A stretch of DNA of 64,000 bases from Tepidanaerobacter syntrophicus (GTDB lineage Bacteria; Bacillota; Thermosediminibacteria; Thermosediminibacterales; Tepidanaerobacteraceae). The number at the start of each line of letters is the position of its first letter. The first letter of the stretch is position 1. This document shows positions 1 through 64,000 of the stretch, piece after piece. A program made the translations under genes and the position numbers. The notes below the pieces were generated by a model. It was not told the origin of the DNA. It worked only from the letters and a program-made list of their open reading frames with translations, and ran no database searches. The DNA is taken from contig NZ_DF977001.1 of assembly GCF_001485475.2 (NCBI RefSeq), positions 186,001 through 250,000 of the forward strand, written 5' to 3'.

Positions 1-1
1 C

Positions 2-376
2 CTAAAATAAACTGAAATCGCAGTGCGCATAATCTTTTGCAATAACATTTTCAATAAATTCACCCATACTTTTAAATGAAAACCTCGCTAAAAAGCCAGC
101 CAGTGTCAATGCAAAAACAAGCTTGCCTCCTTCGCTGCCTAAAACCCATACAAGCCAGCTTAAGCCTACATGATAACCTTGATCCGGCGTCCCAACAAAA
201 TCGGCGGCGCCCCAAACTGTAGCAAGATATGTCCACATTAGCAAAAAAAGTGGAAGCTTTTTGCCTGCAATAGCATAATCGTCAAAGCTTGCAGACCCTT
301 CTTTAGATACTCTAAAGCCTATCCAAAGCATTACCAAAAGATAGATTATGCTCACTGCCCAAATGATAGTTGTCAT
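2..376 (-). pseudogene. Sodium:solute symporter, N-terminal part, apparently frameshifted
   Basis: The first ~110 residues match the start of the solute:sodium symporter family: an N-terminal membrane helix (about residues 5-22), then the DDYAIAGKKLP-type segment, a second helix carrying WGAADFVG, and the conserved (S/T)xxEF stretch, here SMGEFIEN. After SMGEFIEN the frame leaves the family pattern and stops at bases 2-4. Shifting one base after the EN codons gives LLQKIMRTAISVYF, which looks like the next symporter helix and runs off the window edge. I read this as a frameshift (real or sequencing error) in a full-length gene, not a genuine 124-residue protein. The ATG start has a GGGGG-type ribosome binding site and lies 13 bases after the upstream thiamine enzyme gene, so both are probably one transcript; the substrate is unknown. 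Confidence 0.6.
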
Positions 377-389
377 TTTTATACCCCCT

Positions 390-1970
390 TTAATTTCTGT
401 AAGATCGTGGATCTATAACAGCTTGAATAACTACCGGTTTTTTAGAATTCAATTCCTTTTTTAAAATATCTTCCAACTCTTTAATTCTTTCTACTTTGTA
501 ACCCACTGCTCCAAAACTCTCAGCCAATTTAACCATGTCTGGATTCGTAAATTCAACTCCATAAGGCATAAGCCCTTTTCTTTCTTGATTCATCTTAATA
601 AGACTCAGAGTTTTATCATCTAAAACAATTATAATTATTGGTATGTCTTCTCTTACCATCGTTTCCAGCTCAGCCATATTCATTCCAAAGCAGCCGTCCC
701 CTATTATTGCTATAACAGGTTTTTTTGGAAAATATAACTTGGCTGCCATAGCAGTAGGAATTCCTGAACCCATAGATGATAGACCATTTGACATAAAAAA
801 TGTCTTGGGCTCATATGTTTCCCATATTTGCCCCACTAACATTTTATGAGCGCCTACATCAGAAACGGCTATTGTGTCGTAAGGCATTGTTCGTCGCGCT
901 GCTTTTACGACTTCAAACGATTCCATTGCCTCGCTTTTTTTAGTTGCCACTGTCTTAATCAAATTCTCCCTAACAGACTTTATATCATTTATGTCCCAAG
1001 AAGCACGATTTACTTGCCTTGTTAATACTTCTAGCATTTTAGATATATTTCCATGAAGTTCTAATTGTGTAGGATAATATTTATCTGTATTGGGCATGTT
1101 ATCTATATCAATAACAGGTGTTTCGCCAAACATCCATTGTTTATCCATTTCAACTACATCAAAACCTATTGTAATTATCAAATCGCTATTTTTTGCATAA
1201 TCCAAAATTATTCTATCGCACAACATTTCTATTACTCCTAAAAATTGGAGATGATTTTCAGGAATAATACCTTTTGCTTTTGGTGTAATTATTACCGGCG
1301 CTCCCAATTTTTCCACAAACTTTACAAATTCCTGATGCGCATTGCATCTAAGCACCCCTAATCCAGCAAAAATTATTGGCTTTTTTGAATTATTAATTAT
1401 TTTAAGAGAGGCAGATATATCCCCTGAAAAAGTAGATTCAGTGGAAATTTTAGATAAATAATAATTCATCTTCTCTTTTTCCATTAAAGCTACATTGCTT
1501 GGAAATGTAAGATGGACAGGTCCTTGTTTTGGGGACATGGCAATAGCAAACGCCTTGCTTAATATTCTTTCGACTGATGATGCTTCAATGGTTGCGCTCC
1601 ACTTTGAAACTGGTTCAAATAATCTAACTAAATCCAAGTGTTGATGTGTTGAAACTTCATAAAAATTAGTGGCCATATTACCTGTAATAGCAATTACAGG
1701 GGCTCTGTCTAAATAAGCGTGAGCTACGCCTGTAATTAGATTTGTGGCTCCCGGCCCAAGTGTAGAAAGACATACTCCCGGTTTTCCAGATATTTCGCCA
1801 GTAGCTGCAGCCATAAAAGCCGCTGTAGATTCATGCTTAGTAAGTATAAACCGGATTCCTTCTTTCTTAAGAGAATCTAGGAAAGATGTTACTTCTCCTC
1901 CTGGATATCCGAATACACATGGTATTCCCTCCTCTTTTAATATTTTTGCAACTATGTCTGAGACCTTCAT
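390..1970 (-). CDS. Acetolactate-synthase-like thiamine diphosphate enzyme
   Basis: The 526 residues show the three-domain layout of the ThDP-dependent decarboxylase/carboligase family. Near the N-terminus are FGYPGGEV and KHESTAAFMA with the cofactor-activating glutamate, then STLGPGATN. The central domain runs from about residue 190 to 330. The C-terminal half carries the diphosphate-binding motif from GDGCFGMNMAE through VLDD. Acetolactate synthase large subunits are the closest family I recognise, but no small regulatory subunit is nearby, so a catabolic or different 2-oxo acid substrate is possible. The ATG has an AGGAGGGAG ribosome binding site. A symporter gene follows 13 bases downstream, suggesting uptake plus metabolism of one acid. 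Confidence 0.75.
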   Translation of the reverse strand: MKVSDIVAKILKEEGIPCVFGYPGGEVTSFLDSLKKEGIRFILTKHESTAAFMAAATGEISGKPGVCLSTLGPGATNLITGVAHAYLDRAPVIAITGNMATNFYEVSTHQHLDLVRLFEPVSKWSATIEASSVERILSKAFAIAMSPKQGPVHLTFPSNVALMEKEKMNYYLSKISTESTFSGDISASLKIINNSKKPIIFAGLGVLRCNAHQEFVKFVEKLGAPVIITPKAKGIIPENHLQFLGVIEMLCDRIILDYAKNSDLIITIGFDVVEMDKQWMFGETPVIDIDNMPNTDKYYPTQLELHGNISKMLEVLTRQVNRASWDINDIKSVRENLIKTVATKKSEAMESFEVVKAARRTMPYDTIAVSDVGAHKMLVGQIWETYEPKTFFMSNGLSSMGSGIPTAMAAKLYFPKKPVIAIIGDGCFGMNMAELETMVREDIPIIIIVLDDKTLSLIKMNQERKGLMPYGVEFTNPDMVKLAESFGAVGYKVERIKELEDILKKELNSKKPVVIQAVIDPRSYRN

Positions 1971-2028
1971 ATGCTCCCTCCTGTCTTTAATGCAAAATTA
2001 TGTATGAATCATCACACTATTTGCAAGC

Positions 2029-2066
2029 ATGGTAAAATTAAATTTTTGATATTTTTATTTTACCAT
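2029..2066. promoter_or_regulatory. Inverted repeat upstream of the ThDP enzyme gene
   Basis: ATGGTAAAAT at 2029-2038 is exactly mirrored by ATTTTACCAT at 2057-2066, separated by 18 A/T-rich bases. It lies about 60-95 bases before the start codon of the acetolactate-synthase-like gene, a usual place for an operator. No -35/-10 pair stands out, so the role as a repressor or activator site is inference only. Confidence 0.4.
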
Positions 2067-2084
2067 AATGTAATAATTTTGTAC

Positions 2085-2111
2085 AAAAAAATAATGCCGC
2101 AACATGCGGCA
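2085..2111 (-). terminator. Terminator of the Fur-controlled small gene
   Basis: On the minus strand a GCCGC/GCGGC stem (2096-2110, extendable by a T-A pair) with a 5-base loop is followed by ATTATTTTTTT. It ends about 23 bases after the stop codon of the 33-residue ORF, giving that ORF its own short transcript. Confidence 0.8.
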
Positions 2112-2133
2112 ATAAGATTTTTGCTTGTTCCTA

Positions 2134-2235
2134 TTAATCCTCGTAGAATTCTTTAAGCATCTTGTTTATATCTTTTTTAGCTTTCGCAATCTTTTCTTTT
2201 ACAACTTTATCTTCGAAAAGGTATCTGAACAACAT
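2134..2235 (-). CDS. 33-residue charged peptide under Fur-box control
   Basis: A 33-codon ORF with a strong GGAGGTGA ribosome binding site seven bases before its ATG. The peptide starts MLFRYLFEDK, is rich in Lys, Asp and Glu, and is probably one amphipathic helix. It has no Cys, no membrane helix and no family I recognise. It sits alone between a textbook promoter overlapping Fur-like boxes and its own terminator, so a real iron-regulated transcript is well supported even if the product is not. Bacillus has small Fur-regulated basic proteins (FbpA/B/C) that act with a small RNA to spare iron. This peptide has no obvious sequence match to them, so only the regulatory logic is comparable. Confidence 0.65.
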   Translation of the reverse strand: MLFRYLFEDKVVKEKIAKAKKDINKMLKEFYED

Positions 2236-2251
2236 ATGTTGTCACCTCCAC

Positions 2252-2306
2252 TGATAATGACTTTCAATCTCAACTAAATTATAGTATGAAAATCATTATC
2301 AGTCAA
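2252..2306 (-). promoter_or_regulatory. Sigma-A promoter with two Fur-like boxes
   Basis: On the minus strand TTGACT (2301-2306), a 17-base spacer and TATAAT (2278-2283) form a near-consensus promoter. TGATAATGATTTTCA (2287-2301) overlaps the spacer and differs from the 7-1-7 Fur consensus TGATAATnATTATCA at one base. A second copy, TGAAAGTCATTATCA (2252-2266), lies in the 5' leader with two mismatches. Two operators bracketing the start site predict iron-dependent repression of the 33-residue ORF. Confidence 0.8.
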
Positions 2307-2353
2307 GTAGTTTTTAAAAATAACTTTTTTGGATTGTTTGACTAAAAGACTGT

Positions 2354-2542
2354 CTAGCTGCATATTTCCAGGAATTCTTGGTAAATATCGCACAGCTCAC
2401 TAGCTTCTTTTTTTGATGGCATTTCACTTGCAATTCTCAAGAGCGGTTCTGTTCCGGACAATCTTGCAGAAATCCAGCCACCGCTTTCTTGAAATTTATT
2501 TTGAAATTCTGAATGCGTCACTCCCTCGACTTTTTTAAATCT
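2354..2542 (-). pseudogene. Phosphomannomutase/phosphoglucomutase C-terminal remnant
   Basis: A 62-codon open stretch without a proper start encodes the last domain of an alpha-D-phosphohexomutase. The phosphate-binding loop SGTEPLLRI is intact, preceded by SGGWISAR and followed by a typical C-terminal helix and a stop. The three upstream domains are absent, and the fragment abuts the terminator of the dehydrogenase operon. This is a decayed gene end left by a deletion, and it is not expected to be functional. Confidence 0.75.
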
Positions 2543-2544
2543 GT

Positions 2545-2578
2545 AAAAAAAATCAGAGGGATAGATATTCCCTCTGAT
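2545..2578 (-). terminator. Terminator of the 2-oxo acid dehydrogenase operon
   Basis: On the minus strand ATCAGAGGGA pairs perfectly with TCCCTCTGAT over a 7-base loop and is followed by eight T residues. It lies 23 bases after the E2 stop codon. Confidence 0.9.
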
Positions 2579-2600
2579 AGCGCCAGGCTATATAGTTTAG

Positions 2601-3716
2601 TTATATAAGCTTATCAATATTCTCTAAGTTATTTTTAATTTCGCCCAAGAATTTAACTGCATTACTTCCTTCAATAATACGATGATCATAACCTAAACTT
2701 GCAATCAAAATTGGTCTTATGACAATACTGTTTTCTATTATTATGGGTCTTTCGGTTATTTTGCCAATCCCTAAAATTGCACTTTGTGGATAGTTTATAA
2801 CCGGAACAAAGAAACTAGAGCCAAAAATTCCTGAATTTGTGATAGTAAAGGTTCCTTCTGACATATCTTTAATTGTCAAAGTCTTTTTTGCTACTTTTTC
2901 TTTAAACTCATTAATACAATTTGAAATATCCTCAAGTGGTCTATCTGCAGCATTTTTTATTACAGGAACATACAATTGGCCTTCATAATCTAGCGCAACT
3001 CCAATGTTTATTTGCTTTTTAATCGTGATTTTTTTATCTTCGAGGATTGAGTTGATTATTGGAAATTTCTTTAGCGACTGGCTAACAGCTTTGATAATAT
3101 ACGTTGTATAAGAAAAATTCTTTTTAAGACGCATTTCTTTTACTTTACTCATATCTATTTCCATAAAAGTTGTGGCTTGCACATATTCTTTAGCCTTTTC
3201 TATATGCTCAAACATCGATTTTTTAACACCGGTCAGAGAAATTTCTTCTGCGCCAGTTTCTTCTCTTTTTTTAGCTGCATTTTCAACATCTTTTTTTGTA
3301 ATAATTCCGTTGGGTCCCGTGCCCTGAACATTTGCTAAATCCAAATTATATTCTTGAGCAAATCTTTTTGCAATTGGCTGGACTCTAATCTTTTTCTCTG
3401 CTGATACTATTACATCTTTTTCTGCCTTTTCTGCTAGAGAAGGTGGTTTTAGCGATTCTTCAATTTTTGTAAGCTCTTCTACTGAATCAGCTATTATTGC
3501 CAAAACAGCCCCTACCGGCAGTTCATCGCCTTCTTTGCACATAAGTTTGATATAACCGCTTTTTTCGGCTGCTACCTCAAAATTTGCCTTTTCAGCAGAA
3601 ATGCTCATTATATTTTCACCCTTATTTACCTGCTCATTATCTTTAACATATATTTTTTCGATTACGCCAGTTTGCATCAAACCGCTCATTTTTTCTAAAA
3701 CTATTTTTTCAATCAT
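2601..3716 (-). CDS. 2-oxo acid dehydrogenase E2, dihydrolipoyl acyltransferase
   Basis: The 371 residues have the E2 layout. One N-terminal lipoyl domain carries the lipoylated lysine in SAEKANFE (about residue 43). A peripheral subunit-binding domain follows (about 110-150, IRVQPIAKRFAQEY to ITKKDV). The C-terminal catalytic acyltransferase domain starts at about 155. The active-site histidine is in YDHRIIEG; most E2 enzymes have HRxxDG, so the conserved Asp is replaced by Glu here. It is the last gene of a tight three-gene operon after E1 alpha and E1 beta, and is followed by a strong terminator. Acetoin, pyruvate or a branched-chain 2-oxo acid could be the substrate. No dihydrolipoamide dehydrogenase (E3) gene is in the window. 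Confidence 0.9.
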   Translation of the reverse strand: MIEKIVLEKMSGLMQTGVIEKIYVKDNEQVNKGENIMSISAEKANFEVAAEKSGYIKLMCKEGDELPVGAVLAIIADSVEELTKIEESLKPPSLAEKAEKDVIVSAEKKIRVQPIAKRFAQEYNLDLANVQGTGPNGIITKKDVENAAKKREETGAEEISLTGVKKSMFEHIEKAKEYVQATTFMEIDMSKVKEMRLKKNFSYTTYIIKAVSQSLKKFPIINSILEDKKITIKKQINIGVALDYEGQLYVPVIKNAADRPLEDISNCINEFKEKVAKKTLTIKDMSEGTFTITNSGIFGSSFFVPVINYPQSAILGIGKITERPIIIENSIVIRPILIASLGYDHRIIEGSNAVKFLGEIKNNLENIDKLI

Positions 3717-3730
3717 TACTGCTTTTCTCC

Positions 3731-4693
3731 CTATCTACATATTTTTTCGGCTGCCATTACTATATCTTGAACTTGAGGTACTGCAGCTTCTTCCGAGGCA
3801 AAAGGCACAGGGATTTCTCTTCCTCCAACCCTTATAATCGAACTTTGCAGGTAGTCTATTGCTTCTTCAGCAACCATTGCAGCAATTTCACCGCCAAATC
3901 CGCCGAATTTAGGCGATTCGTGAACTACGACTAATCTGCCAGTCTTTTTAACGGAATTCAAAATTATTTCTTTGTCTAGGGGCTTAATTGTCCTCGGATC
4001 AACTATTTCTGCCTCAATTCCTTCATCTGCTAATATCTCGGCAGCCTCCTGAGAGCGGCTTACCATCATTGAGGTTGCCACAATTGTAACATCGCTGCCG
4101 CCCCTCTTTATGTCTCCCTTGCTAAGGGGTATCGTATAAGGCTCGTCCGGAACTTCTTCTTGAGTGCCATAAAGTCTTTTATGTTCCAAAAATAAAACCG
4201 GATCATTGCTCTTAATTGCAGAATGCAGTAAACCTTTAGCATCATAAGGAGTTGAAGGGCATACAATCTTTAGACCTGGAACATTCATGAACCAGGCTTC
4301 GACACATTGGCTATGATGCATTCCCAAATTCAAACCTATGCCCATCGGGGCCCTTACTACTAAAGGACAGCATGCTTTTCCAGCAGATAGATAGCGAATT
4401 TTCGCGGCGCTTTGCACCAAATGGTCCATTGATATTACAAGTATGTCCGCAAATTGTATTTCAACAATAGGTCTTGTCCCCATGATAGCCGCACCCACAC
4501 CCATTCCGGCAAGAGCAGCTTCTGATATAGGGGTATTTCTTACTCTATTAGGTCCGAATTCTTCAATAAGCCCTGTAGTGACTCCAAATAAACCCATTTC
4601 TATATCTTCTCCAAATGTAAAAACACTCGGATCAGATCGCATGGCTTCAGCATATGCCTCATTTAAAGCTTTTGCATATGTCTTAACACTCAT
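3731..4693 (-). CDS. 2-oxo acid/acetoin dehydrogenase E1 beta subunit
   Basis: The 320 residues match the E1 beta transketolase-like family. The ThDP-contacting TFGEDIEMGLFG stretch is near the N-terminus, followed by ISEAALAGMGVGAA, the pyrimidine-domain segment APMGIGLNLGMHHSQ, and the C-terminal transketolase domain with VDPRTIKPLD and VVHESPKFGGFG. With E1 alpha it forms an alpha2beta2 heterotetramer that decarboxylates the substrate and reductively acylates the E2 lipoyl group. The gene starts three bases after E1 alpha ends and stops 14 bases before E2, so translation is probably coupled. Substrate specificity cannot be decided from sequence. Confidence 0.9.
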   Translation of the reverse strand: MSVKTYAKALNEAYAEAMRSDPSVFTFGEDIEMGLFGVTTGLIEEFGPNRVRNTPISEAALAGMGVGAAIMGTRPIVEIQFADILVISMDHLVQSAAKIRYLSAGKACCPLVVRAPMGIGLNLGMHHSQCVEAWFMNVPGLKIVCPSTPYDAKGLLHSAIKSNDPVLFLEHKRLYGTQEEVPDEPYTIPLSKGDIKRGGSDVTIVATSMMVSRSQEAAEILADEGIEAEIVDPRTIKPLDKEIILNSVKKTGRLVVVHESPKFGGFGGEIAAMVAEEAIDYLQSSIIRVGGREIPVPFASEEAAVPQVQDIVMAAEKICR

Positions 4694-4696
4694 TTA

Positions 4697-5662
4697 TTAT
4701 ACCCCCTCTTCATAAACATCTGTCAGCATATCATCCGTCGTGCAGACCGGCTCATCTTGAATTGATTTAAATGCTTCTTCTATCTCACTGTCTGCATCGT
4801 TTTTTATCTTTGCCAAGTCTTCTTCTGATGCCATATCATTTTCTATTAAATAATTTCCAAGTCTTTTTATCGGACATTTCTTTGCCCATTCTTCAATAAT
4901 CTCAGATGGCCGATTCTCTGGAATAATTCCGGCATGAGGTTTCATCCTAAATGTAATGCAATCTAATAAAGTTGGTCCCTCTCCTCTTCTGGCCCTTTCT
5001 ACTGCTTCCTTTGTATAGCTATAGACCTCAATTATATTATTCCCATCTATGGTATAGCCAGGGATCCCATATCCAACGGCTCTGTCCGAAAATTTTTTGC
5101 AAGCCGTTGCCTTATTAGCCGGCATAGTCACAGCTATCTGGTTATTTTCAATTATAAATATGCAAGGCAGCTTCCATGCGCCTGATAGATTAATAGCTTC
5201 ATGAAAATCGCCTCTGTTTGCGGCTCCGTCTCCGAAAAAGTTAAGAACCACATTATTTGTACCTTTATAAGATAAAGCTAAAGCCGCGCCGGCTCCGATA
5301 GAAATAGAGCTGCCAACCATTCCGGTTCCAGGAAGTACTCCAAGTTCGGGATAGCAGGAATGGTGAGAAGTTTCATGTCCTTTGCTAGGACTCTTTTTCC
5401 TGGCACCCATCGCCAAAAGCATAGTTCTTGCCGAAACGCCTCGTGCTATAAATGCGCCGCGGGTTCTTAGCGACGGCAGAACTTTATCATCTGGTCCTAT
5501 TGCATAACAACTTCCAATGGGTATAGCTTCTTGACCGGTGCTTTGATGAACGACTTCTTTTAAAAGTCCCTTTTTAAACCATTCATCTGTTTTAATATCA
5601 AATAACCTTGTTAAAACCATTTGACGATACATTTCAAGTAAATCAGATTTACTAAGATCCAA
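4697..5662 (-). CDS. 2-oxo acid/acetoin dehydrogenase E1 alpha subunit
   Basis: The 321 residues carry the E1 alpha ThDP/Mg motif, GDGAANRGDFHE followed by IENNQIAV. Most acetoin and pyruvate E1 alpha proteins have a GKGGSMH-type loop before the GxxGxxxP region. Here the same place reads SKGHETSHHSCYPELGVLPG, with three extra His/Cys residues, so this is a divergent branch. The start is TTG with a GGAGTGAG ribosome binding site. It is the first gene of the operon. The 400-base upstream region contains a strong hairpin and a possible short ORF, but I found no convincing -35/-10 pair. Confidence 0.85.
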   Translation of the reverse strand: MDLSKSDLLEMYRQMVLTRLFDIKTDEWFKKGLLKEVVHQSTGQEAIPIGSCYAIGPDDKVLPSLRTRGAFIARGVSARTMLLAMGARKKSPSKGHETSHHSCYPELGVLPGTGMVGSSISIGAGAALALSYKGTNNVVLNFFGDGAANRGDFHEAINLSGAWKLPCIFIIENNQIAVTMPANKATACKKFSDRAVGYGIPGYTIDGNNIIEVYSYTKEAVERARRGEGPTLLDCITFRMKPHAGIIPENRPSEIIEEWAKKCPIKRLGNYLIENDMASEEDLAKIKNDADSEIEEAFKSIQDEPVCTTDDMLTDVYEEGV

Positions 5663-5688
5663 TTGTTCTCACTCCATTCTGTTAATTT

Positions 5689-5799
5689 TCAAATCGATGA
5701 TCTCTTTAGAATTTTTGTTAAACCATCTTTTATCTCCTTAGTTGCTTGTTCACCTCCAGTAAGATTTTTTGCTAAATTTACAAGGCTCCGCTTTGACAT
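5689..5799 (-). other. Possible 36-codon leader ORF before E1 alpha
   Basis: An ATG-initiated frame of 36 codons ends 26 bases before the E1 alpha start. The composition is protein-like (MSKRSLVNLAKNLTGG at the start), but there is no ribosome binding site, because only A/T lies upstream, and the ATG sits inside the loop of the 5782-5832 hairpin. It could be a leader peptide, a gene remnant or chance. Confidence 0.25.
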
Positions 5800-5835
5800 T
5801 TTAGAATTTAAAAAAATGCTTAGCGGAGCCTTTTT
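5782..5835 (+). terminator. Strong hairpin with T-run between E1 alpha and the C-S lyase gene
   Basis: AAGGCTCCGCT (5782-5792) pairs exactly with AGCGGAGCCTT (5822-5832), and CATTTT/AAAATG pairs inside the loop. On the plus strand it is followed by TTTTTATTT, the form of an intrinsic terminator, yet no plus-strand gene precedes it. It could end a small plus-strand RNA, or act in the E1 alpha leader on the minus strand. The rest of 5663-6065 is A/T-rich with an imperfect palindrome TTTGTGAAAT...TACAAA at 5923-5947 and no gene. Confidence 0.5.
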
Positions 5836-6006
5836 ATTTAATGGAAGTAGTTTTTAGTTGAAATATTTGATAAAATTTTTAGTATTTATATATTACTTCT
5901 ATATTTCATATTATTTTCCTTCTTTGTGAAATAATTATTTTTACAAAATATAGATAAATTTTTAATGCTTATTATCCCTGTTTCGCTTAGAGGATTTTTT
6001 GTAAAT

Positions 6007-6036
6007 TTGTCAAAATATATATTTATAGCCTATAAT
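6007..6036 (+). promoter_or_regulatory. Promoter of the MalY/PatB gene
   Basis: TTGTCA (6007-6012), an 18-base spacer and a perfect TATAAT (6031-6036) lie 30 bases before the GTG start codon. A GGGGGT ribosome binding site lies between. Confidence 0.7.
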
Positions 6037-6065
6037 TTTAGCATTTTAAAAATGGGGGTATTATA

Positions 6066-7244
6066 GTGAAATACGATTTTGATAAAGTAATCGATCGAAA
6101 AAATGATTATTCGTCTAAATGGAATGATCTTCAAAAAATGTTCGGCAGGGACGACCTTTTGCCCATGTGGGTTGGGGATATGGACTTTGAAAGTCCACAG
6201 CCTGTCATAGACGCCCTTGTTGAAAGAGCAAAAAAGGGGGTTTACGGCTACACATCAACGCCTCCGTCCTATTTTGAATCAGTGGCTCAGTGGATGAAAA
6301 AACGTCATAATTGGAATGTAGAAACTGACTGGATGGTTTATACGCCGGGAGTAGTTACGGCGCTGAGCTTTATTATAAATGCCTTTACAAATCCAGGAGA
6401 TAAGATTATAGTTCAGCAGCCGGTATATTATCCGTTTTTCAGAGTCATTGAAGAAAACGGCCGGCGCCTGGTAAATAACCCTTTGATTTATAAAGACGGG
6501 AAATATACCATGGACTTTGACGATTTAGAGGAAAAGGTAAAAGATCGCCGAATTAAACTTATGTTTTTGTGTAATCCACACAATCCCGTAGGCCGGGTCT
6601 GGACAAAAGAGGAATTGACAAGGCTAGGTCGGATATGCCTCGAAAATAATATTCTTGTAGTATCTGATGAAATCCACCAAGATATTGTCTACCCCGGAGC
6701 AACACATATTCCCTTTGCTTCTATATCAGAAGAGTTTGCCTTGAGCTCCATAACATGCACTTCTCCTAGCAAAACTTTTAACCTAGCCGGTCTTCAAACT
6801 GCAACTATAATAATTCCAAATACGGTTTACTATGATATTTACAAAAACTTTATCAAAAGGCTTGAGCTGCTAAATAACCATGTATTTGGAATCGTAGCAC
6901 AAGAAGCAGCTTATATGTATGGTGAGGAATGGCTAAATCAACTTTTGGAATATCTTACAGGTAATTTAAAATTACTTATAGATGAGATCGAAAGAGAAAT
7001 CCCTCAGTTAAAAGTAATAAGACCCGAAGGGACATTTTTTGTATGGCTTGACTGCACATCTCTTGGTTTAGATCCACATCAGTTAAGTGATTTTATGACA
7101 AATAAGGCAAAGCTTGCTTTAGAAAGTGGATATTGGTTTGGTACAGGCGGCGAAGGATTTGAAAGAATAAACATAGCTTGCCCCCGCATATATGTAACAG
7201 AGGCCGTAAAACGGTTAAAGACAGCAATTAGAGAAATAAAGTAG
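6066..7244 (+). CDS. MalY/PatB family PLP-dependent C-S lyase (aminotransferase fold)
   Basis: The 392 residues match the cystathionine beta-lyase/MalY/PatB branch of fold type I PLP enzymes. Family marks are the N-terminal MWVGDMDFESP, GVYGYTSTP, CNPHNPVGRVW, SDEIHQDIVYP, and the PLP lysine in SPSKTFNLAGLQ (about residue 233). Enzymes of this group split C-S bonds of cystathionine, cysteine or cysteine conjugates to pyruvate, ammonia and a thiol. The start is GTG. The gene is monocistronic with its own promoter, and no methionine-pathway gene is adjacent, so the physiological substrate remains open. Confidence 0.85.
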   Translation: MKYDFDKVIDRKNDYSSKWNDLQKMFGRDDLLPMWVGDMDFESPQPVIDALVERAKKGVYGYTSTPPSYFESVAQWMKKRHNWNVETDWMVYTPGVVTALSFIINAFTNPGDKIIVQQPVYYPFFRVIEENGRRLVNNPLIYKDGKYTMDFDDLEEKVKDRRIKLMFLCNPHNPVGRVWTKEELTRLGRICLENNILVVSDEIHQDIVYPGATHIPFASISEEFALSSITCTSPSKTFNLAGLQTATIIIPNTVYYDIYKNFIKRLELLNNHVFGIVAQEAAYMYGEEWLNQLLEYLTGNLKLLIDEIEREIPQLKVIRPEGTFFVWLDCTSLGLDPHQLSDFMTNKAKLALESGYWFGTGGEGFERINIACPRIYVTEAVKRLKTAIREIK

Positions 7245-7281
7245 CACTTTGCTTAATTTTAGTAAAATTCTTATAAAATTT

Positions 7282-7310
7282 TTGCATATATGTGCACAAT
7301 ATGGTATAAT
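7282..7310 (+). promoter_or_regulatory. Promoter of the ATP-grasp ligase gene
   Basis: TTGCAT (7282-7287), a 17-base spacer and TATAAT (7305-7310). The -10 box is also the left end of a long inverted repeat (7305-7349), so promoter access may depend on whatever binds or folds there. Confidence 0.75.
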
Positions 7311-7349
7311 GAATTAGGCTCAATATTTTATTGGGCTTAATTCATTATA
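7305..7349 (+). promoter_or_regulatory. 21-bp-arm inverted repeat between -10 box and ribosome binding site
   Basis: The left arm (7305-7325) and right arm (7329-7349) are separated by TTT. They are complementary at 19 of 21 positions, and the other two are G-U pairs, so the structure is fully paired as RNA. The right arm ends directly at the AAGGAGG ribosome binding site. It may be a DNA operator over the -10 box, or an RNA structure when transcription enters from upstream. Confidence 0.6.
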
Positions 7350-7363
7350 AGGAGGCGCGTCAA

Positions 7364-8353
7364 ATGAAAGTAGGTGTTTTTTGGCGTAAATTCAGAAATG
7401 TAGAGCTGCAGAGGAAGATTTCAGAAGAAAATACTTATGATGATGCCTACGAGGAAGCCTTTCAACATATGACGGCCTTGCAGGAAGCCGGTTTTGATGC
7501 TGAGTTAATCGAATGGAGGAATAATGATCCTAGAAAGACATTGAGGGAAGTTTTTTCAAAAGGAATTGACATCGTTTTTAATGCTTCATCGCTAAGAGAA
7601 GTAGCTTTTCTAGAAGCATTCGATATACCTTACGTAGGCTCAGGTATTGATTTAGTTGCAACTAACAAAGCAACGCGCAAAAAAATCTTAGCATTTCATC
7701 AATTACCAACCCCTAAGTTCTTTGTAGTAAAAAATTCTAGAAGTATTCCTTCTCATTCTTTAAATTACCCATTATTTGCAAAACCTGTCAGCGGCCGTGG
7801 AAGTGCCGGGATAAGCGAGGAGAATATAGTATATAATTTAAAGGATTTAGGTAGAATCGTCGATAAAATTGCCAAAAAAATCGGTCAAGATACATTGGTT
7901 GAGGAATTTATCGATGGCCGCGAAATCACAGTAGGCGTTATCGGCAATGAAGAACCTAAGGTGCTTCCAATTCTTGAAATCCAGTACAATTCAGCAAAAA
8001 CAAATACTTATGAGCACAAAATGCTAGATAGGGAGATTATTAAGTGTCCGGCAGATCTTCCGAAAGACATAGAAGATAATATCAAAGAAACAGCAGTAAA
8101 GATATATAAAGTCTTAAATGTCAAAGATTTTGGGCGTATCGATATGATATTATCCAAAGATGGCACTCCTTATTTTCTGGAAATTAACACTTTTGCAGGT
8201 CTTACAATGCCAAAAGGTAAAGCTCACAGCGGTTACATGGGATATATGGCTCAAGCCGAGGGCATGTCGGCAGCCAAATTTATCGGACAAATCTTGCAAT
8301 ATGCAGCAAAGCGCTATTCATTTGATGAAAAAGTATACGAACTACCATCATAA
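7364..8353 (+). CDS. D-alanine-D-alanine ligase-like ATP-grasp enzyme
   Basis: A 329-residue ATP-grasp protein. The N-terminal part (1-90) resembles a preATP-grasp domain. FAKPVSGRGSAGI and EEFIDGREITVGVIG are ATP-grasp strands, and FGRIDMILSKDG...FLEINTFAGLT supplies the metal and ATP ligands, as in Ddl. It is diverged from housekeeping Ddl: the N-terminus lacks the usual GGxSxEHxVS signature, and MKVGVFWRKF is found instead. A different amino acid or peptide substrate is therefore possible. I start it at the ATG at 7364 because AAGGAGGCG lies eight bases before; an in-frame TTG 33 bases earlier lacks a ribosome binding site. Confidence 0.75.
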   Translation: MKVGVFWRKFRNVELQRKISEENTYDDAYEEAFQHMTALQEAGFDAELIEWRNNDPRKTLREVFSKGIDIVFNASSLREVAFLEAFDIPYVGSGIDLVATNKATRKKILAFHQLPTPKFFVVKNSRSIPSHSLNYPLFAKPVSGRGSAGISEENIVYNLKDLGRIVDKIAKKIGQDTLVEEFIDGREITVGVIGNEEPKVLPILEIQYNSAKTNTYEHKMLDREIIKCPADLPKDIEDNIKETAVKIYKVLNVKDFGRIDMILSKDGTPYFLEINTFAGLTMPKGKAHSGYMGYMAQAEGMSAAKFIGQILQYAAKRYSFDEKVYELPS

Positions 8354-8354
8354 A

Positions 8355-8381
8355 AATAAGGCGGCAGGTTGCCTCCTTATT
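8355..8381 (+). terminator. Terminator of the ATP-grasp gene
   Basis: AATAAGG/CCTTATT with a further inner stem (one mismatch, GGT loop) begins just after the stop codon. It is followed by a T-rich tract. Confidence 0.65.
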
Positions 8382-8407
8382 TCTTTATTCTCTTCTTTTT
8401 TATTTTC

Positions 8408-9376
8408 TTATCTTTCGCTTTGGCAAAACTTTGTTTGTGGCAGTGTTTCTTTTATCTGTATTTCTCCTGCAAGAAGCTTTTCGAAAAATATCGCAAGACC
8501 TTCGCTATCATTGTCTGCAGTTACATAATCTGCTTTGCTTTTTACTCTTTCCGGGGCATTGCCCATAGCAACTCCCAGTCCTGCATATTCAATCATTTTA
8601 ATGTCATTTATGTTATCGCCTACGGCTATTATTTCTTCACGGTTTAGCCCAAGCTTTTCGCTTACAACAGCAAGGCCTTTAGCCTTCGATACCCCACCTC
8701 TTAGTATATCTATACAGTTATCTATGGCTGATGTTATTGAAATTTCATCTTTATATTTTTTTGTTATTTCTTCTATAAAAAGTTTCAAATCCTCTTGTCT
8801 TTCATTCCCATAAACCACGACTTTAAGGGGTTCTTCTTCCATAGCTTTAATTGCTTCGTCCACGTTTTTTACATTTGTTACCGGTATAAAAGCAAAATCT
8901 CGCATTAAATTAAAATATCCTATCGGTGAATGTTTTAGCGGCTCCCTTAAAAAGCGCTTAAAATATTTGCTGCGGTAACTTGAACCTATATTGATTTTTC
9001 TTTCTTCTGTAAAGATTTGAATCTTAAAATCATCATATTGTGATGCGGTTTTCATAATATCCGCGGCAATTTCTTTGGAAAGAGAATGGTATATGGCAGA
9101 ATTTGTAGAAAAATCTTTTATGAGTGCTCCATCACTGCAAATAAGAGGGGCATCTATATTTATTTCTTTTGCCCTGCTTAAGGCACTTCTATAGTGTCGT
9201 CCTGTAGATATTGTAACTTTTATCCCTGCATCCTTTGCCTTTTTAATCGCATTTTTCGTGCGCGAAGTTATGATATGATGGCTATTGATAAGTGTACCGT
9301 CGATATCTAATGCTGCCAATTTAAATTTTTTATAATTGCCTTTAAATAAGTCACTGTTTTTAAATTTTACTTTCAT
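8408..9376 (-). CDS. Cof-type HAD-superfamily phosphatase
   Basis: The 322 residues have the Cof/IIB HAD layout. Motif I is LDIDGTL with the nucleophile Asp at about residue 24, motif II is TISTGR, the alpha/beta cap spans roughly 90-210, the lysine is in SKAKGLAV, and motif III/IV is GDNINDIKMIEYAGLGVAMGNA. Proteins of this family dephosphorylate small phosphates such as sugar phosphates, flavin or PLP precursors; specificity is not predictable. The gene extends ~18 residues N-terminal of the usual start, and the ATG has a moderate AAGGA ribosome binding site. It lies 69 bases downstream of dinB. Confidence 0.85.
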   Translation of the reverse strand: MKVKFKNSDLFKGNYKKFKLAALDIDGTLINSHHIITSRTKNAIKKAKDAGIKVTISTGRHYRSALSRAKEINIDAPLICSDGALIKDFSTNSAIYHSLSKEIAADIMKTASQYDDFKIQIFTEERKINIGSSYRSKYFKRFLREPLKHSPIGYFNLMRDFAFIPVTNVKNVDEAIKAMEEEPLKVVVYGNERQEDLKLFIEEITKKYKDEISITSAIDNCIDILRGGVSKAKGLAVVSEKLGLNREEIIAVGDNINDIKMIEYAGLGVAMGNAPERVKSKADYVTADNDSEGLAIFFEKLLAGEIQIKETLPQTKFCQSER

Positions 9377-9445
9377 AGACTACAGTCCTTTTCTTTAAAA
9401 CCTTTTGCACGCTTTAATTATATAATTACTTTGAGATTTTTTCAA

Positions 9446-10669
9446 TTAAAACCGGCTTCTCTTATTTTCGCTCATTTTTTGCGCTTTACTTAATTTTCTT
9501 TCATTTAATTCTTTATCCTGCAGAAGTCTTGCACGAAAAATCGCATCATCGCCAAACCGATCTTTTATTTTATCCACTGCCATATTAAGTTTTTTCTTCT
9601 TTTTTTCTTCACTAAAAAGAGAAACTTGATCGAATTCTTTAACAAGGTTAGAAAGACTTACGCCTATAAGTCTTAATGGCATTTTGCCGTCCCAGTTTGA
9701 ATAAAGCAGTCTTTTGGCCGTATTATAAATATCTTCTGTGTTATTAGTGTAAAAGATAGTATTTGAACGGGTAACCACATCGAATAAATTATTTTTTAAT
9801 GTTATGCTGACTGTCCGACCTAAATAGTTTTCTCGCCGCACTCTGCGCCCTACTTGTTCGGCTAAAAAAAGAAGGACCTTTTCTGCCTCATCAAAAGATG
9901 TGATATCCGCCGGCATAGTAATAGAATGTCCCATAGATTTTGCATCATCTGCTATGTGGGGATTTACCCTGCTGTCATCTATTCCATTTGCCCAAAGATG
10001 TAAATATGTACCGTTTAAACCAAAGGCTTTCTCTAAAACATTCTTTGGGGTAATTGCCAAATCTCCTATGGTTTTAATATTCATATGACTAAAACGCTCA
10101 TTCATCCGCCTGCCCACTCCAAATAATTTGTCGACAGGCAGGGGCCAAAGCAGCTTTGGAACATCTTCGGGATAAAGCACAGTAATTGCATTAGGTTTTT
10201 TCATGTCAGAGGCCATTTTGGCTAAAAGTTTATTTGATGATACACCTATGGAGCATTGAAGATCTATCTCTTTGGCAATCTTAAATTGAATTTTTTTAGC
10301 TATATTAAGTGAATCTCCAAACAGTTTTTCGCAGCCTGATACATCAAGCCATGCTTCGTCGATGCTAAATACTTCGACTTGTGGAGTAAAATTTCTAAGG
10401 ATATTCATGACATTTTGACTGGTATCTACGTATAATTCATATTCCGGTTTCATAAATATACCTTGAGGACAAAGTTTTTCTGCCTGCCATTTTGGCATTC
10501 CTGTCTTTACTCCATATCTGCGTGCCTCATAAGAGGCTGTAAGTATAATGCCGGTCCTCTTTTTTGGATCTCCCGCTACCATTATGGGCTTATTTTTAAG
10601 GGAAGAATCTTTTGCTTGATGGCACGAAGCATAAAACGCATTCATATCCACATGTAAAATCGAAAGCAT
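9446..10669 (-). CDS. dinB: DNA polymerase IV (Y-family, DinB)
   Basis: The 407 residues match Y-family translesion polymerases. The catalytic acidic residues are in HVDMNAFYAS and FSIDEAWLDVSG, the finger segment is SYEARRYGVKTGMP, and CSIGVSSNKLLAKMAS and the helix-hairpin-helix KLFGVGRRMNERF follow. The little-finger domain fills the last ~130 residues. No canonical beta-clamp QxxLF motif was seen at the extreme C-terminus; QVSLFS at about residue 350 could serve. The promoter contains a LexA box, so DNA damage should induce it. Expected role: error-prone bypass synthesis. Confidence 0.93.
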   Translation of the reverse strand: MLSILHVDMNAFYASCHQAKDSSLKNKPIMVAGDPKKRTGIILTASYEARRYGVKTGMPKWQAEKLCPQGIFMKPEYELYVDTSQNVMNILRNFTPQVEVFSIDEAWLDVSGCEKLFGDSLNIAKKIQFKIAKEIDLQCSIGVSSNKLLAKMASDMKKPNAITVLYPEDVPKLLWPLPVDKLFGVGRRMNERFSHMNIKTIGDLAITPKNVLEKAFGLNGTYLHLWANGIDDSRVNPHIADDAKSMGHSITMPADITSFDEAEKVLLFLAEQVGRRVRRENYLGRTVSITLKNNLFDVVTRSNTIFYTNNTEDIYNTAKRLLYSNWDGKMPLRLIGVSLSNLVKEFDQVSLFSEEKKKKKLNMAVDKIKDRFGDDAIFRARLLQDKELNERKLSKAQKMSENKRSRF

Positions 10670-10680
10670 CTAATCATCTC

Positions 10681-10728
10681 CGAACATATGTTTGGTTTAA
10701 TCTTATCATGAGAAAAGATAAAAATCAA
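10681..10728 (-). promoter_or_regulatory. SOS-controlled dinB promoter with LexA box
   Basis: On the minus strand TTGATT (10723-10728), a 17-base spacer and TAAGAT (10700-10705) form the promoter. CGAACATATGTTTG (10681-10694, plus-strand reading) follows just downstream of the -10 box and matches the Gram-positive LexA/DinR operator GAAC-N4-GTTY. Binding there would block initiation until LexA is cleaved. Confidence 0.88.
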
Positions 10729-10735
10729 TTCTAAC

Positions 10736-10789
10736 AAAAATACCTCCAAAGTAGATTTTGGTTATTTACCTTGTCTACTTTAGAGGTAT
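10736..10789 (-). terminator. Terminator of the phenylacetate-CoA ligase gene
   Basis: On the minus strand a 16-base stem with one G-U-type interruption (arms 10774-10789 and 10740-10756, minus-strand order) is followed by TTTTTG. Confidence 0.85.
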
Positions 10790-10823
10790 CATATCATCTT
10801 ACTGGCGGCGCTATAATTTAATA

Positions 10824-12131
10824 TTAATTTTGTTTTCTTAAGTCTTTAACTCTGCGGGCTTTTCCTTCAAATCGTTCAAGGGAATTGGGAGCTATAAGTC
10901 TAACATTTGCACTAATGCCTAAAACTGTGTGAAGTTTATGTTCTATACGTTTTTCCATAGCTTCCAGTTCTCTAAATCGATCGGTAAAAATCTCCTCTGT
11001 AACCTCGACCTGAACCTCTAGTTCGTCCATATAACCGTTTTTAGTAACAACGAGCATATAATTAGGTGTAAGACCTTCCGATTGAACCAAAACACCTTCA
11101 ATTTGGGATGGGAAAACATTAACGCCTCTAATTATAAGCATATCGTCGGTTCTTCCGGAGATTTTCTTCATTCGAGTACTTGTCCTACCACATTTGCAAG
11201 GCTCGGGATTTAAGGAAGATATATCTCTTGTGCGATAGCGTATCAAGGGAAGGGCTTCTTTAGTAAGTGTTGTTATAACTACTTCCCCTTCTTCGCCGTA
11301 ATCTTTCGGTTCTCCAGTTACCGGATCAATAATTTCTATTAGGAAATGGTCTTCAGCTATGTGCATGCCATCTTGATACTGACACTCCCCTGAAACTCCG
11401 GGGCCCATCACTTCGCTAAGACCGTAATTATCAGTAACTAAAATTCCCCAGCGCTTTTCAAGCTCCCGCCGCATTTCTTCTGTGCATGCTTCTGAACCAA
11501 AAAGGCCATATTTTAGTTTTAAATTTTTTATGTCAATCCCCATTTTTTCAGCAACTTCTGACATATACAGAGCATATGAAGGAGTTGAAATAAGGGCTGT
11601 AGATTCAAAATCCTGTAAAAGCATAATCTGCCGCTCGGTATTCCCCACTGATGCAGGCACTACAGCAGCTCCGACTTTTTCAAGACCATAGTGGAGGCCA
11701 AAGGCACCTGTGAAAAGTCCATACCCGAAAGCCACTTGAGCCATATCTTCATCTGTTACTCCGGCTTGAGTTACTACCCTTGCAACAACTTCGGCCCATG
11801 TATCAAGATCACTTCTCGTATATCCTACCACTGTCGGCTTTCCTGTAGTACCTGAAGAAGCATGTATTCTCAGCAACTTATTTCTAGGAACAGCAAAAAG
11901 ACCAAAGGGGTAGTTGTCTCTTAATACGTCCTTTGTTGTAAATGGTAAGCGCCTTATGTCCTCTAATTTTTTAATATCAGCAGGCGTAATCCCCATTGAA
12001 TCGAACGTTTTTTTGTAATAAGGAACGTTATCGTAAACTCTTTTTAATGTTGCCCTAAGTCTTTCAAGCTGGATTTCCTCAATGTCTTTTCTTGAAGCGC
12101 ATTCCCATTGCTTATTCCAAATTATTGGCAA
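10824..12131 (-). CDS. paaK: Phenylacetate-CoA ligase family, AMP-forming
   Basis: The 435 residues are the length and pattern of PaaK: N-terminal WNKQWECASRKDIEEIQ, the P-loop SSGTTGKPTVVGY (about residue 90), the central NYGLSEVMGPGVSGEC, YRTRDIS, and the C-terminal SGRTDDMLIIRGVNVFPSQIE domain with the mobile linker. The enzyme activates an aryl acetate to its CoA thioester through an acyl-AMP. In anaerobes such ligases often serve amino-acid fermentation with indolepyruvate oxidoreductase, but none is adjacent here. The start is TTG behind a GGAGGAG ribosome binding site, and the transcript has a leader of ~170 bases. Confidence 0.9.
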   Translation of the reverse strand: MPIIWNKQWECASRKDIEEIQLERLRATLKRVYDNVPYYKKTFDSMGITPADIKKLEDIRRLPFTTKDVLRDNYPFGLFAVPRNKLLRIHASSGTTGKPTVVGYTRSDLDTWAEVVARVVTQAGVTDEDMAQVAFGYGLFTGAFGLHYGLEKVGAAVVPASVGNTERQIMLLQDFESTALISTPSYALYMSEVAEKMGIDIKNLKLKYGLFGSEACTEEMRRELEKRWGILVTDNYGLSEVMGPGVSGECQYQDGMHIAEDHFLIEIIDPVTGEPKDYGEEGEVVITTLTKEALPLIRYRTRDISSLNPEPCKCGRTSTRMKKISGRTDDMLIIRGVNVFPSQIEGVLVQSEGLTPNYMLVVTKNGYMDELEVQVEVTEEIFTDRFRELEAMEKRIEHKLHTVLGISANVRLIAPNSLERFEGKARRVKDLRKQN

Positions 12132-12302
12132 TTAAGCCTCTCCTCCTTTTGTGCTGCATTAATTATTTATGATTAAGCTGTTGTTCTGATTATCAAAGAG
12201 AGGAGGGGTTATTATATTTGTGAACATTTCCATCCTCCCGTGCTACCCTTTTATCTTTATCGCAAATTTTTTATACCTACCATAATACAATTTCATTTGC
12301 AA
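12132..12302 (-). promoter_or_regulatory. Structured 5' leader of paaK with competing anti-Shine-Dalgarno
   Basis: A ~170-base leader separates the promoter from the start. A C/T-rich segment (CCCCTCCTCTC on the minus strand, about 12198-12208) can pair with an upstream GGGAGGA (12233-12239, seven pairs including one G-U). Alternatively it can pair with the GAGGAG of the ribosome binding site (about 12140-12146). The two pairings exclude each other, the basic form of a translational switch. It matches no riboswitch class I know. Confidence 0.4.
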
Positions 12303-12309
12303 TACTTAT

Positions 12310-12338
12310 AAAATAGCAAACCTACTCGCCGTTGTCAA
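12310..12338 (-). promoter_or_regulatory. Promoter of paaK
   Basis: On the minus strand a perfect TTGACA (12333-12338), a 17-base spacer and TATTTT (12310-12315). It lies just downstream of the yjbQ stop codon. Confidence 0.65.
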
Positions 12339-12362
12339 TACTTTCGGATTTTATTGCGTCTA

Positions 12363-12761
12363 TTATTTGTCCTCCATAACCTTAACTATGATATTTCTTG
12401 TTCTGGGTCCATCAAATTCACAGAAAAATATTCTCTGCCATGTGCCTAGTAATAATTTACCTTCTCTGACTATAAGTGCTAAACTGTTTCCCACCAATGA
12501 AGCTTTAATATGGGCATCCGAATTTCCTTCTAAATGGCGATAGTCACCATTATGAGGAATAAGTTTATCTAGAGTTTCTAGGATATCAATTGACACGTCC
12601 TTATCTGCTCCCTCATTTATGGTAATTCCCGCTGTAGTATGAGGAATAAAAATGTAACATATACCATCCTTCACTTCTGACTCATCTACACTTTTCTGAA
12701 CAATTGTAGTTATATCAAGCATTTGGTTATGTTCTTCTGTTCTAATAGTAAATTTTTGCAT
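12363..12761 (-). CDS. yjbQ: YjbQ/UPF0047 family protein
   Basis: The 132 residues match the YjbQ (UPF0047) family over their full length. Family marks are FIPHTTAGITINEGAD, the HLEGNSDAHIKASLVG segment with conserved His residues, and the C-terminal LGTWQRIFFCEFDGPR. Members are small trimeric beta-sandwich proteins; some complement thiamine-phosphate synthase weakly in vivo, so the true function is uncertain. The ATG has a GGAGG ribosome binding site. The gene lies between the dhaM terminator and paaK and probably has its own promoter. Confidence 0.85.
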   Translation of the reverse strand: MQKFTIRTEEHNQMLDITTIVQKSVDESEVKDGICYIFIPHTTAGITINEGADKDVSIDILETLDKLIPHNGDYRHLEGNSDAHIKASLVGNSLALIVREGKLLLGTWQRIFFCEFDGPRTRNIIVKVMEDK

Positions 12762-12837
12762 GATATCTGCCTCCGATTTTTTATTTAAAATATATATGCT
12801 TTTATATTTCGCTGTTTTGTTTAAAAATCCTTCATAA

Positions 12838-12887
12838 AAAATAATAAAGCATGCATAAGGAGCTTCCGTCGTGCGAAAGCTCCTTAT
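12838..12887 (-). terminator. Terminator after dhaM
   Basis: ATAAGGAGCTT pairs exactly with AAGCTCCTTAT (12855-12865 and 12877-12887) over an 11-base loop. On the minus strand it is followed by GCATGC and then a T-rich run TTTATTATTTTTT. It begins within the last codons of dhaM. Confidence 0.75.
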
Positions 12888-12891
12888 AAGC

Positions 12892-13287
12892 CTACATTAT
12901 CTTCTTCATACCTCGTGTATCTTCGGCAGCTTTTTTAACTTCTTCAAGACTTTTCCCGAAGCTTGCTTCCATAGCTGCCGACATAGCTCCTTCTACAAAA
13001 GGAGCGTCTGCCATGCAAACCTTCTTTCTTACATCTTCTCTTAAATCTTCAATGGCCATCTCGGCGCTCATTACCGCACTACCAAGATCCGGTATAACTA
13101 ATACTCCGTCTCCATCAAAGACTTCGATGATTTTCTCTTCGATTAAGAATGCATCAGTGCCCAGTCTGCCGTCTGAGGTTCCTGCAGCCTCTTCAATCTT
13201 TATTTTCTCTCTTACAACCTGCTCTATGAGCTCTTTAGCTCCTTGTGCCAACTTTTTGCTATGTGAGACAAGTACAATTCCAACCAA
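12892..13287 (-). CDS. dhaM: PTS-dependent dihydroxyacetone kinase, phosphotransferase subunit DhaM
   Basis: The 131 residues form an EIIA-Man-like domain. VLVSHSKKLAQG holds the phosphorylated histidine (residue 9), and IPDLGSAVMSAEMAIE follows. It receives phosphate from HPr and passes it to ADP bound on DhaL. Unlike E. coli DhaM, which also carries HPr and EI-like domains, this is the short Gram-positive form. The start is TTG with a GAGGTG ribosome binding site, 9 bases after dhaL. It is the last gene of dhaK-dhaL-dhaM and is followed by a terminator. Confidence 0.93.
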   Translation of the reverse strand: MVGIVLVSHSKKLAQGAKELIEQVVREKIKIEEAAGTSDGRLGTDAFLIEEKIIEVFDGDGVLVIPDLGSAVMSAEMAIEDLREDVRKKVCMADAPFVEGAMSAAMEASFGKSLEEVKKAAEDTRGMKKIM

Positions 13288-13296
13288 TGTAACACC

Positions 13297-13929
13297 TCAT
13301 TTTTGCATATTTTCCAGTGCATCGTATATAGCTTTAAGCATAATATAGCAGGATGTAGCTCCCGGGTCTTGATGACCGATGCTTCTTTCCCCAAGATAAC
13401 TTGCCCTTCCTTTTTTTGCGATAATGCCTTTCGTATATTCTACACCATCTTTTGCCGCATCTACAGCTTTTTTTAAAAGATTAAGGTCTGCAGGCGAAGA
13501 ACTTTTTAAGACTTTGACAGCAGGTTCTAAAGAATCTATTATGGTTTTTTCGCCTTTTTGGGCCTTTCCTCGCATTTTAATGCCTTCAAGGGCGGCGTCC
13601 AATATAGTAGGCAAATCCTCAAATGTGATCTTATCTTTTGTCCCGGTTGCCTGAGATGCCCTCATAAATGCCGTCCCGTATAAAGGACCTGATGCACCTC
13701 CTACTGTGGATACCAAAGTCATTCCAACCGTTTTTAAGATAGTGCCGCAGTCCTTATCTTCCATCGATGAAATTTTTTCGCTGACCGCTTTAAAGCCCTT
13801 TGCCATATTTATGCCGTGATCGGCATCGCCAATTGCCGCATCAAGCTCTGTTAAAAAATCCTTATTTTCCTCAATATACTGTGCCATATGATTTATTATT
13901 TTTATAAGTTGTGCACTGTCAACTGCCAT
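13297..13929 (-). CDS. dhaL: Dihydroxyacetone kinase, ADP-binding subunit DhaL
   Basis: The protein is 210 residues from the ATG at 13929. Helical DhaL fold: ELDAAIGDADHGINMAKG carries the Asp cluster that binds the Mg ions of the tightly held ADP, VGGASGPLYGTAFM is the nucleotide loop, and GERSIGHQDPGATS is at the C-terminus. It transfers phosphate from DhaM to dihydroxyacetone bound on DhaK. The reading frame is open 63 bases further upstream, but that part would overlap the end of dhaK. The ATG at 13929 has an AGGAAG site and matches the family's N-terminus. Confidence 0.92.
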   Translation of the reverse strand: MAVDSAQLIKIINHMAQYIEENKDFLTELDAAIGDADHGINMAKGFKAVSEKISSMEDKDCGTILKTVGMTLVSTVGGASGPLYGTAFMRASQATGTKDKITFEDLPTILDAALEGIKMRGKAQKGEKTIIDSLEPAVKVLKSSSPADLNLLKKAVDAAKDGVEYTKGIIAKKGRASYLGERSIGHQDPGATSCYIMLKAIYDALENMQK

Positions 13930-13954
13930 TATGTTCTCTTCCTTTCTCGCCAAA

Positions 13955-14953
13955 TCAAAGCTGTCTAAAAGCAGGTGTATCTGCAGATGCATCTAGCAGA
14001 GTTTTTAGCTCCTCATCTAATTTTAAAAGAGTAATAGATGCTCCCGCCATCTCAAGTGAAGTCATAAATTCACCGATAAACGTCTTATAGACCTTAATTT
14101 TCTTTTCCTTTAAAACCTCGCTTACTCTTCGGTTCATTATAAATTGTTCCATTAATGGTGTTGCGCCAAGGCCGTTTACCATCACGGCTACTTCATCGCC
14201 TGCTTCATAAGGCAAATCCTTTGTTATCTTATCAAGTAAGTGATCCACGATTTCATCTGCCTTCATGATAGAAGTCCTCATTGTCCCCGGTTCTCCGTGA
14301 ATGCCTATGCCTATTTCCATTTCATCTTCGCCCAAGGTAAAGTTGGGTTTGCCCGCAGCAGGGACAGTGCAGGGCGTAAGAGCAAATCCCATGCTCCGCA
14401 CATTATTAATAACTTTTTCTGCTGTATTTTTTACTTCTACCAAAGTCCCGCCTGCTTCTGCCTTTGCTCCTGCAATCTTATGCACAAAAACCGTTCCCGC
14501 AATGCCGCGTCTTCCGGTGGTATAAAGGCTGTCTTCAACAGCAACGTCATCATTTACAACTACTTTTTCAATATTTACTCCGTCGCCCTCAGCCATTTCC
14601 GCCGCCATTTCAAAGTTCATTATATCACCAGTGTAGTTCTTTATTATCAGCAGAACCCCAGCTCCCCCGTCCACTGCTTTTATTGCTTCATATATCTGAT
14701 CAGGGGTTGGCGATGTAAAAACAGCTCCTGCTACTGCCGCATCCAACATGCCCTTACCTACAAAGCCTGCATGAGAAGGCTCATGGCCGCTGCCTCCTCC
14801 TGATACTAACGCAACCTTTCCTTTTACCGGCGCATTAGTTCTTATCATAACATCAAAACCATCAAGCTTCCTTACATACTGAGGATAAGCTGCGGCCATA
14901 CCTTCCAGCATTTCCTCAACTACATTTTCAGGATTATTTATGACCTTTTTCAT
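13955..14953 (-). CDS. dhaK: Dihydroxyacetone kinase, substrate-binding subunit DhaK
   Basis: The 332 residues match DhaK. GGGSGHEPSHAGFVG is the substrate pocket, followed by FTSPTPDQIYEAI, KNYTGDIMNFEMA, and GIGIHGEPG with the histidine (about residue 216) that covalently binds dihydroxyacetone as a hemiaminal. It makes dihydroxyacetone phosphate with DhaL and DhaM. It starts 125 bases after the chemoreceptor gene ends. A TATAAT lies ~45 bases upstream but with only a weak -35, so the genes may also be read from the glycerol operon. Confidence 0.93.
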   Translation of the reverse strand: MKKVINNPENVVEEMLEGMAAAYPQYVRKLDGFDVMIRTNAPVKGKVALVSGGGSGHEPSHAGFVGKGMLDAAVAGAVFTSPTPDQIYEAIKAVDGGAGVLLIIKNYTGDIMNFEMAAEMAEGDGVNIEKVVVNDDVAVEDSLYTTGRRGIAGTVFVHKIAGAKAEAGGTLVEVKNTAEKVINNVRSMGFALTPCTVPAAGKPNFTLGEDEMEIGIGIHGEPGTMRTSIMKADEIVDHLLDKITKDLPYEAGDEVAVMVNGLGATPLMEQFIMNRRVSEVLKEKKIKVYKTFIGEFMTSLEMAGASITLLKLDEELKTLLDASADTPAFRQL

Positions 14954-15078
14954 TAAATCATCGCCTCCTAAAAGCTGTTTAGTTTTATTATACTATATTC
15001 ATGGCAGTTTACATAGGTAAAAAGGATTTGTTTAAACATCGCGCGAGATATACTTTACTATTTTTAATTAAATATTTG

Positions 15079-16812
15079 TCAGTTTGCATCTTTTGCGACT
15101 TCCCGGACTATATCATAGTTTTTGTCATCAGCAATGACGAATCCGTTAATTACTGAACTCCCCTTCTTGTTGTCTCTGTAATTGATAAAAGCTTTTTTGA
15201 GTTTATCCAAAATCTCTTGATCCATATTTGCTCGGGCGGCTATGCAGTCTTTGGGAATCGGGTCGGTTTTTGCCAAATATACAAGTTTTGTTATATCTAA
15301 ACCTTGACGTTTTGCTTCTTCTATAGCTTCAGAATAAGTAGCTCCTACTTTAACCGAGCCTGAAAGCACTGCTTCAACAACGTTGCTGTGGGTTCCAAGA
15401 AATAATTGCTCTTCTAAATCTCTATCAGGATCTATTCCTGCTTTTTTCAGCAGCATGCGAGGATAAGCATAGCCCGAAGCTGATTTTGGATCTACAAAAG
15501 CCATTCGCTGGCCTTTTATATCTGCCAGATTTTTTATTCCGGAATCAACAGTTGTAATAATATAACCTAGGTAACTCGGCGAACCGTTTACTATAGGCGT
15601 TACAAGCGGAACAATAGGACCTTTGCTTTTTGCATTTACATAAGCGAGCGGCGAAAACCATCCTACATCAATAATGCCATCAATCAAACTATTTGACAGT
15701 GCATCATAATCAGTAGCAACTAAAACATGTGGAATCAGGTTTATATTCTTACACACCATATTAATAACCGGCAGGTACAGCGATTTTATAACTTCCGGAC
15801 TCAGCGCAGGATTTATTCCAAAAATTATTTCGTTTTCTTTTTTAAGGTTAACAGACTCTTTTTGTAATAAGTAAACTTTTTGCACCAACCTTTGAGCTAT
15901 TTCTAAAAGCTCCTGATTGCATTTTTCCTGGTCTCTTATTAAAAATGCTGCTTTTGTCGTAGAATCTGCAGTTTCTGCAGTTTTTTCATAAAGAGCGGCA
16001 AAGATACCAGCCAGGTATTCCGAAACTTTTGCCTGATCTTGTGAAGACTCGAATAATTCGGTATTAAGTTTAGAAATGTCCTCAAATACCCCGACTGCTT
16101 CCCCCATAATCTTTTTGCCAACCTGCATTTTAGCATTTGCATCTTGAAGTCTTTCCGCTCCGTCTCTTGATATTCTGCATGCTTGAATTATGCCTTCATT
16201 AATAAGATCTGCGGTCTCATGTATTTCTTGAGATTTTATTCTACTTTGTTCTGCAAGCTTTCTAATTTCATTTGCAACAACACCAAAACCCCTACCGGCG
16301 TCTCCTGCTCTAGCAGCTTCTATAGCTGCGTTTAATGCCAGCAAATTAGTTTGTTTTGCTATATGAGTTGTAAAGCCTACAAAATCCCTTACTTTTTCTG
16401 TAAGTTCTACAATACCTTCAATTTCGCGGGCAGATTGGTCTATTTGAAAAGTAACATCTGCTAAAACTCTCTCTGCTTCAGCTATAGAAGTATTCCCTTC
16501 TTCTACTTTTTTTAAATAGTCTTTAGAAATTCGGGAAACTGTCAAAGCTGTTTCATTTAACTTAGATGCCAATAAAGATAAACCTCTTAGTTCTTCTGAG
16601 CCGCTAGCTGCATTTGCGCTTATTTCCTGTGAATGGCAAGAAATATCCTCAACCAGTTTAACTAAGCTTTTTACTGTGTCAGAGTTCTTTGCAACTACCC
16701 ATTTTATTTCATGGGCGTCGTAGCCCACTTCTTCACTTAAATGAAGCATTTCGCTTTGATCAGTTGAATAGTTTTGAATATCATTTCCTTTAAATGATTT
16801 TAAGTTTGGCAT
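15079..16812 (-). CDS. Soluble chemoreceptor signalling domain fused to PhnD-like binding domain
   Basis: A 577-residue protein with two parts. Residues ~60-320 form a methyl-accepting chemotaxis coiled coil with the CheA/CheW-contacting tip [16 protein letters not shown] and [18 protein letters not shown] (about 155-190). Residues ~328-577 resemble the periplasmic phosphonate/phosphate-ester binding family (PhnD-type): [57 protein letters not shown] and GAT(Y)SEAI. There is no signal peptide or membrane helix, so the binding domain should be cytoplasmic. It lies 18 bases after the sigma-54 activator gene in the glycerol block. A plausible ligand is a phosphorylated metabolite such as glycerol 3-phosphate, but that is inference. 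ATG with AAAGGAG. Confidence 0.82.
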
Positions 16813-16830
16813 TCTAAAACTCCTTTAAAC

Positions 16831-18189
16831 TTACTCTATTATGCCATACCTTCTAGCTTTTGCCGCTACAGTTTTATGAGTAATGCCTAAGGCTTTTCCT
16901 GCAGCATTGAAGCTTTTATATTTGTTTAGTGCGACTTTAATTATTGCCTTTTCGTAATCATCGTAACTTGCCAGCTCACCGTCCGGCTCAAGATTAATTA
17001 GTGGTCGTTTTGTCTCGCTTGTCCTGTTAGTTATGCCTTGCGGTAAATCCGAAATATCAATTACGTCTGTTTCCGCAAGGTTGATAGCGCGCTCAATTAT
17101 ATTCTCAAGTTCTCTTACATTTCCTGGCCAATCATAATTATATAAAGATTCAACAGCTCTTTTTGTTATTGATTTACTTTTCACTCCCAATTTTATGCAC
17201 AATTTCCTAAGAAAATGCTCAACAAGCAGTGGAATATCTTCTTTTCTTTCTCTTAAACTAGGAAGCACTATAGGCACTACATTTAAGCGGTAGTATAAAT
17301 CCTCACGAAAATCCCCAAAACTTACCATTTCTTGTAAATTTCTATGTGTTGCAGCTATTATTCTTACATCTGTTTTTAAAACGCGATTGCCTCCAACTCT
17401 TTCAAATTCACGTTCCTGTAAAACCCTCAGAAGTTTTGACTGTAAATTTTTATCAAGTTCCCCTATTTCATCTAAAAATATAGTGCCGCCATTTGCCAGT
17501 TCGAATTTTCCAATCTTTTGATATATAGCTCCGGTAAAAGCACCTTTTTCGTGGCCAAAAAGCTCACTCTCCATCAGATCGGCTGGAATTCCGGGACAAT
17601 TTACTTTTATAAACGGACCATCGCATCTTTTACTTGCGCAGTGTATCGCCTCTGCTACAAGCTCTTTTCCTGTCCCGCTTTCTCCTTGCAATAGAACTGT
17701 AGAAGAAGTTTTAGCCGCCTTTGCGGCAACTTTTAAAGCCGAAAGTAACCTTTTGCTGCTGCCAATAATATTCTTAAAGGCTCCATCAGCAATCTCGAAA
17801 TCACTATCCCTGTCTAAGTCTTTAGAGCGCAGACGAGGCATTGCCTCTGTTTGGAGGAAATGCCTGTTGAAGACCACTGAATACCCTAAAATTTCACTTT
17901 CGTCTGAAATGGGATTAACTTCAGCTGATATAATTTTACTTTCATCAAAACTTTTATTTTCTCTGACTCGAATTCTGGTAAATGAGCCATTTCCTAGAGT
18001 TACATCGGGAATTACGTCTTGCAGCGGGCTGCCCTCTATTAATTCCTTTTTAAACCCGATTAATTCTTCTGCTACCTTATTGCACAGGGCAATAGTTCCC
18101 TCCTGATCTGTTATAATGATACCTAAGGGCAAGCTGTCAAAAACTTTTTCATTTGTAATTTCTACAAATGATTTACCGTTTTGGCACAC
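16831..18189 (-). CDS. Sigma-54-dependent activator (PAS, AAA+, Fis-type HTH)
   Basis: A 452-residue enhancer-binding protein. A PAS domain (about residues 10-110, [17 protein letters not shown]) is the likely sensor. The AAA+ domain has Walker A GESGTGKE (169-176), the sigma-54-contacting GAFTGA (216-221), Walker B IFLDEIGE (237-244) and arginine-finger region segments [17 protein letters not shown] Fis-type helix-turn-helix sits at the end ([18 protein letters not shown]). All parts needed for open-complex formation with RpoN are intact. The start is GTG with GAGGTG. It is co-oriented with the glycerol genes, whose first gene has a sigma-54 promoter and paired dyads, its probable target. 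Confidence 0.92.
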
Positions 18190-18211
18190 GGCTTTTCACC
18201 TCGGTTTAAAT

Positions 18212-18583
18212 TTACTTTTTTTCGGCATTGCCTGTTGCTACTATATCGATTCCAGTACCTACAACATTGCTTACAACGACATCGCCGATTTTAACAGGCG
18301 GAGACACTGTAACATCTTTCAGCTCTACCATGGCTCTTTTTAACAGCTTTTTAGGAATGGGTTCTTTCGTCTTGACAGGCAGCATCCTGCCATCTGCTAA
18401 TTTTAGTGTGGTGGTAAGCGTTCTTCTAGGATCTAAAACTTCATTTTTTGCATACTCTATACCGCGTTTACATCCATAATTTTTTATACTCTCAATATTG
18501 CCGTCTACTAGTTTCACATCTATTTGGCACCCTTTTGGGCAAATAATGCATGTTACCGTTTTATCGACTTCAACTGATTGCAT
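18212..18583 (-). CDS. DUF1667 small redox-type protein
   Basis: A 123-residue DUF1667 protein. CIICPKGCQI near the N-terminus and GCKRG give a conserved cysteine set suited to a metal or iron-sulfur site. Members are typically the third gene after two flavoproteins annotated as glycerol-3-phosphate dehydrogenase-like, as here. The gene starts three bases after the FAD oxidoreductase ends, so it is probably part of the same electron-transfer complex. ATG with GAGGTG. Its precise role is unknown. Confidence 0.85.
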   Translation of the reverse strand: MQSVEVDKTVTCIICPKGCQIDVKLVDGNIESIKNYGCKRGIEYAKNEVLDPRRTLTTTLKLADGRMLPVKTKEPIPKKLLKRAMVELKDVTVSPPVKIGDVVVSNVVGTGIDIVATGNAEKK

Positions 18584-18586
18584 TAT

Positions 18587-19849
18587 CTACACCTCTTCTC
18601 GAAGAGAAAATTTTAATGTTTTAATGTCTTTACCGGCAAGCTCACTCTTTTTAATCTCAATATTTATCATCTCACTGGGTTTTATATGTTGTAACACTCT
18701 TGCACGAATCAATTCATTATCGGATTCTATAAACAGCCGCGCTTTTTCCATTGGTCTTGTGCTGCGCATAAAAAAGTTTTGTTTTTCACTTAGAATTTTT
18801 TCAGGATTTACAAGCTGTGGCACTACATATCTTATGTCGTCACCGGCTAAAATTGAAATATAGTTTTTATCGGGAATCTTGTCTTTTAAATAGTTTGTAG
18901 CTCCCATGCCTGCAAGCCTTGATTCCATCGTAACAAAATCAACTAAATCGTGAACATGAACCACATTGCCGCATGCAAAAATTCCAGGTATAGAAGTTTC
19001 CATTCTTTGGTTTACCACAGGTCCGCCTGTAACATTGTCAATTTTGATATCAGCCATTTTAGAAAGCTCGTTTTCAGGTATAAGGCCTACGGACAAAAGC
19101 AGTGTGTCGCAGCTTACAAATTTTTCGGTAGACGGGATAGGATTCATATTCTCATCTACTTCTGCAATAGTCACACCTTCGATCCTATCTCTTCCATGAA
19201 TATATGTGACTGTATGGCTTAGGAGCAAAGGAATATCAAAATCATTTAGGCATTGAACGATATTTCTTGTAAGTCCGTTTGAATACGGCATAATTTCTGC
19301 TACACACTTTACTTTTGCTCCTTCTAGCGTAAATCGCCTTGCCATAATAAGCCCTATATCGCCGGAGCCTAAAATAACAACTTCTTTTCCTGGCATATAA
19401 CCTTCAATATTTACAAAACGTTGGGCTGTTCCTGCTGTAAAGATTCCTGCAGGCCGGTATCCCGGAATGTTTATGGCACCTCTTGTCCTTTCTCTGCATC
19501 CCATAGTCAGAATCACTGCATCAGCCCTGATTTGAAGCAGTCCTTTTTTGGGGCTTACCGCAGTTATTGTTTTGTCAGCTCCAAGTTCTATAACCATTGT
19601 ATCGAGCAGGGTTTCAATACCCATTGTTTTAAGTTCTTCAATAAATCTATCAGCATATTCAGGCCCTGTAAGTTCTTCATTAAATACATGGAGTCCAAAA
19701 CCATTGTGAATGCATTGCTGCAGTATTCCTCCAAGCCCTGAATCTCTTTCTATAAGTAAGATATCCTCTGCTCCGCTCTTTTTAGCTTCTATTGCAGCAG
19801 CAAGACCTGCAGGGCCGCCACCGATTACTACAAGTTGCTTATTTAGCAT
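18587..19849 (-). CDS. NAD(P)/FAD-dependent oxidoreductase of the glycerol-3-phosphate dehydrogenase cluster
   Basis: A pyridine-nucleotide-disulfide-type flavoprotein of ~420 residues. The FAD-binding motif VVIGGGPAGLAAAIEA is at the N-terminus, HNGFGLHVF follows, the second dinucleotide fold is VVILGSGDIGLIMARR, and FACGNVVHVHDLVD contains the FAD-contacting Asp. It probably carries electrons from the GlpA-like protein to an acceptor. The reading frame opens with a GTG at 19858, but an ATG three codons later (19849) is better placed behind AAGGCGGTGA. It overlaps the upstream gene by 11 bases. No disulfide CxxxxC redox pair was seen beside the FAD motif. Confidence 0.85.
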   Translation of the reverse strand: MLNKQLVVIGGGPAGLAAAIEAKKSGAEDILLIERDSGLGGILQQCIHNGFGLHVFNEELTGPEYADRFIEELKTMGIETLLDTMVIELGADKTITAVSPKKGLLQIRADAVILTMGCRERTRGAINIPGYRPAGIFTAGTAQRFVNIEGYMPGKEVVILGSGDIGLIMARRFTLEGAKVKCVAEIMPYSNGLTRNIVQCLNDFDIPLLLSHTVTYIHGRDRIEGVTIAEVDENMNPIPSTEKFVSCDTLLLSVGLIPENELSKMADIKIDNVTGGPVVNQRMETSIPGIFACGNVVHVHDLVDFVTMESRLAGMGATNYLKDKIPDKNYISILAGDDIRYVVPQLVNPEKILSEKQNFFMRSTRPMEKARLFIESDNELIRARVLQHIKPSEMINIEIKKSELAGKDIKTLKFSLREEV

Positions 19850-21311
19850 TTTGGTCACCGCCTTCGTCCTTCAAGAATTCCTTTATTCGGCCAATAAGAA
19901 TATTGGACCCGGGACCTTTTTTTGTAACTTCTAAGGGATCTATACCAAGTTCTCGGGTAATTATTTCTACTACTCTAGGCGAGCAAAAACCTCCCTGGCA
20001 TCTTCCCATGCCTGCTCTAGTCCTTCTTTTTACTGCATCAATGCTTTGCGCTCCTATAGGTCTTTTTATTGCATCAATTATTTCTGCTTCGGTAACGGTT
20101 TCGCATCGACAGATTACATGTCCAAAGGCCGGATTTTCTTCAATAAGCTTTTTTCGTTCTTCGTTATCCATTTCTCTGAACCTGAATTTTTTGGGCCTAT
20201 GCGGTATAAAATCCCTTTTTTCTTTTAGCTTAAGGCCTATATCTTGTAAAATGTCTTTTACTTCAAGAGCTATCGCAGGTGCTGATGTAAGCCCCGGTGA
20301 TTGTATACCGCCAACATTGATAAATCCATTAACTTTTTTCGATGCTTCGATTATAAAATCGTTAGTATTAGAAACTGCCCTTAATCCTGCAAAAGATGTT
20401 ATGACATTTCTCATAGGTAAATTTGGGATAAGCTTTTTTCCGCCTGCTACAATTTCTTTTATGCCGTCAGAGTTTACACTTGTATCATATTTATCTCCTA
20501 TATCATGGGAATTTGGTCCTATAAAGATATTACCATCAACCGTAGGGCAAACTAAGATGCCTTTTGATATTTTAGTTGGTGTAGGAAATACGGCCTTTTT
20601 TACTAAACCTCCAAACTGTTTATCGAAAATTAAATACTCGCCTTTGCGAGGAGTTATTGTATATTCTTCGGCTCCTGCCATTTTCGATATTTCATCAGCA
20701 AAAAGTCCCGCGGCATTTACTATATATTTTGTTTCTATATTTCCTTTTGGAGTTTTTATTAAAAAGTGATGATTACCCAATACTTCTATGTCTGTTACAG
20801 GAGAATTGAGCCAAAATTTTACACCATTCTGGCTGGCATTTTCAGCTAGTGCAATAGTAAGCTCATAAGGACAAACAATACCTCCTGTCGGGGCATCAAG
20901 AGCGGCTTTTGCCTCGGGATTCAAATTTGGTTCAAGTGTTAAAAGTTCATCTTTGCCTATTATTCTAAGGGGATTTACTCCATTAATTTTCCCTCTTTCT
21001 AAAAGTTCGCAAAGCACTTGAACTTCTTCATCATTTACGGCAACTACCAATGATCCGTTCATTTTAAACGGTACATCCAGCTCTTTGCATAACTCAGGAT
21101 ATAGCCTATTTCCTATTACATTAAATTTTGCCTTTAGGGTGCCCGGCTCAGCATCGAATCCTGCATGGACTACTGCACTGTTTGCTTTACTTGTGCCGCA
21201 GGCTACATCTTCTTCTTTTTCAACTAATGTAATATCAATATCGTAACGAGCAAGCTCTCGCGCAATAGCACATCCCGTCACTCCTGCTCCGATAATTACT
21301 ATATCTTCCAT
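19839..21311 (-). CDS. glpA: GlpA-type FAD-dependent glycerol-3-phosphate dehydrogenase
   Basis: About 490 residues. The N-terminal FAD motif IVIIGAGVTGCAIARELA and the GTSKANSAVVHAGFDAEPGT loop mark the GlpA/L-2-hydroxyglutarate oxidase group. The C-terminus adds a BFD-like [2Fe-2S] domain with CRCETVTEAEI and GMGRCQGGFC. This is the anaerobic type of glycerol-3-phosphate oxidation to dihydroxyacetone phosphate. I start at the ATG at 21311, which follows AAGGAGG; the frame is open ten codons further, but those lie in the glpK terminator. The gene follows glpK, with a terminator-like hairpin between them. Confidence 0.82.
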   Translation of the reverse strand: MEDIVIIGAGVTGCAIARELARYDIDITLVEKEEDVACGTSKANSAVVHAGFDAEPGTLKAKFNVIGNRLYPELCKELDVPFKMNGSLVVAVNDEEVQVLCELLERGKINGVNPLRIIGKDELLTLEPNLNPEAKAALDAPTGGIVCPYELTIALAENASQNGVKFWLNSPVTDIEVLGNHHFLIKTPKGNIETKYIVNAAGLFADEISKMAGAEEYTITPRKGEYLIFDKQFGGLVKKAVFPTPTKISKGILVCPTVDGNIFIGPNSHDIGDKYDTSVNSDGIKEIVAGGKKLIPNLPMRNVITSFAGLRAVSNTNDFIIEASKKVNGFINVGGIQSPGLTSAPAIALEVKDILQDIGLKLKEKRDFIPHRPKKFRFREMDNEERKKLIEENPAFGHVICRCETVTEAEIIDAIKRPIGAQSIDAVKRRTRAGMGRCQGGFCSPRVVEIITRELGIDPLEVTKKGPGSNILIGRIKEFLKDEGGDQNAK

Positions 21312-21331
21312 TTTTTTCCTCCTTAAAAATG

Positions 21332-21361
21332 AAAAAACCACACCTATAGAAAGGTGTGGTT
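21332..21361 (-). terminator. Terminator or attenuator between glpK and glpA
   Basis: On the minus strand AACCACACCT pairs perfectly with AGGTGTGGTT over a 6-base loop and runs directly into TTTTTT. It lies only 20 bases before the glpA start, in mid-operon. GlpP of Bacillus works by antitermination in the glpD leader, and a glpP gene is upstream here, so partial or GlpP-controlled termination is the natural reading. Confidence 0.8.
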
Positions 21362-21419
21362 CTCCATATTCTCCACCACAGCTAAAATCAAATTTAAATT
21401 CTATTCTATTATATTTTCA

Positions 21420-22925
<1,506 letters not shown>

Positions 22926-23027
22926 TTACCTCCCTATACATATTTTAATTTTATTTGAAATATATGAAAATTTATTATGCACTTTAGAATATATTTGAAT
23001 ATTTTTTAACTGACTAACTATTGCACT

Positions 23028-23366
23028 CTAGACATACAAGCAATAAAGAATAAATCCTCCTAAAATTCCTCCTATAATCGCATTTAAAACCATACTTAGT
23101 CCTTTTCCAACGTCATCGCCTGATAAAGCTGAAGCCACAAACAAGCCTGTCCCTGCTGCCCACGCCATATCAATCCATGCCCCACCTGATTGATAAATCA
23201 AGCCTACTCCATGATTAAGAGTCCATGTTGTACCAACTATAAATCCCGCGGCAAGCCAACCACCAATAGGACCAAAGTTTTCAACCAACTTTCCCCAGAC
23301 CAATCTAATTAAGAACGGAAATATAAAACCGCCAGCTATTGTAGCAATAATTTTAGGAAATGCCAT
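23028..23366 (-). CDS. Small membrane protein, candidate glycerol transporter subunit
   Basis: A 112-residue protein with about four hydrophobic helices: the IIATIAGGFIFPFLI region, GGWLAAGFIVGTTWTLNH, DMAWAAGTGLFVA and IIGGILGGFILYC. It shares helix patterns and the W-G-(K/A)-x-V-E, GGW and (T/F)LNH features with its 121-residue neighbour, so the two are paralogues and probably form a heteromeric complex. This looks like the family NCBI names after Listeria Lin0368, putative glycerol transporter subunits; I recall that name rather than having searched. No GlpF is in the window, so this pair may be the glycerol entry route. Clean AAAGGAGG ribosome binding site. Confidence 0.7.
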   Translation of the reverse strand: MAFPKIIATIAGGFIFPFLIRLVWGKLVENFGPIGGWLAAGFIVGTTWTLNHGVGLIYQSGGAWIDMAWAAGTGLFVASALSGDDVGKGLSMVLNAIIGGILGGFILYCLYV

Positions 23367-23424
23367 TTTGTAACCTCCTTTGTTTTATCCAAATTATTTC
23401 TTATAATTTTTTAGAAGTACAGTT

Positions 23425-23781
23425 CTAAGCTTTATTTTTTTCCGCCCACATTTTTTCAATAGCAACTGCCATGCTCCCTCCAATTATTCCTCCGATAATT
23501 ACGCACGCAAGGGTAGGCAGCGATTCAATCCCTGCTTGTGTTCCTTTAAGAAACACGTCTCTCATTGTTCCTGTGATTCCTATTCCTAGAGCCATGTCAA
23601 CCGCGGCACCTTCATTTGCTATAAGGCCAATATAGTGATTTAAAAACCACATTACTGAAATAATTATAAACCCTGAAAACCACCCTCCGCCAATTCCATA
23701 TGTTTCCACAAAAGCTCCCCAGACTGACATTACGAAAATACCTGCAATTGCGTAACCTAAAATTGAACCTATCTTTTTCAT
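23425..23781 (-). CDS. Small membrane protein, partner subunit of candidate glycerol transporter
   Basis: 118 residues from the ATG at 23781, which has AAAGGGTG six bases ahead; GTG and ATG codons just upstream are worse placed. It has four likely membrane helices: ILGYAIAGIFVMSVWG, GGWFSGFIIISVMWFLNH, VDMALGIGITG and LACVIIGGIIGGSMAVAI. The C-terminus is charged. WGAFVETYG and WFLNHYIGLI correspond to WGKLVENFG and WTLNHGVGLI in the next gene. It lies between a large hairpin after glpP and its paralogue, followed by glpK. Confidence 0.7.
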   Translation of the reverse strand: MKKIGSILGYAIAGIFVMSVWGAFVETYGIGGGWFSGFIIISVMWFLNHYIGLIANEGAAVDMALGIGITGTMRDVFLKGTQAGIESLPTLACVIIGGIIGGSMAVAIEKMWAEKNKA

Positions 23782-23877
23782 TAACATCACCCTTTCTGGT
23801 TTTTATTGGACTTGTTGTAGTAAATTTTATAAAAATGACTTATAAGTAGCTGTTTAATCACCTCCTTATAAACTAAA

Positions 23878-23940
23878 AAGTCCTTCCTAGCTTAGTAATT
23901 AGTACAAAGGTACTGTAATTACTAACCTAGGAAGGACTTT
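23878..23940 (-). terminator. Long near-perfect hairpin between glpP and the transporter pair
   Basis: AAAGTCCTTCCTAG is mirrored by CTAGGAAGGACTTT, and the inner TTAGTAATTA/TAATTACTAA also pairs, giving a stem of about 25-29 pairs with a small loop. On the minus strand it is followed by TTTTTAG. It separates glpP from the genes it should control, so it may be the regulated terminator of this operon. Ribosome-site-like AAGGAGGTGA follows 9 bases later without a clear start codon. Confidence 0.8.
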
Positions 23941-23958
23941 CTCCTATTCTCCAAGTCC

Positions 23959-24534
23959 TTAAAAGGTATAGTCCCAGATATCTTCTTTTGTAACCGATAT
24001 AGCCCAGGCCCCCTCTTTAATAGCAGCTTCAACTTCAGCTGTATTTTCAATCAGTCCTCCAGCTATAACAGGATGTCTTACGGTTCGGCATATCCTTCCG
24101 ATAACTTTAGGTATTACAGCAGGGAGAATTTCTACGGCATCAGGGTTTACGCTTTTAACTGTTTTTTCAGCAGTATCAAGAGCAAGACTATCTAGAACAA
24201 ATATTCGTTGAATAGTAAACAATCCTTCGTTTTTAGCGTAATTTATAAGGTTCGCTCGCGTTGTTATAATTCCGTCCGGCTTTATCTCTTGAGCAATATA
24301 TTTTATTCCCATACTATCTTTGCTGATACCTTCGAGAAGATCTAAATGTAGAAAGACGGTTTTGTTACTTTCTTTTACTCGATCTACGATCTTCTTAATG
24401 TTTAATATATTACCAGTTAGAAGGAATATGCACTTAGGTTTTTTTGATAAAGCTATATTGACTCTTTCGATATCTCTTATGGCCGGTATTACCGGAAAAC
24501 TCTTTAGGTCTTGAATTATCTTTTGATCAGTCAA
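23959..24534 (-). CDS. glpP: Glycerol uptake operon antiterminator GlpP
   Basis: The 191 residues match the GlpP family: FPVIPAIRDIERVNIAL, IFLLTGNILNI, VFLHLDLLEGISKD, DGIITTRANLI, TIQRIFVLDSLAL, VEILPAVIPKVI, and the glycerol-3-phosphate-binding-like PVIAGGLIENTAEVE. In Bacillus GlpP bound to glycerol 3-phosphate prevents termination in leader transcripts and stabilises mRNA. Here it is the first gene of the block, unusually behind a sigma-54 promoter. The start is TTG with AGAGGTGG. It is followed by a very stable hairpin before the transporter genes. Confidence 0.92.
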   Translation of the reverse strand: MTDQKIIQDLKSFPVIPAIRDIERVNIALSKKPKCIFLLTGNILNIKKIVDRVKESNKTVFLHLDLLEGISKDSMGIKYIAQEIKPDGIITTRANLINYAKNEGLFTIQRIFVLDSLALDTAEKTVKSVNPDAVEILPAVIPKVIGRICRTVRHPVIAGGLIENTAEVEAAIKEGAWAISVTKEDIWDYTF

Positions 24535-24606
24535 ATAACCACCTCTGCTTTTTAAGTTTTTTTGAATATTATTTATAGATTATTGAAATTTCCTTATTTA
24601 TATTAT

Positions 24607-24622
24607 TGCAAAAAATATGCCA
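24607..24622 (-). promoter_or_regulatory. Sigma-54 (-24/-12) promoter of glpP
   Basis: On the minus strand TGGCATATTTTTTGCA fits the RpoN consensus TGGCAY-N5-TTGCW exactly, with GG and GC ten bases apart as required. It lies 73 bases before the glpP TTG start. The same operon carries a sigma-54 activator gene, and two dyads lie at activator distance upstream. Confidence 0.82.
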
Positions 24623-24661
24623 ATCATATTTGCTTATGTTTCTTGAGTTTAAGTACTTTTA

Positions 24662-24713
24662 TGTTGGTAAAAAATATCAACTCAACAATATCTCTTGATA
24701 CTTTTTACCAACA
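24662..24713. promoter_or_regulatory. Paired dyads, probable enhancer sites of the sigma-54 activator
   Basis: TTGGTAAAAAATATCAA (24664-24680) and TTGATACTTTTTACCAA (24695-24711) each read TTGRTA-N5-TAYCAA, and together they form a 19-base inverted repeat. Their centres are 31 bases apart, about three helical turns, so two activator dimers could bind one face. They lie roughly 57 and 88 bases upstream of the sigma-54 promoter centre. As RNA the whole could also be a plsY 3' hairpin, but no T-run follows on the minus strand. Confidence 0.65.
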
Positions 24714-24723
24714 GTATTAATTT

Positions 24724-25317
24724 TTACCGCTTTTTTAATACAAGCTTATTTTCTTTACCGGCCATTAATCTTTTAATATTTTCTTTATGTCTGTATATAG
24801 CAATAAGTCCCAAGACAAGCCCTGTCATTATGTAGTTTAGGGGGTAATCAAAAGCTGTGACAAGGATGGGGTATAAAACAGCTGCAGTAACAGAACCCAA
24901 TGAAACATAACGCGATAGGGCAATCACGACTACTCCTATTACAAAAAGGATAAGGGCTACTTTTGGAGTAAGAACTAAAATAGCTCCGAAACTAGTTGCG
25001 ATTCCCTTTCCGCCTTTAAAGCCTAAAAAAATGGACCAATCATGCCCAATCACAACCGCAATGGCAGATAGCAATGCCAAACTTTCGCCGCCAACAAGTT
25101 TTCCTAACAGCACCATAACAAAACCCTTTGCAAAATCTGCTGCAAAAACCATAGCAGCCGGTTTTGGGCCAAGCACTCTTAACACGTTAGTCGAGCCGGG
25201 ATTTCCGCTGCCATATTTTCGTATATCTGTTGAATAAAATTTATTGCAGATCACAGAGGCTGAAGAAACAGAGCCTATTAAATAACTTACAACTATAAAG
25301 ATGATGGTTTTTAGCAT
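24724..25317 (-). CDS. plsY: Glycerol-3-phosphate acyltransferase PlsY
   Basis: A 197-residue membrane protein with several helices and the three PlsY motifs: YLIGSVSSASVIC with GSGNPGSTNVLR, FLGFKGGKGIATSFG, and IYRHKENIKRLMAGKE. It transfers acyl from acyl phosphate to glycerol 3-phosphate, the first step of phospholipid synthesis. It has its own TTGACT/TACATT promoter and lies next to the glycerol operon, whose product supplies its substrate. ATG behind AAGGGTGG. Confidence 0.95.
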   Translation of the reverse strand: MLKTIIFIVVSYLIGSVSSASVICNKFYSTDIRKYGSGNPGSTNVLRVLGPKPAAMVFAADFAKGFVMVLLGKLVGGESLALLSAIAVVIGHDWSIFLGFKGGKGIATSFGAILVLTPKVALILFVIGVVVIALSRYVSLGSVTAAVLYPILVTAFDYPLNYIMTGLVLGLIAIYRHKENIKRLMAGKENKLVLKKR

Positions 25318-25365
25318 AGCTACCCACCCTTCAAAATATTTTTAACAATTTCCAATTCATTTAAT

Positions 25366-25394
25366 AATGTACAGTATTTGGGGCAAAAAGTCAA
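25366..25394 (-). promoter_or_regulatory. Promoter of plsY
   Basis: On the minus strand TTGACT (25389-25394), a 17-base spacer and TACATT (25366-25371), about 50 bases before the plsY start. Confidence 0.65.
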
Positions 25395-25504
25395 ATAGCT
25401 GTTTTTGCTTTTTAATTGCTCTAGGTTTATTTATATACTTCGCAGCTTATATTTGCCTGGTTTGTATATATTAATGAAAAAGATCCTTTAATTGCGCTAA
25501 TGTG

Positions 25505-25535
25505 CAAAAAAAGCCGCACTTTTGTATGCGGCTTT
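25505..25535 (-). terminator. Terminator of the Wood-Ljungdahl operon
   Basis: On the minus strand AAAGCCGCA pairs with TGCGGCTTT over an 8-base loop and continues into TTTTTT. It lies ~57 bases after the DUF3842 stop, the last gene of the operon. The remaining 25318-25591 interval holds only the plsY promoter. Confidence 0.9.
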
Positions 25536-25591
25536 AGGTTCGTTCTTGGGTTAATTGGAAATTTTATCTTAATTTAGTTTTTTAACTTCTA

Positions 25592-26005
25592 TCATTGATT
25601 TAATTCTTTAATTTTTTCTATGGCATCTTTTATGGCAAGAAATAATGGTTTTTTCTCCATGCCTAAAAGCGTAATATCCTCATTGTCTATAATAGGGATA
25701 AGAATTTTTTTTGCGTCAGAAGATGCTATGGCTTCAGTGATACGCGGTGTTATTTCTCCTAGCATAGAATTCGGAATGACAATTCCAAGCGATCCCACAA
25801 TTACATCTGCTTTTTTTACCGCAAAGGATATTGCATTTTCGCCTGTGGCGCCTTTATTGGCTTTTTCCTTCATCATAGCTGAAGTTGCAGCAGAATTAGT
25901 GCCTAAGGCATAAATAGTAATATCAGCCGGCAGATCTTGTCTCAAAAGAGATATAATCTGACTGCCGATTCCTCCTCCCATGCCATCTACCACAGCGATA
26001 TTCAT
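25592..26005 (-). CDS. DUF3842 family protein
   Basis: A 137-residue protein starting MNIAVVDGMGGGIGSQII, a dinucleotide- or phosphate-binding-like glycine loop, followed by ALGTNSAATSAMMKEKANKG, VIVGSLGIVIPNSMLGEITP and IPIIDNEDITLLGM. This matches DUF3842, which I know only as an uncharacterised family of anaerobes. It overlaps the CooT gene by four bases (ATGA-type coupling) and ends the Wood-Ljungdahl operon, so a role in CODH/ACS metal supply or cofactor handling is an inference from position alone. Confidence 0.8.
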   Translation of the reverse strand: MNIAVVDGMGGGIGSQIISLLRQDLPADITIYALGTNSAATSAMMKEKANKGATGENAISFAVKKADVIVGSLGIVIPNSMLGEITPRITEAIASSDAKKILIPIIDNEDITLLGMEKKPLFLAIKDAIEKIKELNQ

Positions 26006-26199
26006 TTGGCTTTCTCTCTTTCAAGTATTATCTTGTGTTCAAGAAGCCGAACTTCCTTAATTGCAGCATCAACAATTTTTTGCTCGCCCAAAAGATCATA
26101 CATAAATAATTTACCGTCTTGTGGTTCTATATGAATAACATTATCCATTATCTTTTTTTCTTCGCCATCTTCTAAAAGGTATACTTTTGATTCGCACAT
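26002..26199 (-). CDS. cooT: CooT-family nickel-binding protein
   Basis: A 65-residue protein starting MCESKVYL, the signature of CooT, where Cys2 at the dimer interface binds Ni(II). The rest (EDGEEKKIMDNVIHIEPQDGKLFMYDLLGE) matches the small beta-barrel of the family. CooT assists nickel delivery to CO dehydrogenase in Rhodospirillum. It sits in the CODH/ACS operon between the 76-residue metal-ligand-rich protein and DUF3842. ATG with GGAGGTG. Confidence 0.85.
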   Translation of the reverse strand: MCESKVYLLEDGEEKKIMDNVIHIEPQDGKLFMYDLLGEQKIVDAAIKEVRLLEHKIILEREKAK

Positions 26200-26217
26200 T
26201 TTAATGCACCTCCGTTT

Positions 26218-26448
26218 CTAGATATGTTTTTTGGCTTCAAGTAAGTAATCGCTGGCAGCTTTAAGGGAATCAGCGGCTTTTGATATCAGCTCTGAAACCT
26301 CTGTTTTTCCAAGGTTTTTTGCCTTGTCTGCCCATTCTCTGAACCCTTCTTCATGGGAATTATTATGCTCAATCCAGTGTGCTAAAAGGATTTTTAATGT
26401 TTCTATATCTTTCTCTTTATCTGATTTGCAGCAGTTATTTTCTCCCAT
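26218..26448 (-). CDS. 76-residue His/Cys protein, candidate metal handler
   Basis: A small, mostly helical soluble protein with a Cys-Cys pair at residues 6-7 and a HWIEHNNSHEEGFREWA segment, a dense set of possible metal ligands. I recognise a motif of this kind (HWxEHNxxH) from uncharacterised proteins of anaerobes but no named function. It lies between the corrinoid-protein activator AcsV and the nickel protein CooT. ATG with a GGAGG ribosome binding site. Nickel or iron binding is inferred from residues and context. Confidence 0.7.
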   Translation of the reverse strand: MGENNCCKSDKEKDIETLKILLAHWIEHNNSHEEGFREWADKAKNLGKTEVSELISKAADSLKAASDYLLEAKKHI

Positions 26449-26496
26449 TGTAATTCCTCCTTTGGTAAATTTTGTAAATAAAGTTTTATTTTCACA

Positions 26497-28425
26497 TTAT
26501 AAATTCATAACATCTTTCAGGCTCGGAAACAGGCTGGTGTCCGTATGGGGAAGAAAACAAGCGCTGATAAACTCTTCCATATACAAGGGATCTGCGCTAA
26601 GCTCAATGTAGGTCATATTGTCCGCAATTTCTGCTGCCTTTTTTCTTGCTTCATCGCTGATTACACATGCATAAGCTCCTGCAAGGGAACTGTTGCCCAC
26701 AAAATCAAATTTGTCATGAGGTATATCAGGAAGTAAACCAATCACAATTGAGTTTTCAATATCAAGATTCTGTCCTATTCCTCCTGCTATTATAACTTTG
26801 TCAATATCTTCCGGAGTCATTCCCGCATTGTTTAAAAGAGTTCTTGCACCTGAATATACGGCACCCTTTGCGCGCAGGAAATTATCTATATCGATTTCAT
26901 TTATTGTTATATCTCGGCCGCTTTCTGTTTCATCTCCAAAGACTATCACGTATTCACTGCATCCAATATGTGCATTATATCTTATCCTGTCTGATTTGAT
27001 TGTTGTATTGAGTTTACCTTTCATATCTATTATACCTGTCAAAAACATTTCAGCAATAGCATCTATTATTCCGGAACCGCAAATACCTTTTGGCATAACG
27101 TTACCTATGACTTTTATTTCGGGTCTTAAGTCATATCTATTAATTTTTACCTCATCAATAGCGCCTATAGCAGCTCTCATGCCGCAGCTGATTTCTCCTC
27201 CTTCAAAGGCAGGCCCTGCAGAACACGCACATGTCAGCATCCATTCCTTGTTTCCTAAGACTATTTCACCATTTGTGCCTAAATCCATAAATAATATAGT
27301 TTCATCGCTATTCCAGATTCCCGATGCCAAAACTCCTGCTACTATGTCGCCTCCCACATAGCTTGCAACATTGGGCAGAGTAAATACAGGTGCATTTTTA
27401 TTGATATCAAGTAAAATATCCCCGGCTCTAAATATGGGAGCATGTCTAAATGCCGGTATATAAGGTTCGATTCTAATATTCTCGGCAGGTATCCCAAGCA
27501 GAAAATGAGTCATGGTCGTATTGCCTGCAAAAACCGAAAATATTATGTCATTTTTATCAATATTGAGCTTACTTGTCATATTATTAATCAGTTGATTCAA
27601 TGTACCTTCAGCTATAGCCTGCTGCAATTTTTTAAGCCCACTGTTTTTCGTAGAATAAATTATTCGACTTATGACATCTGCGCCGTACTGCATTTGCAAG
27701 TTGCCGCTATTTGCAGACGCCACTATTTCTCCTGTTTGAATATCGGCAAGGCAGGCAGCAACGGTTGTGGTGCCGATATCCGCACAAAGGCCTAAAGGTC
27801 CGGCTTTTTCTTTTTCGGCAATGCTTACAATATTACAATCATCACTATTTTTTGAAACAAACAGTCTGATTTCAAAATTATTTCTTCTTAAAGCCTGAGG
27901 CAGTTTTTTAAGGACTTCAACAAAGCATTTTACATTTTTACATCCCAGTACTTGCCTTAGCTCCCTTTCAACTCTTTCAAAATCGGGAATATTATCATCG
28001 ATCGTAGGTTTTGGAAGTTTAAGGCTTACTGCTTCAAACTTTGTTACAATTTTTACGCCCGAGGATGTTAGTGTTTCTACGGTCTTTTTTATAAATTTTC
28101 CCTTAGAGCCTGATGTTATATCTTCTACCATTATGTCGTTTATAACATCTATCTGGAGAATTTCAACGGTCATATCGTCTTGAACCCATGTCATACAGGC
28201 AAGTCTAATACCCTGTTCTATTTCTTCAGGCGAAAGAAGCGAGTTATATTCATGCTTGTGGGCACCGGATTTTACTTTGACTTTGCATTTACCGCATACC
28301 CCCTTGCCTCCGCAAGGAGCATCCAGGAATACTCCTGCCTTTCGCGCCGCTTCCATCAAATTAGTACCTCTGGTTACTTCTACAGTCTTTCCTGCCGGTT
28401 GAAAAGTAATAGTGCATTTTTCCAT
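26497..28425 (-). CDS. acsV: Reductive activator of corrinoid protein (RACo/AcsV)
   Basis: The 642 residues have an N-terminal [2Fe-2S] ferredoxin domain with ligands Cys38, Cys44, Cys47 and Cys77 (PCGGKGVCGKC, then LACMTW). A linker and middle domain follow, then a C-terminal ASKHA-type ATPase domain: LCADIGTTTVAACLAD, FAGNTTMTHFLLG, LFMDLGTNGEIVLG, AGPAFEGGEISCGMRA and IIAGGIGQNLDIEN. It uses ATP to re-reduce inactive Co(II) of the corrinoid iron-sulfur protein AcsCD to Co(I). It is encoded next to acsB in the CODH/ACS operon. The length is normal for the family. Confidence 0.92.
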   Translation of the reverse strand: MEKCTITFQPAGKTVEVTRGTNLMEAARKAGVFLDAPCGGKGVCGKCKVKVKSGAHKHEYNSLLSPEEIEQGIRLACMTWVQDDMTVEILQIDVINDIMVEDITSGSKGKFIKKTVETLTSSGVKIVTKFEAVSLKLPKPTIDDNIPDFERVERELRQVLGCKNVKCFVEVLKKLPQALRRNNFEIRLFVSKNSDDCNIVSIAEKEKAGPLGLCADIGTTTVAACLADIQTGEIVASANSGNLQMQYGADVISRIIYSTKNSGLKKLQQAIAEGTLNQLINNMTSKLNIDKNDIIFSVFAGNTTMTHFLLGIPAENIRIEPYIPAFRHAPIFRAGDILLDINKNAPVFTLPNVASYVGGDIVAGVLASGIWNSDETILFMDLGTNGEIVLGNKEWMLTCACSAGPAFEGGEISCGMRAAIGAIDEVKINRYDLRPEIKVIGNVMPKGICGSGIIDAIAEMFLTGIIDMKGKLNTTIKSDRIRYNAHIGCSEYVIVFGDETESGRDITINEIDIDNFLRAKGAVYSGARTLLNNAGMTPEDIDKVIIAGGIGQNLDIENSIVIGLLPDIPHDKFDFVGNSSLAGAYACVISDEARKKAAEIADNMTYIELSADPLYMEEFISACFLPHTDTSLFPSLKDVMNL

Positions 28426-28456
28426 AAGTAATCACCCTATTCTTGGCTTATAAGTG

Positions 28457-28485
28457 TGCAAGCCACTTTAGAAAAGTGGCTTGCA
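28457..28485 (-). other. Perfect 13-bp hairpin between acsB and acsV
   Basis: TGCAAGCCACTTT and AAAGTGGCTTGCA pair exactly over a 3-base loop. No T-run follows on the minus strand, so it is more likely an mRNA processing or stabilising element than a terminator, separating highly expressed acsB from the catalytic activator gene. Confidence 0.6.
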
Positions 28486-28504
28486 TGGCAATGGTGTCGA
28501 ATAT

Positions 28505-30628
28505 TTAAAACATGGGATCCATGCTAAGAGCAGGATGGCCGACTTTTGTCAAAAATTCTACTACCGAATCCGGATCTGTTCCGACTTCTTCATCAGCAAT
28601 CATGTCATAGAAATTTTCTATGCCCATTTCTTTACCTCTTTCTATAAGTTTATCCTTGAGAGCTTCTTTTAATTCCTTAGGCATCCAAACAACGCGTTTT
28701 AATCCTCCGTCGGCATATAGGAACTTTTTACTCGTTATAAATTGTCTGCCGTGTCCCATAAACCCGGGTGTTTGAACACCGCCACCGGTGGTAGATGCCA
28801 ACTCGCCAAACGTCATGCCGAGCGGGGTCATGCCGTGGTATTCACGATTCACAATAATCACACCGTTTGCCTCAGGCATAATGCCGCAAATACATTCAAA
28901 ACATCCGCAGGATGTCATAGGATCTTCCATTATCGTGTATATATTAACTTTAGTTGTAGCGCCGTGGGATTGCTCAGCGACTCGCTTATTTATAGACTCC
29001 CAGCTGCCCTTGACCTCATCAAGGCACTCGCCTTTGACTATGGGCTGGCAAGGACCGGTGGGATTTAGCTCGTATGTTGCTTTTGCATCAAGCCAACTTA
29101 CGGCTCCACACAACCCAAGCCTTTCAGGTGTTACTATACACACATGGGCAGGTGCAAAAGATTGGCACAGCAAGCAAGAATAGAAAGTATCAACGCTTTC
29201 ATCGGTAAGGCCCGCAAGCCTTGCATCTCTTGCTTCATACTTTGGCCGAGCAACTTCATTTAAAAGTTTTTCTACTTGTTCTTTATCGGTAATTATAGTT
29301 ACTTGGACCTTATCGGCAATATTCCCAAATTCATCAAGCATCTTAGCGTATAGAACTTCGCCTATATGTTTCAGCCTGAAGCCTGCTTCATATGCGGATT
29401 TGCTTATTCGTACCCATGCAATGTCTCTCTGCCCTATATGCATAACGCCTTCAATATAATTTACAAAATAATGGATTCGGCGCTCCATTACAGGCTCAAA
29501 ATCTTCCTCCATATTCTTTCCTGCTACATCAACAATAATTGCCAAAGGAAGTTTTCCGCCGTCAGGGCCTAATGTATCAATATCCGGTCCTATTACTTCA
29601 ATCTTATGATCCTCAACTTCGGAAAGATCACGCTTTCTCACAAGTTCCCAGGCAGTCGTACGCCCACCGCCAAATTCCGCAAACATTTCGTCTTTGCGAA
29701 CTCTCTCCCCCTCAAAGGCTGGAGCAAAGCCTACAGGGATCGGAATTTCTGTTATTTTAATCTTTATACCACGAGCTTCTAGTGATGTTTGAACCAGTTT
29801 ATCATAGTCCTTTTGAACTATAAGATTCATTGGCACTTCCTGAACGTCCTGATCGGTAATTACGGGAAATCCTAATGCAATGGCTCCGGCACCGGCAGAC
29901 ACAACTAATTCGCTTAGAGGTCCTAGGGCATTTACAAAAGCCGGCACCCTTTCTTTAGTATATTTTAGCAGTTCCGGAAGGTCTCCGGGTTTTATATTTC
30001 CAAAGATTAGTGCTGCTCTTATAGCAAAAGACACTATATGTGTAACCGATGTCACATCATAGCCTAGCGGCACAACTCTAAATTCCAGGCCCATTTTTAC
30101 TTTTGATTCAATTGCCTGGTCAATTATTTTTCCTACTAATGTTACTAGGATACCTTTTGATTGATAGTCCTTAATGACTTTTGCCGCATCTTCCGCTGTC
30201 GGAGCCTCTCCGATAACAACAGCCACACCCGGAATATCTCCTGTAACCAGAGGCACACCAAGGGAGCGGATAACAGTATCTGGAATAAACCCAACACACG
30301 GTTCCTCGTAGGGATTCTTTCCGCCCACATATTTGCACGCTTCAATAACTTCTGCCGCAACCGCCGTTGCAAGTCCTGCATTTAAAGCCTTTTCGAGGTT
30401 CTGCTCTTTTACTATAAGGCTTTCAATGACTCCAATAGCACCTTTTAAATCCGCCAGAGTATTAATTTTTTGTCCGGTAGCAGCATAAATAGTAGGGAGA
30501 CTATAGGCAGTGTTGGGAAAACTTACTTTCTCGTTTTCTCCATACTCCTTTATGGTCTGCTCCAGCACAGATTTACAAGCCTCTAATGCTTGCTCGGAGC
30601 CGGTAAAAATAATGTCGAATAATGTCAT
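28505..30628 (-). CDS. acsB: Acetyl-CoA synthase subunit of CODH/ACS
   Basis: A 707-residue protein close in length to the Moorella ACS alpha subunit. The A-cluster ligands are in CLLCQSFAPAHVC and in MTSCGCFECICG, where the [4Fe-4S]-Ni-Ni site is built with the Cys-Gly-Cys binding the distal nickel. The N-terminal domain contacts CODH, the middle domain carries the CoA-binding arginines, and the C-terminus has GGGVQTPGFMGHG. It makes acetyl-CoA from CO, the methyl group of AcsCD and CoA. ATG with GGAGGG. Confidence 0.96.
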   Translation of the reverse strand: MTLFDIIFTGSEQALEACKSVLEQTIKEYGENEKVSFPNTAYSLPTIYAATGQKINTLADLKGAIGVIESLIVKEQNLEKALNAGLATAVAAEVIEACKYVGGKNPYEEPCVGFIPDTVIRSLGVPLVTGDIPGVAVVIGEAPTAEDAAKVIKDYQSKGILVTLVGKIIDQAIESKVKMGLEFRVVPLGYDVTSVTHIVSFAIRAALIFGNIKPGDLPELLKYTKERVPAFVNALGPLSELVVSAGAGAIALGFPVITDQDVQEVPMNLIVQKDYDKLVQTSLEARGIKIKITEIPIPVGFAPAFEGERVRKDEMFAEFGGGRTTAWELVRKRDLSEVEDHKIEVIGPDIDTLGPDGGKLPLAIIVDVAGKNMEEDFEPVMERRIHYFVNYIEGVMHIGQRDIAWVRISKSAYEAGFRLKHIGEVLYAKMLDEFGNIADKVQVTIITDKEQVEKLLNEVARPKYEARDARLAGLTDESVDTFYSCLLCQSFAPAHVCIVTPERLGLCGAVSWLDAKATYELNPTGPCQPIVKGECLDEVKGSWESINKRVAEQSHGATTKVNIYTIMEDPMTSCGCFECICGIMPEANGVIIVNREYHGMTPLGMTFGELASTTGGGVQTPGFMGHGRQFITSKKFLYADGGLKRVVWMPKELKEALKDKLIERGKEMGIENFYDMIADEEVGTDPDSVVEFLTKVGHPALSMDPMF

Positions 30629-30668
30629 ACATATCCCTCCAAGGATGTTTTTTCGCCTTCAGGCAAAA

Positions 30669-31454
30669 TTATAGGTCTAAGTAGGAATCGGCGTACAAGG
30701 TTCTTCCTTTTATCAAATCCGCCGTTTTAATCACATTTATAACCAGTTTATCCAATGGATTTATTATAGCAGAAGTCAGACCGCACTGAATAGCCATAGC
30801 GCAAAAGGTAGCTTCGATTAGGCCTCTAAGCTCCTTAGGGCAACCGTTGGATACATTGCTAAGTCCGCCGGTTGTTAAAAGCCCCATCTCCGAAATCTGT
30901 CTTACCGCTTCCAAGACTTCCTGTTGTTTGTCCTGCATGCCTTTTAGAACTACAAAGAGGGGGTCAAAAAGGATGTTTTCAGGATCCAAGCCGGTTTCCA
31001 TTGCCCTTTCCAGAATCTGCGTACAGTACATCATTCGCTCATCATTGTCTCTGGGAATACCTTCTTTTGCACACAATCCTATTACCATTGCATCATATTC
31101 TGCTGCAAGGTTTATCATATCAAGTCTTGGACCTGCATCAGCAGAATTGATAATGGGTTTGCCTGCCGTGCGGTCGTAAACTTTAATTCCGGCTTCTATT
31201 GCTTTCATATTAGCTGTGTCAAGACATAAAGGCGTATTAGGGAATTCTTCCTGCAAAATCTTAACCGCCCAGGGCATCAATTCTTCTCCGTCCCTGTCTG
31301 CAGGACCAATATTTACATCAAGATAATTAGCTCCTGCTTCAATCTGCTCCCGAGCTCTTGCAAGAATCGGCTCTGGATTTCTCTCCTGCAGTGCCTTTCT
31401 AATTGTAGGGGAAATAACATGTATTCTTTCACCGATAGTTAAAAATCTCGCCAC
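30669..31454 (-). CDS. acsE: Methyl-THF:corrinoid iron-sulfur protein methyltransferase
   Basis: A 261-residue pterin-binding TIM barrel. GERIHVISPTIRKAL is the start, GANYLDVNIGPADRDGEE contains the pterin-contacting Asp/Asn, and PLCLDTANMKAIEAG, PIINSAD and GGLSNVSNGCP follow. It moves the methyl group from methyl-tetrahydrofolate to Co(I) of AcsCD. It sits between acsC and acsB with short gaps. ATG with GGGAGG. Confidence 0.96.
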   Translation of the reverse strand: MARFLTIGERIHVISPTIRKALQERNPEPILARAREQIEAGANYLDVNIGPADRDGEELMPWAVKILQEEFPNTPLCLDTANMKAIEAGIKVYDRTAGKPIINSADAGPRLDMINLAAEYDAMVIGLCAKEGIPRDNDERMMYCTQILERAMETGLDPENILFDPLFVVLKGMQDKQQEVLEAVRQISEMGLLTTGGLSNVSNGCPKELRGLIEATFCAMAIQCGLTSAIINPLDKLVINVIKTADLIKGRTLYADSYLDL

Positions 31455-31472
31455 TTAATGTTCCTCCCTTTC

Positions 31473-32837
31473 TTAGCTTGCTTTATTTTGTTCCTTATAC
31501 TTCTTCAAGAAATTAGGCAATGCAGCTGCTTCCTCCGGCCCAACGATGACTTTCCAACCGGGTAGCTCGTCTTCAATATCAGCTTTAAGTACCGCAACTT
31601 TTCCGGGAATTATCATTTCTCTTGTTTTTACTTTATTTTCAACATCAAATTCCTTCAAAGCTTTTGCAATAGATTTAGCGTTAAACTTGCCTGCAGCCCA
31701 TGCCGTAAGTACTGAATAACCTCCTGCATCAGGTATTAAAATCCATGCAGGAACTTTAGATCGTTCAACTTCTCCGGATACGATAAAATATGTCAAGGCA
31801 AAATCGACGGTTACAAGCAGCGGGGATTCTTCATCGACAGGACCGATTTTATATACATCTTGTTCAATGCGCATGGGTCTTTGGGGATCTGTATAAATAT
31901 TTTGTCTTAAAGCAAACAGCGGAAGTGCCATGGCATAATCCATGTCGCTGAGTACAATTATTGAAGCGTATTTTTCAACGAACAACGATGCACATGCAAG
32001 CTGCATCATTTTATCCGTTGACATATCACATACAAAGGCTGCTGTAGGATATCCAAAGGTTCTGTCACCTGACAAAAGCGCCGTCCTGCGGATATTTACC
32101 ATATCGTCAAATGCTCCCTTTAAGTTCCGGCTTTTGGCATCCAGCAGCAGTTCTTTATATCCGGCATTTTGGATTTTTTGAACAAGTTCGTACAGATTTT
32201 CCTTACCATCTGCCGTAACTCCCAAAAGTAAATTGTTTTCTTTTGCAAGTTTTACCATATCTTCGTAATTGTCAGCAGTAGCCCCAAAAAGTATAGGTCC
32301 TTTTTCGGCAGAGATATCTAGTGCCGCTTTTGCAATCTCAGGATTTTCTGTAATTATCATGGGCACTATTTTTGGGCAACTTTCTGTGACATTTTTAATA
32401 AGGGATGTGAATTTATCCTTATCTTGGCTTTCGCATCTGAAGGCTCCGACTTCTATATACATTTCTTCATTAATTCGCGTATAATCAATTGCATTAATAT
32501 GATCTATCCGCGTCTTTATTTCATCTTCGGTCATAGTATCGGAAAATAATATCGCAAACCTAGGCCGGTTTACAAAGGTTTTTTCATGCCTAAAAAGGAC
32601 TGTTTCGCCACCTAGGGTATATTCAGTATCACCTCTGCCAAATTTTACTGTCTTCATAGGTGGTGCAGTAGCCTCGGCCAGTTGAGCCTTTGCCTCTTCT
32701 GACATATAGGGGCATTTTTCAGCTTCGGTTCCGCCCTGGGCAAGTTTCATGGCAAAAGCCAAACATGTAGGGAAACCGCATTCCTTGCAATTTTTGCGAG
32801 GAAGCAGTTTATATATTTGCATTCCATTAAGTGCCAT
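31473..32837 (-). CDS. acsC: Corrinoid iron-sulfur protein, large subunit
   Basis: The 454 residues start with the [4Fe-4S] domain (KNCKECGFPTCLAFAMKLA, then KCPYM), continue into a TIM-barrel domain, and end with the cobalamin-contacting C-terminal domain (YFIVSGEVERSKVPAWILIPDAGGYSV spans it). With AcsD it carries methyl-cobamide between AcsE and acetyl-CoA synthase. Order acsD-acsC-acsE-acsB as in several acetogens. ATG with AGGAG. Confidence 0.96.
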   Translation of the reverse strand: MALNGMQIYKLLPRKNCKECGFPTCLAFAMKLAQGGTEAEKCPYMSEEAKAQLAEATAPPMKTVKFGRGDTEYTLGGETVLFRHEKTFVNRPRFAILFSDTMTEDEIKTRIDHINAIDYTRINEEMYIEVGAFRCESQDKDKFTSLIKNVTESCPKIVPMIITENPEIAKAALDISAEKGPILFGATADNYEDMVKLAKENNLLLGVTADGKENLYELVQKIQNAGYKELLLDAKSRNLKGAFDDMVNIRRTALLSGDRTFGYPTAAFVCDMSTDKMMQLACASLFVEKYASIIVLSDMDYAMALPLFALRQNIYTDPQRPMRIEQDVYKIGPVDEESPLLVTVDFALTYFIVSGEVERSKVPAWILIPDAGGYSVLTAWAAGKFNAKSIAKALKEFDVENKVKTREMIIPGKVAVLKADIEDELPGWKVIVGPEEAAALPNFLKKYKEQNKAS

Positions 32838-32856
32838 AATTCATCTCTCCTTTTGT

Positions 32857-33795
32857 TTATTCAGTCATTTCTGTAATGAAGTTTCGGATAACTTCTACCG
32901 AACGCGGGTGTCTGAGTATTACTGCATTAGCTCCGGCAGCCAAAACTCCTACTGCACTGGATATTTCCATAGCTACTCCTCTTTCTTCCTGCGGTCCCCA
33001 TTCAGGTATATCTTCTTGAGTAACAACAGACTCTTTTACCTTCCATGCTTCGAAGGATACCGGTGAAATTATAGGCATTTGAAGTGTTTCATCATTTTGT
33101 TCCAAAGCAGCAAGCTTTATTCTGTCTAAAGTCGTAATCACATACTCAAAACCGTAGCCAACAGCTGCGCAGCCCGGGTTCATAAGCATTTTGTCGGGTT
33201 TTACCCCTAATTGTGTAATTAAAATATTAAGTTGTTTTGCAAGGTTCAAATCTACCGAAGACTCAGCCACTACAATATTGCCGTAAGCAAGTCCCACTGC
33301 AGCGGCAACTTCTTTGTAATTTGCTTCTATTGCCGACAAGAACGCATAGTTTTTATTTGTAAGGGCTTCAGCAATCTTAGTAAAGAGTTTGGCATTTTTA
33401 TCATTGTCTTGGCATCCTGCTATAACCAGTGGTACTGTTAAATTGTCAGCTAATTTTTTTGCAATTTCCGCACATTCTTCCACAGATCTGTTAAGGCCGT
33501 CAGGGCTTGCCCCTTCAAACTTAATACATATAAAATCCGGTTTATACTTTTCTACACAGTATGCTGCCCATTTTAACGGATCATCTGCGGCGTCTTTAAA
33601 GACATCAAGCACTGCGGCAGGCCAGGATTCAGGAAAGATATCCCATATTTCCATGCCTATAGCCGGCTTATTTCCGATGTTTCCATCAAAACCGTAAAAT
33701 GGCAGAACAGATTCTCCTCCGAGTTTCAGATCTGAGCCTACTGTTACTTCTAGAATTTTTCCGGAATATTTCTGAGTAGGCATTTTGTAAGCCAT
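32857..33795 (-). CDS. acsD: Corrinoid iron-sulfur protein, small subunit
   Basis: A 312-residue TIM-barrel protein. PTQKYSGKILEVTVG and LPFYGFDGNIGNKPAIGMEIWD are at the N-terminus, CIKFEGASPDGLNRSVEECA and IAGCQDNDKNAKLF in the middle, and MNPGCAAVGYGFEYV towards the end. This is the heterodimer partner of AcsC, capping the corrinoid. Its gene is 20 bases upstream of acsC. ATG with GGAGGCGA. Confidence 0.95.
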   Translation of the reverse strand: MAYKMPTQKYSGKILEVTVGSDLKLGGESVLPFYGFDGNIGNKPAIGMEIWDIFPESWPAAVLDVFKDAADDPLKWAAYCVEKYKPDFICIKFEGASPDGLNRSVEECAEIAKKLADNLTVPLVIAGCQDNDKNAKLFTKIAEALTNKNYAFLSAIEANYKEVAAAVGLAYGNIVVAESSVDLNLAKQLNILITQLGVKPDKMLMNPGCAAVGYGFEYVITTLDRIKLAALEQNDETLQMPIISPVSFEAWKVKESVVTQEDIPEWGPQEERGVAMEISSAVGVLAAGANAVILRHPRSVEVIRNFITEMTE

Positions 33796-33818
33796 ATATA
33801 TCGCCTCCGAATAATAAA

Positions 33819-34598
33819 TTATGCTTTCACTTTTGTAATTATTATATCATCAAAAATTTTTCTTGCGCTTTTTACGGCATCGCTGTCTTTGGGCAAGCGA
33901 ACCAGTGGGGTGCCTTTGTTATCATATTCAAATACTAACTTATCCTGCGGAATAGTTCCGGCAAGTTTTAAGCCATAGTTTTCTATTGTCTGCTTTATAT
34001 CGTCTGAGAGCCCTTCTTTAGGAACACGGTTGACTATGAGGTAAAGTTCCTTCACATCAAGCTGCAGTTCTTCTATGAGTTCTTTTACTCTTGAGGCGGC
34101 TTCTATTCCTCGTTTCGAACATTCGCTTACCGCAAACATAATGTCAACGCTTTTTGTAGTGCGCCTGCTTAAATGTTCTAACCCGGCTTCGTTGTCGATA
34201 ACCATTACTTTGTAATTATCGGAAAGTCTATCAGTTGCTTCCCTTAAAATACCGTTTGCAAAACAGTAGCAGCCGGCTCCTTCAGGCCTGCCCATAACCA
34301 GTAAATCAAAGCCATGACCTTCGATAATCGCCTGCTGAAGCTTATAATTAATATAATCGGTCTTGCTCATACCTCCCGGCAAATTTCCATCTCTGTTTTT
34401 AACACTTATGTCTTCTCTTATATCACCCAGGGTTATTTCTACATCTTCGCCCAGCACTTCATTTAAATTGGCATTGGGGTCGGCGTCTACACCCAGTATC
34501 GGCGTAATCTTTTTTTCTATTAAATAATCAATTAGGAAACCGGCCAGTGTTGTTTTGCCTGTGCCGCCTTTTCCTGCTACTGCTATAGTATAAGCCAT
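33819..34598 (-). CDS. cooC: CooC/AcsF-type nickel-insertion ATPase, downstream copy
   Basis: A 259-residue MinD-like ATPase. The deviant Walker A is GKGGTGKTTLAG at residues 8-19, GVDADPNANLNEVLG follows, and the metal-binding pair is in GAGCYCFANG (CxC). VIDNEAGLEHLSRR is the switch region. CooC dimers bind nickel through the CxC motif and help insert it into CODH; AcsF is the ACS counterpart. Its place next to acsD makes ACS maturation plausible for this copy. A second copy lies upstream. Confidence 0.9.
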   Translation of the reverse strand: MAYTIAVAGKGGTGKTTLAGFLIDYLIEKKITPILGVDADPNANLNEVLGEDVEITLGDIREDISVKNRDGNLPGGMSKTDYINYKLQQAIIEGHGFDLLVMGRPEGAGCYCFANGILREATDRLSDNYKVMVIDNEAGLEHLSRRTTKSVDIMFAVSECSKRGIEAASRVKELIEELQLDVKELYLIVNRVPKEGLSDDIKQTIENYGLKLAGTIPQDKLVFEYDNKGTPLVRLPKDSDAVKSARKIFDDIIITKVKA

Positions 34599-34633
34599 TT
34601 AATTCATCTCCTTGCACTTTCGCAATACAACAT

Positions 34634-34651
34634 ATAACGCTTTTGCGTTAT
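34634..34651 (-). other. Tetraloop hairpin between folD and cooC
   Basis: ATAACGC and GCGTTAT pair perfectly around four A residues (minus strand) in the 65-base gap after folD. No T-run follows, so it is a candidate processing or stability element. Confidence 0.4.
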
Positions 34652-34663
34652 TGCTGCAGCTTT

Positions 34664-35521
34664 TTAATATATGCCTTTCTGAAGCTTCAAAGCTTCGATT
34701 ACATGTTTTGCAAGCACTGTAGATGTCACAGCGCCTACTCCGCCGGGAACTGGGGTTATAGAGCTTGCAATCGGACACACGCTATCAAAATCCACATCAC
34801 CACACATCTTCCCGCTCTCGTCAAAATTAATTCCCACATCAATTACCACAGCACCATTGCTTACCATATCCTTTGTAACCATCTTAGCCTTTCCTGCTGC
34901 AGCAATAAGTATTTCACCTTTTTTTGTCTCTTCAGCCAGGTTTCTTGTCCTTGTATGGCAAATCGTTACAGTAGCATTGCGTGCAAGCAGCATCATAGCA
35001 AGGGGACGCCCCACTACCATGCTTCTTCCAATCACTACAGTTCGCTTTCCTTCTACCTTTATCCCGTAATAATCTAAGATTTCAATAACTGCAGCGGGTG
35101 TACATGGAGCAAACCCATCATCGTCTCCGCTTATTACTTTGCTGACGTTGATGGGATTGAGGCAATCCACATCCTTCTCTGGTGATATTTTATATTTGAT
35201 TGTATTTTCTGAGATGTATTGAGGAAGGGGCCTCATAACCATAATGCCGTTTATTTTGGGATCGGTATTTAAGTCGTCTATAATCTTTAAAAAATCTCCT
35301 TGAGTCACATCTTCCGGAAGTTTTTTTACTCGGCAATCTATTCCTATGCTGCTGCAGCGCTTTACAGCACTGTTGATATAAGATTGTGAATCAGGTCTGC
35401 TGCCTGCCATTACCAAGCAAAGTCCGGGGGTGATGCCTTGCTTTCTTAGCCGGTCGACCTCTGCGACAAGTTCATCCTTTAGGGCTGCGGCTACTTCCTT
35501 GCCATCAAGTATCTTTGCCAT
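34664..35521 (-). CDS. folD: Methylene-THF dehydrogenase/methenyl-THF cyclohydrolase
   Basis: About 285 residues of bifunctional FolD. The catalytic lysine region is SYINSAVKRCSSIGID (Y-x3-K), followed by GIMVMRPLPQYI, the family PGGVGAVTS motif at the end, and VVIGRSMVVGRPLAMML in the NAD(P) domain. DVDCLNPINVSKV follows QLPLP-like residues. It covers two folate steps of the methyl branch, so no separate fchA is needed. I use the ATG at 35521, behind GGAGG, rather than the TTG two codons earlier. It overlaps the DUF166 gene by 17 bases. Confidence 0.95.
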   Translation of the reverse strand: MAKILDGKEVAAALKDELVAEVDRLRKQGITPGLCLVMAGSRPDSQSYINSAVKRCSSIGIDCRVKKLPEDVTQGDFLKIIDDLNTDPKINGIMVMRPLPQYISENTIKYKISPEKDVDCLNPINVSKVISGDDDGFAPCTPAAVIEILDYYGIKVEGKRTVVIGRSMVVGRPLAMMLLARNATVTICHTRTRNLAEETKKGEILIAAAGKAKMVTKDMVSNGAVVIDVGINFDESGKMCGDVDFDSVCPIASSITPVPGGVGAVTSTVLAKHVIEALKLQKGIY

Positions 35522-36341
35522 CAGCAATCCTCCTTATATTCTTTTGAGCATCTTTTGCCGCATTCAAATTAATATAAGCTGCGATATGCATAGGGGAGTC
35601 GCAAATCTCAGGGTCCATATGACTGCTAGAAAGGCACGGATAAGCATGCCACAGTCTATTTGCAATACTTACAACATCTTCCTTGTCAACACCTATAAGT
35701 CCGGCAGCCACATGGTAGGTGGCACCGCAGGCAGACGAGTAAGAAACGTCTACCGCGGCTACTTTTTCATTGTCATCAACAAAAACAGTATACTTAGGTC
35801 TTCCTATTTTAAACTGATCTATAAAAGAATTGATATATCTAAACTTTCCCTTTGCAAGAGAACAAAACGGCCGAGGAAAGGCATATTCCAGATTCATTTG
35901 TTCGCATAAAGCTTTAAGCTTATTTGCAAAAGAAGACGAAAGCCAAGTAGGATCTTCTCTGGGAACTATTATCGCTTTGCATCCTGCCTTTGCAGCATGT
36001 TTTACCAGCTCCACAAGTATGTCGGGATGCACTCCTACTGCAATTAAAATATCATGTTCGGCAATAGGGCTCTTTATATAAAGCTCGGCATCATCTATAA
36101 GTTCAGGCAGAACGGAGGGAAATCTTATGACACCTGCTATGTCTTTACTAAAATTAAGATTCAGCTTCTGCCTGAACTTAAAACATCTTCTTGAACAATA
36201 ATCAGGATTATCTTCAAAATTTGTCAAATGCGGTAAAAATTTCCTTGCTGCAAATTCTCCTCCATATTTTACTTGAAAAAATCCGGGCAAATCTGGTGTA
36301 TCATGGCTTGCAGCTATTAGGAGTTTTAACCGTTTATCCAT
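35505..36341 (-). CDS. DUF166-like protein in the Wood-Ljungdahl operon
   Basis: A 278-residue protein that I assign to DUF166. It contains CSRRCFKFRQKL, HDILIAVGVHPDILVELVKHAAKAGCKAIIVPREDPTWL, and AFPRPFCSLAKG, and the C-terminal part has SSACGATYHVAAGLIG. (The long HDIL...TWL block spans about residues 97-131 and is quoted here only by its key pieces: HPDI, GCKA, VPREDP.) Several conserved Cys and His suggest metal or cluster binding. DUF166 proteins are known mainly from archaea and anaerobes with no assigned function. It lies between fhs and folD, and overlaps folD. ATG with AAGGTGG. Confidence 0.7.
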   Translation of the reverse strand: MDKRLKLLIAASHDTPDLPGFFQVKYGGEFAARKFLPHLTNFEDNPDYCSRRCFKFRQKLNLNFSKDIAGVIRFPSVLPELIDDAELYIKSPIAEHDILIAVGVHPDILVELVKHAAKAGCKAIIVPREDPTWLSSSFANKLKALCEQMNLEYAFPRPFCSLAKGKFRYINSFIDQFKIGRPKYTVFVDDNEKVAAVDVSYSSACGATYHVAAGLIGVDKEDVVSIANRLWHAYPCLSSSHMDPEICDSPMHIAAYINLNAAKDAQKNIRRIADGKDT

Positions 36342-36368
36342 AAAAAGACCACCTTTGGTATTTAAATC

Positions 36369-38048
36369 CTAAAATAATCCTGTAATTCTTCCGCTGGCAT
36401 CTACATCAATATTTTCTGCTGCGGGCCGCTTCGGCAGTCCGGGCATTGTCATTATGTCACCGGTAAGCGCTACAACAAATCCTGCCCCTGCTGAAATTTT
36501 TACATTTCTTACATTTATCTTAAAACCGGTTGGACGGCCAAGTATTTTAGGATTATCGGTAAGAGAATACTGAGTCTTAGCAATACAAACCGGAACATTT
36601 CTAAATCCGAGTTTCTCTAAATTATCGATTTCTTTTAATGCGGCCGGGGCAAATTCCACACCATCTGCGCCGTATATCTCTTTGGCTATGGTAGTTATTT
36701 TATCTGCAATGCCTATATCTAAATCATAGATTGGTTTAAATTCGTTTTTGCCCTCATCTATAATCCTTACGACTTCTTTTGCAAGCTCTATGCCGCCTTC
36801 TCCACCTTTTGCCCAGACTTCTGAAAGCACCGCATTTACACCAAGATTATTACACTCTTCTTGAACTAATTTGAGTTCATTTTCAGTATCTGTAGGGAAT
36901 TTATTAATAGCTACGACTGCAGGAATTTTATACTTTTTAGTGATATTTTCTACATGTTTTAATAGGTTTGGCAATCCCTTTTTCAATGCATCCAAGTTTT
37001 CCTTGCTAAGATCTTCTTTACTTACTCCACCATTATATTTTAAAGCACGGACAGTTGCAACAATTACTACAGCATCCGGCTTTATGCCTGCCGTGCGGCA
37101 TTTTATATCTAAGAACTTTTCCGCTCCAAGATCTGCGCCAAAACCTGCCTCTGTTACTACATAATCTGCAAGTTTTAATGCCATTTTTGTTGCAATAATG
37201 CTGTTGCAGCCATGGGCAATGTTTGCAAAGGGTCCTCCGTGTACAAATGCAGGTGTTCCTTCAAGGGTTTGAACCAAGTTCGGTTTAAAAGCGTCTTTTA
37301 AAAGTGCGGTCATCGCTCCATGTGCCTTTAAATCCTTAGCCGTAACCGGTTTTCCATCATAGGTATAGCCAATTATTATTCGCCCAAGACGATTTTTTAA
37401 ATCTTCCATGTCAGTTGCGAGGCAAAATACTGCCATAATCTCAGATGCAACCGTAATGTCGTATCCGTCTTCCCTAGGCATGCCATTTGTTTTTCCGCCA
37501 AGACCGTCAACTACAAATCTGAGCTGCCGGTCGTTCATGTCTACACATCTCTTCCAAGTTATACGGCGAGGATCGATATTGAGCTCGTTTCCTTGATAAA
37601 TGTGATTGTCTATCATGGCGGCTAAAAGGTTATTAGCTGCGCCGATAGCATGAAAATCTCCGGTAAAATGAAGGTTTATGTCTTCCATAGGCACTACCTG
37701 GGCATATCCTCCGCCTGCAGCACCTCCCTTTATTCCAAACACCGGTCCTAGGGAAGGTTCCCTAAGGGCTATCATGGCATTTTTGCCGAGTCTTCTTAAG
37801 GCATCGCCCAATCCTACTGTCGTTGTGGTCTTGCCTTCTCCCGCAGGCGTTGGGTTTATTGCAGTGGTAAGTATCAGCTTGCCGTCTTTCTTGTTTTCAA
37901 GGCCTTTTAACAAGTTGTAGTTGATTTTAGCTTTATACTTACCATAGTATTCTATCTCATCCTCAGAAAGGCCGACTTTCGCCGCAATATCCTTAATATG
38001 TTCAAGTTTAGCTTCCTGGGCAATTTCAATATCGCTTTTATAGCTCAC
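36369..38048 (-). CDS. fhs: Formate-tetrahydrofolate ligase
   Basis: A 559-residue protein of normal family length. The P-loop-like [18 protein letters not shown] is at about residue 68, [20 protein letters not shown] follows, and [18 protein letters not shown] and [13 protein letters not shown] are in the middle. It activates formate with ATP to 10-formyl-THF, or runs in reverse in acetate oxidisers. The start is GTG overlapping the upstream cooC stop by four bases. Confidence 0.97.
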
Positions 38049-38857
38049 TTTACTTCCTCCCTTGGATTTGAGTTTTTTATAAGTGTTAAGATATTATCTT
38101 TAATTAACCTGACTTCATTTGTATAGTTTATGCAAGACTTAAAAGGCGCTTGTCCCAACCTATCAGCTTTTATAAGCTCATCATCGTAAGGTAAAAATCC
38201 TAAAACCTGAGTATCTTCGCAGGCTTTTTTAATAAATTCTTTTTCCTCATCGCTACTAATTTTATTGCCTACAACGAATACATTCTTTACCCCTATATCT
38301 CCTGCCAGCTTTTTGATGGTAGACAATGTTTGAATACTTCTCTTGCCCGGCTCGGTCACAACGATAAAGGCATCTACGCAATCTGCGGTAGCTCTTCCAA
38401 GATGTTCTATGCCGGCTTCCATATCCATTATTAACGCATCTTGAGGGGCTATAAGAAGATGCTGCATTAAAGCCCTTAAAAAAGCATGCTCCGGGCATAT
38501 GCACCCTGAACCGCCGGCTTTTACAGTGCCCATAACCAGAAGCTTTATACCTTCATGCTCAACACAATATTTTTCAGGTATATCGTCCACTTTTGGATTA
38601 AGTTTGAACATCTGCCCTATCCTGCCCGGCACAGCTTGGGTCCGCTGAGCTATTAAATCTTTTATTTCAGAAAGGGGCGTTATGTTCATAATTTTTTCTT
38701 CCGGAAATCCTAAAGCCATTGCAAGATTTGCATCAGGGTCTGCATCAACAGCTAGGACTTTGCATCCTTCTTCTGCCATTACTTTTGCAAGAACTCCTGC
38801 AAACGTGGTTTTACCTACGCCGCCTTTACCTGTAATTGCTATCTTCACCGCCAGCAC
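38045..38857 (-). CDS. cooC: CooC-type CODH maturation ATPase, upstream copy
   Basis: A 270-residue MinD-like ATPase with deviant Walker [29 protein letters not shown], the nickel-binding CxC in [11 protein letters not shown], and [20 protein letters not shown]. It lies directly after the CODH gene, which fits the CODH-specific CooC. The frame begins with GTG at 38857; a second GTG three codons later (38848) is also possible behind AAAGGATG. It overlaps fhs. Confidence 0.92.
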
Positions 38858-38880
38858 ATCCTTTACTTTCTCGATAAGCT

Positions 38881-40782
38881 TTATATACTAAGTATTTTCC
38901 GTTTTTCTTCAATGCAGCTGATGATTTTCTTTGCCGCTTCCTTAGGATCTGATTCTATATCAAAATAGCCGCCATATATGTCTTTAACATCATTTGTGAG
39001 AAACCTTGTTAAATTATCGGAGCCTGTTACTTGAGGTGCAACACCTAACATAGTATATACCCCGGAGGCAACAACATAGGTTCCTATGGAAAGCGCCTTT
39101 TCTGACATCCACTCAGGAGCCGCCCCTGCCACCGGCAGATCTTTTATATCTACATTCATGAACTTAGCAAGCTCTGATAACAACAGTAGTATCCTACTTA
39201 TATCTACACATGAACCCATATGCAGCACCGGCGGGATATTCACTAATTCGCAAACAGTAGCAAGTCCTTTGCCACAAAGGCCACGAGCTTCTTTTGACAT
39301 AAGGCCTGCTTTTATACAAGCATAAGCACCGCATCCGGTTGTCACCACAAGCACATCATTTTTAATTAATTCTTTTGCCAGCTCTACATGACCTTTATCA
39401 TGTAAAACCTTATGATTGTTGCATCCGACGATAGCTACTGCTCCCCTGAGCACTCCTGACTTTATGGCATCTGCCAAGGGCTTTACTGTTCCGGAGGGAT
39501 GGGCAGTGCTGTTTGTAACTTTATCTAAGGCATTTATAATTGCCTCATTGCTGTAACCTACAAATCCTTTTGACTTTTCTTGGGGTATAAAAATATTTCC
39601 CTGTCTGTTTTTAAAGTTCATTACAGCTTCCTTAACAATTCTTTTTGCAGATTCTATAGCCTCTTCTTCATTAAACTGCATATGAATTGCGCCGGGAATT
39701 TTGGCTTTAGGGGATGTGGTTATAAGTTTTGTATGATAACATTTTGCAACTTGAGACAGTGCAGGCATTATGCACTGAACATCAACCACCATAGCATCTA
39801 CTGCCCCTGTAACTATTGCCAGTTCTTGTTGGAAAAAGTTGCCTGCCATCGGTATTCCGTGGCGCATTGCAATTTCATTTCCGGTGCAGCACATGCCTAC
39901 AAGGTTTATTCCTTCAGCCCCCTGCTTTTTAGCAAGCTCAATTAACTCCGGATCGTTTACCGCAATAAGTATCGCCTCCGAAAGCGTAGGTTCGTGGCCG
40001 TGGATTACCAAATTTACTTCGTCCTCTTTAAGAACACCAAGATTTGCTTCAATTTCATGAGGCTCGGGAACTCCGAACAATATATCTGAAAGCTCTGTTC
40101 CTATCATGGAGCCGCCCCATCCATCGCTAAGCGCCGCCCTTATAGCAGTTGTCATGATATTTCTGTAATCCGCATCACAGCCTATATGTGTAGAATGTAA
40201 AACTTCCACAATGTCTCTGTCTATAGCCCTGGGCGTTACGTTCATTTTATTCCAGATTTTTTTTCTATCCTCTGGGGCTCTCTGGATAAATCTTAAGTTG
40301 CCAAAAGGCTTACCGAATTCTTCAAGGGCTGTTTTAGCAACATTGGCAGCTATATCCTTTATATCCTGATTTTCTGTATCGATTCCCCATTCTTTTGCAA
40401 GGGAGATAAGTTTTTTATGGTTTTTTACTTTATAGCCTGATTCAGGATTTTTTGCCGCATGGTAGAGAGCGTGGGCAATATCGCGGCCGTGGTCGGAATG
40501 GGCCGAAGAACCTGCGGCGATGGAACGGGCAAGGTTTCTCGATGCAATGGTATCCTCGTCTGCTCCGCATATTCCTTTTTTAGGTCCATCTTCACTTACT
40601 TTTACTATTCTGCAAGGTCCCATTGCACAATTAGTGCAGCAAAGACCCATTTCGCCGAAGCCGCATTGAGGCTGCATAGCTTCTGCCCTGTCCCATACTG
40701 TTTCTATCTTTTCGTTCCTTGCTTTTTCCATTAGTTTATAATTTGCTGCGTCACAGCTTAAACACTCAAAATCGCATGACAT
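38881..40782 (-). CDS. acsA: Ni-dependent CO dehydrogenase catalytic subunit
   Basis: The 633 residues match the CooS/AcsA family. CCTNCAMGPCRI supplies B/D-cluster cysteines, and the C-cluster ligands lie in MCCTGNEI, VGCNNHKV, TTGCGAYACIKAG and MGSCVDISR. It reduces CO2 to CO (or the reverse) for acetyl-CoA synthase. The N-terminus has extra cysteines, CDFECLSCDAANY. It is co-transcribed with the four-cluster ferredoxin upstream and CooC downstream. ATG with GAGGTGAG. Confidence 0.95.
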   Translation of the reverse strand: MSCDFECLSCDAANYKLMEKARNEKIETVWDRAEAMQPQCGFGEMGLCCTNCAMGPCRIVKVSEDGPKKGICGADEDTIASRNLARSIAAGSSAHSDHGRDIAHALYHAAKNPESGYKVKNHKKLISLAKEWGIDTENQDIKDIAANVAKTALEEFGKPFGNLRFIQRAPEDRKKIWNKMNVTPRAIDRDIVEVLHSTHIGCDADYRNIMTTAIRAALSDGWGGSMIGTELSDILFGVPEPHEIEANLGVLKEDEVNLVIHGHEPTLSEAILIAVNDPELIELAKKQGAEGINLVGMCCTGNEIAMRHGIPMAGNFFQQELAIVTGAVDAMVVDVQCIMPALSQVAKCYHTKLITTSPKAKIPGAIHMQFNEEEAIESAKRIVKEAVMNFKNRQGNIFIPQEKSKGFVGYSNEAIINALDKVTNSTAHPSGTVKPLADAIKSGVLRGAVAIVGCNNHKVLHDKGHVELAKELIKNDVLVVTTGCGAYACIKAGLMSKEARGLCGKGLATVCELVNIPPVLHMGSCVDISRILLLLSELAKFMNVDIKDLPVAGAAPEWMSEKALSIGTYVVASGVYTMLGVAPQVTGSDNLTRFLTNDVKDIYGGYFDIESDPKEAAKKIISCIEEKRKILSI

Positions 40783-40801
40783 AATCTCACCTCATGTTGT
40801 T

Positions 40802-41221
40802 TTATACTATCTTTATTTTTAAAGCCCTTGTAGGACATGACATAGCGCAGAAAGGCTTGTCGGAATGTGCGCATCTGTCGCACATAGTTGGGAATGTATG
40901 AAGTTCAATAGCGCCGAAAGGACAGGCCTCCTCGCAAAGACCGCAGCCTGTGCATAGCATCTTGTCAACCTTTATGATTCCAAGTTCCTCATCTTTAGAA
41001 AGCGCTCCGGTTGGACATACGGCAATGCACCGAGGATTTGCGCAAAGCATACACTGTTCGAGTTTTAGCTTTCCTCCCTTTGTTTTTATTCTAAGCCGGG
41101 AAATTTTATTTTCCTTTATCGCGCCAGATAGGCTTCTAGAGTCAGAATGAGCCGCTGCGCAGGCAAGTTCACAGGTCTTGCATCCAAGGCAAAGGTCTTT
41201 TTCAAAAAGAATCTTTACCAT
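40802..41221 (-). CDS. Four-cluster [4Fe-4S] ferredoxin (CooF/HycB-like)
   Basis: A 139-residue protein with four cysteine motifs: CLGCKTCELAC, CMLCANPRCIAVCP, CTGCGLCEEACP and CDRCAHSDKPFCAMSCP. This is the pattern of CooF/HycB electron-transfer subunits. It is the first gene of the CODH/ACS operon, 19 bases before acsA, so it is the likely electron carrier of CODH. ATG behind GAGGGG. Confidence 0.9.
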   Translation of the reverse strand: MVKILFEKDLCLGCKTCELACAAAHSDSRSLSGAIKENKISRLRIKTKGGKLKLEQCMLCANPRCIAVCPTGALSKDEELGIIKVDKMLCTGCGLCEEACPFGAIELHTFPTMCDRCAHSDKPFCAMSCPTRALKIKIV

Positions 41222-41283
41222 AATTTATACCCCTCTTCTTTTTATATTTTATATTTGTTATTATTTTCACAATTACTGAGTTC

Positions 41284-41312
41284 ATAATACATTATTGATA
41301 AATATTTGTCAA
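41284..41312 (-). promoter_or_regulatory. Promoter of the Wood-Ljungdahl operon
   Basis: On the minus strand a perfect TTGACA (41307-41312), a 17-base spacer and TATTAT (41284-41289). The leader is ~55 bases. It is the only clear promoter found upstream of the 15.6 kb gene run. Confidence 0.85.
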
Positions 41313-41350
41313 TATGATTTATGGCAAACAGCAAAGAATATTTTGCTATA

Positions 41351-41379
41351 TTGAAAAAGGCTTGCATTTGCTATATTAT
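41351..41379 (+). promoter_or_regulatory. Promoter of the Gfo/Idh oxidoreductase gene
   Basis: TTGAAA (41351-41356), a 17-base spacer and TATTAT (41374-41379). It is divergent from the CODH operon promoter about 40 bases away. Confidence 0.7.
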
Positions 41380-41425
41380 CATGGTAAGGCTAAGACAAAT
41401 TAATTTGATAAGGAGACTTATGCTT

Positions 41426-42415
41426 ATGATTAGATTTGGAGTTGTCGGCACTGGATGGATTACTGATGCTTTTATAAAAGGCGCTAGCTTAGATAAGGAC
41501 TTTAAGCTTTGTGCTGTTTATTCAAGAAGCACGGAAAAAGCAAAAGAGTTTGCTAAAAAATACTCTGTTGAAAATATATTTACGGATTTGGAAGAAATGG
41601 CAAAAAGCAACTTGATTGATGCAGTTTACATAGCAAGCCCAAACTCGCTTCATGCTGAACAGTCTATATTTTTTATGAACCACAAAAAACACGTTTTATG
41701 CGAAAAACCTTTAGCTTCTAATAGTAATGAAGTAAAGAATATGATAAAAGCCTCCCGCGACAATAATGTTGCGCTAATGGAGGCGTTAAAAACCGGCTTT
41801 CTTCCTAATTTTAAGGCGGTAAAAGAAAATCTGGATAAATTGGGAGAAATTCGAAGGATAGTAGCAAATTTTTGCCAGTATTCTTCCAGATATGATAGCT
41901 TTAAAGAAGGTAGGCATTGCAATGTTTTTGATCCTGCTTTTTCCGGGGGTTCGCTGATGGATATTGGCATTTACTGTACATATTTTATAATGAGCTTATT
42001 CGGAGTGCCGAAAGATGTGGTTGCTACAGGCGAAATTCTTGGCACCGGCGTGGACGGACAGGGCACCCTCTGCCTACAATATGATGGTATGGAAGGCGTA
42101 GTTATACATTCTAAGATAACTGATTCAGTGGTTTCCAGTGAAATTCAGGGCGAGTCCGGGAATATGGTTATTAACAAAATATCCGTTCCCAGGAATATCA
42201 CAATATATTATCGCGGCGGAAACATTCAAGACATCTCCCGCCCCCAAATAGAAGATGATATGTATTATGAAGCAGCTGAATTTATAAATTTAATAAAAGC
42301 TGGAAAAATTGAATCAGATATTAATTCCCACAAGCTTTCTCTTTCAGTCATGGAAGTGTTGGATAAGGCAAGGAAGCAGATTGGAGTTATCTTTCCTGCT
42401 GATAAAAAAATCTGA
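41426..42415 (+). CDS. Gfo/Idh/MocA family NAD(P)-dependent oxidoreductase
   Basis: About 330 residues. An N-terminal Rossmann fold (FGVVGTGWITDAFIKG) is followed by the family catalytic region EKPLASNSNEVKNMI, where EKP holds the conserved lysine. GGSLMDIGIYCTYFI is the usual GG-x2-DxGxY/H segment, and the C-terminal domain follows. Members oxidise or reduce sugars, inositols or related polyols; the substrate is not evident. Two ATGs (41420 and 41426) follow AGGAG at 4 and 10 bases; I chose the second because MIRFGVVGTG is the family start. Confidence 0.85.
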   Translation: MIRFGVVGTGWITDAFIKGASLDKDFKLCAVYSRSTEKAKEFAKKYSVENIFTDLEEMAKSNLIDAVYIASPNSLHAEQSIFFMNHKKHVLCEKPLASNSNEVKNMIKASRDNNVALMEALKTGFLPNFKAVKENLDKLGEIRRIVANFCQYSSRYDSFKEGRHCNVFDPAFSGGSLMDIGIYCTYFIMSLFGVPKDVVATGEILGTGVDGQGTLCLQYDGMEGVVIHSKITDSVVSSEIQGESGNMVINKISVPRNITIYYRGGNIQDISRPQIEDDMYYEAAEFINLIKAGKIESDINSHKLSLSVMEVLDKARKQIGVIFPADKKI

Positions 42416-42445
42416 CAGGTTGCCTAATTGAAAGGAACTTTTATA

Positions 42446-42844
42446 ATGGATTACAAAAAAGATGAATTTCCATCTATTGATGAAACTTTAGAAATGTTAG
42501 ATGATATTGCAGATGAAATTCCTAAAGAATTTTTTCGTAAATTAAATAAGGGAATTATATTGCTGCCTGAATATAAGCTCCACAAAAGCAGTTGCGACCC
42601 TAACAGACTTTATATTATGGGAGAATACAGCGTTGATGTTACCGGCAGGCAGATAAGAATTTACTACGGCTCATTTAAAAAGATATGTCAAGGCCTTCCC
42701 CGCCCGATTTTAAGACAAAAATTAAAGGATGTGCTTTTGCATGAATTTACACACCATTTAGAGTCCATGGCAGGGGAAAAGGGTCTTGAGATTAAAGATG
42801 ACGAGGCGCTGGAAAAATATATGAGAAAAAATAATCTGAACTAA
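42446..42844 (+). CDS. Zincin-like metallopeptidase family protein
   Basis: 132 residues from the ATG at 42446, which has AAAGGA at good spacing. The C-terminal half has HEFTHHLESMAGEKG, the HExxH zinc-binding motif with a downstream acidic ligand region, as in the small metallopeptidase family formerly called DUF1025 (PF06262). The N-terminal half (FPSIDETLEMLDDIADEIP) also fits that family. No signal peptide, so it is cytoplasmic; the substrate is unknown. It is encoded 30 bases after the oxidoreductase and probably co-transcribed. Confidence 0.82.
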   Translation: MDYKKDEFPSIDETLEMLDDIADEIPKEFFRKLNKGIILLPEYKLHKSSCDPNRLYIMGEYSVDVTGRQIRIYYGSFKKICQGLPRPILRQKLKDVLLHEFTHHLESMAGEKGLEIKDDEALEKYMRKNNLN

Positions 42845-42864
42845 ATGAACAAATTCATTTTTTT
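42843..42864 (+). terminator. Short terminator after the metallopeptidase gene
   Basis: AAATGAA pairs with TTCATTT over CAAA and merges into TTTTTTT. It sits at the convergent junction and overlaps the 3' end of the EamA gene on the other strand. Confidence 0.65.
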
Positions 42865-43718
42865 CCGCTTACTGCCAAGTATGAAATCGAAAAGAATATA
42901 ACTATACATCCAATAACTTCGGTTATACTTACAGCTTCATTTAATAGTAAAACTCCTGTAATTACACTGGTAATAGGCTCAAACAGCGAAAAAATCGCAG
43001 CTGATGTTGAGCCTATTTCTCGTATGCCCACCTGCATAAGTATCATTGCCAAAAAAGATGTAAAGAATGCAACTATAATCATAAAAACAAAGGACTTAAG
43101 CGGCAAATTAACTACAATATATCCGATAAAAATATTTCCGATAAGCATGGTAAGGGCGGCAAAAATAGCGATATAAAGCGAGAGCTTGTAAGGTGATATT
43201 TTAACCAGTCCGCTTTTTTCAACCATTACCATATAAAAAGCGTAAGTTAAGGCGGAAGTTACTGCCATAATAACACCTAAAATATTTTCGATATGTTGAA
43301 AATCCATGAAACAAAAAACGCCGAAGCACGCAAGGCATAGCGCTATAATCTTCTGCCTGCTCAGATTTTCACCAAAAGCATATCTGCACAGCACTGCAAC
43401 AAAAACCGGATACATAAAATGAAGGGTTGTTGTAGCACCTACCCCTATATATGGATATGAACTGTAAAGCAGCGCCGTCGTAGCAGTAATTCCAAATACA
43501 GAAACCATTATTATGTATTTCAAATCTTGTTTTTCAATTTTAAGGTCAAGCTTATTGTATTTTAAAAGTACATACAAAAAGGGAATAGCGAAAAGGTTCC
43601 TATAAAATGTCATAGAAAGCGAATTATTGCCCATCTCATAAGTAAGGCTTGCCAGTATCGGCGTAAACCCATATAAAAATGCAGATAAAATTGCGCATAG
43701 CGCCCCTTTGATTTTCAT
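42855..43718 (-). CDS. EamA/DMT family transporter
   Basis: A 287-residue membrane protein with about ten hydrophobic helices in two EamA repeats (about 1-137 and 148-285). The start is KGALCAILSAFLYGFTPILASL, a typical EamA first helix quoted in part as FLYGFTPILA, and the second repeat ends with SLFEPITSVITGVLLLNE. This family exports amino acids, nucleobases or other small metabolites; specificity is not predictable. It converges on the metallopeptidase gene with ten bases between. Confidence 0.85.
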   Translation of the reverse strand: MKIKGALCAILSAFLYGFTPILASLTYEMGNNSLSMTFYRNLFAIPFLYVLLKYNKLDLKIEKQDLKYIIMVSVFGITATTALLYSSYPYIGVGATTTLHFMYPVFVAVLCRYAFGENLSRQKIIALCLACFGVFCFMDFQHIENILGVIMAVTSALTYAFYMVMVEKSGLVKISPYKLSLYIAIFAALTMLIGNIFIGYIVVNLPLKSFVFMIIVAFFTSFLAMILMQVGIREIGSTSAAIFSLFEPITSVITGVLLLNEAVSITEVIGCIVIFFSISYLAVSGKK

Positions 43719-43788
43719 TGCAGTAGACTCCTATCCATCTAAAATTTCAACCATGCTTTATTCTTTGTATAAGATTATACATAATATT

Positions 43789-46761
43789 TTAGGGTTCAGC
43801 TAAATGTTCATTTGACTGCTCTAGTATTTCCTGTACAATTTTTGGCGAGATTTTTTTAGGTTGCAGACTAGGTCTTCCCAGGTAGTATCCTTGCAGATAA
43901 TCTGCTCCAAGTTGGATTAGTGTGTCCATTTCCTCTTTTGTCTCTATGCCTTCGGCAATTAATTTAACCTTCCGGCTTTTAGTATACTGCAAAATAGCCC
44001 TTACAAAGTTCTGTCGATTTATATCTTTGTCAATACCTCTAGTTACCGCCATGTTCAGTTTTACAAAGTCGGGGTAGAACGTCAAAAAAGCAATGCCAAT
44101 GTTGTATCCTGAGCCGAAATCGTCTAAAGCCAAGGAGCATCCCCATCTTTTTGCAAGACTTTGCTTCTTTATAAATACTCTTTCATCAGTCAGTTCATTT
44201 TCAGTTATCTCAATTACGATGCGGGACAAATCCCTCTTAAACTTATTTTCCAGTTCTGCTAAATCTTTATCCGATAAAATATAGTTTGGAATTGAGTTAA
44301 TAAATATCTTTGCATTTTCAAAATCTTTTTCATATTTTTTAAATGTCTCTAAAGTCTTAAACCAAGTGATGCGCTCCATATCATAAAGTCTTGATTGTGA
44401 GCCGGCAAGTGTTACAATGGCTCGAGAGGATATTAATACTGCAGATTTGGAACGTATTAGTGATTCATATGCAAATGTTTCTCCTGTTTTGGCAATTACA
44501 ATCGGTTGAAATACAAAGTCAAAAAGTTTTTCTTCAATAAGGTTGTTTATCTCCTTTTTGCCATTGAAAAATAGTATCTTTTTATTGTAAACAGGTTTCT
44601 CAAACTCACCAATGCTTCCTTTTTCTCCGTTTTTTGATTCATACATGGCAAAATCTGCATATTTCAGTAATTCATAATAACTCGTTGAATCATCCGGGTA
44701 CCATGCAATTCCCGCAGAAGCAGTAATATTCAGGTCTTTTCCGTCTGGAAGTTTTAAGATAGTATTACAGAGTTTGTTCTGCACCCTCTTGATTATTTCT
44801 TTTATTTGTTGCTTATCTTCATATCCATAAATAAAGGCATAAAATTCATCGCCCGACATTCTACCAACAATTCCGTTATAAATAGACAGTTCATTTAGAA
44901 CCGAAGCGGCTGTTTTGATATACTGATCTCCAAAATCATGGCCATAAGTATCATTTACGAATTTCAAGTTGTCTAAATCCCACATAACAAGAGCGGCTGT
45001 CTTAACATCTTTTTCTTTAAGAAGTTTTATTACCTTTGCCTGAAATGCACGGCGATTAAGAAGATGTGTGAGTAAATCTCGATCTCGTTCATATTCTATC
45101 TTCTTTTTTTCCATTATTTCCCGCGTCGCATCTTCTATAATTCCAAGTATCTTGCCATCGCTTTTTTGAACCTTTATGCGAAGCCATCTATTACCACAGC
45201 TGCCATTTTCGCAGCAATATACATCCTCTGAATCCGGTTCCGGACATCTTCTTATTTCATCGAGTAGTTTATAGAAATATTCGGCGCTTATATATCCGCT
45301 TTCGTTTTTTTCTCTTTTTGCCCCTGTAAGCTCAAAAAAAGCATCCGTACATAATACCTTATCATTTTTTAGATCATGCTCAAATGCGCATATAGGCACT
45401 TCCATCATGCCGACGATCTTTGAAAGCTCGGCCGCCGATTCAGCAACCTTTGTGCTAAGCGACTCTACTGACCGTGCCAACTCGTCTATTTCGGCTATAT
45501 TTGTTTTTGTTAAAGTTATAGGCATTTCGGGATCACTGCTCTTAACTTCTTTTACTAAATCTGTTATAGGCTTTATGAACCATATACCTATTAAAATAGA
45601 GACAATGAATCCTAAAACAAGGGAAAAAATAAGGGATATTGCTACATAAAACCTTATTCGTTCTGCGGGTTGAAAAAGATTTTTTTCTTCAACTATTCCC
45701 AGCAGCGCCCATTTATCCTCTTTAAATGGTGTATTATTGTCATATAAATCTAAATAATGTATACATCCATAAATTGTGTCTTTATTACTAATGCCCGTAT
45801 TTATGGTAGCTATGTTTTTATATTCTTCTTTTCTTGTTAAGCTTATATCGGTCCCGCTTTTGAAAATCTTATTAAAAGACGATCCGCTAAAGGTTACATT
45901 TTCAAATGTCTTACCATTATCTCGAGTAATGGCCAAAAGATATGTCCCTTGTTTATTTGCCGCCATTTCATCATAGTAAAGCATTTTTCGAATATAGTCA
46001 GAGTCAAGTTCGATGCCAATTACTCCATATACGCTTCCGTTTTTATTGATAAGCGGGATTGAATAAGAAATTACTTTCGTCCCATAATTATTGAGCGTAA
46101 AATGTGTCCAATATCCCAGTTCTGAAAAGTCCGCATAAGGATACATTAGAGCAGTCTCAAAAGGCTTGTAGTAAAAGAATGAGCTTTCATCTTTTTTATC
46201 GAAGATAAACTGCGGCTTCCATCCCATTCCTAAGGCAATCTTTGATTTTCTAGCTGCTGCCGACGGTCCTATTTCCATACTCAAGTCTGAGTTATCGCTG
46301 GGATTAAATAAGGGGTCTGAGTCTCTTATATAAATCCCCGGATAATTTTCTTTGTTTTCACCATCGAGCACTATGAAAGCACCGGTTACCGCACTTTGTC
46401 TAACCGTAAAGACGATTTCATCTACAACTCTTTCCAAGAATTCGGACATAAGTACTGAATCTTGTTTAAAAGCCGCATAATCTGTGCCTTTTTCTTTTAG
46501 AAATGAATTTATTTCATCTTGAATGTCTTGTTCGAATTTTGCAATGTTTGAACGCCTTTGAATCATTTCGTTTTGAACATGATTTTTTCTGTTTAAAACT
46601 TTTTCATCAAGCAGGTTAATAGAATTCCTATTAAGTTCGTCAATTGTGCCACCATACCGTATATTTGCAGAAAGTATCAAGGTATGTATCAATAAAACCA
46701 CGAGCATGGACAAAAGTAATCTCACTATTATGGAATTACGTTTAAGCCCCATTTTTCTCAT
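43789..46761 (-). CDS. Membrane sensor with GGDEF and EAL domains
   Basis: A 990-residue inner-membrane protein. It has a membrane helix at ~11-33, a large extracytoplasmic sensor of double-Cache type (~34-370), a second helix (~371-396), a HAMP-like linker, a PAS-like region (~450-545), a GGDEF domain (~550-720) and an EAL domain (~735-985). The diguanylate cyclase signature is RMSGDEF, Ser in place of the first Gly. The phosphodiesterase signature is ESL instead of EAL, but EITEN, LDDFGSGY and AEGIE are kept. Either activity may therefore be present. The gene lies 15 bases after a solute-binding lipoprotein gene, the likely ligand-presenting partner. Confidence 0.88.
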   Translation of the reverse strand: MRKMGLKRNSIIVRLLLSMLVVLLIHTLILSANIRYGGTIDELNRNSINLLDEKVLNRKNHVQNEMIQRRSNIAKFEQDIQDEINSFLKEKGTDYAAFKQDSVLMSEFLERVVDEIVFTVRQSAVTGAFIVLDGENKENYPGIYIRDSDPLFNPSDNSDLSMEIGPSAAARKSKIALGMGWKPQFIFDKKDESSFFYYKPFETALMYPYADFSELGYWTHFTLNNYGTKVISYSIPLINKNGSVYGVIGIELDSDYIRKMLYYDEMAANKQGTYLLAITRDNGKTFENVTFSGSSFNKIFKSGTDISLTRKEEYKNIATINTGISNKDTIYGCIHYLDLYDNNTPFKEDKWALLGIVEEKNLFQPAERIRFYVAISLIFSLVLGFIVSILIGIWFIKPITDLVKEVKSSDPEMPITLTKTNIAEIDELARSVESLSTKVAESAAELSKIVGMMEVPICAFEHDLKNDKVLCTDAFFELTGAKREKNESGYISAEYFYKLLDEIRRCPEPDSEDVYCCENGSCGNRWLRIKVQKSDGKILGIIEDATREIMEKKKIEYERDRDLLTHLLNRRAFQAKVIKLLKEKDVKTAALVMWDLDNLKFVNDTYGHDFGDQYIKTAASVLNELSIYNGIVGRMSGDEFYAFIYGYEDKQQIKEIIKRVQNKLCNTILKLPDGKDLNITASAGIAWYPDDSTSYYELLKYADFAMYESKNGEKGSIGEFEKPVYNKKILFFNGKKEINNLIEEKLFDFVFQPIVIAKTGETFAYESLIRSKSAVLISSRAIVTLAGSQSRLYDMERITWFKTLETFKKYEKDFENAKIFINSIPNYILSDKDLAELENKFKRDLSRIVIEITENELTDERVFIKKQSLAKRWGCSLALDDFGSGYNIGIAFLTFYPDFVKLNMAVTRGIDKDINRQNFVRAILQYTKSRKVKLIAEGIETKEEMDTLIQLGADYLQGYYLGRPSLQPKKISPKIVQEILEQSNEHLAEP

Positions 46762-46776
46762 ATGCGAAGATCACCC

Positions 46777-48228
46777 TTACTTTTTTATCGCATCTTCTAA
46801 TTCTATTTTTAAGCCCCTTAGCCACTCATTAAAGTTTTTATCTGTTGCAAATTGCTTTACTGCTGTTTCTCTACTTCTACCCTCCTCTATTAGCTGAACA
46901 ACTTTTTCTCTATCTATTTTCGACTTGTCCAGCAAAGATTTTTCTAGCACCTTCCTTGCGTCTGTTCCGTTCTCAAAAGGTTTAGTAGTATATAGTTCAT
47001 AGGTCTGTATTTGACTAATTATTGTAGGAAGAGCTGCTTTTAACTTATTCGAAGCCTTATTGTCTTTGTCAGCACTTAAAAATTCTTCCATTGTTTTTCT
47101 TTCAATAGATTCCTTTTTTACAGGTATATAGCCGGATTGTATGCTAAATCTGATATTATTATCTTTTTTTGTAAACCATTTTAAAAACTCCACCGAAGCA
47201 GATTCTTTAATCTCATTTGATTTTGTAACAACTATTCCTGCTCCTTGCTGAACTGCACAAGGATATGTATCCTTAAAATTAGGGAGTGGTAGAGTCAAAG
47301 ATTCGATAGGGTATTCGGTGCTGTCATTGATAACCACTGTATCAGGAAAATATGTTATTCCCGAAGTAGAGCATACAAGTGCAATTATTTCTCCGGTTTT
47401 AGCATCATCAGATCGAAACTTGCCTACGGCCTTATAATATCCGTTGATGTAAGGAATATAAAAATTATCCCACAATTTTCTCATAACTGCATCATTAATG
47501 GTCAAATAGGCCTGGCCATTTTTTACATTAAATATCTCGCTCCCTAATTGTTTGGAACCCACAAGCATATAATTTGCCATTGCATCTCGACCAAAAAACG
47601 CTTTACCATCATTAGGAGTTAAGGTTAATGAATCAGTCCACTCATAGTATCTTTTTGCTGTTTCTGCCACTCCTTCCCAAGTTTTAAGGTTATCTAAACT
47701 TGCACCAGTGCCCAAGGCAAATTTATCCCAATCAGTTTTATTTAGCATCATAATTTCAGTAGCCTTTGCAGTAGGAAAAATTTTAATTTCATTTTTGCCG
47801 TTAAAATTTCCTTCAGAAATAAAAGAATCTATATACTCTTTTATTTCTTGCTCTGTTAAATAATCTCCTATATCAGTTGCGAAACCTAGCTTATCAATTT
47901 GATAGGCATTGTCTGCATACGCTGTAAACATATCCGGCATAGGTTCTGCTCCGATTTTTCCGTTGATGGATTCAATTACCTTTCTTTCCAAATCATCAAT
48001 ATTGCCTTGGCTAAATGCTTCTACGGCTATTCCCTTTTTAAGTCCTTCAGTTTCATTAAATTCAGTTACCAGCTCATCAAATGCTAATTTTTGAACTCCG
48101 TTGTAATAGTGCCATACAGTAAGCAGCACAGGACGGCCAGGGCTTGTCCTGCTATTTTTATCCGGAGAACATCCCAATAAAAAAATTGATAATGAAAAAC
48201 AAACAAAAATAACTAAAAACCTTTTCAT
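46777..48228 (-). CDS. Extracellular solute-binding lipoprotein (family 1)
   Basis: A 483-residue protein with a lipoprotein signal peptide: a positive start, a hydrophobic stretch and lipobox LLGC with the acylated Cys at residue 20. The mature part is an ABC-type family 1 binding protein (LTVWHYYNGVQKLAFDELV, PMPDMFTAYADNAYQIDKLG in pieces, QQGAGIVVTKS, FLKWFTKKDNNIRFS). Sugars or related oligomers are the usual ligands. No permease or ATPase genes are near; the next gene is a Cache/GGDEF/EAL sensor, so a sensory rather than transport role is likely. Confidence 0.85.
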   Translation of the reverse strand: MKRFLVIFVCFSLSIFLLGCSPDKNSRTSPGRPVLLTVWHYYNGVQKLAFDELVTEFNETEGLKKGIAVEAFSQGNIDDLERKVIESINGKIGAEPMPDMFTAYADNAYQIDKLGFATDIGDYLTEQEIKEYIDSFISEGNFNGKNEIKIFPTAKATEIMMLNKTDWDKFALGTGASLDNLKTWEGVAETAKRYYEWTDSLTLTPNDGKAFFGRDAMANYMLVGSKQLGSEIFNVKNGQAYLTINDAVMRKLWDNFYIPYINGYYKAVGKFRSDDAKTGEIIALVCSTSGITYFPDTVVINDSTEYPIESLTLPLPNFKDTYPCAVQQGAGIVVTKSNEIKESASVEFLKWFTKKDNNIRFSIQSGYIPVKKESIERKTMEEFLSADKDNKASNKLKAALPTIISQIQTYELYTTKPFENGTDARKVLEKSLLDKSKIDREKVVQLIEEGRSRETAVKQFATDKNFNEWLRGLKIELEDAIKK

Positions 48229-48321
48229 GCTCCGATGCAGCCCTCCCTAAATCTTAACTTTTGATTATACTCAGAATTTATTATCAATAATTGTATCAAA
48301 AGATTTCAAAGATGTATATAC

Positions 48322-48352
48322 AAAAATAGGGCGGCATCTTCCAACCCGCCTA
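48322..48352 (-). terminator. Terminator of the phosphoribosyltransferase gene
   Basis: An 8-bp stem with one bulged G (CCGCCTAT/ATAGGGCGG on the plus strand) is followed on the minus strand by TATTTTTG. It lies between the phosphoribosyltransferase stop and the lipoprotein gene's upstream region. Confidence 0.65.
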
Positions 48353-48366
48353 TAATTTTGGCGAAG

Positions 48367-49020
48367 TTAAGTGTCTTGAGGAGATGGCGATATATACTTA
48401 CTTAGAATTTCCATGACTTCTTCGTCTGATACCTGAGCAAAGTTTTCGTAAAATTGGCCTACTGCATAAAAAGGTTCTTCTGATATGATACATACAACTT
48501 CATCTGCAAGCTTTTTGAGCTGTAAAAGAGTATCGGGAGCTATGACAGGAACGGTTAGTAATATCTTTTTGGGGTTTAATCCCTTAAGAAAATTTATAGC
48601 TGCAATTACCGTATAGCCTGTGGCTATACCATCATCTACCAGCAAGACCTTTTTGTCTGTTAAATCATCGTATGTGTCTTTGCCTCTGTACTTTTTTAAC
48701 CTTTCCCTTATCTCTTGAAGCTTAATACGTGATTCCTGCTCTATATAATCTTTACCCACGCGCAGCATATTTATTGCATATTGGTTTAGAGCCACTTCAC
48801 CTAAAGGGTCTACCGCCCCAATAGCTAGTTCCTCATTAAATGGAGCACCCAATTTTCTTGTAACTACTACATCCATGGGAAGATTCAATTTGCTGCATAT
48901 TTCATCAGCCACTACAACGCCGCCTCTAGGAATTGCAAATACAATCACATCAGGGTCATTCTTATATGCTTTTAGTTTTTCCGCCAACTGCCTTCCTGCA
49001 TCGGTGCGATCTTTAAACAT
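48367..49020 (-). CDS. Phosphoribosyltransferase family protein
   Basis: A 217-residue type I phosphoribosyltransferase fold. The start FKDRTDAGRQLAEKL and FAIPRGGVVVADEI are typical of a bacterial PRTase-like group, and the PRPP-binding loop is VLLVDDGIATGYT (about residue 125). The hood region is unlike HPRT or APRT, so the base acceptor is unknown; proteins of this type often occur with hydrolases or stress genes. Monocistronic, with a terminator on each side. Confidence 0.82.
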   Translation of the reverse strand: MFKDRTDAGRQLAEKLKAYKNDPDVIVFAIPRGGVVVADEICSKLNLPMDVVVTRKLGAPFNEELAIGAVDPLGEVALNQYAINMLRVGKDYIEQESRIKLQEIRERLKKYRGKDTYDDLTDKKVLLVDDGIATGYTVIAAINFLKGLNPKKILLTVPVIAPDTLLQLKKLADEVVCIISEEPFYAVGQFYENFAQVSDEEVMEILSKYISPSPQDT

Positions 49021-49062
49021 GCTATAGCCTCCATCTTAAAGAGATTAGTCTTAATCTACTTT

Positions 49063-49101
49063 AAAAAAATCCAAGATCTATTGCAAGTTCAGATCTTGGA
49101 T
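49063..49101 (-). terminator. Terminator of the AroM-to-DUF917 operon
   Basis: On the minus strand ATCCAAGATCT pairs exactly with AGATCTTGGAT over an 11-base loop and is followed by TTTTTT. Confidence 0.9.
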
Positions 49102-49126
49102 GTCCATAAGTTCAATTAAGGATATT

Positions 49127-49792
49127 TTACACAAGTTCGCTTATTATTTTTGCCGATATCGAGCGCGCCAAGACTACCGGTATTTTTGTTTTGTCATGCA
49201 CCATCTCTTTCATCTTCATTGTATAACCAATACAATCCATTACTATTATATCAACTTTTGATCGGGCAAACTTGTCTGCCGCCACTTTAATTTCATCAAT
49301 ATCACCATATGGAGAGCAGGCTTCTACCACTACTTTTTCTGCCGCTTTTTGCCACCTCTCGTAAGCTGACGGCACCTGATCTTGGCTTGGTATGGCAACT
49401 CCCAATGTCCTATCTTGCGCTATAGCTTTTATAGTATAATACAACAGTTTTTGTGGTCTAATTAATAACGCTTCTGTGTCCAAATCGGGAAATTCACCGG
49501 TACACGCTAAAAATATTACATTGATATTGCTTTTTTCCAACTCTTTTATTCGTTCTTTTAGCAGTGGAAATACTTTTTCTCCTGCAATTTTTACCTCGGT
49601 GCCATCTGCCATTCGAGTTACTAAAACTTCCTCTGTCTGCTTCGGATATAGTTCTTTAACTTCTTCCCTCGACAAGCCATCCAGCGCGCCTTTTTCTTCT
49701 ATGTGCACATCTTCTCCTAAAATCATTTTAAGCTCAGGGGTAAGATCGGTTCTCGGCGCTTGCCCTATCGTCACAAGACCTATTTTTTTCAC
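49127..49792 (-). CDS. AroM family protein
   Basis: A 221-residue protein matching AroM: KKIGLVTIGQAPRTDLTPE at the start, EEKGALDGLSREEV, VIFLACTGEFP, LGVAIPSQDQV and DIIVMDCIGYTMKMK. The two conserved cysteines (in ACTGEF and DCIGY) recall the Asp/Glu racemase fold, and a racemase-like gene is in the same operon. Function unknown despite the name, which comes from its position in the E. coli aro regulon. GTG start; last gene of the operon. Confidence 0.85.
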   Translation of the reverse strand: MKKIGLVTIGQAPRTDLTPELKMILGEDVHIEEKGALDGLSREEVKELYPKQTEEVLVTRMADGTEVKIAGEKVFPLLKERIKELEKSNINVIFLACTGEFPDLDTEALLIRPQKLLYYTIKAIAQDRTLGVAIPSQDQVPSAYERWQKAAEKVVVEACSPYGDIDEIKVAADKFARSKVDIIVMDCIGYTMKMKEMVHDKTKIPVVLARSISAKIISELV

Positions 49793-49809
49793 GCTATCAT
49801 CCCCGCCTT

Positions 49810-50760
49810 TTATTCTAATATCAGTTTGCCATTATCCATAATTAATTTTCCGTCTACATGCACGGTAGGATTTAAGACAACCGCGTCCAGGTGAACTCCT
49901 GCGCTTACTGTGCCGCCGAATGTATTATTACTGCCAAAGGCCACATGAATAGTTCCCAGTATTTTTTCATCTTCTAAAATATTTCCGGTAAGACGCGCAT
50001 TAGGATTTGTACCTATACCAAATTCAGCAAGATTTCTTGCTTCTTTAGAGTCTCCTAAAATCTTAAGCCATTTTTCGGCCTCTTTTCCTTCAGCGCTTAT
50101 TAAAAGCCCATTTTTTACGGTAAGCAGGATCGGTTCATCCAGTTTTCCTATTCCGACTATACTGCCATCTACTAAAATTTGACCGGAAGACTTACCTTCA
50201 ACAGGAGCAATATAGGCTTCGCCGGACGGAAGATTGCCTGATTCACCTTTTTTAGTATATCTTCCCGGACTTTCTATACCTTTTCTCCCTGTTATATCGA
50301 TTTCTAGCTTATAGCCTTGTTTTTCTACTATCGCACTACTGCCCCGGGTTAGAATATCTGCAACTTTTTTAGTAAGTTTCTCCACTTCTACATAATCTGC
50401 GGTTATAGCGCCTTCTCTGAACATTTCTTCTGTTATTCCCGGCATGGTTGCAATTCTTGCGCCACTTTCCGCCGCAGCTTTTTTAGCATTTGTGTGTGTC
50501 ACTGAATGCTCTGTTATACACACAACCACATCTGCGTTTTTCATGGCTTCTGCCGCAGCTTTTGGGGGTTCTTGTCCGGATTTTTCCATTGTAGGTATTT
50601 TTACAAGTATCGGAGTTGCTCCCAGAACTTTTCCTGCTTTGTACATATTTTGCGCTAATTCTTCTTTTATATCATCCGTAAGCACTAAAAGTTGTTCGCC
50701 TGGCTTTAATGCAAGACAATCCCTTAGCAGGTTTTTTGATATTTCTACAAGATCAGCCAT
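49810..50760 (-). CDS. M29-type aminopeptidase family protein
   Basis: A 316-residue protein resembling the thermophilic M29 leucyl aminopeptidase group. Supporting segments are LKPGEQLLVLTDD, VCITEHSVTHTNAKK, ITGRKGIESPG, and the C-terminal metal-site region EFGIGTNPNARLTGNILEDE and HVAFGSNNTFGG. It is shorter than classic AmpS/AmpT (about 410 residues), so the N-terminal part is reduced. It is one base from the DUF1177 gene. Peptide or amide hydrolysis is likely, but the substrate is unknown. Confidence 0.78.
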   Translation of the reverse strand: MADLVEISKNLLRDCLALKPGEQLLVLTDDIKEELAQNMYKAGKVLGATPILVKIPTMEKSGQEPPKAAAEAMKNADVVVCITEHSVTHTNAKKAAAESGARIATMPGITEEMFREGAITADYVEVEKLTKKVADILTRGSSAIVEKQGYKLEIDITGRKGIESPGRYTKKGESGNLPSGEAYIAPVEGKSSGQILVDGSIVGIGKLDEPILLTVKNGLLISAEGKEAEKWLKILGDSKEARNLAEFGIGTNPNARLTGNILEDEKILGTIHVAFGSNNTFGGTVSAGVHLDAVVLNPTVHVDGKLIMDNGKLILE

Positions 50761-50761
50761 C

Positions 50762-51697
50762 TCAATTCCTTCTTCCTAATGTCTTGAGGTGCTCCATTGA
50801 ACCATATAATTTGATTATACGTTCCCATTCCTGTTCATCATAAAATTTACACTGATTTCTTCCAAAGCTTTTGGCAACTTCTAAAGCAAATCTTGAGGTA
50901 ACCTCTATATCTATTTCATGGGATGCTCCCGTAGCACAACCCGGCACTGCTGTTTCTGTTGTAATGGCAACACCAACTACAGGACTTGAAGTGGCAGTAC
51001 AAGGCTGCATTAAGCTATTTATATGATATAAGTCATTTCCATATGGCGTTATATCTTGCGTAGTTATTGCAAGAACTTGTGCAGGCTTTCCTGTAGCAAT
51101 CTCCATTATGCTTACTAAATCGTCGCTTATTCTTAGTATATAACCGTCCTTTACAGTAGGCGTTATGGCAAAGCCTCTGTGATTGAAAACTCTATTTCCT
51201 TTTGTAGTATCTATTGTCAGGATTGCATCCATTGAAGGATCAACTTCCATTTTATTCATTGTCTGCATATCTACCGGAGAACCCATAAAAGGAACAGGGT
51301 CATGAGGTTCCGTAGGGGCATTTGGACAAATATGTGTTGAAATTATAACATCGCCATCAAGTATATCGCCTTTTTGCTTCATATCGCCAAGCTTTAATGC
51401 ACAGGAAAGAGCTGCGCATGCTCCGTCACCATCAGATACATAGCCGATTCTTTCGGGTCTTGCTCCAATTCCGCCTAATCTGCCTATAATGCCAAGGGTG
51501 GGGCAATCCCCTCCTTTTATTTTTCCATTTTTACCCGGGATTACGATTTTTATAAAATCTGTTTTTCCGGTTTTTCCTTTTATTTCTTTAATTGAAATAT
51601 CTTCCAATCCTCTTTTTGTAAGAAAGTCCTTTACTTTTTCTCCATTTACTGCGGAATCATCCAAGAGTTCTATCATTTCTATTACTTGTTTTAACAT
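50762..51697 (-). CDS. DUF1177 family protein
   Basis: A 311-residue protein that matches DUF1177: the start MIELLDDSAVNGEKVKDFL, CPTLGIIGRLGGIGARPERIG, DVIISTHICPNAPTEPHDPVP in part, and TTETAVPGCATGASHEIDIE. The family is uncharacterised and recurs with DUF917, AroM, M29 peptidase and racemase genes. His and Asp residues in STHICPNAP and HEIDIE could bind metal. ATG with GAGGTGA. Confidence 0.85.
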   Translation of the reverse strand: MLKQVIEMIELLDDSAVNGEKVKDFLTKRGLEDISIKEIKGKTGKTDFIKIVIPGKNGKIKGGDCPTLGIIGRLGGIGARPERIGYVSDGDGACAALSCALKLGDMKQKGDILDGDVIISTHICPNAPTEPHDPVPFMGSPVDMQTMNKMEVDPSMDAILTIDTTKGNRVFNHRGFAITPTVKDGYILRISDDLVSIMEIATGKPAQVLAITTQDITPYGNDLYHINSLMQPCTATSSPVVGVAITTETAVPGCATGASHEIDIEVTSRFALEVAKSFGRNQCKFYDEQEWERIIKLYGSMEHLKTLGRRN

Positions 51698-51722
51698 TGC
51701 TTATCACCTCAATAATTTTATT

Positions 51723-52367
51723 TTATAAAGTCAGATATTCTAATATTAAGCCTGCGGCTTTTACAGCATCAACCACTTTTATACCAACTTGTTCCTCTAT
51801 GTCTTTTCTAATATCTATAGTCGTCATTCCTGTGCATCCTAATGCAATAACATCACATCCAGAATCTTTTAAGTCTTTTGCGGCAATTAATGCATTCTTT
51901 TTTCCTTGAGCTGTATTCAAATCTAATGTTGTGTCCACTTCTTTGGGTTTCACTGATTTAACAAGCCTTTTGCCTAAAATTTCTACCATTGCCGCAGGTG
52001 CTGTTTCAGTAATTCCCAATACACCTATCTTATTGCCCAAGCTTAAAGCTACTGATGCGCAAGAAGAACCTGCTCCAATTACCGGTATCCTCAAGATTTT
52101 TCTTGCTTCTATAACCCCGGGATCTGCTGCACAGCTTATGAATACTGCATCCTTACCCTTTTCTTCAAATTCTTTAGCAAGGCTTAGTATTTTAGGCAGT
52201 GCAAGTTTTTCAGTTTCATCATCGTGTATTCCTTCCGGTTGATCCGGAATACATCTTGATTCGATTTCTAAATTTGGAAAAAGTCCTTGCAATATCTTGC
52301 CGTGCTTGTCTAAAAAATCTCTATCTTCGGTTGTGAGAACTCTTATTAACCCTACTTTAAGATTCAA
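51723..52367 (-). CDS. Asp/Glu/hydantoin racemase family protein
   Basis: About 214 residues of the Asp/Glu racemase fold. The two catalytic-type cysteines are in FISCAADPG (about residue 80) and ALGCTGMTT (about 180), and IPVIGAGSSCASVAL and IGVLGITETAPAAM lie between. It may racemise an amino acid or hydantoin, or belong to the decarboxylase branch; this cannot be settled by eye. The frame opens at a GTG, but the TTG three codons later (52367) is correctly spaced from AGGTG. Confidence 0.85.
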   Translation of the reverse strand: MNLKVGLIRVLTTEDRDFLDKHGKILQGLFPNLEIESRCIPDQPEGIHDDETEKLALPKILSLAKEFEEKGKDAVFISCAADPGVIEARKILRIPVIGAGSSCASVALSLGNKIGVLGITETAPAAMVEILGKRLVKSVKPKEVDTTLDLNTAQGKKNALIAAKDLKDSGCDVIALGCTGMTTIDIRKDIEEQVGIKVVDAVKAAGLILEYLTL

Positions 52368-52384
52368 TTTATTCACCTGCCTAT

Positions 52385-53449
52385 TTAACAGATTATCTTA
52401 CCCACAATCTTGCCGCAATCAGCTAAAAGCTTCGGATCTTTCATTCCTGCGCCAAGTTTTAGATTTTTTCTATCTGTTTTAATGAGAGCTATTTTTTTAT
52501 CTTCTCTGATTTCAGCTGATGTTAAAGGCATTCCGGTCTCTGCATCGATTGTCATAATTAAGTCCGGAAAAGTTGCTATACGCTCTTTACCTTTTTCTAA
52601 TGTCATATACTCATTCCAAAAAGTTACTTCTATATCTTCGTCCATTTCAAATTTTCCTACGTCAAAACCGCCTTCCATGCTTAATTTAATGCTTTTTATA
52701 GTGCCGACTGACACTACATCTGCTTTGAGAAAGTCGCAAATATTCTCGATCACTTTTGAAGGACCGCTTTTTTTGCCTTCAAGCATTCTGTTTCCAAGCT
52801 CTATAGCTTGTTTTACTGCACCTAATGCCGCATTCTCTTTTGCATATTTGCAAGTTACAGGATTTCTGACCACGGTAACAAGACCTCCTGCCTGCACCGC
52901 TGCCTGTCTTATTAAAGCTGAGGCTTTTTGCACCGTTCCCATTGCAATTACTTCTATATAGGAAGATTTTTCTTTTCTTCCTCCAACTGCTACTTGATAA
53001 GACTTATAGTTCGGATCCTTATGTAACCCCATAGCTCCCATGACTCCCGTGGGATGCGCCCTTCCATTACACGGTGCATCGACAGTTGGCACTTGCAGCA
53101 TTGCAGCTTGAAGCCACCCATTTACCGTTGCAAGACCACCCATTTCATTAGTAATAACTCCGTCCGGTTCTATACCGCTTACTTTTTTCATAAGTTCTAC
53201 GGCTTGCAAATAATGAATCGGTTCTGCATAAGCATCTTTAGCAGAAGGTGCGCCTACCGCAGATACGTTTATTAAGATATTATCATCGTTCATATCTTCT
53301 ATGTCTACAAGCTCTACCGAAGATAAACTCAATGCGATATTTGCAATTTGCCTGCCTTCTTCCATCGAGCCACCACCGCCGCCTCCCAGGACACATCCGC
53401 CTAAGACAGCAGCGTCTACCAAGTCTTTGGTAAGTTTTAGCCTTGACAT
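52385..53449 (-). CDS. DUF917 family protein
   Basis: 354 residues from the ATG at 53449, which follows GGAGG at good spacing. It matches DUF917: LGGCVLGGGGGGSMEEGRQI near the N-terminus, EPDGVITNEMGGLATVNGW in part, VDAPCNGRAHPTGVMG in the middle, and PDLIMTIDAETGMPLT at the end. The family is related to hydantoinase/oxoprolinase-type proteins and is uncharacterised. First surviving gene of the operon; the remnant of an OPT transporter lies 48 bases upstream. Confidence 0.87.
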   Translation of the reverse strand: MSRLKLTKDLVDAAVLGGCVLGGGGGGSMEEGRQIANIALSLSSVELVDIEDMNDDNILINVSAVGAPSAKDAYAEPIHYLQAVELMKKVSGIEPDGVITNEMGGLATVNGWLQAAMLQVPTVDAPCNGRAHPTGVMGAMGLHKDPNYKSYQVAVGGRKEKSSYIEVIAMGTVQKASALIRQAAVQAGGLVTVVRNPVTCKYAKENAALGAVKQAIELGNRMLEGKKSGPSKVIENICDFLKADVVSVGTIKSIKLSMEGGFDVGKFEMDEDIEVTFWNEYMTLEKGKERIATFPDLIMTIDAETGMPLTSAEIREDKKIALIKTDRKNLKLGAGMKDPKLLADCGKIVGKIIC

Positions 53450-53497
53450 AATAAAAACCTCCAACATTAAACTCTTTTTTGTTAAATAACTTCAATT

Positions 53498-53632
53498 CTA
53501 AAAGAACGTTTTCGCTAATGCCGAGAAGAAACCATACAGACCATCGCCTGCAATTAATCCTGCTTCTCTGATTTCCATAGGTTCAGTACCTATGATAAGT
53601 CTTACAGCTACAGCAATTAGGACTCCCCTTAT
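53498..53632 (-). pseudogene. OPT family transporter, C-terminal remnant
   Basis: The last 44 codons of an oligopeptide transporter (OPT) gene: IRGVLIAVAVRLIIGTEPME, then IREAGLIAGDGLYGFFSALA, then the stop. An in-frame TAG lies two codons upstream of the readable part, and no more of the ~600-residue protein is present. Since DUF917/DUF1177/AroM/M29/racemase operons commonly include an OPT transporter, this is its deleted end. Confidence 0.75.
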
Positions 53633-53850
53633 AGAGTTCTATATTCACTTAAATAATTCCTTCTGGCCCCACAAAAATTCTAACTTATTTAGACTATAAG
53701 CATAAACTATCCACCTGCTCTGTTGTTTTTCTTAACTTTTTGTAAGGTTTTACCAATGACATTGTAAAAGATTTAGGCAATGCGGTAGGCATTGACTTTT
53801 CCAAAAGATTTATGACCCAAGGACAGATAAAAAAAGATCATATCTTACAC

Positions 53851-53971
53851 TAAAAGATAGGTTATTGCACAACAACTTTAGGATTAAAACAAAAAGCCTG
53901 AAACCTTTGATATGTACTAGGTTCAGGCTAATTTTTTAAGGGATTTGGTGTAAAAGTTAGGTCATTACATA
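53851..53971. repeat. Two 21-bp near-direct repeats exactly 100 bp apart
   Basis: Sequences at 53851-53871 and 53951-53971 share 17 of 21 bases (TAAAAG-TAGGT-ATT core). They flank a bidirectional terminator. The setting, between a deleted transporter and the BREX cluster, suggests ends of a lost mobile element, but no transposase is readable. Confidence 0.35.
53890..53937. terminator. Bidirectional terminator downstream of the BREX/DUF4236 genes
   Basis: AGCCTGAAACCT pairs with AGGTTCAGGCT (one bulged A) and has T-runs in both directions: TTTTTT on the plus strand and TTTTT on the minus strand. The rest of 53633-54092 shows only a 35-codon plus-strand frame near 53745-53853 with no start and no family. 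Confidence 0.7.
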
Positions 53972-53972
53972 C

Positions 53973-54020
53973 AAAAAAGCTTTGCTGCCGTACTCGAAAA
54001 TATGGCAAGGTACAGCAAAG
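53973..54020 (-). terminator. Terminator of the BREX/DUF4236 transcript
   Basis: On the minus strand CTTTGCTG (54013-54020) pairs with CAGCAAAG (53980-53987), with partial pairing inside, and is followed by CTTTTTTG. It lies ~75 bases after the DUF4236 stop. Confidence 0.7.
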
Positions 54021-54092
54021 GAATACTTATGTAAATAGTTTATCCAAAACAAGGTTAGTTTTATCTTGCTGGATATAATTGATGTGGTTCTA

Positions 54093-55151
54093 CTACCCAC
54101 TGAGTTTTTCTACCGGTTGAAAGCCACACGTTTTTAAAAACCTAACATTGTGTTCAAAATTGTTTAAAGCATCCAATGGGTCAATAAGGTCAAAGTTTAG
54201 TTCGCTTAATGTGGTTTTATCTATTTTAATCGATAATGTCGTTATGTTGTCAACTTTTCCTACCTGAGTGTCTAATACCTCTGTCTGAACGTTAATAATT
54301 GCGCTTCTTATCGGTAGTAATCCAAATACATTTCGTGCTATGCGCAGAGTAAGCCCTGATACATACTCCTTTACTATCACATAATAATCAGTCTTGTTGT
54401 ATTTCCTTATAGAAAGCTTGCCAGTCTTGGTTAAAGTCTTGTAATGAGTCGGAATTACATCATTTATATTTATATTGCAGTCAATTATTAGGGTATCCCC
54501 ATCGGAAGCTTGAAATTGAAAGGAACTTATAAATCCTGCCAATTCACTGCAAAATTGAATATCTTTTAATAGTGCCATATATGCCTTCGGATCTTTTTGC
54601 AGTATTGATTGAAATAATTTTCTTTGATCTTGCCAAGACTTATAGAGCTTTTTGTCATTTTCTATGGCTTTTTTTAGATCTTCCTCCAGTGCTTCTCTGC
54701 GTCTATTATCTAAAACTTTAAACACTTTTTCTAAAACATTAGGCTTGTAATTATCTAATTTCTTTAAAGCTGCCAATTCATTTGGTCCTTTTTCACCTGT
54801 ATTAAAGGGCGCCGGCTCTTTGACCATTAATTCCCAGTCGTATTCATAATCACACTCTTTGTGAAAAGAAGTTATATAATTTATAAAATCATTAAATTCC
54901 GCCACTTCTCGGTAAGAATCAGTATGGTCTTGTCTGTTTGTTGACTGAGGCTTATTTTTTGAATTTGCATAATGACTTTTAGTGTAATAAAGCCCCGTCC
55001 CTGGTATGCCAATCGATGAGGTCCTTCTGCCCGTCGAACTTATCGTATATCTAGCACCTTTTTTTCCAAAACTAACACTTGCACTCTTTTTGCCTACATT
55101 TAATCGCATTCCCGGAGCTATCTTAACGCTTTTTCTAAATCTAAAGCCCAT
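54093..55151 (-). CDS. DUF4236 protein encoded after brxL
   Basis: A 352-residue protein. Residues 1-55 are the DUF4236 domain (MGFRFRKSVKIAPGMRLNVG, FGKKGARYTISSTGRRTSSI in part, GTGLYYT). DUF4236 is a small beta-type domain of unknown role. The remaining ~290 residues are mixed alpha/beta without a family I recognise; residues ~95-190 are charged and helical. It is the last gene of the BREX cluster, 32 bases after brxL and before the terminator, so it may be an accessory of this system. ATG with GGAGGG. Confidence 0.75.
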   Translation of the reverse strand: MGFRFRKSVKIAPGMRLNVGKKSASVSFGKKGARYTISSTGRRTSSIGIPGTGLYYTKSHYANSKNKPQSTNRQDHTDSYREVAEFNDFINYITSFHKECDYEYDWELMVKEPAPFNTGEKGPNELAALKKLDNYKPNVLEKVFKVLDNRRREALEEDLKKAIENDKKLYKSWQDQRKLFQSILQKDPKAYMALLKDIQFCSELAGFISSFQFQASDGDTLIIDCNININDVIPTHYKTLTKTGKLSIRKYNKTDYYVIVKEYVSGLTLRIARNVFGLLPIRSAIINVQTEVLDTQVGKVDNITTLSIKIDKTTLSELNFDLIDPLDALNNFEHNVRFLKTCGFQPVEKLSG

Positions 55152-55183
55152 AATAACCCTCCGTTTAATTTAAATTAAATTAT

Positions 55184-57214
55184 CTATTCAACCCCAAAGG
55201 CTTTAAAAACAGCATCCTTAGGATCTTGATAAAAAGATATTTGAAATTTTGCAAACAACTCAGGAGGAACTGTTCCTATGTCTGCCGCAGAAGACATAGG
55301 AAGTAAAACTTTTTTTGCTCCTGAATCAAAACACACTTGAAGAACATTTGCCAGTTCTTCTACTTTATTAATAGTTCCGCCTATGCTCATAGAACCTAGT
55401 ACTACCATCTGGCTTTGCACCGGCTTGTTTAAAGCTCCTGAGCATAATGCAATAAATGCAGCTAGTGCCAACTCTGATGTAAGCCCTATGCCTTGAATAT
55501 CTTCAACATGCATTAGATAATCTTTTTTTGATGTACTTATAGTGCCACTTATATTCTTGCTATTCGCTCTAAAGTATCTAAAAGCGGTTTCAATTGCTTC
55601 CTTCGCTTCTCTGTCTGAACCAAGACCTGTTTTTTCAAACTTACCAGTGCCACTTACTACCTCGGTTTCTATTTTATAGACTCCAATCATGCCCGACTTT
55701 CCACGACTGACAGTATATAAATGCCCAGGCTTACTTAATCCTTCTGGAATTATCTTGCCCCCGCCTTGTTCCGGCACAGATACAAATTTTTCTTCCATGG
55801 TTTCGATGTCTATATATGAAAAATGCACATCATAAAACTCCATGCCACCTATTTTCTTGAGCTGCTCCTTAACCCTTCTTCGACCCACTAAGGCATATCT
55901 TAATACTTCTTCTACATCTTCTTTTGAAAAGTTCCCATCCGGATAAATTAACTTAAGTAAACCTGATACAGTCTTTCTGACAGCAATTACATCCCTCTGA
56001 TTTAAGTTGTTGCCTAGCCTAAAATATTTGTCAAAAGCATCAGTAAAAGATCTTTTCCTCATTTCTCGCATAAATTCAGACAAATAGTCGGTAATGAACC
56101 CATATTCATCGGTAAAATACTCGGGCCGCATTTTGGGTATTTCCCATCCGGGTAAATAATAGTGCATACGGTCAAAAAAAGCTGCATCATTAGCCATGGC
56201 TTCAGGGAATGGCTCAAATAAATGAGATGTTTTTAAAAGCACATCAACGCTCTGATTTATGTTTCCAATAAATACCATTGATGCATTTGCATTTTTTTCT
56301 TCCTTACCTCTTGCAAAAGATCCGGATGCCATAAAATCTTTCATAATCTGAATCCCATCTTGGTCTTTAAATTTTATCCCTGCCACTTCATCAAAGGCAA
56401 CACAGTCCCATAGTCCAACAAGGCCGATTTGCCGTGTTGCCATGTTATAAAACAAATTCGCTACGGTAGTTTGTCCTCCGGATACCAATATAGAATTAGG
56501 CGAAATTTCTTTGTACAAATGAGATTTTCCTGTTCCTCGTGGTCCCAGCTCACAAAGATTATAGTTGTTTTCAATAAGTGGCACCATACGCTCAAGAATA
56601 TGGCATTTTACTTTTTGTTCTAATTGCGTCGGTTCCATGCCAACAGATCGCATCAGAACATCTATCCACTCATCTTTTGAAAAATATTTTCTGCCTTCAA
56701 AAATTTCTTGCACATCCATATGAGGCATCTGAATAGGCGTAAGAGAGTCTATATTAAAAGGACTTGCGATCTTGTTTTCTTCATTGTAAAAGTAATTCAT
56801 TTTTACAATGCACCAAATACCCCCCGCAAGAAGCTTATCAAACTTTTTTATATAATTAGGCGAAATTTCTACGCCTTTTATACCCAGGTTTGAGAACTCA
56901 GCTTGGTATATATCAAGTTTTTCATTGAGTTTTACTGTTATCATATCAATAACAGTATATCTGCCAAGTTCACGAATTTTTGATTTAACCTTTTCTGCTT
57001 CATCGGGTCTTACAAAGTTTTCTGCAAGAATATTTTTCACTGTCTCCACGCCGTCGTTGATACTATCTTCGTCGTCAGTAGCACAGTACATACCCAGCAA
57101 GTATTCGAGAACATAGACGGGCACATTAGCTCCTTCTTTGATCTTTTTAGTCAGGTCTTTTCTTACAACTCTTCCGGGAAAATACTTATTCAATTTTTTA
57201 CTAAGCTCATCCAT
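55184..57214 (-). CDS. brxL: BREX system Lon-like protein BrxL
   Basis: A 676-residue protein matching BrxL. The N-terminal region (1-165) is followed by an AAA+ domain with Walker A GPRGTGKS (224-231) and CVAFDEVAGIKF as Walker B. The C-terminal Lon-type domain keeps the serine in GLTSELALAA and the lysine in GTINKVEEL of the Ser-Lys dyad. BrxL is required for phage exclusion in many type 1 BREX systems and forms DNA-binding AAA+ rings. ATG behind GAGGAGA, 15 bases after pglZ. Confidence 0.93.
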   Translation of the reverse strand: MDELSKKLNKYFPGRVVRKDLTKKIKEGANVPVYVLEYLLGMYCATDDEDSINDGVETVKNILAENFVRPDEAEKVKSKIRELGRYTVIDMITVKLNEKLDIYQAEFSNLGIKGVEISPNYIKKFDKLLAGGIWCIVKMNYFYNEENKIASPFNIDSLTPIQMPHMDVQEIFEGRKYFSKDEWIDVLMRSVGMEPTQLEQKVKCHILERMVPLIENNYNLCELGPRGTGKSHLYKEISPNSILVSGGQTTVANLFYNMATRQIGLVGLWDCVAFDEVAGIKFKDQDGIQIMKDFMASGSFARGKEEKNANASMVFIGNINQSVDVLLKTSHLFEPFPEAMANDAAFFDRMHYYLPGWEIPKMRPEYFTDEYGFITDYLSEFMREMRKRSFTDAFDKYFRLGNNLNQRDVIAVRKTVSGLLKLIYPDGNFSKEDVEEVLRYALVGRRRVKEQLKKIGGMEFYDVHFSYIDIETMEEKFVSVPEQGGGKIIPEGLSKPGHLYTVSRGKSGMIGVYKIETEVVSGTGKFEKTGLGSDREAKEAIETAFRYFRANSKNISGTISTSKKDYLMHVEDIQGIGLTSELALAAFIALCSGALNKPVQSQMVVLGSMSIGGTINKVEELANVLQVCFDSGAKKVLLPMSSAADIGTVPPELFAKFQISFYQDPKDAVFKAFGVE

Positions 57215-57229
57215 TCGGCTCTCCTCACT

Positions 57230-59788
57230 TTAAAAATCAAAGTCATCGGTAAATGCAATATCGATAATAAACGGAATCTTTTCATATATATTTTCGACAG
57301 TTTCTTCTTCATCTTCTAAGACTAAGTAATACTTGCTGTTTTTATCATACTTTGTGCTTTTTAGTATGAACTTTTCCTTAAAAGTCCGCTCTTCAGGATT
57401 ATCTGATTTGCTGTCGGCTATTATTATGTTTTCATTTGATACTCTATTTCCTTTTTCATCTGCAAGATAAACTAAAAGCCTTCTTGGAACGGTTTTGTCT
57501 TGAATTTTTTCTACCTGGAAAAATTCAAGATAGGTAATATTATTTGTTATCTTCCTAGATATGCTAGTAAGCTTAACATCAACCTTTTTAACTTCTTTTG
57601 CGTTTTTACCTCTCTCATTTTTAAATTTGACAACCGGTATAACCACTTCCTGGAGCGCCGCACCGCCATGAACATAGTTTGCACCTTCGCCTTGGGCTTT
57701 AAACCTGTTGACTCCTCGAGGAACTATGCACTTTAGTCTGGTATTTTTAATATGATTCATATTAAAAATAATGGTGCCTTCGAGATCTACGTCTTTTTCA
57801 GTGAGAATAAAACGGCGATTTTGTAATGAATCCTCCAAAGATTCCTTGGGTACTTTATCGCTTTCTTGCATATTTCCTCGTTTATATATAAAACCATGAT
57901 CGGCAGTAATATATATATTGGTAGCTGAAATATTATTTATTAAATCATTAATTAAGGTTTTAATTTCAGTAAAAGCTTCTTCAACAGCGTTAAAAACCTC
58001 ATTTTCTGTATGAGCACCGTCTCCCCTTGCATCAATTATTTTATGATATATATAAATTACTTTTTTACCACCAAAAAGCTTTCTAAAGTCATCTCTTTTC
58101 ATATTGCTAAGTTGCTCATATCTGACGGCAACGCTATCTTTTTGTGCTTTTTGGAGAATCTTATTACGGTTTTCCAGTCCGTCAGAACTAAACCCGTCAA
58201 CAATTACCTGGAACTTCTCATCTACTTCGATTTCGTTGTGCGGAAGCAAAGCAGCCATGCCAAGAGCAGTATAGGACGGAAGTATGCCAAGCATTGAAGT
58301 AATTTCCGTCGAGCCATTCCTTTCAGTATTTAGATTCTCTTGCAATTCCTTAGCCGCCTCATATCTTAAACCGTCAGAAATAATTACGACTACTCTCTCA
58401 TCTTTTTCTTCATAAGGTTTTACATGTTTTATATAGAAATCCTGCTGAGGCTCCAAGGAAGGGATTTGCCAGTTTTGGCCTAAGGTCTCCAGGCTATCGC
58501 TCCATTTTATCGACAGTTGGTTTAAATAACCGTTTACATAAGTGTTTTCTACTTTTTCTCTTAGCTCGAAAAACTGTTCTTTACTAGTCAGTTTATCGAA
58601 GAAATATATGAATTTTCTATAAGCCATATCTATAATGTAATATTGACCCACATATTTTTGAAATAATTCATATGGCTCGTCTTCTTTTATATTATCTTTA
58701 ATCTTTTTCCATGAATCTAACAAAACCGAAGACCAGTAAATACAATTATATTCGTTTTCGTATATTCTATACCAATGTTTTGTCCTGCGCTCAAGTATGA
58801 TATCTTTATATCTGTCAAACTCGCCAGCGTCAGAAATTAAATTTTTGATTAACTTGTCTATTATAGCCTCGTCAAAAATTTTAAATACATCGCTTACCAC
58901 ATAATTATCCATATGCCAGCTATCAATATAATTTTGCAAATTTAATTGTTTCTCTACTTTTATTGAGAGCATATCGAAATAATCCATTGCCTTGGAATTG
59001 TTCATAAAATTACTAACGAACACAAAACAATCAGCCTTCTTTGGAGAAACGAACCTTTCCCATTGAGGTGGTATTTTTTCTTCGAGGTTGTAATACAAAC
59101 CCGTTATTAAGAAAAAAACGCTGAGATGTTCAATTGTTTTCTCCTCTAAAATATAGCCGTAGTATTTCTCTATTAGCATCCAAAAAGCATCAATATCTCC
59201 AAATTTATTTATTTCATTAAAATATGTGTTGCCATCTTGAGCATACTCTATTAAAAGAGATTTTACTACTTCGTCAAGGCTAGAATAAGGGAGTTTGCAT
59301 AAAGCTGACAATATTGCTATATGGACAGATTCTTCATTGGGGTAATCTAAGTTATATGATTTGAGGAGCTTATTTCTTTCTTTGTTGCTAAAAAACTTCC
59401 TATAATGTTGAAATACGCTTCTTAAAGCTTCATTTTTTACTCCTAAATTTCTCATGATAACAGTAATTCTATCAGCATAAAATTCTTCATTATATTTTAA
59501 AATATCTAATAGCCAGTTTTCTCTAGGACTTGGTTTGCTAAAAGGCGCATATACTAAATAGTTGCTTTCTGTGTCTTGTTTCTCTAAAAGGTACTTTGCA
59601 TAAAAATAGTTTTTGCCGTCCAATTTTAAAAGTTTAGCAGCTGAGAGCTCTAAACTATCGATCTGATCTTCGAATTCTCCATTATCGTCATACCAAAAGA
59701 TTATATTTCGCTTTTTCCCTTCAGAAAGCTCTTTATTAAAGTTTTGTTCCAGAATTTTTTTTATTTCATCAAGTTCCAAATCAATCAC
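57230..59788 (-). CDS. pglZ: BREX alkaline-phosphatase-superfamily protein PglZ
   Basis: An 852-residue PglZ protein. The N-terminal half (1-450) is BREX-specific. The alkaline-phosphatase-like core starts at VVVIISDGLRYEAAKEL (about 466-482) with the metal-binding Asp, continues with ITADHGFIYKR (second metal site), and then VNRFKAQGEGANYVHGGAAL with HGG. A C-terminal immunoglobulin-like part follows. The frame opens with a GTG four bases after pglX ends; a TTG three codons later is better spaced from AGGTG. PglZ is a core BREX component and partner of PglX. Confidence 0.93.
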   Translation of the reverse strand: MIDLELDEIKKILEQNFNKELSEGKKRNIIFWYDDNGEFEDQIDSLELSAAKLLKLDGKNYFYAKYLLEKQDTESNYLVYAPFSKPSPRENWLLDILKYNEEFYADRITVIMRNLGVKNEALRSVFQHYRKFFSNKERNKLLKSYNLDYPNEESVHIAILSALCKLPYSSLDEVVKSLLIEYAQDGNTYFNEINKFGDIDAFWMLIEKYYGYILEEKTIEHLSVFFLITGLYYNLEEKIPPQWERFVSPKKADCFVFVSNFMNNSKAMDYFDMLSIKVEKQLNLQNYIDSWHMDNYVVSDVFKIFDEAIIDKLIKNLISDAGEFDRYKDIILERRTKHWYRIYENEYNCIYWSSVLLDSWKKIKDNIKEDEPYELFQKYVGQYYIIDMAYRKFIYFFDKLTSKEQFFELREKVENTYVNGYLNQLSIKWSDSLETLGQNWQIPSLEPQQDFYIKHVKPYEEKDERVVVIISDGLRYEAAKELQENLNTERNGSTEITSMLGILPSYTALGMAALLPHNEIEVDEKFQVIVDGFSSDGLENRNKILQKAQKDSVAVRYEQLSNMKRDDFRKLFGGKKVIYIYHKIIDARGDGAHTENEVFNAVEEAFTEIKTLINDLINNISATNIYITADHGFIYKRGNMQESDKVPKESLEDSLQNRRFILTEKDVDLEGTIIFNMNHIKNTRLKCIVPRGVNRFKAQGEGANYVHGGAALQEVVIPVVKFKNERGKNAKEVKKVDVKLTSISRKITNNITYLEFFQVEKIQDKTVPRRLLVYLADEKGNRVSNENIIIADSKSDNPEERTFKEKFILKSTKYDKNSKYYLVLEDEEETVENIYEKIPFIIDIAFTDDFDF

Positions 59789-59792
59789 CTGC

Positions 59793-62700
59793 TTAAATTT
59801 TTGCCAATAAGTTTGCTTTTAATGGTTTCTTCCCTTGCCCTTGTGGTATCTCTATGCCTTGAAACCTAGCATAATTTGCAACTACTCCGTCATCCAGGTC
59901 TATTTTTATCCTTTGATTTGCCACATGAGCAATCGCTTGATCATATTCAAAACACTCTCGTATCTGCTTTTGTATTCTTTCTTTTGCTTTTTTTGCATTA
60001 TTTTTTTCTCGCTGGGATAAATTTGAATTTATAATTACATCAAGTCTTTTTATCTCATCTTCATATTTTCTCTGAAGTTTATGAAGATAGTCAATTCTAA
60101 CTCGGGCTACGGTATTTTCATCATATCTGTGCATATATATAAGAGCTTTGAACCCATCCTGCTTCCCTGAATCAAATAACCAGTATATTGGCCTTTGTTT
60201 ATATGTCTGAACATGGTCTTTATAAAAATCCTTTAAGAAATAACGGCGAAGTGTTTGACGAGAGGTTTCGATCTCTCTTTTCCCTATGCTTTCGGCTATA
60301 TAGTCTAGATTTTCTTCTAATTTTTCTTCTCCAAAAGTCACCTTTAAAAACTCAATAAATCTTGCAACTATGTCATTTTCAAAATACTCTTCATCGTTTA
60401 TAGGAATAATGTTGTCGCTTTCCGGGATAAAAGTAGCGTCAACCCAAGTATCTTCCAATATATTGTTATTGTCATCCTTGACTAATTTACGGACTTTCCA
60501 TTGCCCGTTTTCTATCTTCCACTTATCGCTCCACTCTCCTCCTGCATACACCAATCCTTCCACATCAGGAGAATACCTTCCGAACATACAACCTACCGCA
60601 TATAAGATAAATGACTTAATGTCCCGCTCCCTGTTGGCTTTGCTTACCGTCACATCTTTTTCATCTACTTCAGGAGTAAGCTCATCTTCAAGACCATAGA
60701 TCTTGATAAATATTCGGTTTAACTCCTCTTCATTTGCCTTAAGTTGGTAAAATTGTCTCTCCGCAAACTCCGCCCAATTGTTAAAGGCTTTCTCTATGGT
60801 ATTTGCATCGCCTTTGTGTGTGAGTATGGGATGTTTTTTAAAGTCCCATGAAGTTTCAAAGGAGTCCCAGTCGGTTTTGGAGATGGAGATGTTTTGTTGA
60901 ACAAGTTTATTTATTAATTCTTTATGTGTGTAATCTTTAATTATTGGAAGTTTTCTTAATGGCCCTTGATTAAAATCTAATGTTGGAGCTAATATTTTCA
61001 ACAAAATTTCACAAATAATGGAATTAAAATATGCCAACAAAAGCGGCTCGTCTTGCTCACTGCAAATAAAGCACATTGGGCCCTTAGAATCAAATAAGTG
61101 CCCTTCTTTGCAAAATCTCATTGACAATTTTCCTGATGATAAGGCTGACCATGTTAATCCTCTTCTAAAATAATAGTTTTCGTTCCTGATTACAGATTTT
61201 TCGAAGTTTCTTATTTCGGCTCCATTATTCTCCCAGTTAACTACAAATTCATTATTTCCATACCATTTTCGAAACTCTCCACCCTTATTGTATGGAAACC
61301 ATTTTAACTTGCTTTTTGCTGCCTGTTTGCAATCTTTAAATCCAAATCCTATCTTTGCACATGACACTTCAAACCAGAGTCTTAAAAATCTGTTATTATC
61401 TGAAGTAGCCATTCCTTGGCGTGGTTCGGCAATCCTCCCTAAGGGAATACTCTCATTAAAAACTTCTCTTATTCTTTCACTCACCCAGTATGCAATCGGA
61501 CTGCCTGGAATCTTGTTAAAGTTTGATGCATTAGTTATAAATCTATCTTTATTATTTCCTTTGATGATTCCTATTGTTCTTTGTTCTTTTAATTCGGAAG
61601 TTTTATAGTCAACTAATCTAAAATAAGTCCCTTCATATTCACTAAGAAATATTTTTCTACTCACAAAAGCCGTGCTTTGTACTACTTCTCCACCTATTTC
61701 TTCAAATGCTCTTGGGCCTAAATGCAACATATTATATATTGTTGTATGTTTGATAAACTTTTTTCTTAGATTCTCAAAACTTGATAAAAACATCCATGAC
61801 TGCTGATTTATCATTCCCATAAAACCGTATTGCTTCAAATAATTTATTCCGGCTTCCATAAAAACTGCAAATAAATCATTCTTTGAATCTTTGTAGTGCT
61901 CATCAATATACTTCTTTAAGTTCTCATTCATTCCTTTTCGCCCCATATAAGGCGGGTTGGTGACTACTACATCATATTTGCCGCTCATTATCTTGGCCTG
62001 CTTTATGAGGGGAGGGAGTTTTTCAAGTAGGATTTGTTTATGTCTAAATTCAAATGCGTCGCCGGGATGATTTTGCCGAATTTCCTTTAATCGGTTTTCT
62101 AGCTTATCAAAATCAAGCTTTTTTACTTCCAAGATTGAACCATACTCTTTAGCATCGTGAAATACTTGTATAAGGTATCTTGCCTGAATTTCAAAATCCA
62201 TATCAGACAAGTCGTCTTTGCCCCTTATCTTTTCATCCAGTTCTGTCTTTGAAATAAATTTTTTTCCGCCAGCAAAGTATGTAATAGTTTCTTCAGGTAT
62301 TTCATCGCTCTCTTGTATAGAGCACAAATTTATATCTACATTTTCGCGAAATATCCGCCTGTTTTTGCTTCTGGCTTTCATCATCACTGCAAAGTAGGCT
62401 AGCTGGCCTGCTCGATCGTCAATATCTAGACCGTAAAGGTTATTTTCCAATATAAGCTTAGGTATCTCCCTTTCAGAGTAACCGGCACTTTTGTAGATAT
62501 CAAAAAGCACATCAAAGGCATAGACTAAGATATGGCCACTGCCCATAGCAGGATCTAATACTTTTAGATCTTCAGGTTTAATGTTTCTGCTTTCTTCTCT
62601 TATTTTTTTAAGTTGCTCTTCTACCTCTAGCTTCTGCTCCGCCTCATCCAGATAGTATTTCCACTTTTTCTTTAGTTCTTCATTGGGATGGCCTTCCAAC

Positions 62701-63488
62701 CACAATCGCCCTAGAGAATTTTCCACCATATATTTTACTATCCATTTTGGAGTAAAAAGCTGGGTTGCGGCAGGAATCTTCTCTTTAGTTATCTTTTGAT
62801 TTTTCTTTAAACCCGCAAAAACCTCATCTTTCTTTTCTGTAATATAGTATTGATAAAGCCAGCCAATTATTTCTACTTGTTCTTTAAAGTATTCTTCTGG
62901 TATGTCTGATACAAGACGGCGTATTATTGAGCCTTCTGACAGCAAATTCTTCGGCAGCAATATTTCAGTATAGTCTCCTATCTTTTCAAAAAGCCCTGGC
63001 AAAATATCGTTTAACTTGTTGCACTGTTTAACAAGAAGATATCTGAACAGTTCTTCTGTATCATTTTCATCTTTTAATCTTGAAACTACGTTCTGATTTA
63101 AATCAAGATCGACATGTTCAGCATATGTGATAATATCCGGCTCTGTTTTTCCGGGTTCTGTCGATGATATAACCCTAATTCCTTTGGGAAGATAGCCATT
63201 TACTTCCATAAACCTTATAGCTATAATGCGGTTAAACCAAGTATAGGCAACCTCTTCGATTACTTGATTGAATCCTTTTTCGCGTATTTTAGCTTCAAGG
63301 CTTTTACGCTGGCTTACTTCAAAAGGTTTAAGTTTTTTTCCGTTTATTCTGATATAGTCTTGTGAAACTTCTTCAAGCTTTTTTATTTCATTTTTTGTAA
63401 TTCCAAGTTCATAGGCTCTTTGAGAAATATCCCCAATTAATTTATTTCTAGCCCATACGGCATAATTTTTGATTAAACTTTTGTCCAT
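59793..63488 (-). CDS. pglX: BREX adenine-specific DNA methyltransferase PglX
   Basis: A 1231-residue N6-adenine methyltransferase of BREX type. The SAM-binding motif I is [16 protein letters not shown] (about 311-326), catalytic motif IV is NPPY (511-514), and [18 protein letters not shown] precedes them. The middle (~650-880) holds the target recognition domain, and the long C-terminus is helical. It marks host DNA at a 6-base-type site and takes part in phage exclusion. No frameshift or phase-variable repeat was seen, so it appears intact. ATG with GGAGG. Confidence 0.94.
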
Positions 63489-63545
63489 ATAGAGCCTCCT
63501 CTTCTGTGTCTTTCTGCATCTATAAAGCTACTTTTTTTGTTCAAA

Positions 63546-64000
63546 CTAAACTAATTTAATAATCGTATTTTCGTCTAAGCTGTTTTCAAGTTTTTCCTTT
63601 ATTTCAGTCACTAAATTGTCTATGTCTTTTTTGGATTCAATGATTCTAGTGCCTGGAAGTATACTGGCAAGGCTAACGTTTACAGTCTTCCTAACTTTGT
63701 ACGGCGCCCCTCCTCCTTCACCACAGAGCGGTCCAAATTGTGTTGGTTCAGTCTTTCTTGATTCAATCTCTTTTTGTATTGTATTGAGGCATCGAATTTT
63801 TAGTGTGTCGCTTAATTGTGTTAGGCCGTAAATTTCCGCAAGATTGTTCGAATGTTTCAAGGTATTTAGTAAATCATCGAAGCTATTTTTGAATTCTGCT
63901 CCATACTTGTCCTTTAAATCATATAAATCGAGTTGTTCCATAACTTTGCTATAATTTTCTTTTATTGACTTTTCTATAGGTTCGCTTTCTTTCTCCAGTA
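63546..64000 (-). CDS. brxC: BrxC, C-terminal end (gene runs off the window)
   Basis: The frame is open to the window edge; the ATG at 63941 is internal, since the codons before it continue as LEKESEPIEKSIKENYSKV. The C-terminus has TVNVSLASILPG, then an ESKKDIDNLVTEIKEKL helix, typical of the last part of BrxC/PglY ATPases. Order brxC-pglX-pglZ-brxL is the type 1 BREX order, so brxA and brxB are expected beyond the edge. About 150 residues are visible of an expected ~1200. Confidence 0.8.
   Translation of the reverse strand, partial: LEKESEPIEKSIKENYSKVMEQLDLYDLKDKYGAEFKNSFDDLLNTLKHSNNLAEIYGLTQLSDTLKIRCLNTIQKEIESRKTEPTQFGPLCGEGGGAPYKVRKTVNVSLASILPGTRIIESKKDIDNLVTEIKEKLENSLDENTIIKLV

Follow-up and report, generated by a model that had tools for sequence, protein, structure and literature searches.

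Predicted sigma-54 control through paired dyads, layered over GlpP antitermination, in a glycerol operon of Tepidanaerobacter syntrophicus and its relatives

Introduction

Which form of RNA polymerase reads the glycerol operon of Tepidanaerobacter syntrophicus, and which signals decide how far it travels? We studied this question in a window of 64,000 nucleotides (positions 186,001 to 250,000 of contig NZ_DF977001.1, assembly GCF_001485475.2), and all coordinates below count from its first letter. A sequence-only reading of the window had proposed that sigma-54 drives the operon, that two phased dyads upstream of glpP, the gene for the glycerol-3-phosphate responsive antiterminator, act as the enhancer above a layer of GlpP antitermination, and that an intact activator encoded in the same gene run feeds back on its own operon, an arrangement that it did not know to be described.

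Gene organization and the glpP promoter

On the minus strand, the order is plsY, the promoter, glpP, two DUF6905 genes, glpK, glpO, the genes for an FAD oxidoreductase and a DUF1667 protein, the activator gene, a gene for an MCP-PhnD fusion, dhaK, dhaL, and dhaM (Table 1), and this order recurs, with small differences, in 16 related genomes from three families. The place of glpF is taken by two small DUF6905 membrane proteins, the first of which (protein A) is a putative glycerol transporter subunit; relatives that have no close copies at this place include G005, G007, and G011. Families f1 and f3 keep the MCP-PhnD fusion gene in the operon and f2 lacks it; the fusion protein is possibly a chemoreceptor for a phosphate compound of the glycerol pathway.

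Table 1. Features of the glycerol and dihydroxyacetone gene run, with positions in the window
Feature	Position	Strand	Description
Distal dyad TTGATACTTTTTACCAA	24695-24711	.	Centre 82 bp from the -24 GG; putative activator site
Promoter-proximal dyad TTGGTAAAAAATATCAA	24664-24680	.	Centre 51 bp from the -24 GG; putative activator site
Sigma-54 -24/-12 promoter TGGCATATTTTTTGCA	24607-24622	minus	0 mismatches to TGGCAY-N5-TTGCW
glpP, glycerol-3-phosphate responsive antiterminator	23959-24534	minus	PF04309, 223 bits; TTG start, Shine-Dalgarno AGAGGTGG
GlpP element 1, antiterminator hairpin AAGGACTT-[GGAGAATAGGAGA]-AAGTCCTT	23932-23960	minus	Same loop and covarying stem in relatives
Intrinsic terminator 1	23873-23941	minus	RNA fold of -38.1 kcal/mol and T-run
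DUF6905 membrane protein A	23425-23790	minus	PF21846; glpF position
DUF6905 membrane protein B	23028-23366	minus	PF21846
glpK, glycerol kinase	21420-22919	minus	FGGY_N and FGGY_C
GlpP element 2, GTGGT-[GGAGAATATGGAGA]-ACCAC	21356-21379	minus	Before glpO
Intrinsic terminator 2	21332-21365	minus	Before glpO
glpO/glpA-like glycerol-3-phosphate dehydrogenase or oxidase	19839-21341	minus	DAO and BFD-like [2Fe-2S] domain
Pyridine nucleotide-disulphide (FAD) oxidoreductase	18587-19858	minus	Domain match
DUF1667 protein	18212-18583	minus	Domain match
Sigma-54 activator	16831-18189	minus	PAS, AAA+ with GAFTGA, Fis-type HTH; HPr lost
MCP signalling domain fused to C-terminal PhnD-like binding domain	15079-16812	minus	PF12974 (PhnD-like domain); domain match
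dhaK upstream region	14954-15078	minus	Dyad and sigma-54 core absent here, present in relatives
dhaK, dhaL, dhaM, PTS-type dihydroxyacetone kinase	12892-14953	minus	Single-domain DhaM

The promoter candidate TGGCATATTTTTTGCA reads TGGCAT-N5-TTGCA with the correct GG-N10-GC spacing, and transcription of glpP would be expected to start near 24596. Upstream of it, TTGGTAAAAAATATCAA and TTGATACTTTTTACCAA both match TTGRTA-N5-TAYCAA perfectly and stand 31 bp apart, which confirms the earlier description of this region in sequence, coordinates, and spacing. At sigma-54 promoters, activator sites lie upstream within about 50-250 bp and on one face of the helix, and the glpP promoter combines a GG-N10-GC core with upstream sites placed on one helical face. 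The genome encodes rpoN elsewhere. No good match to a sigma-70 promoter was found between plsY and glpP on the minus strand, and searching the promoter and the glpP leader against Rfam returned chance hits only.

Under a first-order Markov model, perfect dyads and perfect promoters are expected about 0.3 and 3 times per Mb, respectively, and under the same model the glpP cluster, defined as two perfect dyads within 60 bp together with a perfect -24/-12 element within 100 bp, has a chance expectation of about 4e-9 per genome. Across the 2.43 Mb of the genome, the dyad pattern was matched five times, twice before glpP; the other three, each without a sigma-54 core inside 1.5 kb, were judged to be chance occurrences. 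A second perfect TGGCAT-N5-TTGCA was seen at 2417-2432 on the plus strand, between genes that are all on the opposite strand, and is probably a chance match with no obvious target.

Conservation, helical phasing, and the candidate activator

We ran the dyad search before orthologous glpP genes across relatives. A sigma-54 core was present at 17 of 17 glpP genes linked to the activator gene (T. syntrophicus counted), which represent fewer independent observations than the number suggests as the genomes share ancestry, and the cores start 72-119 bp before the aligned coding region. Two dyads with at most two mismatches were found in 16 of these 17 promoters; the remaining one, that of G011, needs three mismatches for one dyad. 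For four draft genomes (G004, G006, G008, and G009), the linkage of glpP to the activator spans a contig break and was deduced from split genes. Of the 18 glpP genes without such linkage, among them second copies from these same genomes, none has the core or paired dyads. The nineteenth gene of the non-linked set, from G024, has a sigma-54 core and one weak dyad. It may or may not be linked to an activator: the gene is found close to the end of its contig, next to plsY as the linked genes are, and G024 also has a long open frame of its own that includes an HPr domain. Comparison of the linked genes (17/17) with the other set (1/19, the one being G024) gave a Fisher p of 4e-9, uncorrected for relatedness. 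When eight promoters from the family were aligned, the blocks of conservation coincided with the two dyads, the -24/-12 element, and the Shine-Dalgarno sequence. A class-wide search, covering the 26 genomes of the class in our set, added nothing to the search of relatives, and a contig scan using the activator mostly recovered generic AAA+ activators of about 50% identity and was uninformative. Conservation and co-occurrence with the activator gene strongly support the proposal of sigma-54 control with two phased dyads as the enhancer.

The spacing of the dyads was informative as well. Among relatives, the distance from dyad centre to the -24 GG falls into five classes (approximately 40, 51, 72, 82, and 92 bp) that fit a 10.5-bp period (R = 0.988, p = 4e-4 against five random class centres), and between lineages the distance from dyad to promoter shifts only by whole turns of DNA. 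The spacing between the two dyads is 31 bp in T. syntrophicus, 41-42 bp in the rest of the family, and 32 bp in sister families; relative to its sister species, T. syntrophicus has a dyad spacing that differs by roughly one turn of the helix. Because whole-turn changes fit a protein bound to one face of the DNA, a need that an RNA hairpin does not have, the variants of 31, 32, 41, and 42 bp amount to a natural helical-phasing experiment and speak against a rival reading, in which the two dyads are the arms of a single RNA hairpin, a processing or termination signal at the 3' end of plsY, and the -24/-12 match is fortuitous. As that reading would have it, one dyad is an almost perfect inverted copy of the other, and the pair directly follows plsY in all relatives, but no T-run comes after it and each dyad is also symmetric in itself. 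Moreover, in ten relatives this motif stands before dhaK as one dyad with a sigma-54 core and no partner arm, and in genome G054 three TTGGTA-N5-TACCAA-type dyads and a sigma-54 core lie between the gene for an HPr-type activator and ptsI (L159 4382-4582). On these grounds the hairpin was rejected as highly improbable.

If the dyads are protein sites, as we prefer, the question becomes which protein reads them. The genome encodes about 19 AAA+ activator domains, and the promoter could depend on sigma-54 and yet be driven by another of these activators, the one in the operon serving a different target. However, none of the genome's other activators has a similar HTH (the best reached 50% over 38 residues), the glpP dyads occur only where the in-operon activator is linked, and in other genomes the dyad is found with this activator at dhaK and ptsI as well, so that control by another activator appears improbable. 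Because the same dyads stand at dhaK in ten relatives and at ptsI in G054 and no comparable HTH is encoded elsewhere in the genome, the in-operon activator is likely the reader of the glpP dyads. This pairing is drawn from linkage, with independent support from G054, whose activator is a distant homologue (49% identical) in a genome with no glpP match. In another distant relative, G046, a sigma-54 core precedes dhaK (L158 3164-3180) with no recognisable dyad of the glpP motif, and nearby glpP genes have no sigma-54 cores; the activator of this genome may read a different site.

The T. syntrophicus activator has the features of a bacterial enhancer-binding protein, namely, an AAA+ domain (PF00158, 238.8 bits) with a GAFTGA motif visible in the alignment and a Fis-type HTH (HTH_50), and scored 248 bits with the DhaR model NF008485, below the curated cut-off of 551. 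Its description as intact held for the PAS, AAA+, and HTH parts but not for the N-terminus, where an HPr domain present in 18 of 18 aligned relatives (PF00381, 61-63 bits in the two tested) is gone. The start and Shine-Dalgarno sequence were kept, and the HPr domain and linker were deleted in frame; the only HPr gene of the genome is the general one. In the relatives' activators, the active-site His of this domain is conserved, and close relatives have a residue other than Ser at the position that aligns with Ser-46 of the HPr encoded in T. syntrophicus. At dhaK, other members of the genus have kept the dyad together with a GG-N10-GC core that has drifted, and T. syntrophicus has neither. We infer that the loss of the HPr domain and that of the dhaK sigma-54 promoter are linked, and the joint loss of a sensor and a second promoter offers a natural example of circuit rewiring.

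Candidate GlpP-dependent RNA switches

The proposed GlpP layer is supported by two conserved elements in which an antiterminator overlaps a terminator. Terminator 1 is located after glpP, and its 5' arm doubles as the 3' arm of element 1; both recur in the 15 relatives examined, and element 1 matched no Rfam family. Counterparts of element 2 were found before glpO in eight relatives (G005, G007, G011, G015, G018, G019, G021, and G022). The loop has the form GGAGA-N3/4-GGAGA, and in an alignment of 29 elements neither GGAGA motif varies, while the stem pairs change on both sides between the two element classes. Judged by where it lies, how well it is conserved, and how GlpP is known to act in B. 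subtilis (PMC9604022), the GGAGA loop is the probable binding site of GlpP, and the GGAGA-N3-GGAGA hairpin can be put forward as a testable GlpP recognition element. The locus thus holds the parts of a GlpP system: the GlpP protein and, before target genes, terminators with mutually exclusive antiterminators. Elements of this type are also found in G014 and G046, where glpP is not under sigma-54 control, which indicates that the two regulatory layers are separable. At least 16 related genomes have in common the predicted sigma-54 promoter, the paired dyads, and the two candidate GlpP switches.

Proposed regulatory circuit

Taking these results together, we regard as very probable an account in which a glp promoter read by RpoN and activated by a DhaQ-like protein is followed by two GlpP switches. 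RpoN-RNA polymerase would read the first promoter of the glycerol/dihydroxyacetone operon, and the activator, encoded seven genes downstream, would bind both dyads, which are of the TTGGTA-N5-TACCAA type, from the same side of the helix and, through contact of its GAFTGA loop with sigma-54, open the promoter; its signal would most likely be related to dihydroxyacetone or to the PTS. The transcript would then meet terminator 1 behind glpP and terminator 2 ahead of glpO. An antiterminator hairpin overlaps each of them, and GlpP bound to glycerol-3-phosphate would stabilise these hairpins and let RNA polymerase pass both. Because the two layers would act in series, full expression of the operon would amount to an AND gate of activator and glycerol-3-phosphate. 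With its gene placed beyond both terminators of this gene run, the activator would amplify its own synthesis. Such autoregulation is plausible from the gene order, and internal promoters may free the activator gene from the glpP promoter. The circuit would unite in one catabolic operon enhancer-dependent sigma-54 initiation and protein-directed antitermination, which are usually studied apart.

Where in this series glycerol is sensed can be read in another way. Induction could proceed mainly via GlpP antitermination, with the sigma-54 promoter general and weakly regulated and the activator of this genome perhaps constitutively active without its HPr domain. That this genome has lost the HPr domain as well as the second sigma-54 promoter, next to two intact GlpP elements, would fit such a division, whereas the PAS domain has been kept and the dyads and promoter are clearly constrained in relatives. 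We consider this rather unlikely; it also has a sigma-54 promoter and differs from the account above only in the site of regulation, so that the confidences placed in the two overlap.

Returning to the account with a regulated promoter, the conserved His of the relatives' HPr domain, its lack of a Ser-46 equivalent, and the second sigma-54 promoter at dhaKLM together suggest that the activator probably reads phosphorylation by the PTS or DhaM. A more detailed and tentative version of this idea, to which we give somewhat less than an even chance, is that the HPr domain of the relatives' activator accepts phosphate in an EI-HPr-DhaM chain and reads the flux of dihydroxyacetone while GlpP reads glycerol-3-phosphate, which would make a two-metabolite AND gate; T. 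syntrophicus would be a variant from which the phosphorelay input and the dhaK sigma-54 promoter were deleted, rewired towards control by glycerol-3-phosphate alone. With these losses, the PAS domain and glycerol-3-phosphate would remain as the inputs of T. syntrophicus. If the phosphorelay reading is true, the flux of dihydroxyacetone is coupled to the glycerol operon through one switch at the DNA level and two at the RNA level.

Comparison with known systems

GlpP of B. subtilis acts on glpD, glpFK, and glpT (PMC9604022) and shares with the present system a protein of the GlpP family and terminators before glycerol genes. Its targets, however, have a -35/-10 promoter and a terminator in the 5' UTR, whereas T. 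syntrophicus has a predicted sigma-54 promoter ahead of glpP itself and switches placed between cistrons. DhaR of E. coli is likewise an AAA+/Fis activator encoded beside dihydroxyacetone kinase genes, but it has no GAFTGA motif and works with sigma-70 (PMC3162934), unlike the T. syntrophicus activator with its intact GAFTGA.

The closest likeness is to DhaQ, a sigma-54 activator of dhaKLM and ptsI that was predicted computationally in Clostridiales (Nie et al. 2019, PMC6615313). That paper lists PTS-HPr among the activator sensor domains and gives the consensus TTGGCAT-N5-TTGCT; its main text names no glycerol genes or glycerol itself, and the targets listed for DhaQ are dhaKLM and ptsI only. 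The in-operon activator resembles DhaQ as a sigma-54 activator tied to dhaKLM and ptsI, a likeness of description rather than of compared motifs, and its regulon here would extend to the glp operon. In T. syntrophicus, by contrast with DhaQ as described there, the activator has no HPr domain and the dhaK promoter has neither sigma-54 core nor dyad. Dihydroxyacetone kinase has also been listed as sigma-54-regulated in Clostridia (PMC12316311). Among open-licence papers, we found none that joins GlpP, antiterminator, and sigma54, which is weak evidence of absence, and a paper on the Desulfovibrio sigma-54 regulome has no glycerol entry. The earlier claim of novelty has to be narrowed accordingly: sigma-54 control of dhaKLM had already been predicted (PMC6615313; PMC12316311), and what we did not find in print is its extension to a GlpP-controlled glycerol operon. 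The system is best seen as the extension of a DhaQ-type regulon, placed on top of GlpP antitermination, rather than as a wholly new mechanism.

Follow-up and report, generated by a model that had tools for sequence, protein, structure and literature searches.

The window analysed here, a stretch of 64,000 nucleotides from the genome of Tepidanaerobacter syntrophicus (C7:186001-250000), carries an operon of CODH/ACS genes with the following features, given in the direction of transcription.

40802..41221, minus strand: 4Fe-4S protein, cooF-like (cooF in the available part of PMC3584212)
38881..40782, minus strand: cooS/acsA, CO dehydrogenase (CODH), named by reading
38045..38857, minus strand: first cooC-type ATPase, named by reading, start codon provisional
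36369..38048, minus strand: fhs, formate-THF ligase
35505-36341, minus strand: DUF166 gene, 278 aa with an ATG start, from the open reading frame and Pfam
34664..35521, minus strand: folD, its ATG inside the DUF166 frame
34599..34663, minus strand: spacer between folD and cooC, the place where relatives carry metV, metF and lpdA
33819..34598, minus strand: second cooC/acsF-type ATPase, named by reading
28505..33795, minus strand: acsD, acsC, acsE and acsB (ACS beta at 28505-30628), ACS by profile
26497..28425, minus strand: RACo-type activator of corrinoid protein, named by reading

The protein encoded at 35505-36341 has DUF166 (PF02593) as its sole Pfam match, with 163.9 bits against a gathering cut-off of 24.4 and an E of 5.4e-48. 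The end of fhs at 36369 lies 27 nt upstream of the gene, and the folD ATG (35521-35519) is found within the DUF166 frame ahead of the DUF166 stop codon (35507-35505), giving an overlap of 17 nt; both genes have clear ribosome-binding sites (AAGGTGG, AGGAGG). This agrees with an earlier note on this DNA, which had described a DUF166-like protein between fhs and folD and overlapping the latter, and which had refrained from proposing it as a reductase; a Pfam profile search indeed found no MTHFR (PF02219) match in the protein at E 1. The same kind of search found no ThyA or ThyX match at E 1, no folate-enzyme match and no DNA-binding domain. Selenocysteine is absent from the window protein, the frame being open and carrying Cys, with no internal stop or in-frame TGA. 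The window genome holds a single copy of DUF166, and no relative was found among viral contigs. The gene is under purifying selection (dN/dS 0.05 against the orthologue of genome G016, with dS saturated). Since several related genera also carry it in this operon, its presence there is beyond chance.

The gene is already in print as an unknown 'hyp': the available part of PMC3584212 (2012) describes the orthologue as 'hyp' or ORF3 of the fhs1 operon in T. acetatoxydans and Thermosediminibacter oceani, remarks on archaeal homologues and suggests perhaps a regulatory role. In that text the 'hyp' account does not include the cross-phylum link to CODH/ACS, the fusions or the fold described below. 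No assignment of a function to DUF166 was found in the literature searched, where DUF166 as a whole word led only to selenoprotein lists (PMC9312934 and PMC13188914, in their available parts), DfsP as a word solely to unrelated uses among the matches listed, and 'IscU-like' joined with CODH and ACS to nothing. A term search of the main text of two papers on the genomic context of CODH, as far as that text was available (PMC13056359, PMC6344411), did not find DUF166; the family may be listed in the supplements of PMC6344411, since the CODH fusions and enriched COGs of that paper are given there. For the CODH/ACS-wide linkage in bacteria, the CODH fusions and the IscU-like prediction, no precedent was found in the literature searched.

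Gene loss from the operon

In four loci of relatives (L057, L058, L060, L061) the gene order is FeS protein-cooS-cooC-fhs-DUF166-fchA-folD-metV-metF-lpdA-cooC-acsD-acsC-acsE-acsB-gcvH-RACo, and L059, L064 and L065 have the same order over the part fetched; that of T. acetatoxydans (G015) agrees with the order published for this species (PMC3584212, available part). Compared with these relatives the window operon is without fchA, metV, metF, lpdA and gcvH, the last of which stands ahead of the RACo gene in the relatives, and DUF166 has been retained while these genes left. The 'hyp' operon of T. acetatoxydans, in contrast, keeps all of them. For the cooC gene after the 34599..34663 spacer of the window, the ribosome-binding site is identical to that of G016.

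No MTHFR (PF02219) match lies inside the window, as the earlier note had observed, and the two matches of the window genome are found outside it at C7:342859-343689 and C9:9359-10213. The note had framed the locus by a missing methylene-THF reductase; since metV-metF is present within the operons of sister genomes, and in this genome on C9, that framing was rejected, and the reductase is absent through local gene loss. The C9 cluster (L073) comprises RACo-like, acsE-like, fhs, fchA, folD, metV, metF and gcvH genes and is without DUF166; a similar cluster in T. acetatoxydans (L046), which the available part of PMC4374699 reports as a duplicate set, has lpdA in addition and is again without DUF166. 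With second copies elsewhere, the loss from the operon took duplicated genes, lpdA excepted, and the single-copy DUF166 remained. The window thus offers a natural experiment in which the operon lost folate genes and kept DUF166.

The short metF is seemingly absent in some genomes of genus g8; this is probably an assembly artefact, because the contigs of G017, G018, G020 and G021 break inside folD and inside lpdA, which flank metV-metF. Neither folate cluster in the window genome has lpdA, and both of those in T. acetatoxydans do; in that species the main-operon folD (L057 9121-9974, G015) is frameshifted into two pieces and an intact folD stands in L046. The PF02219 match at C7:342859-343689 (L074) is a canonical E. 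coli-type metF with a score far above that of the metV-linked copy; within the class, a score like it was found only in G011.

Distribution and fusions of DUF166

Within the class (26 genomes) DUF166 is present in 16 and ACS in 18, all 16 of the DUF166 genomes having ACS; ACS without DUF166 is found in G005 and G006. MTHFR occurs in 25 of the 26, with DUF166 present or absent, and the two distributions are unrelated. Among 398 Bacillota genomes DUF166 is found in 18, ACS in 113 and both in 17, and the sole DUF166 genome without ACS (G099) is 84% complete. ACS is present in 38 of 251 Chloroflexota genomes and DUF166 in seven, each of these seven also having ACS, where the DUF166 count was made at E<=0.001, six of the seven are over the cut-off and two were known beforehand. 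A DUF166 scan of named genomes gave 75 loci, and 34 of the 37 genomes from these loci that were tested have ACS. All of these samples are phylogenetically clustered, and hypergeometric values for the co-occurrence therefore overstate the evidence. The phylogenetic profile against Wood-Ljungdahl genes that the earlier note had proposed accordingly upholds a co-occurrence of DUF166 with CODH/ACS. The note had set against its own reading a normal metVF elsewhere in the genome combined with no such co-occurrence: the metVF is there, and the lack of co-occurrence is contradicted by the counts.

In the archaea we take COG1810 to be DUF166, and M. stadtmanae is not known to have CODH/ACS. The available part of a 2007 archaeal survey (PMC1852104) gives COG1810 and the CODH epsilon subunit (locus tags MMP0976, MMP0984) as present in methanogens and A. 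fulgidus, both being absent in M. stadtmanae. The linkage of DUF166 to CODH/ACS is well supported, and the family is both present with ACS and encoded in the ACS operon, as a CODH/ACS-linked accessory should be. DUF166 is absent in 96 of the 113 Bacillota ACS genomes and is therefore not required for CODH/ACS in general. ACS beta itself was found in open frames of 1182-1466 aa in several Chloroflexota genomes (G416, G418, G427, G432-G434, G628), ~450 aa or more over the usual length, and these may be ACS fusions.

In two genomes of different families (G058 and G229) DUF166 forms the N-terminal part of a protein of 913 or 908 residues, the rest of which is CO dehydrogenase (PF03063); each fusion gene is part of a cdh-type CODH/ACS cluster. 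The fusion partner of DUF166 in G315 is a thioredoxin-like [2Fe-2S] (NuoE) domain; this gene belongs to a CODH/ACS operon and has nuoF, ACS, a cooC-type gene and a molybdopterin oxidoreductase beside it. DUF166 stands directly behind a cooC-type gene at L089, L104, L118 and L164. Gene calling picked out DUF166 in 67 of the 75 scan loci; the flanks had pathway-gene matches at seven of these 67, six being CODH/ACS clusters (L104, L118 and L164 among them) and the other (L107) having a prismane-family protein only. Most Chloroflexota copies are not adjacent to CODH/ACS genes, some of them having a gene for a Crp-type regulator, for a cupin or for a hemerythrin-DUF438-PAS protein nearby.

Some neighbourhoods have features of their own. 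The G315 locus (L089 3496-18277) brings cdh-type CODH/ACS, cooC, DUF166-NuoE, NuoF and the molybdopterin oxidoreductase together in one cluster, which suggests a CODH-formate-NADH electron link. G007 has a second window-type DUF166 gene (L062 8793-9599), 39% identical, with four Cys in the insert and remote from pathway genes. A DUF166 protein of Methanomassiliicoccales (L123 6348-7439) is 363 aa long and has ~130 extra N-terminal residues, in which no Pfam match was found. At L102 2020-2355 a 111-residue protein with no Pfam match at E 0.001 lies between DUF166 and cooS.

Conserved residues and predicted structure

C160, C205 and C236 are invariant in all 79 DUF166 sequences aligned, and D248 and H252 in the 78 that have a letter there; the window protein has every one of these five putative ligands. 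In a tree of the 79 proteins a window-type clade of 19 is set against a shorter type of 60, and both CODH fusions fall in the window-type clade with a support of 100/99, a join that is less certain because of the long branches of the fusions. The N-terminal insert of the window type has one Cys in 19 of 19 and four Cys in the CODH fusions, and no ferredoxin-type CxxC pair is conserved family-wide in the 79-sequence alignment.

AlphaFold2 with 53 relatives gave a model of the window protein with a pLDDT of 81.8 and a pTM of 0.78, comprising a Rossmann-like N-terminal part, a low-confidence insert (residues 15-45, below 50) and a predicted IscU-like C-terminal domain at ~180-270. The best structural matches of the whole model are Rossmann-like (Z ~8), for the N-terminal part a common arrangement from which no function is drawn. 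The C-terminus of the whole model matched human ISCU2 with a Z of 7.2 over 81 residues (rmsd 2.4). With the C-terminal domain the eight best VIA hits were ISCU/IscU, at Z 7.1-6.5, followed by an unrelated xanthine dehydrogenase at 6.4, and it should be said that a VIA Z under 8, as in all of these C-terminal matches, may reflect merely a common arrangement. Modelled alone this domain had a pLDDT of 82.8, and the nine best Foldseek hits for it were all ISCU/IscU (E 0.77-1.6). The C-terminal half thus appears to resemble the Fe-S scaffold IscU, at scores that fall short of decisive.

Homology to IscU by profile was rejected, the scores being no better than those of controls. The DUF166 protein has no NifU_N (PF01592) profile match, and none of four hhalign comparisons of DUF166 with NifU_N stood above the controls: NifU_N scored 12.5 in the smaller set, against 12.1 for the best of 39 control alignments, and 15.7 in the larger set, against 21.8 for the best of 70, the DUF166 family itself having sat among the control clusters in both sets and being excluded from these figures. 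The larger-set alignment, which is not significant, keeps one register over 77 columns, pairing C205 with the second Cys of IscU and H252 with its His. PDB sequence searches with the protein returned nothing relevant, and a Pfam scan of 54 DUF166 C-terminal domains found no second family of note.

The IscU site is made up of three Cys, one Asp and one His, in a ligand motif of the order CxD...C...HC. DUF166 is like IscU/NifU_N in this set of residues and may be like it in the predicted C-terminal fold, and differs from it in the order of the residues (C160, C205, C236, D248, H252), in the extra Rossmann-like half and in the profile result. DfsP, a DUF166-family selenoprotein (NF041372), belongs to the same superfamily, the window protein matching its model with 52.5 bits over positions 31-201 of 203, far under the cut-off of 200.

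A candidate role in metallocluster assembly or repair

Work on acetogenesis and methanogenesis still asks how the C-cluster of CODH and the A-cluster of ACS are assembled and why recombinant enzyme is often under-metallated. DUF166 is a concrete candidate here, one that can be deleted or co-expressed: it follows ACS across phyla, occurs as a fusion with CODH and carries an invariant three-Cys/Asp/His set on a predicted IscU-like fold. Because an IscU-like metal or cluster site serving the enzyme would unite the distribution, the fusions, the conserved residues and the predicted fold, we tentatively favour, as a plausible reading, a metallocluster accessory dedicated to CODH/ACS, acting in assembly or repair, and not a folate enzyme. 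The C-terminal domain would use the five putative ligands to coordinate a metal ion or an Fe-S cluster in formation, the Rossmann-like part may dock on CODH/ACS or on its CooC/AcsF ATPases, or sense a nucleotide or CoA, and what is bound would go on to the C-cluster of CODH or the A-cluster of ACS, or serve in their repair. The retention of DUF166 in the shortened operon, its place behind cooC-type genes and the archaeal distribution it shares with the CODH epsilon subunit also speak for this reading; the many Bacillota ACS genomes that have no DUF166, the weak IscU scores, the different residue order and the Chloroflexota copies away from CODH/ACS genes speak against it. That DUF166 is a dedicated IscU-type scaffold common to bacteria and archaea, which builds or repairs a Ni-Fe-S cluster of CODH/ACS and has been fused to the CODH chain in some lineages, we regard as unlikely. 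In being encoded with CODH/ACS, DUF166 is like the maturation proteins CooC, AcsF, CooT and CooJ, from which it differs in having no Pfam similarity to them and in being neither a P-loop ATPase nor His-rich. Like DUF166, CooT and CooJ are not known from every CODH/ACS organism.

The main rival to a metallocluster accessory is a CODH/ACS subunit for redox chemistry or electron transfer, whose conserved Cys would carry either a stable cluster or a thiol that is redox-active and relay electrons between CODH and other carriers. That DUF166 is joined in frame to CODH and, in another genome, to a [2Fe-2S] NuoE-like domain argues for such a subunit, as do the existence of selenoprotein relatives (NF041372 DfsP; PMC9312934 and PMC13188914, available parts) and the Cys motifs of the window-type insert, with their four Cys in the fused proteins; a CODH fusion suits a stoichiometric subunit equally well as a maturation factor. 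Against it, no CxxC pair of ferredoxin type is conserved family-wide, and an invariant Asp and His next to Cys would not be typical of an electron relay; we hold the redox subunit to be possible, if somewhat unlikely. Throughout the class DUF166 has fhs on one side and fchA/folD on the other, and genes overlap; this would instead suggest a folate or methyl-branch enzyme or a helper of Fhs, FchA and FolD. This is disfavoured by the folate-only clusters L073 and L046, which do without DUF166, and by the fusion partner being CODH in two genomes; moreover, the distribution tracks ACS, no folate-enzyme profile matches the protein, and DUF166 is found in methanogens, which use another pterin. We consider a folate role improbable, and of the roles that the earlier note had suggested it is metal supply or cluster handling that finds support, and folate chemistry that does not.

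A role in regulating the operon or in sensing CO, the suggestion made for 'hyp' in the available text of PMC3584212, would be in line with some Chloroflexota copies being near a Crp-type or PAS-hemerythrin gene. It is more doubtful still, as no DNA-binding domain was found by Pfam profile search and the CODH fusions would tether a regulator to the enzyme. The DUF166 family was once labelled thymidylate synthase, and for this reason that identity was considered as well. The window genome (G000, 99.95% complete) is without ThyX and ThyA by profile, which would leave room for such an enzyme; yet each of the other 15 class genomes with DUF166 has ThyX, as do the DUF166-free ones (25 of the 25 other class genomes), the protein matches neither profile, and its distribution tracks ACS. 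We give this identity hardly any credence, and it was rejected on the ThyX of the other DUF166 genomes and the profile result.

The absence of ThyX and ThyA matches in G000 may reflect an assembly gap, salvage or another enzyme, and a ThyA profile match was found in none of the 26 class genomes. In 21 genomes of the order (G005-G025) the ThyX matches fall into two parts of one frame of ~390-430 aa, as if ~150-200 residues had been inserted, possibly an intein or a tandem copy.
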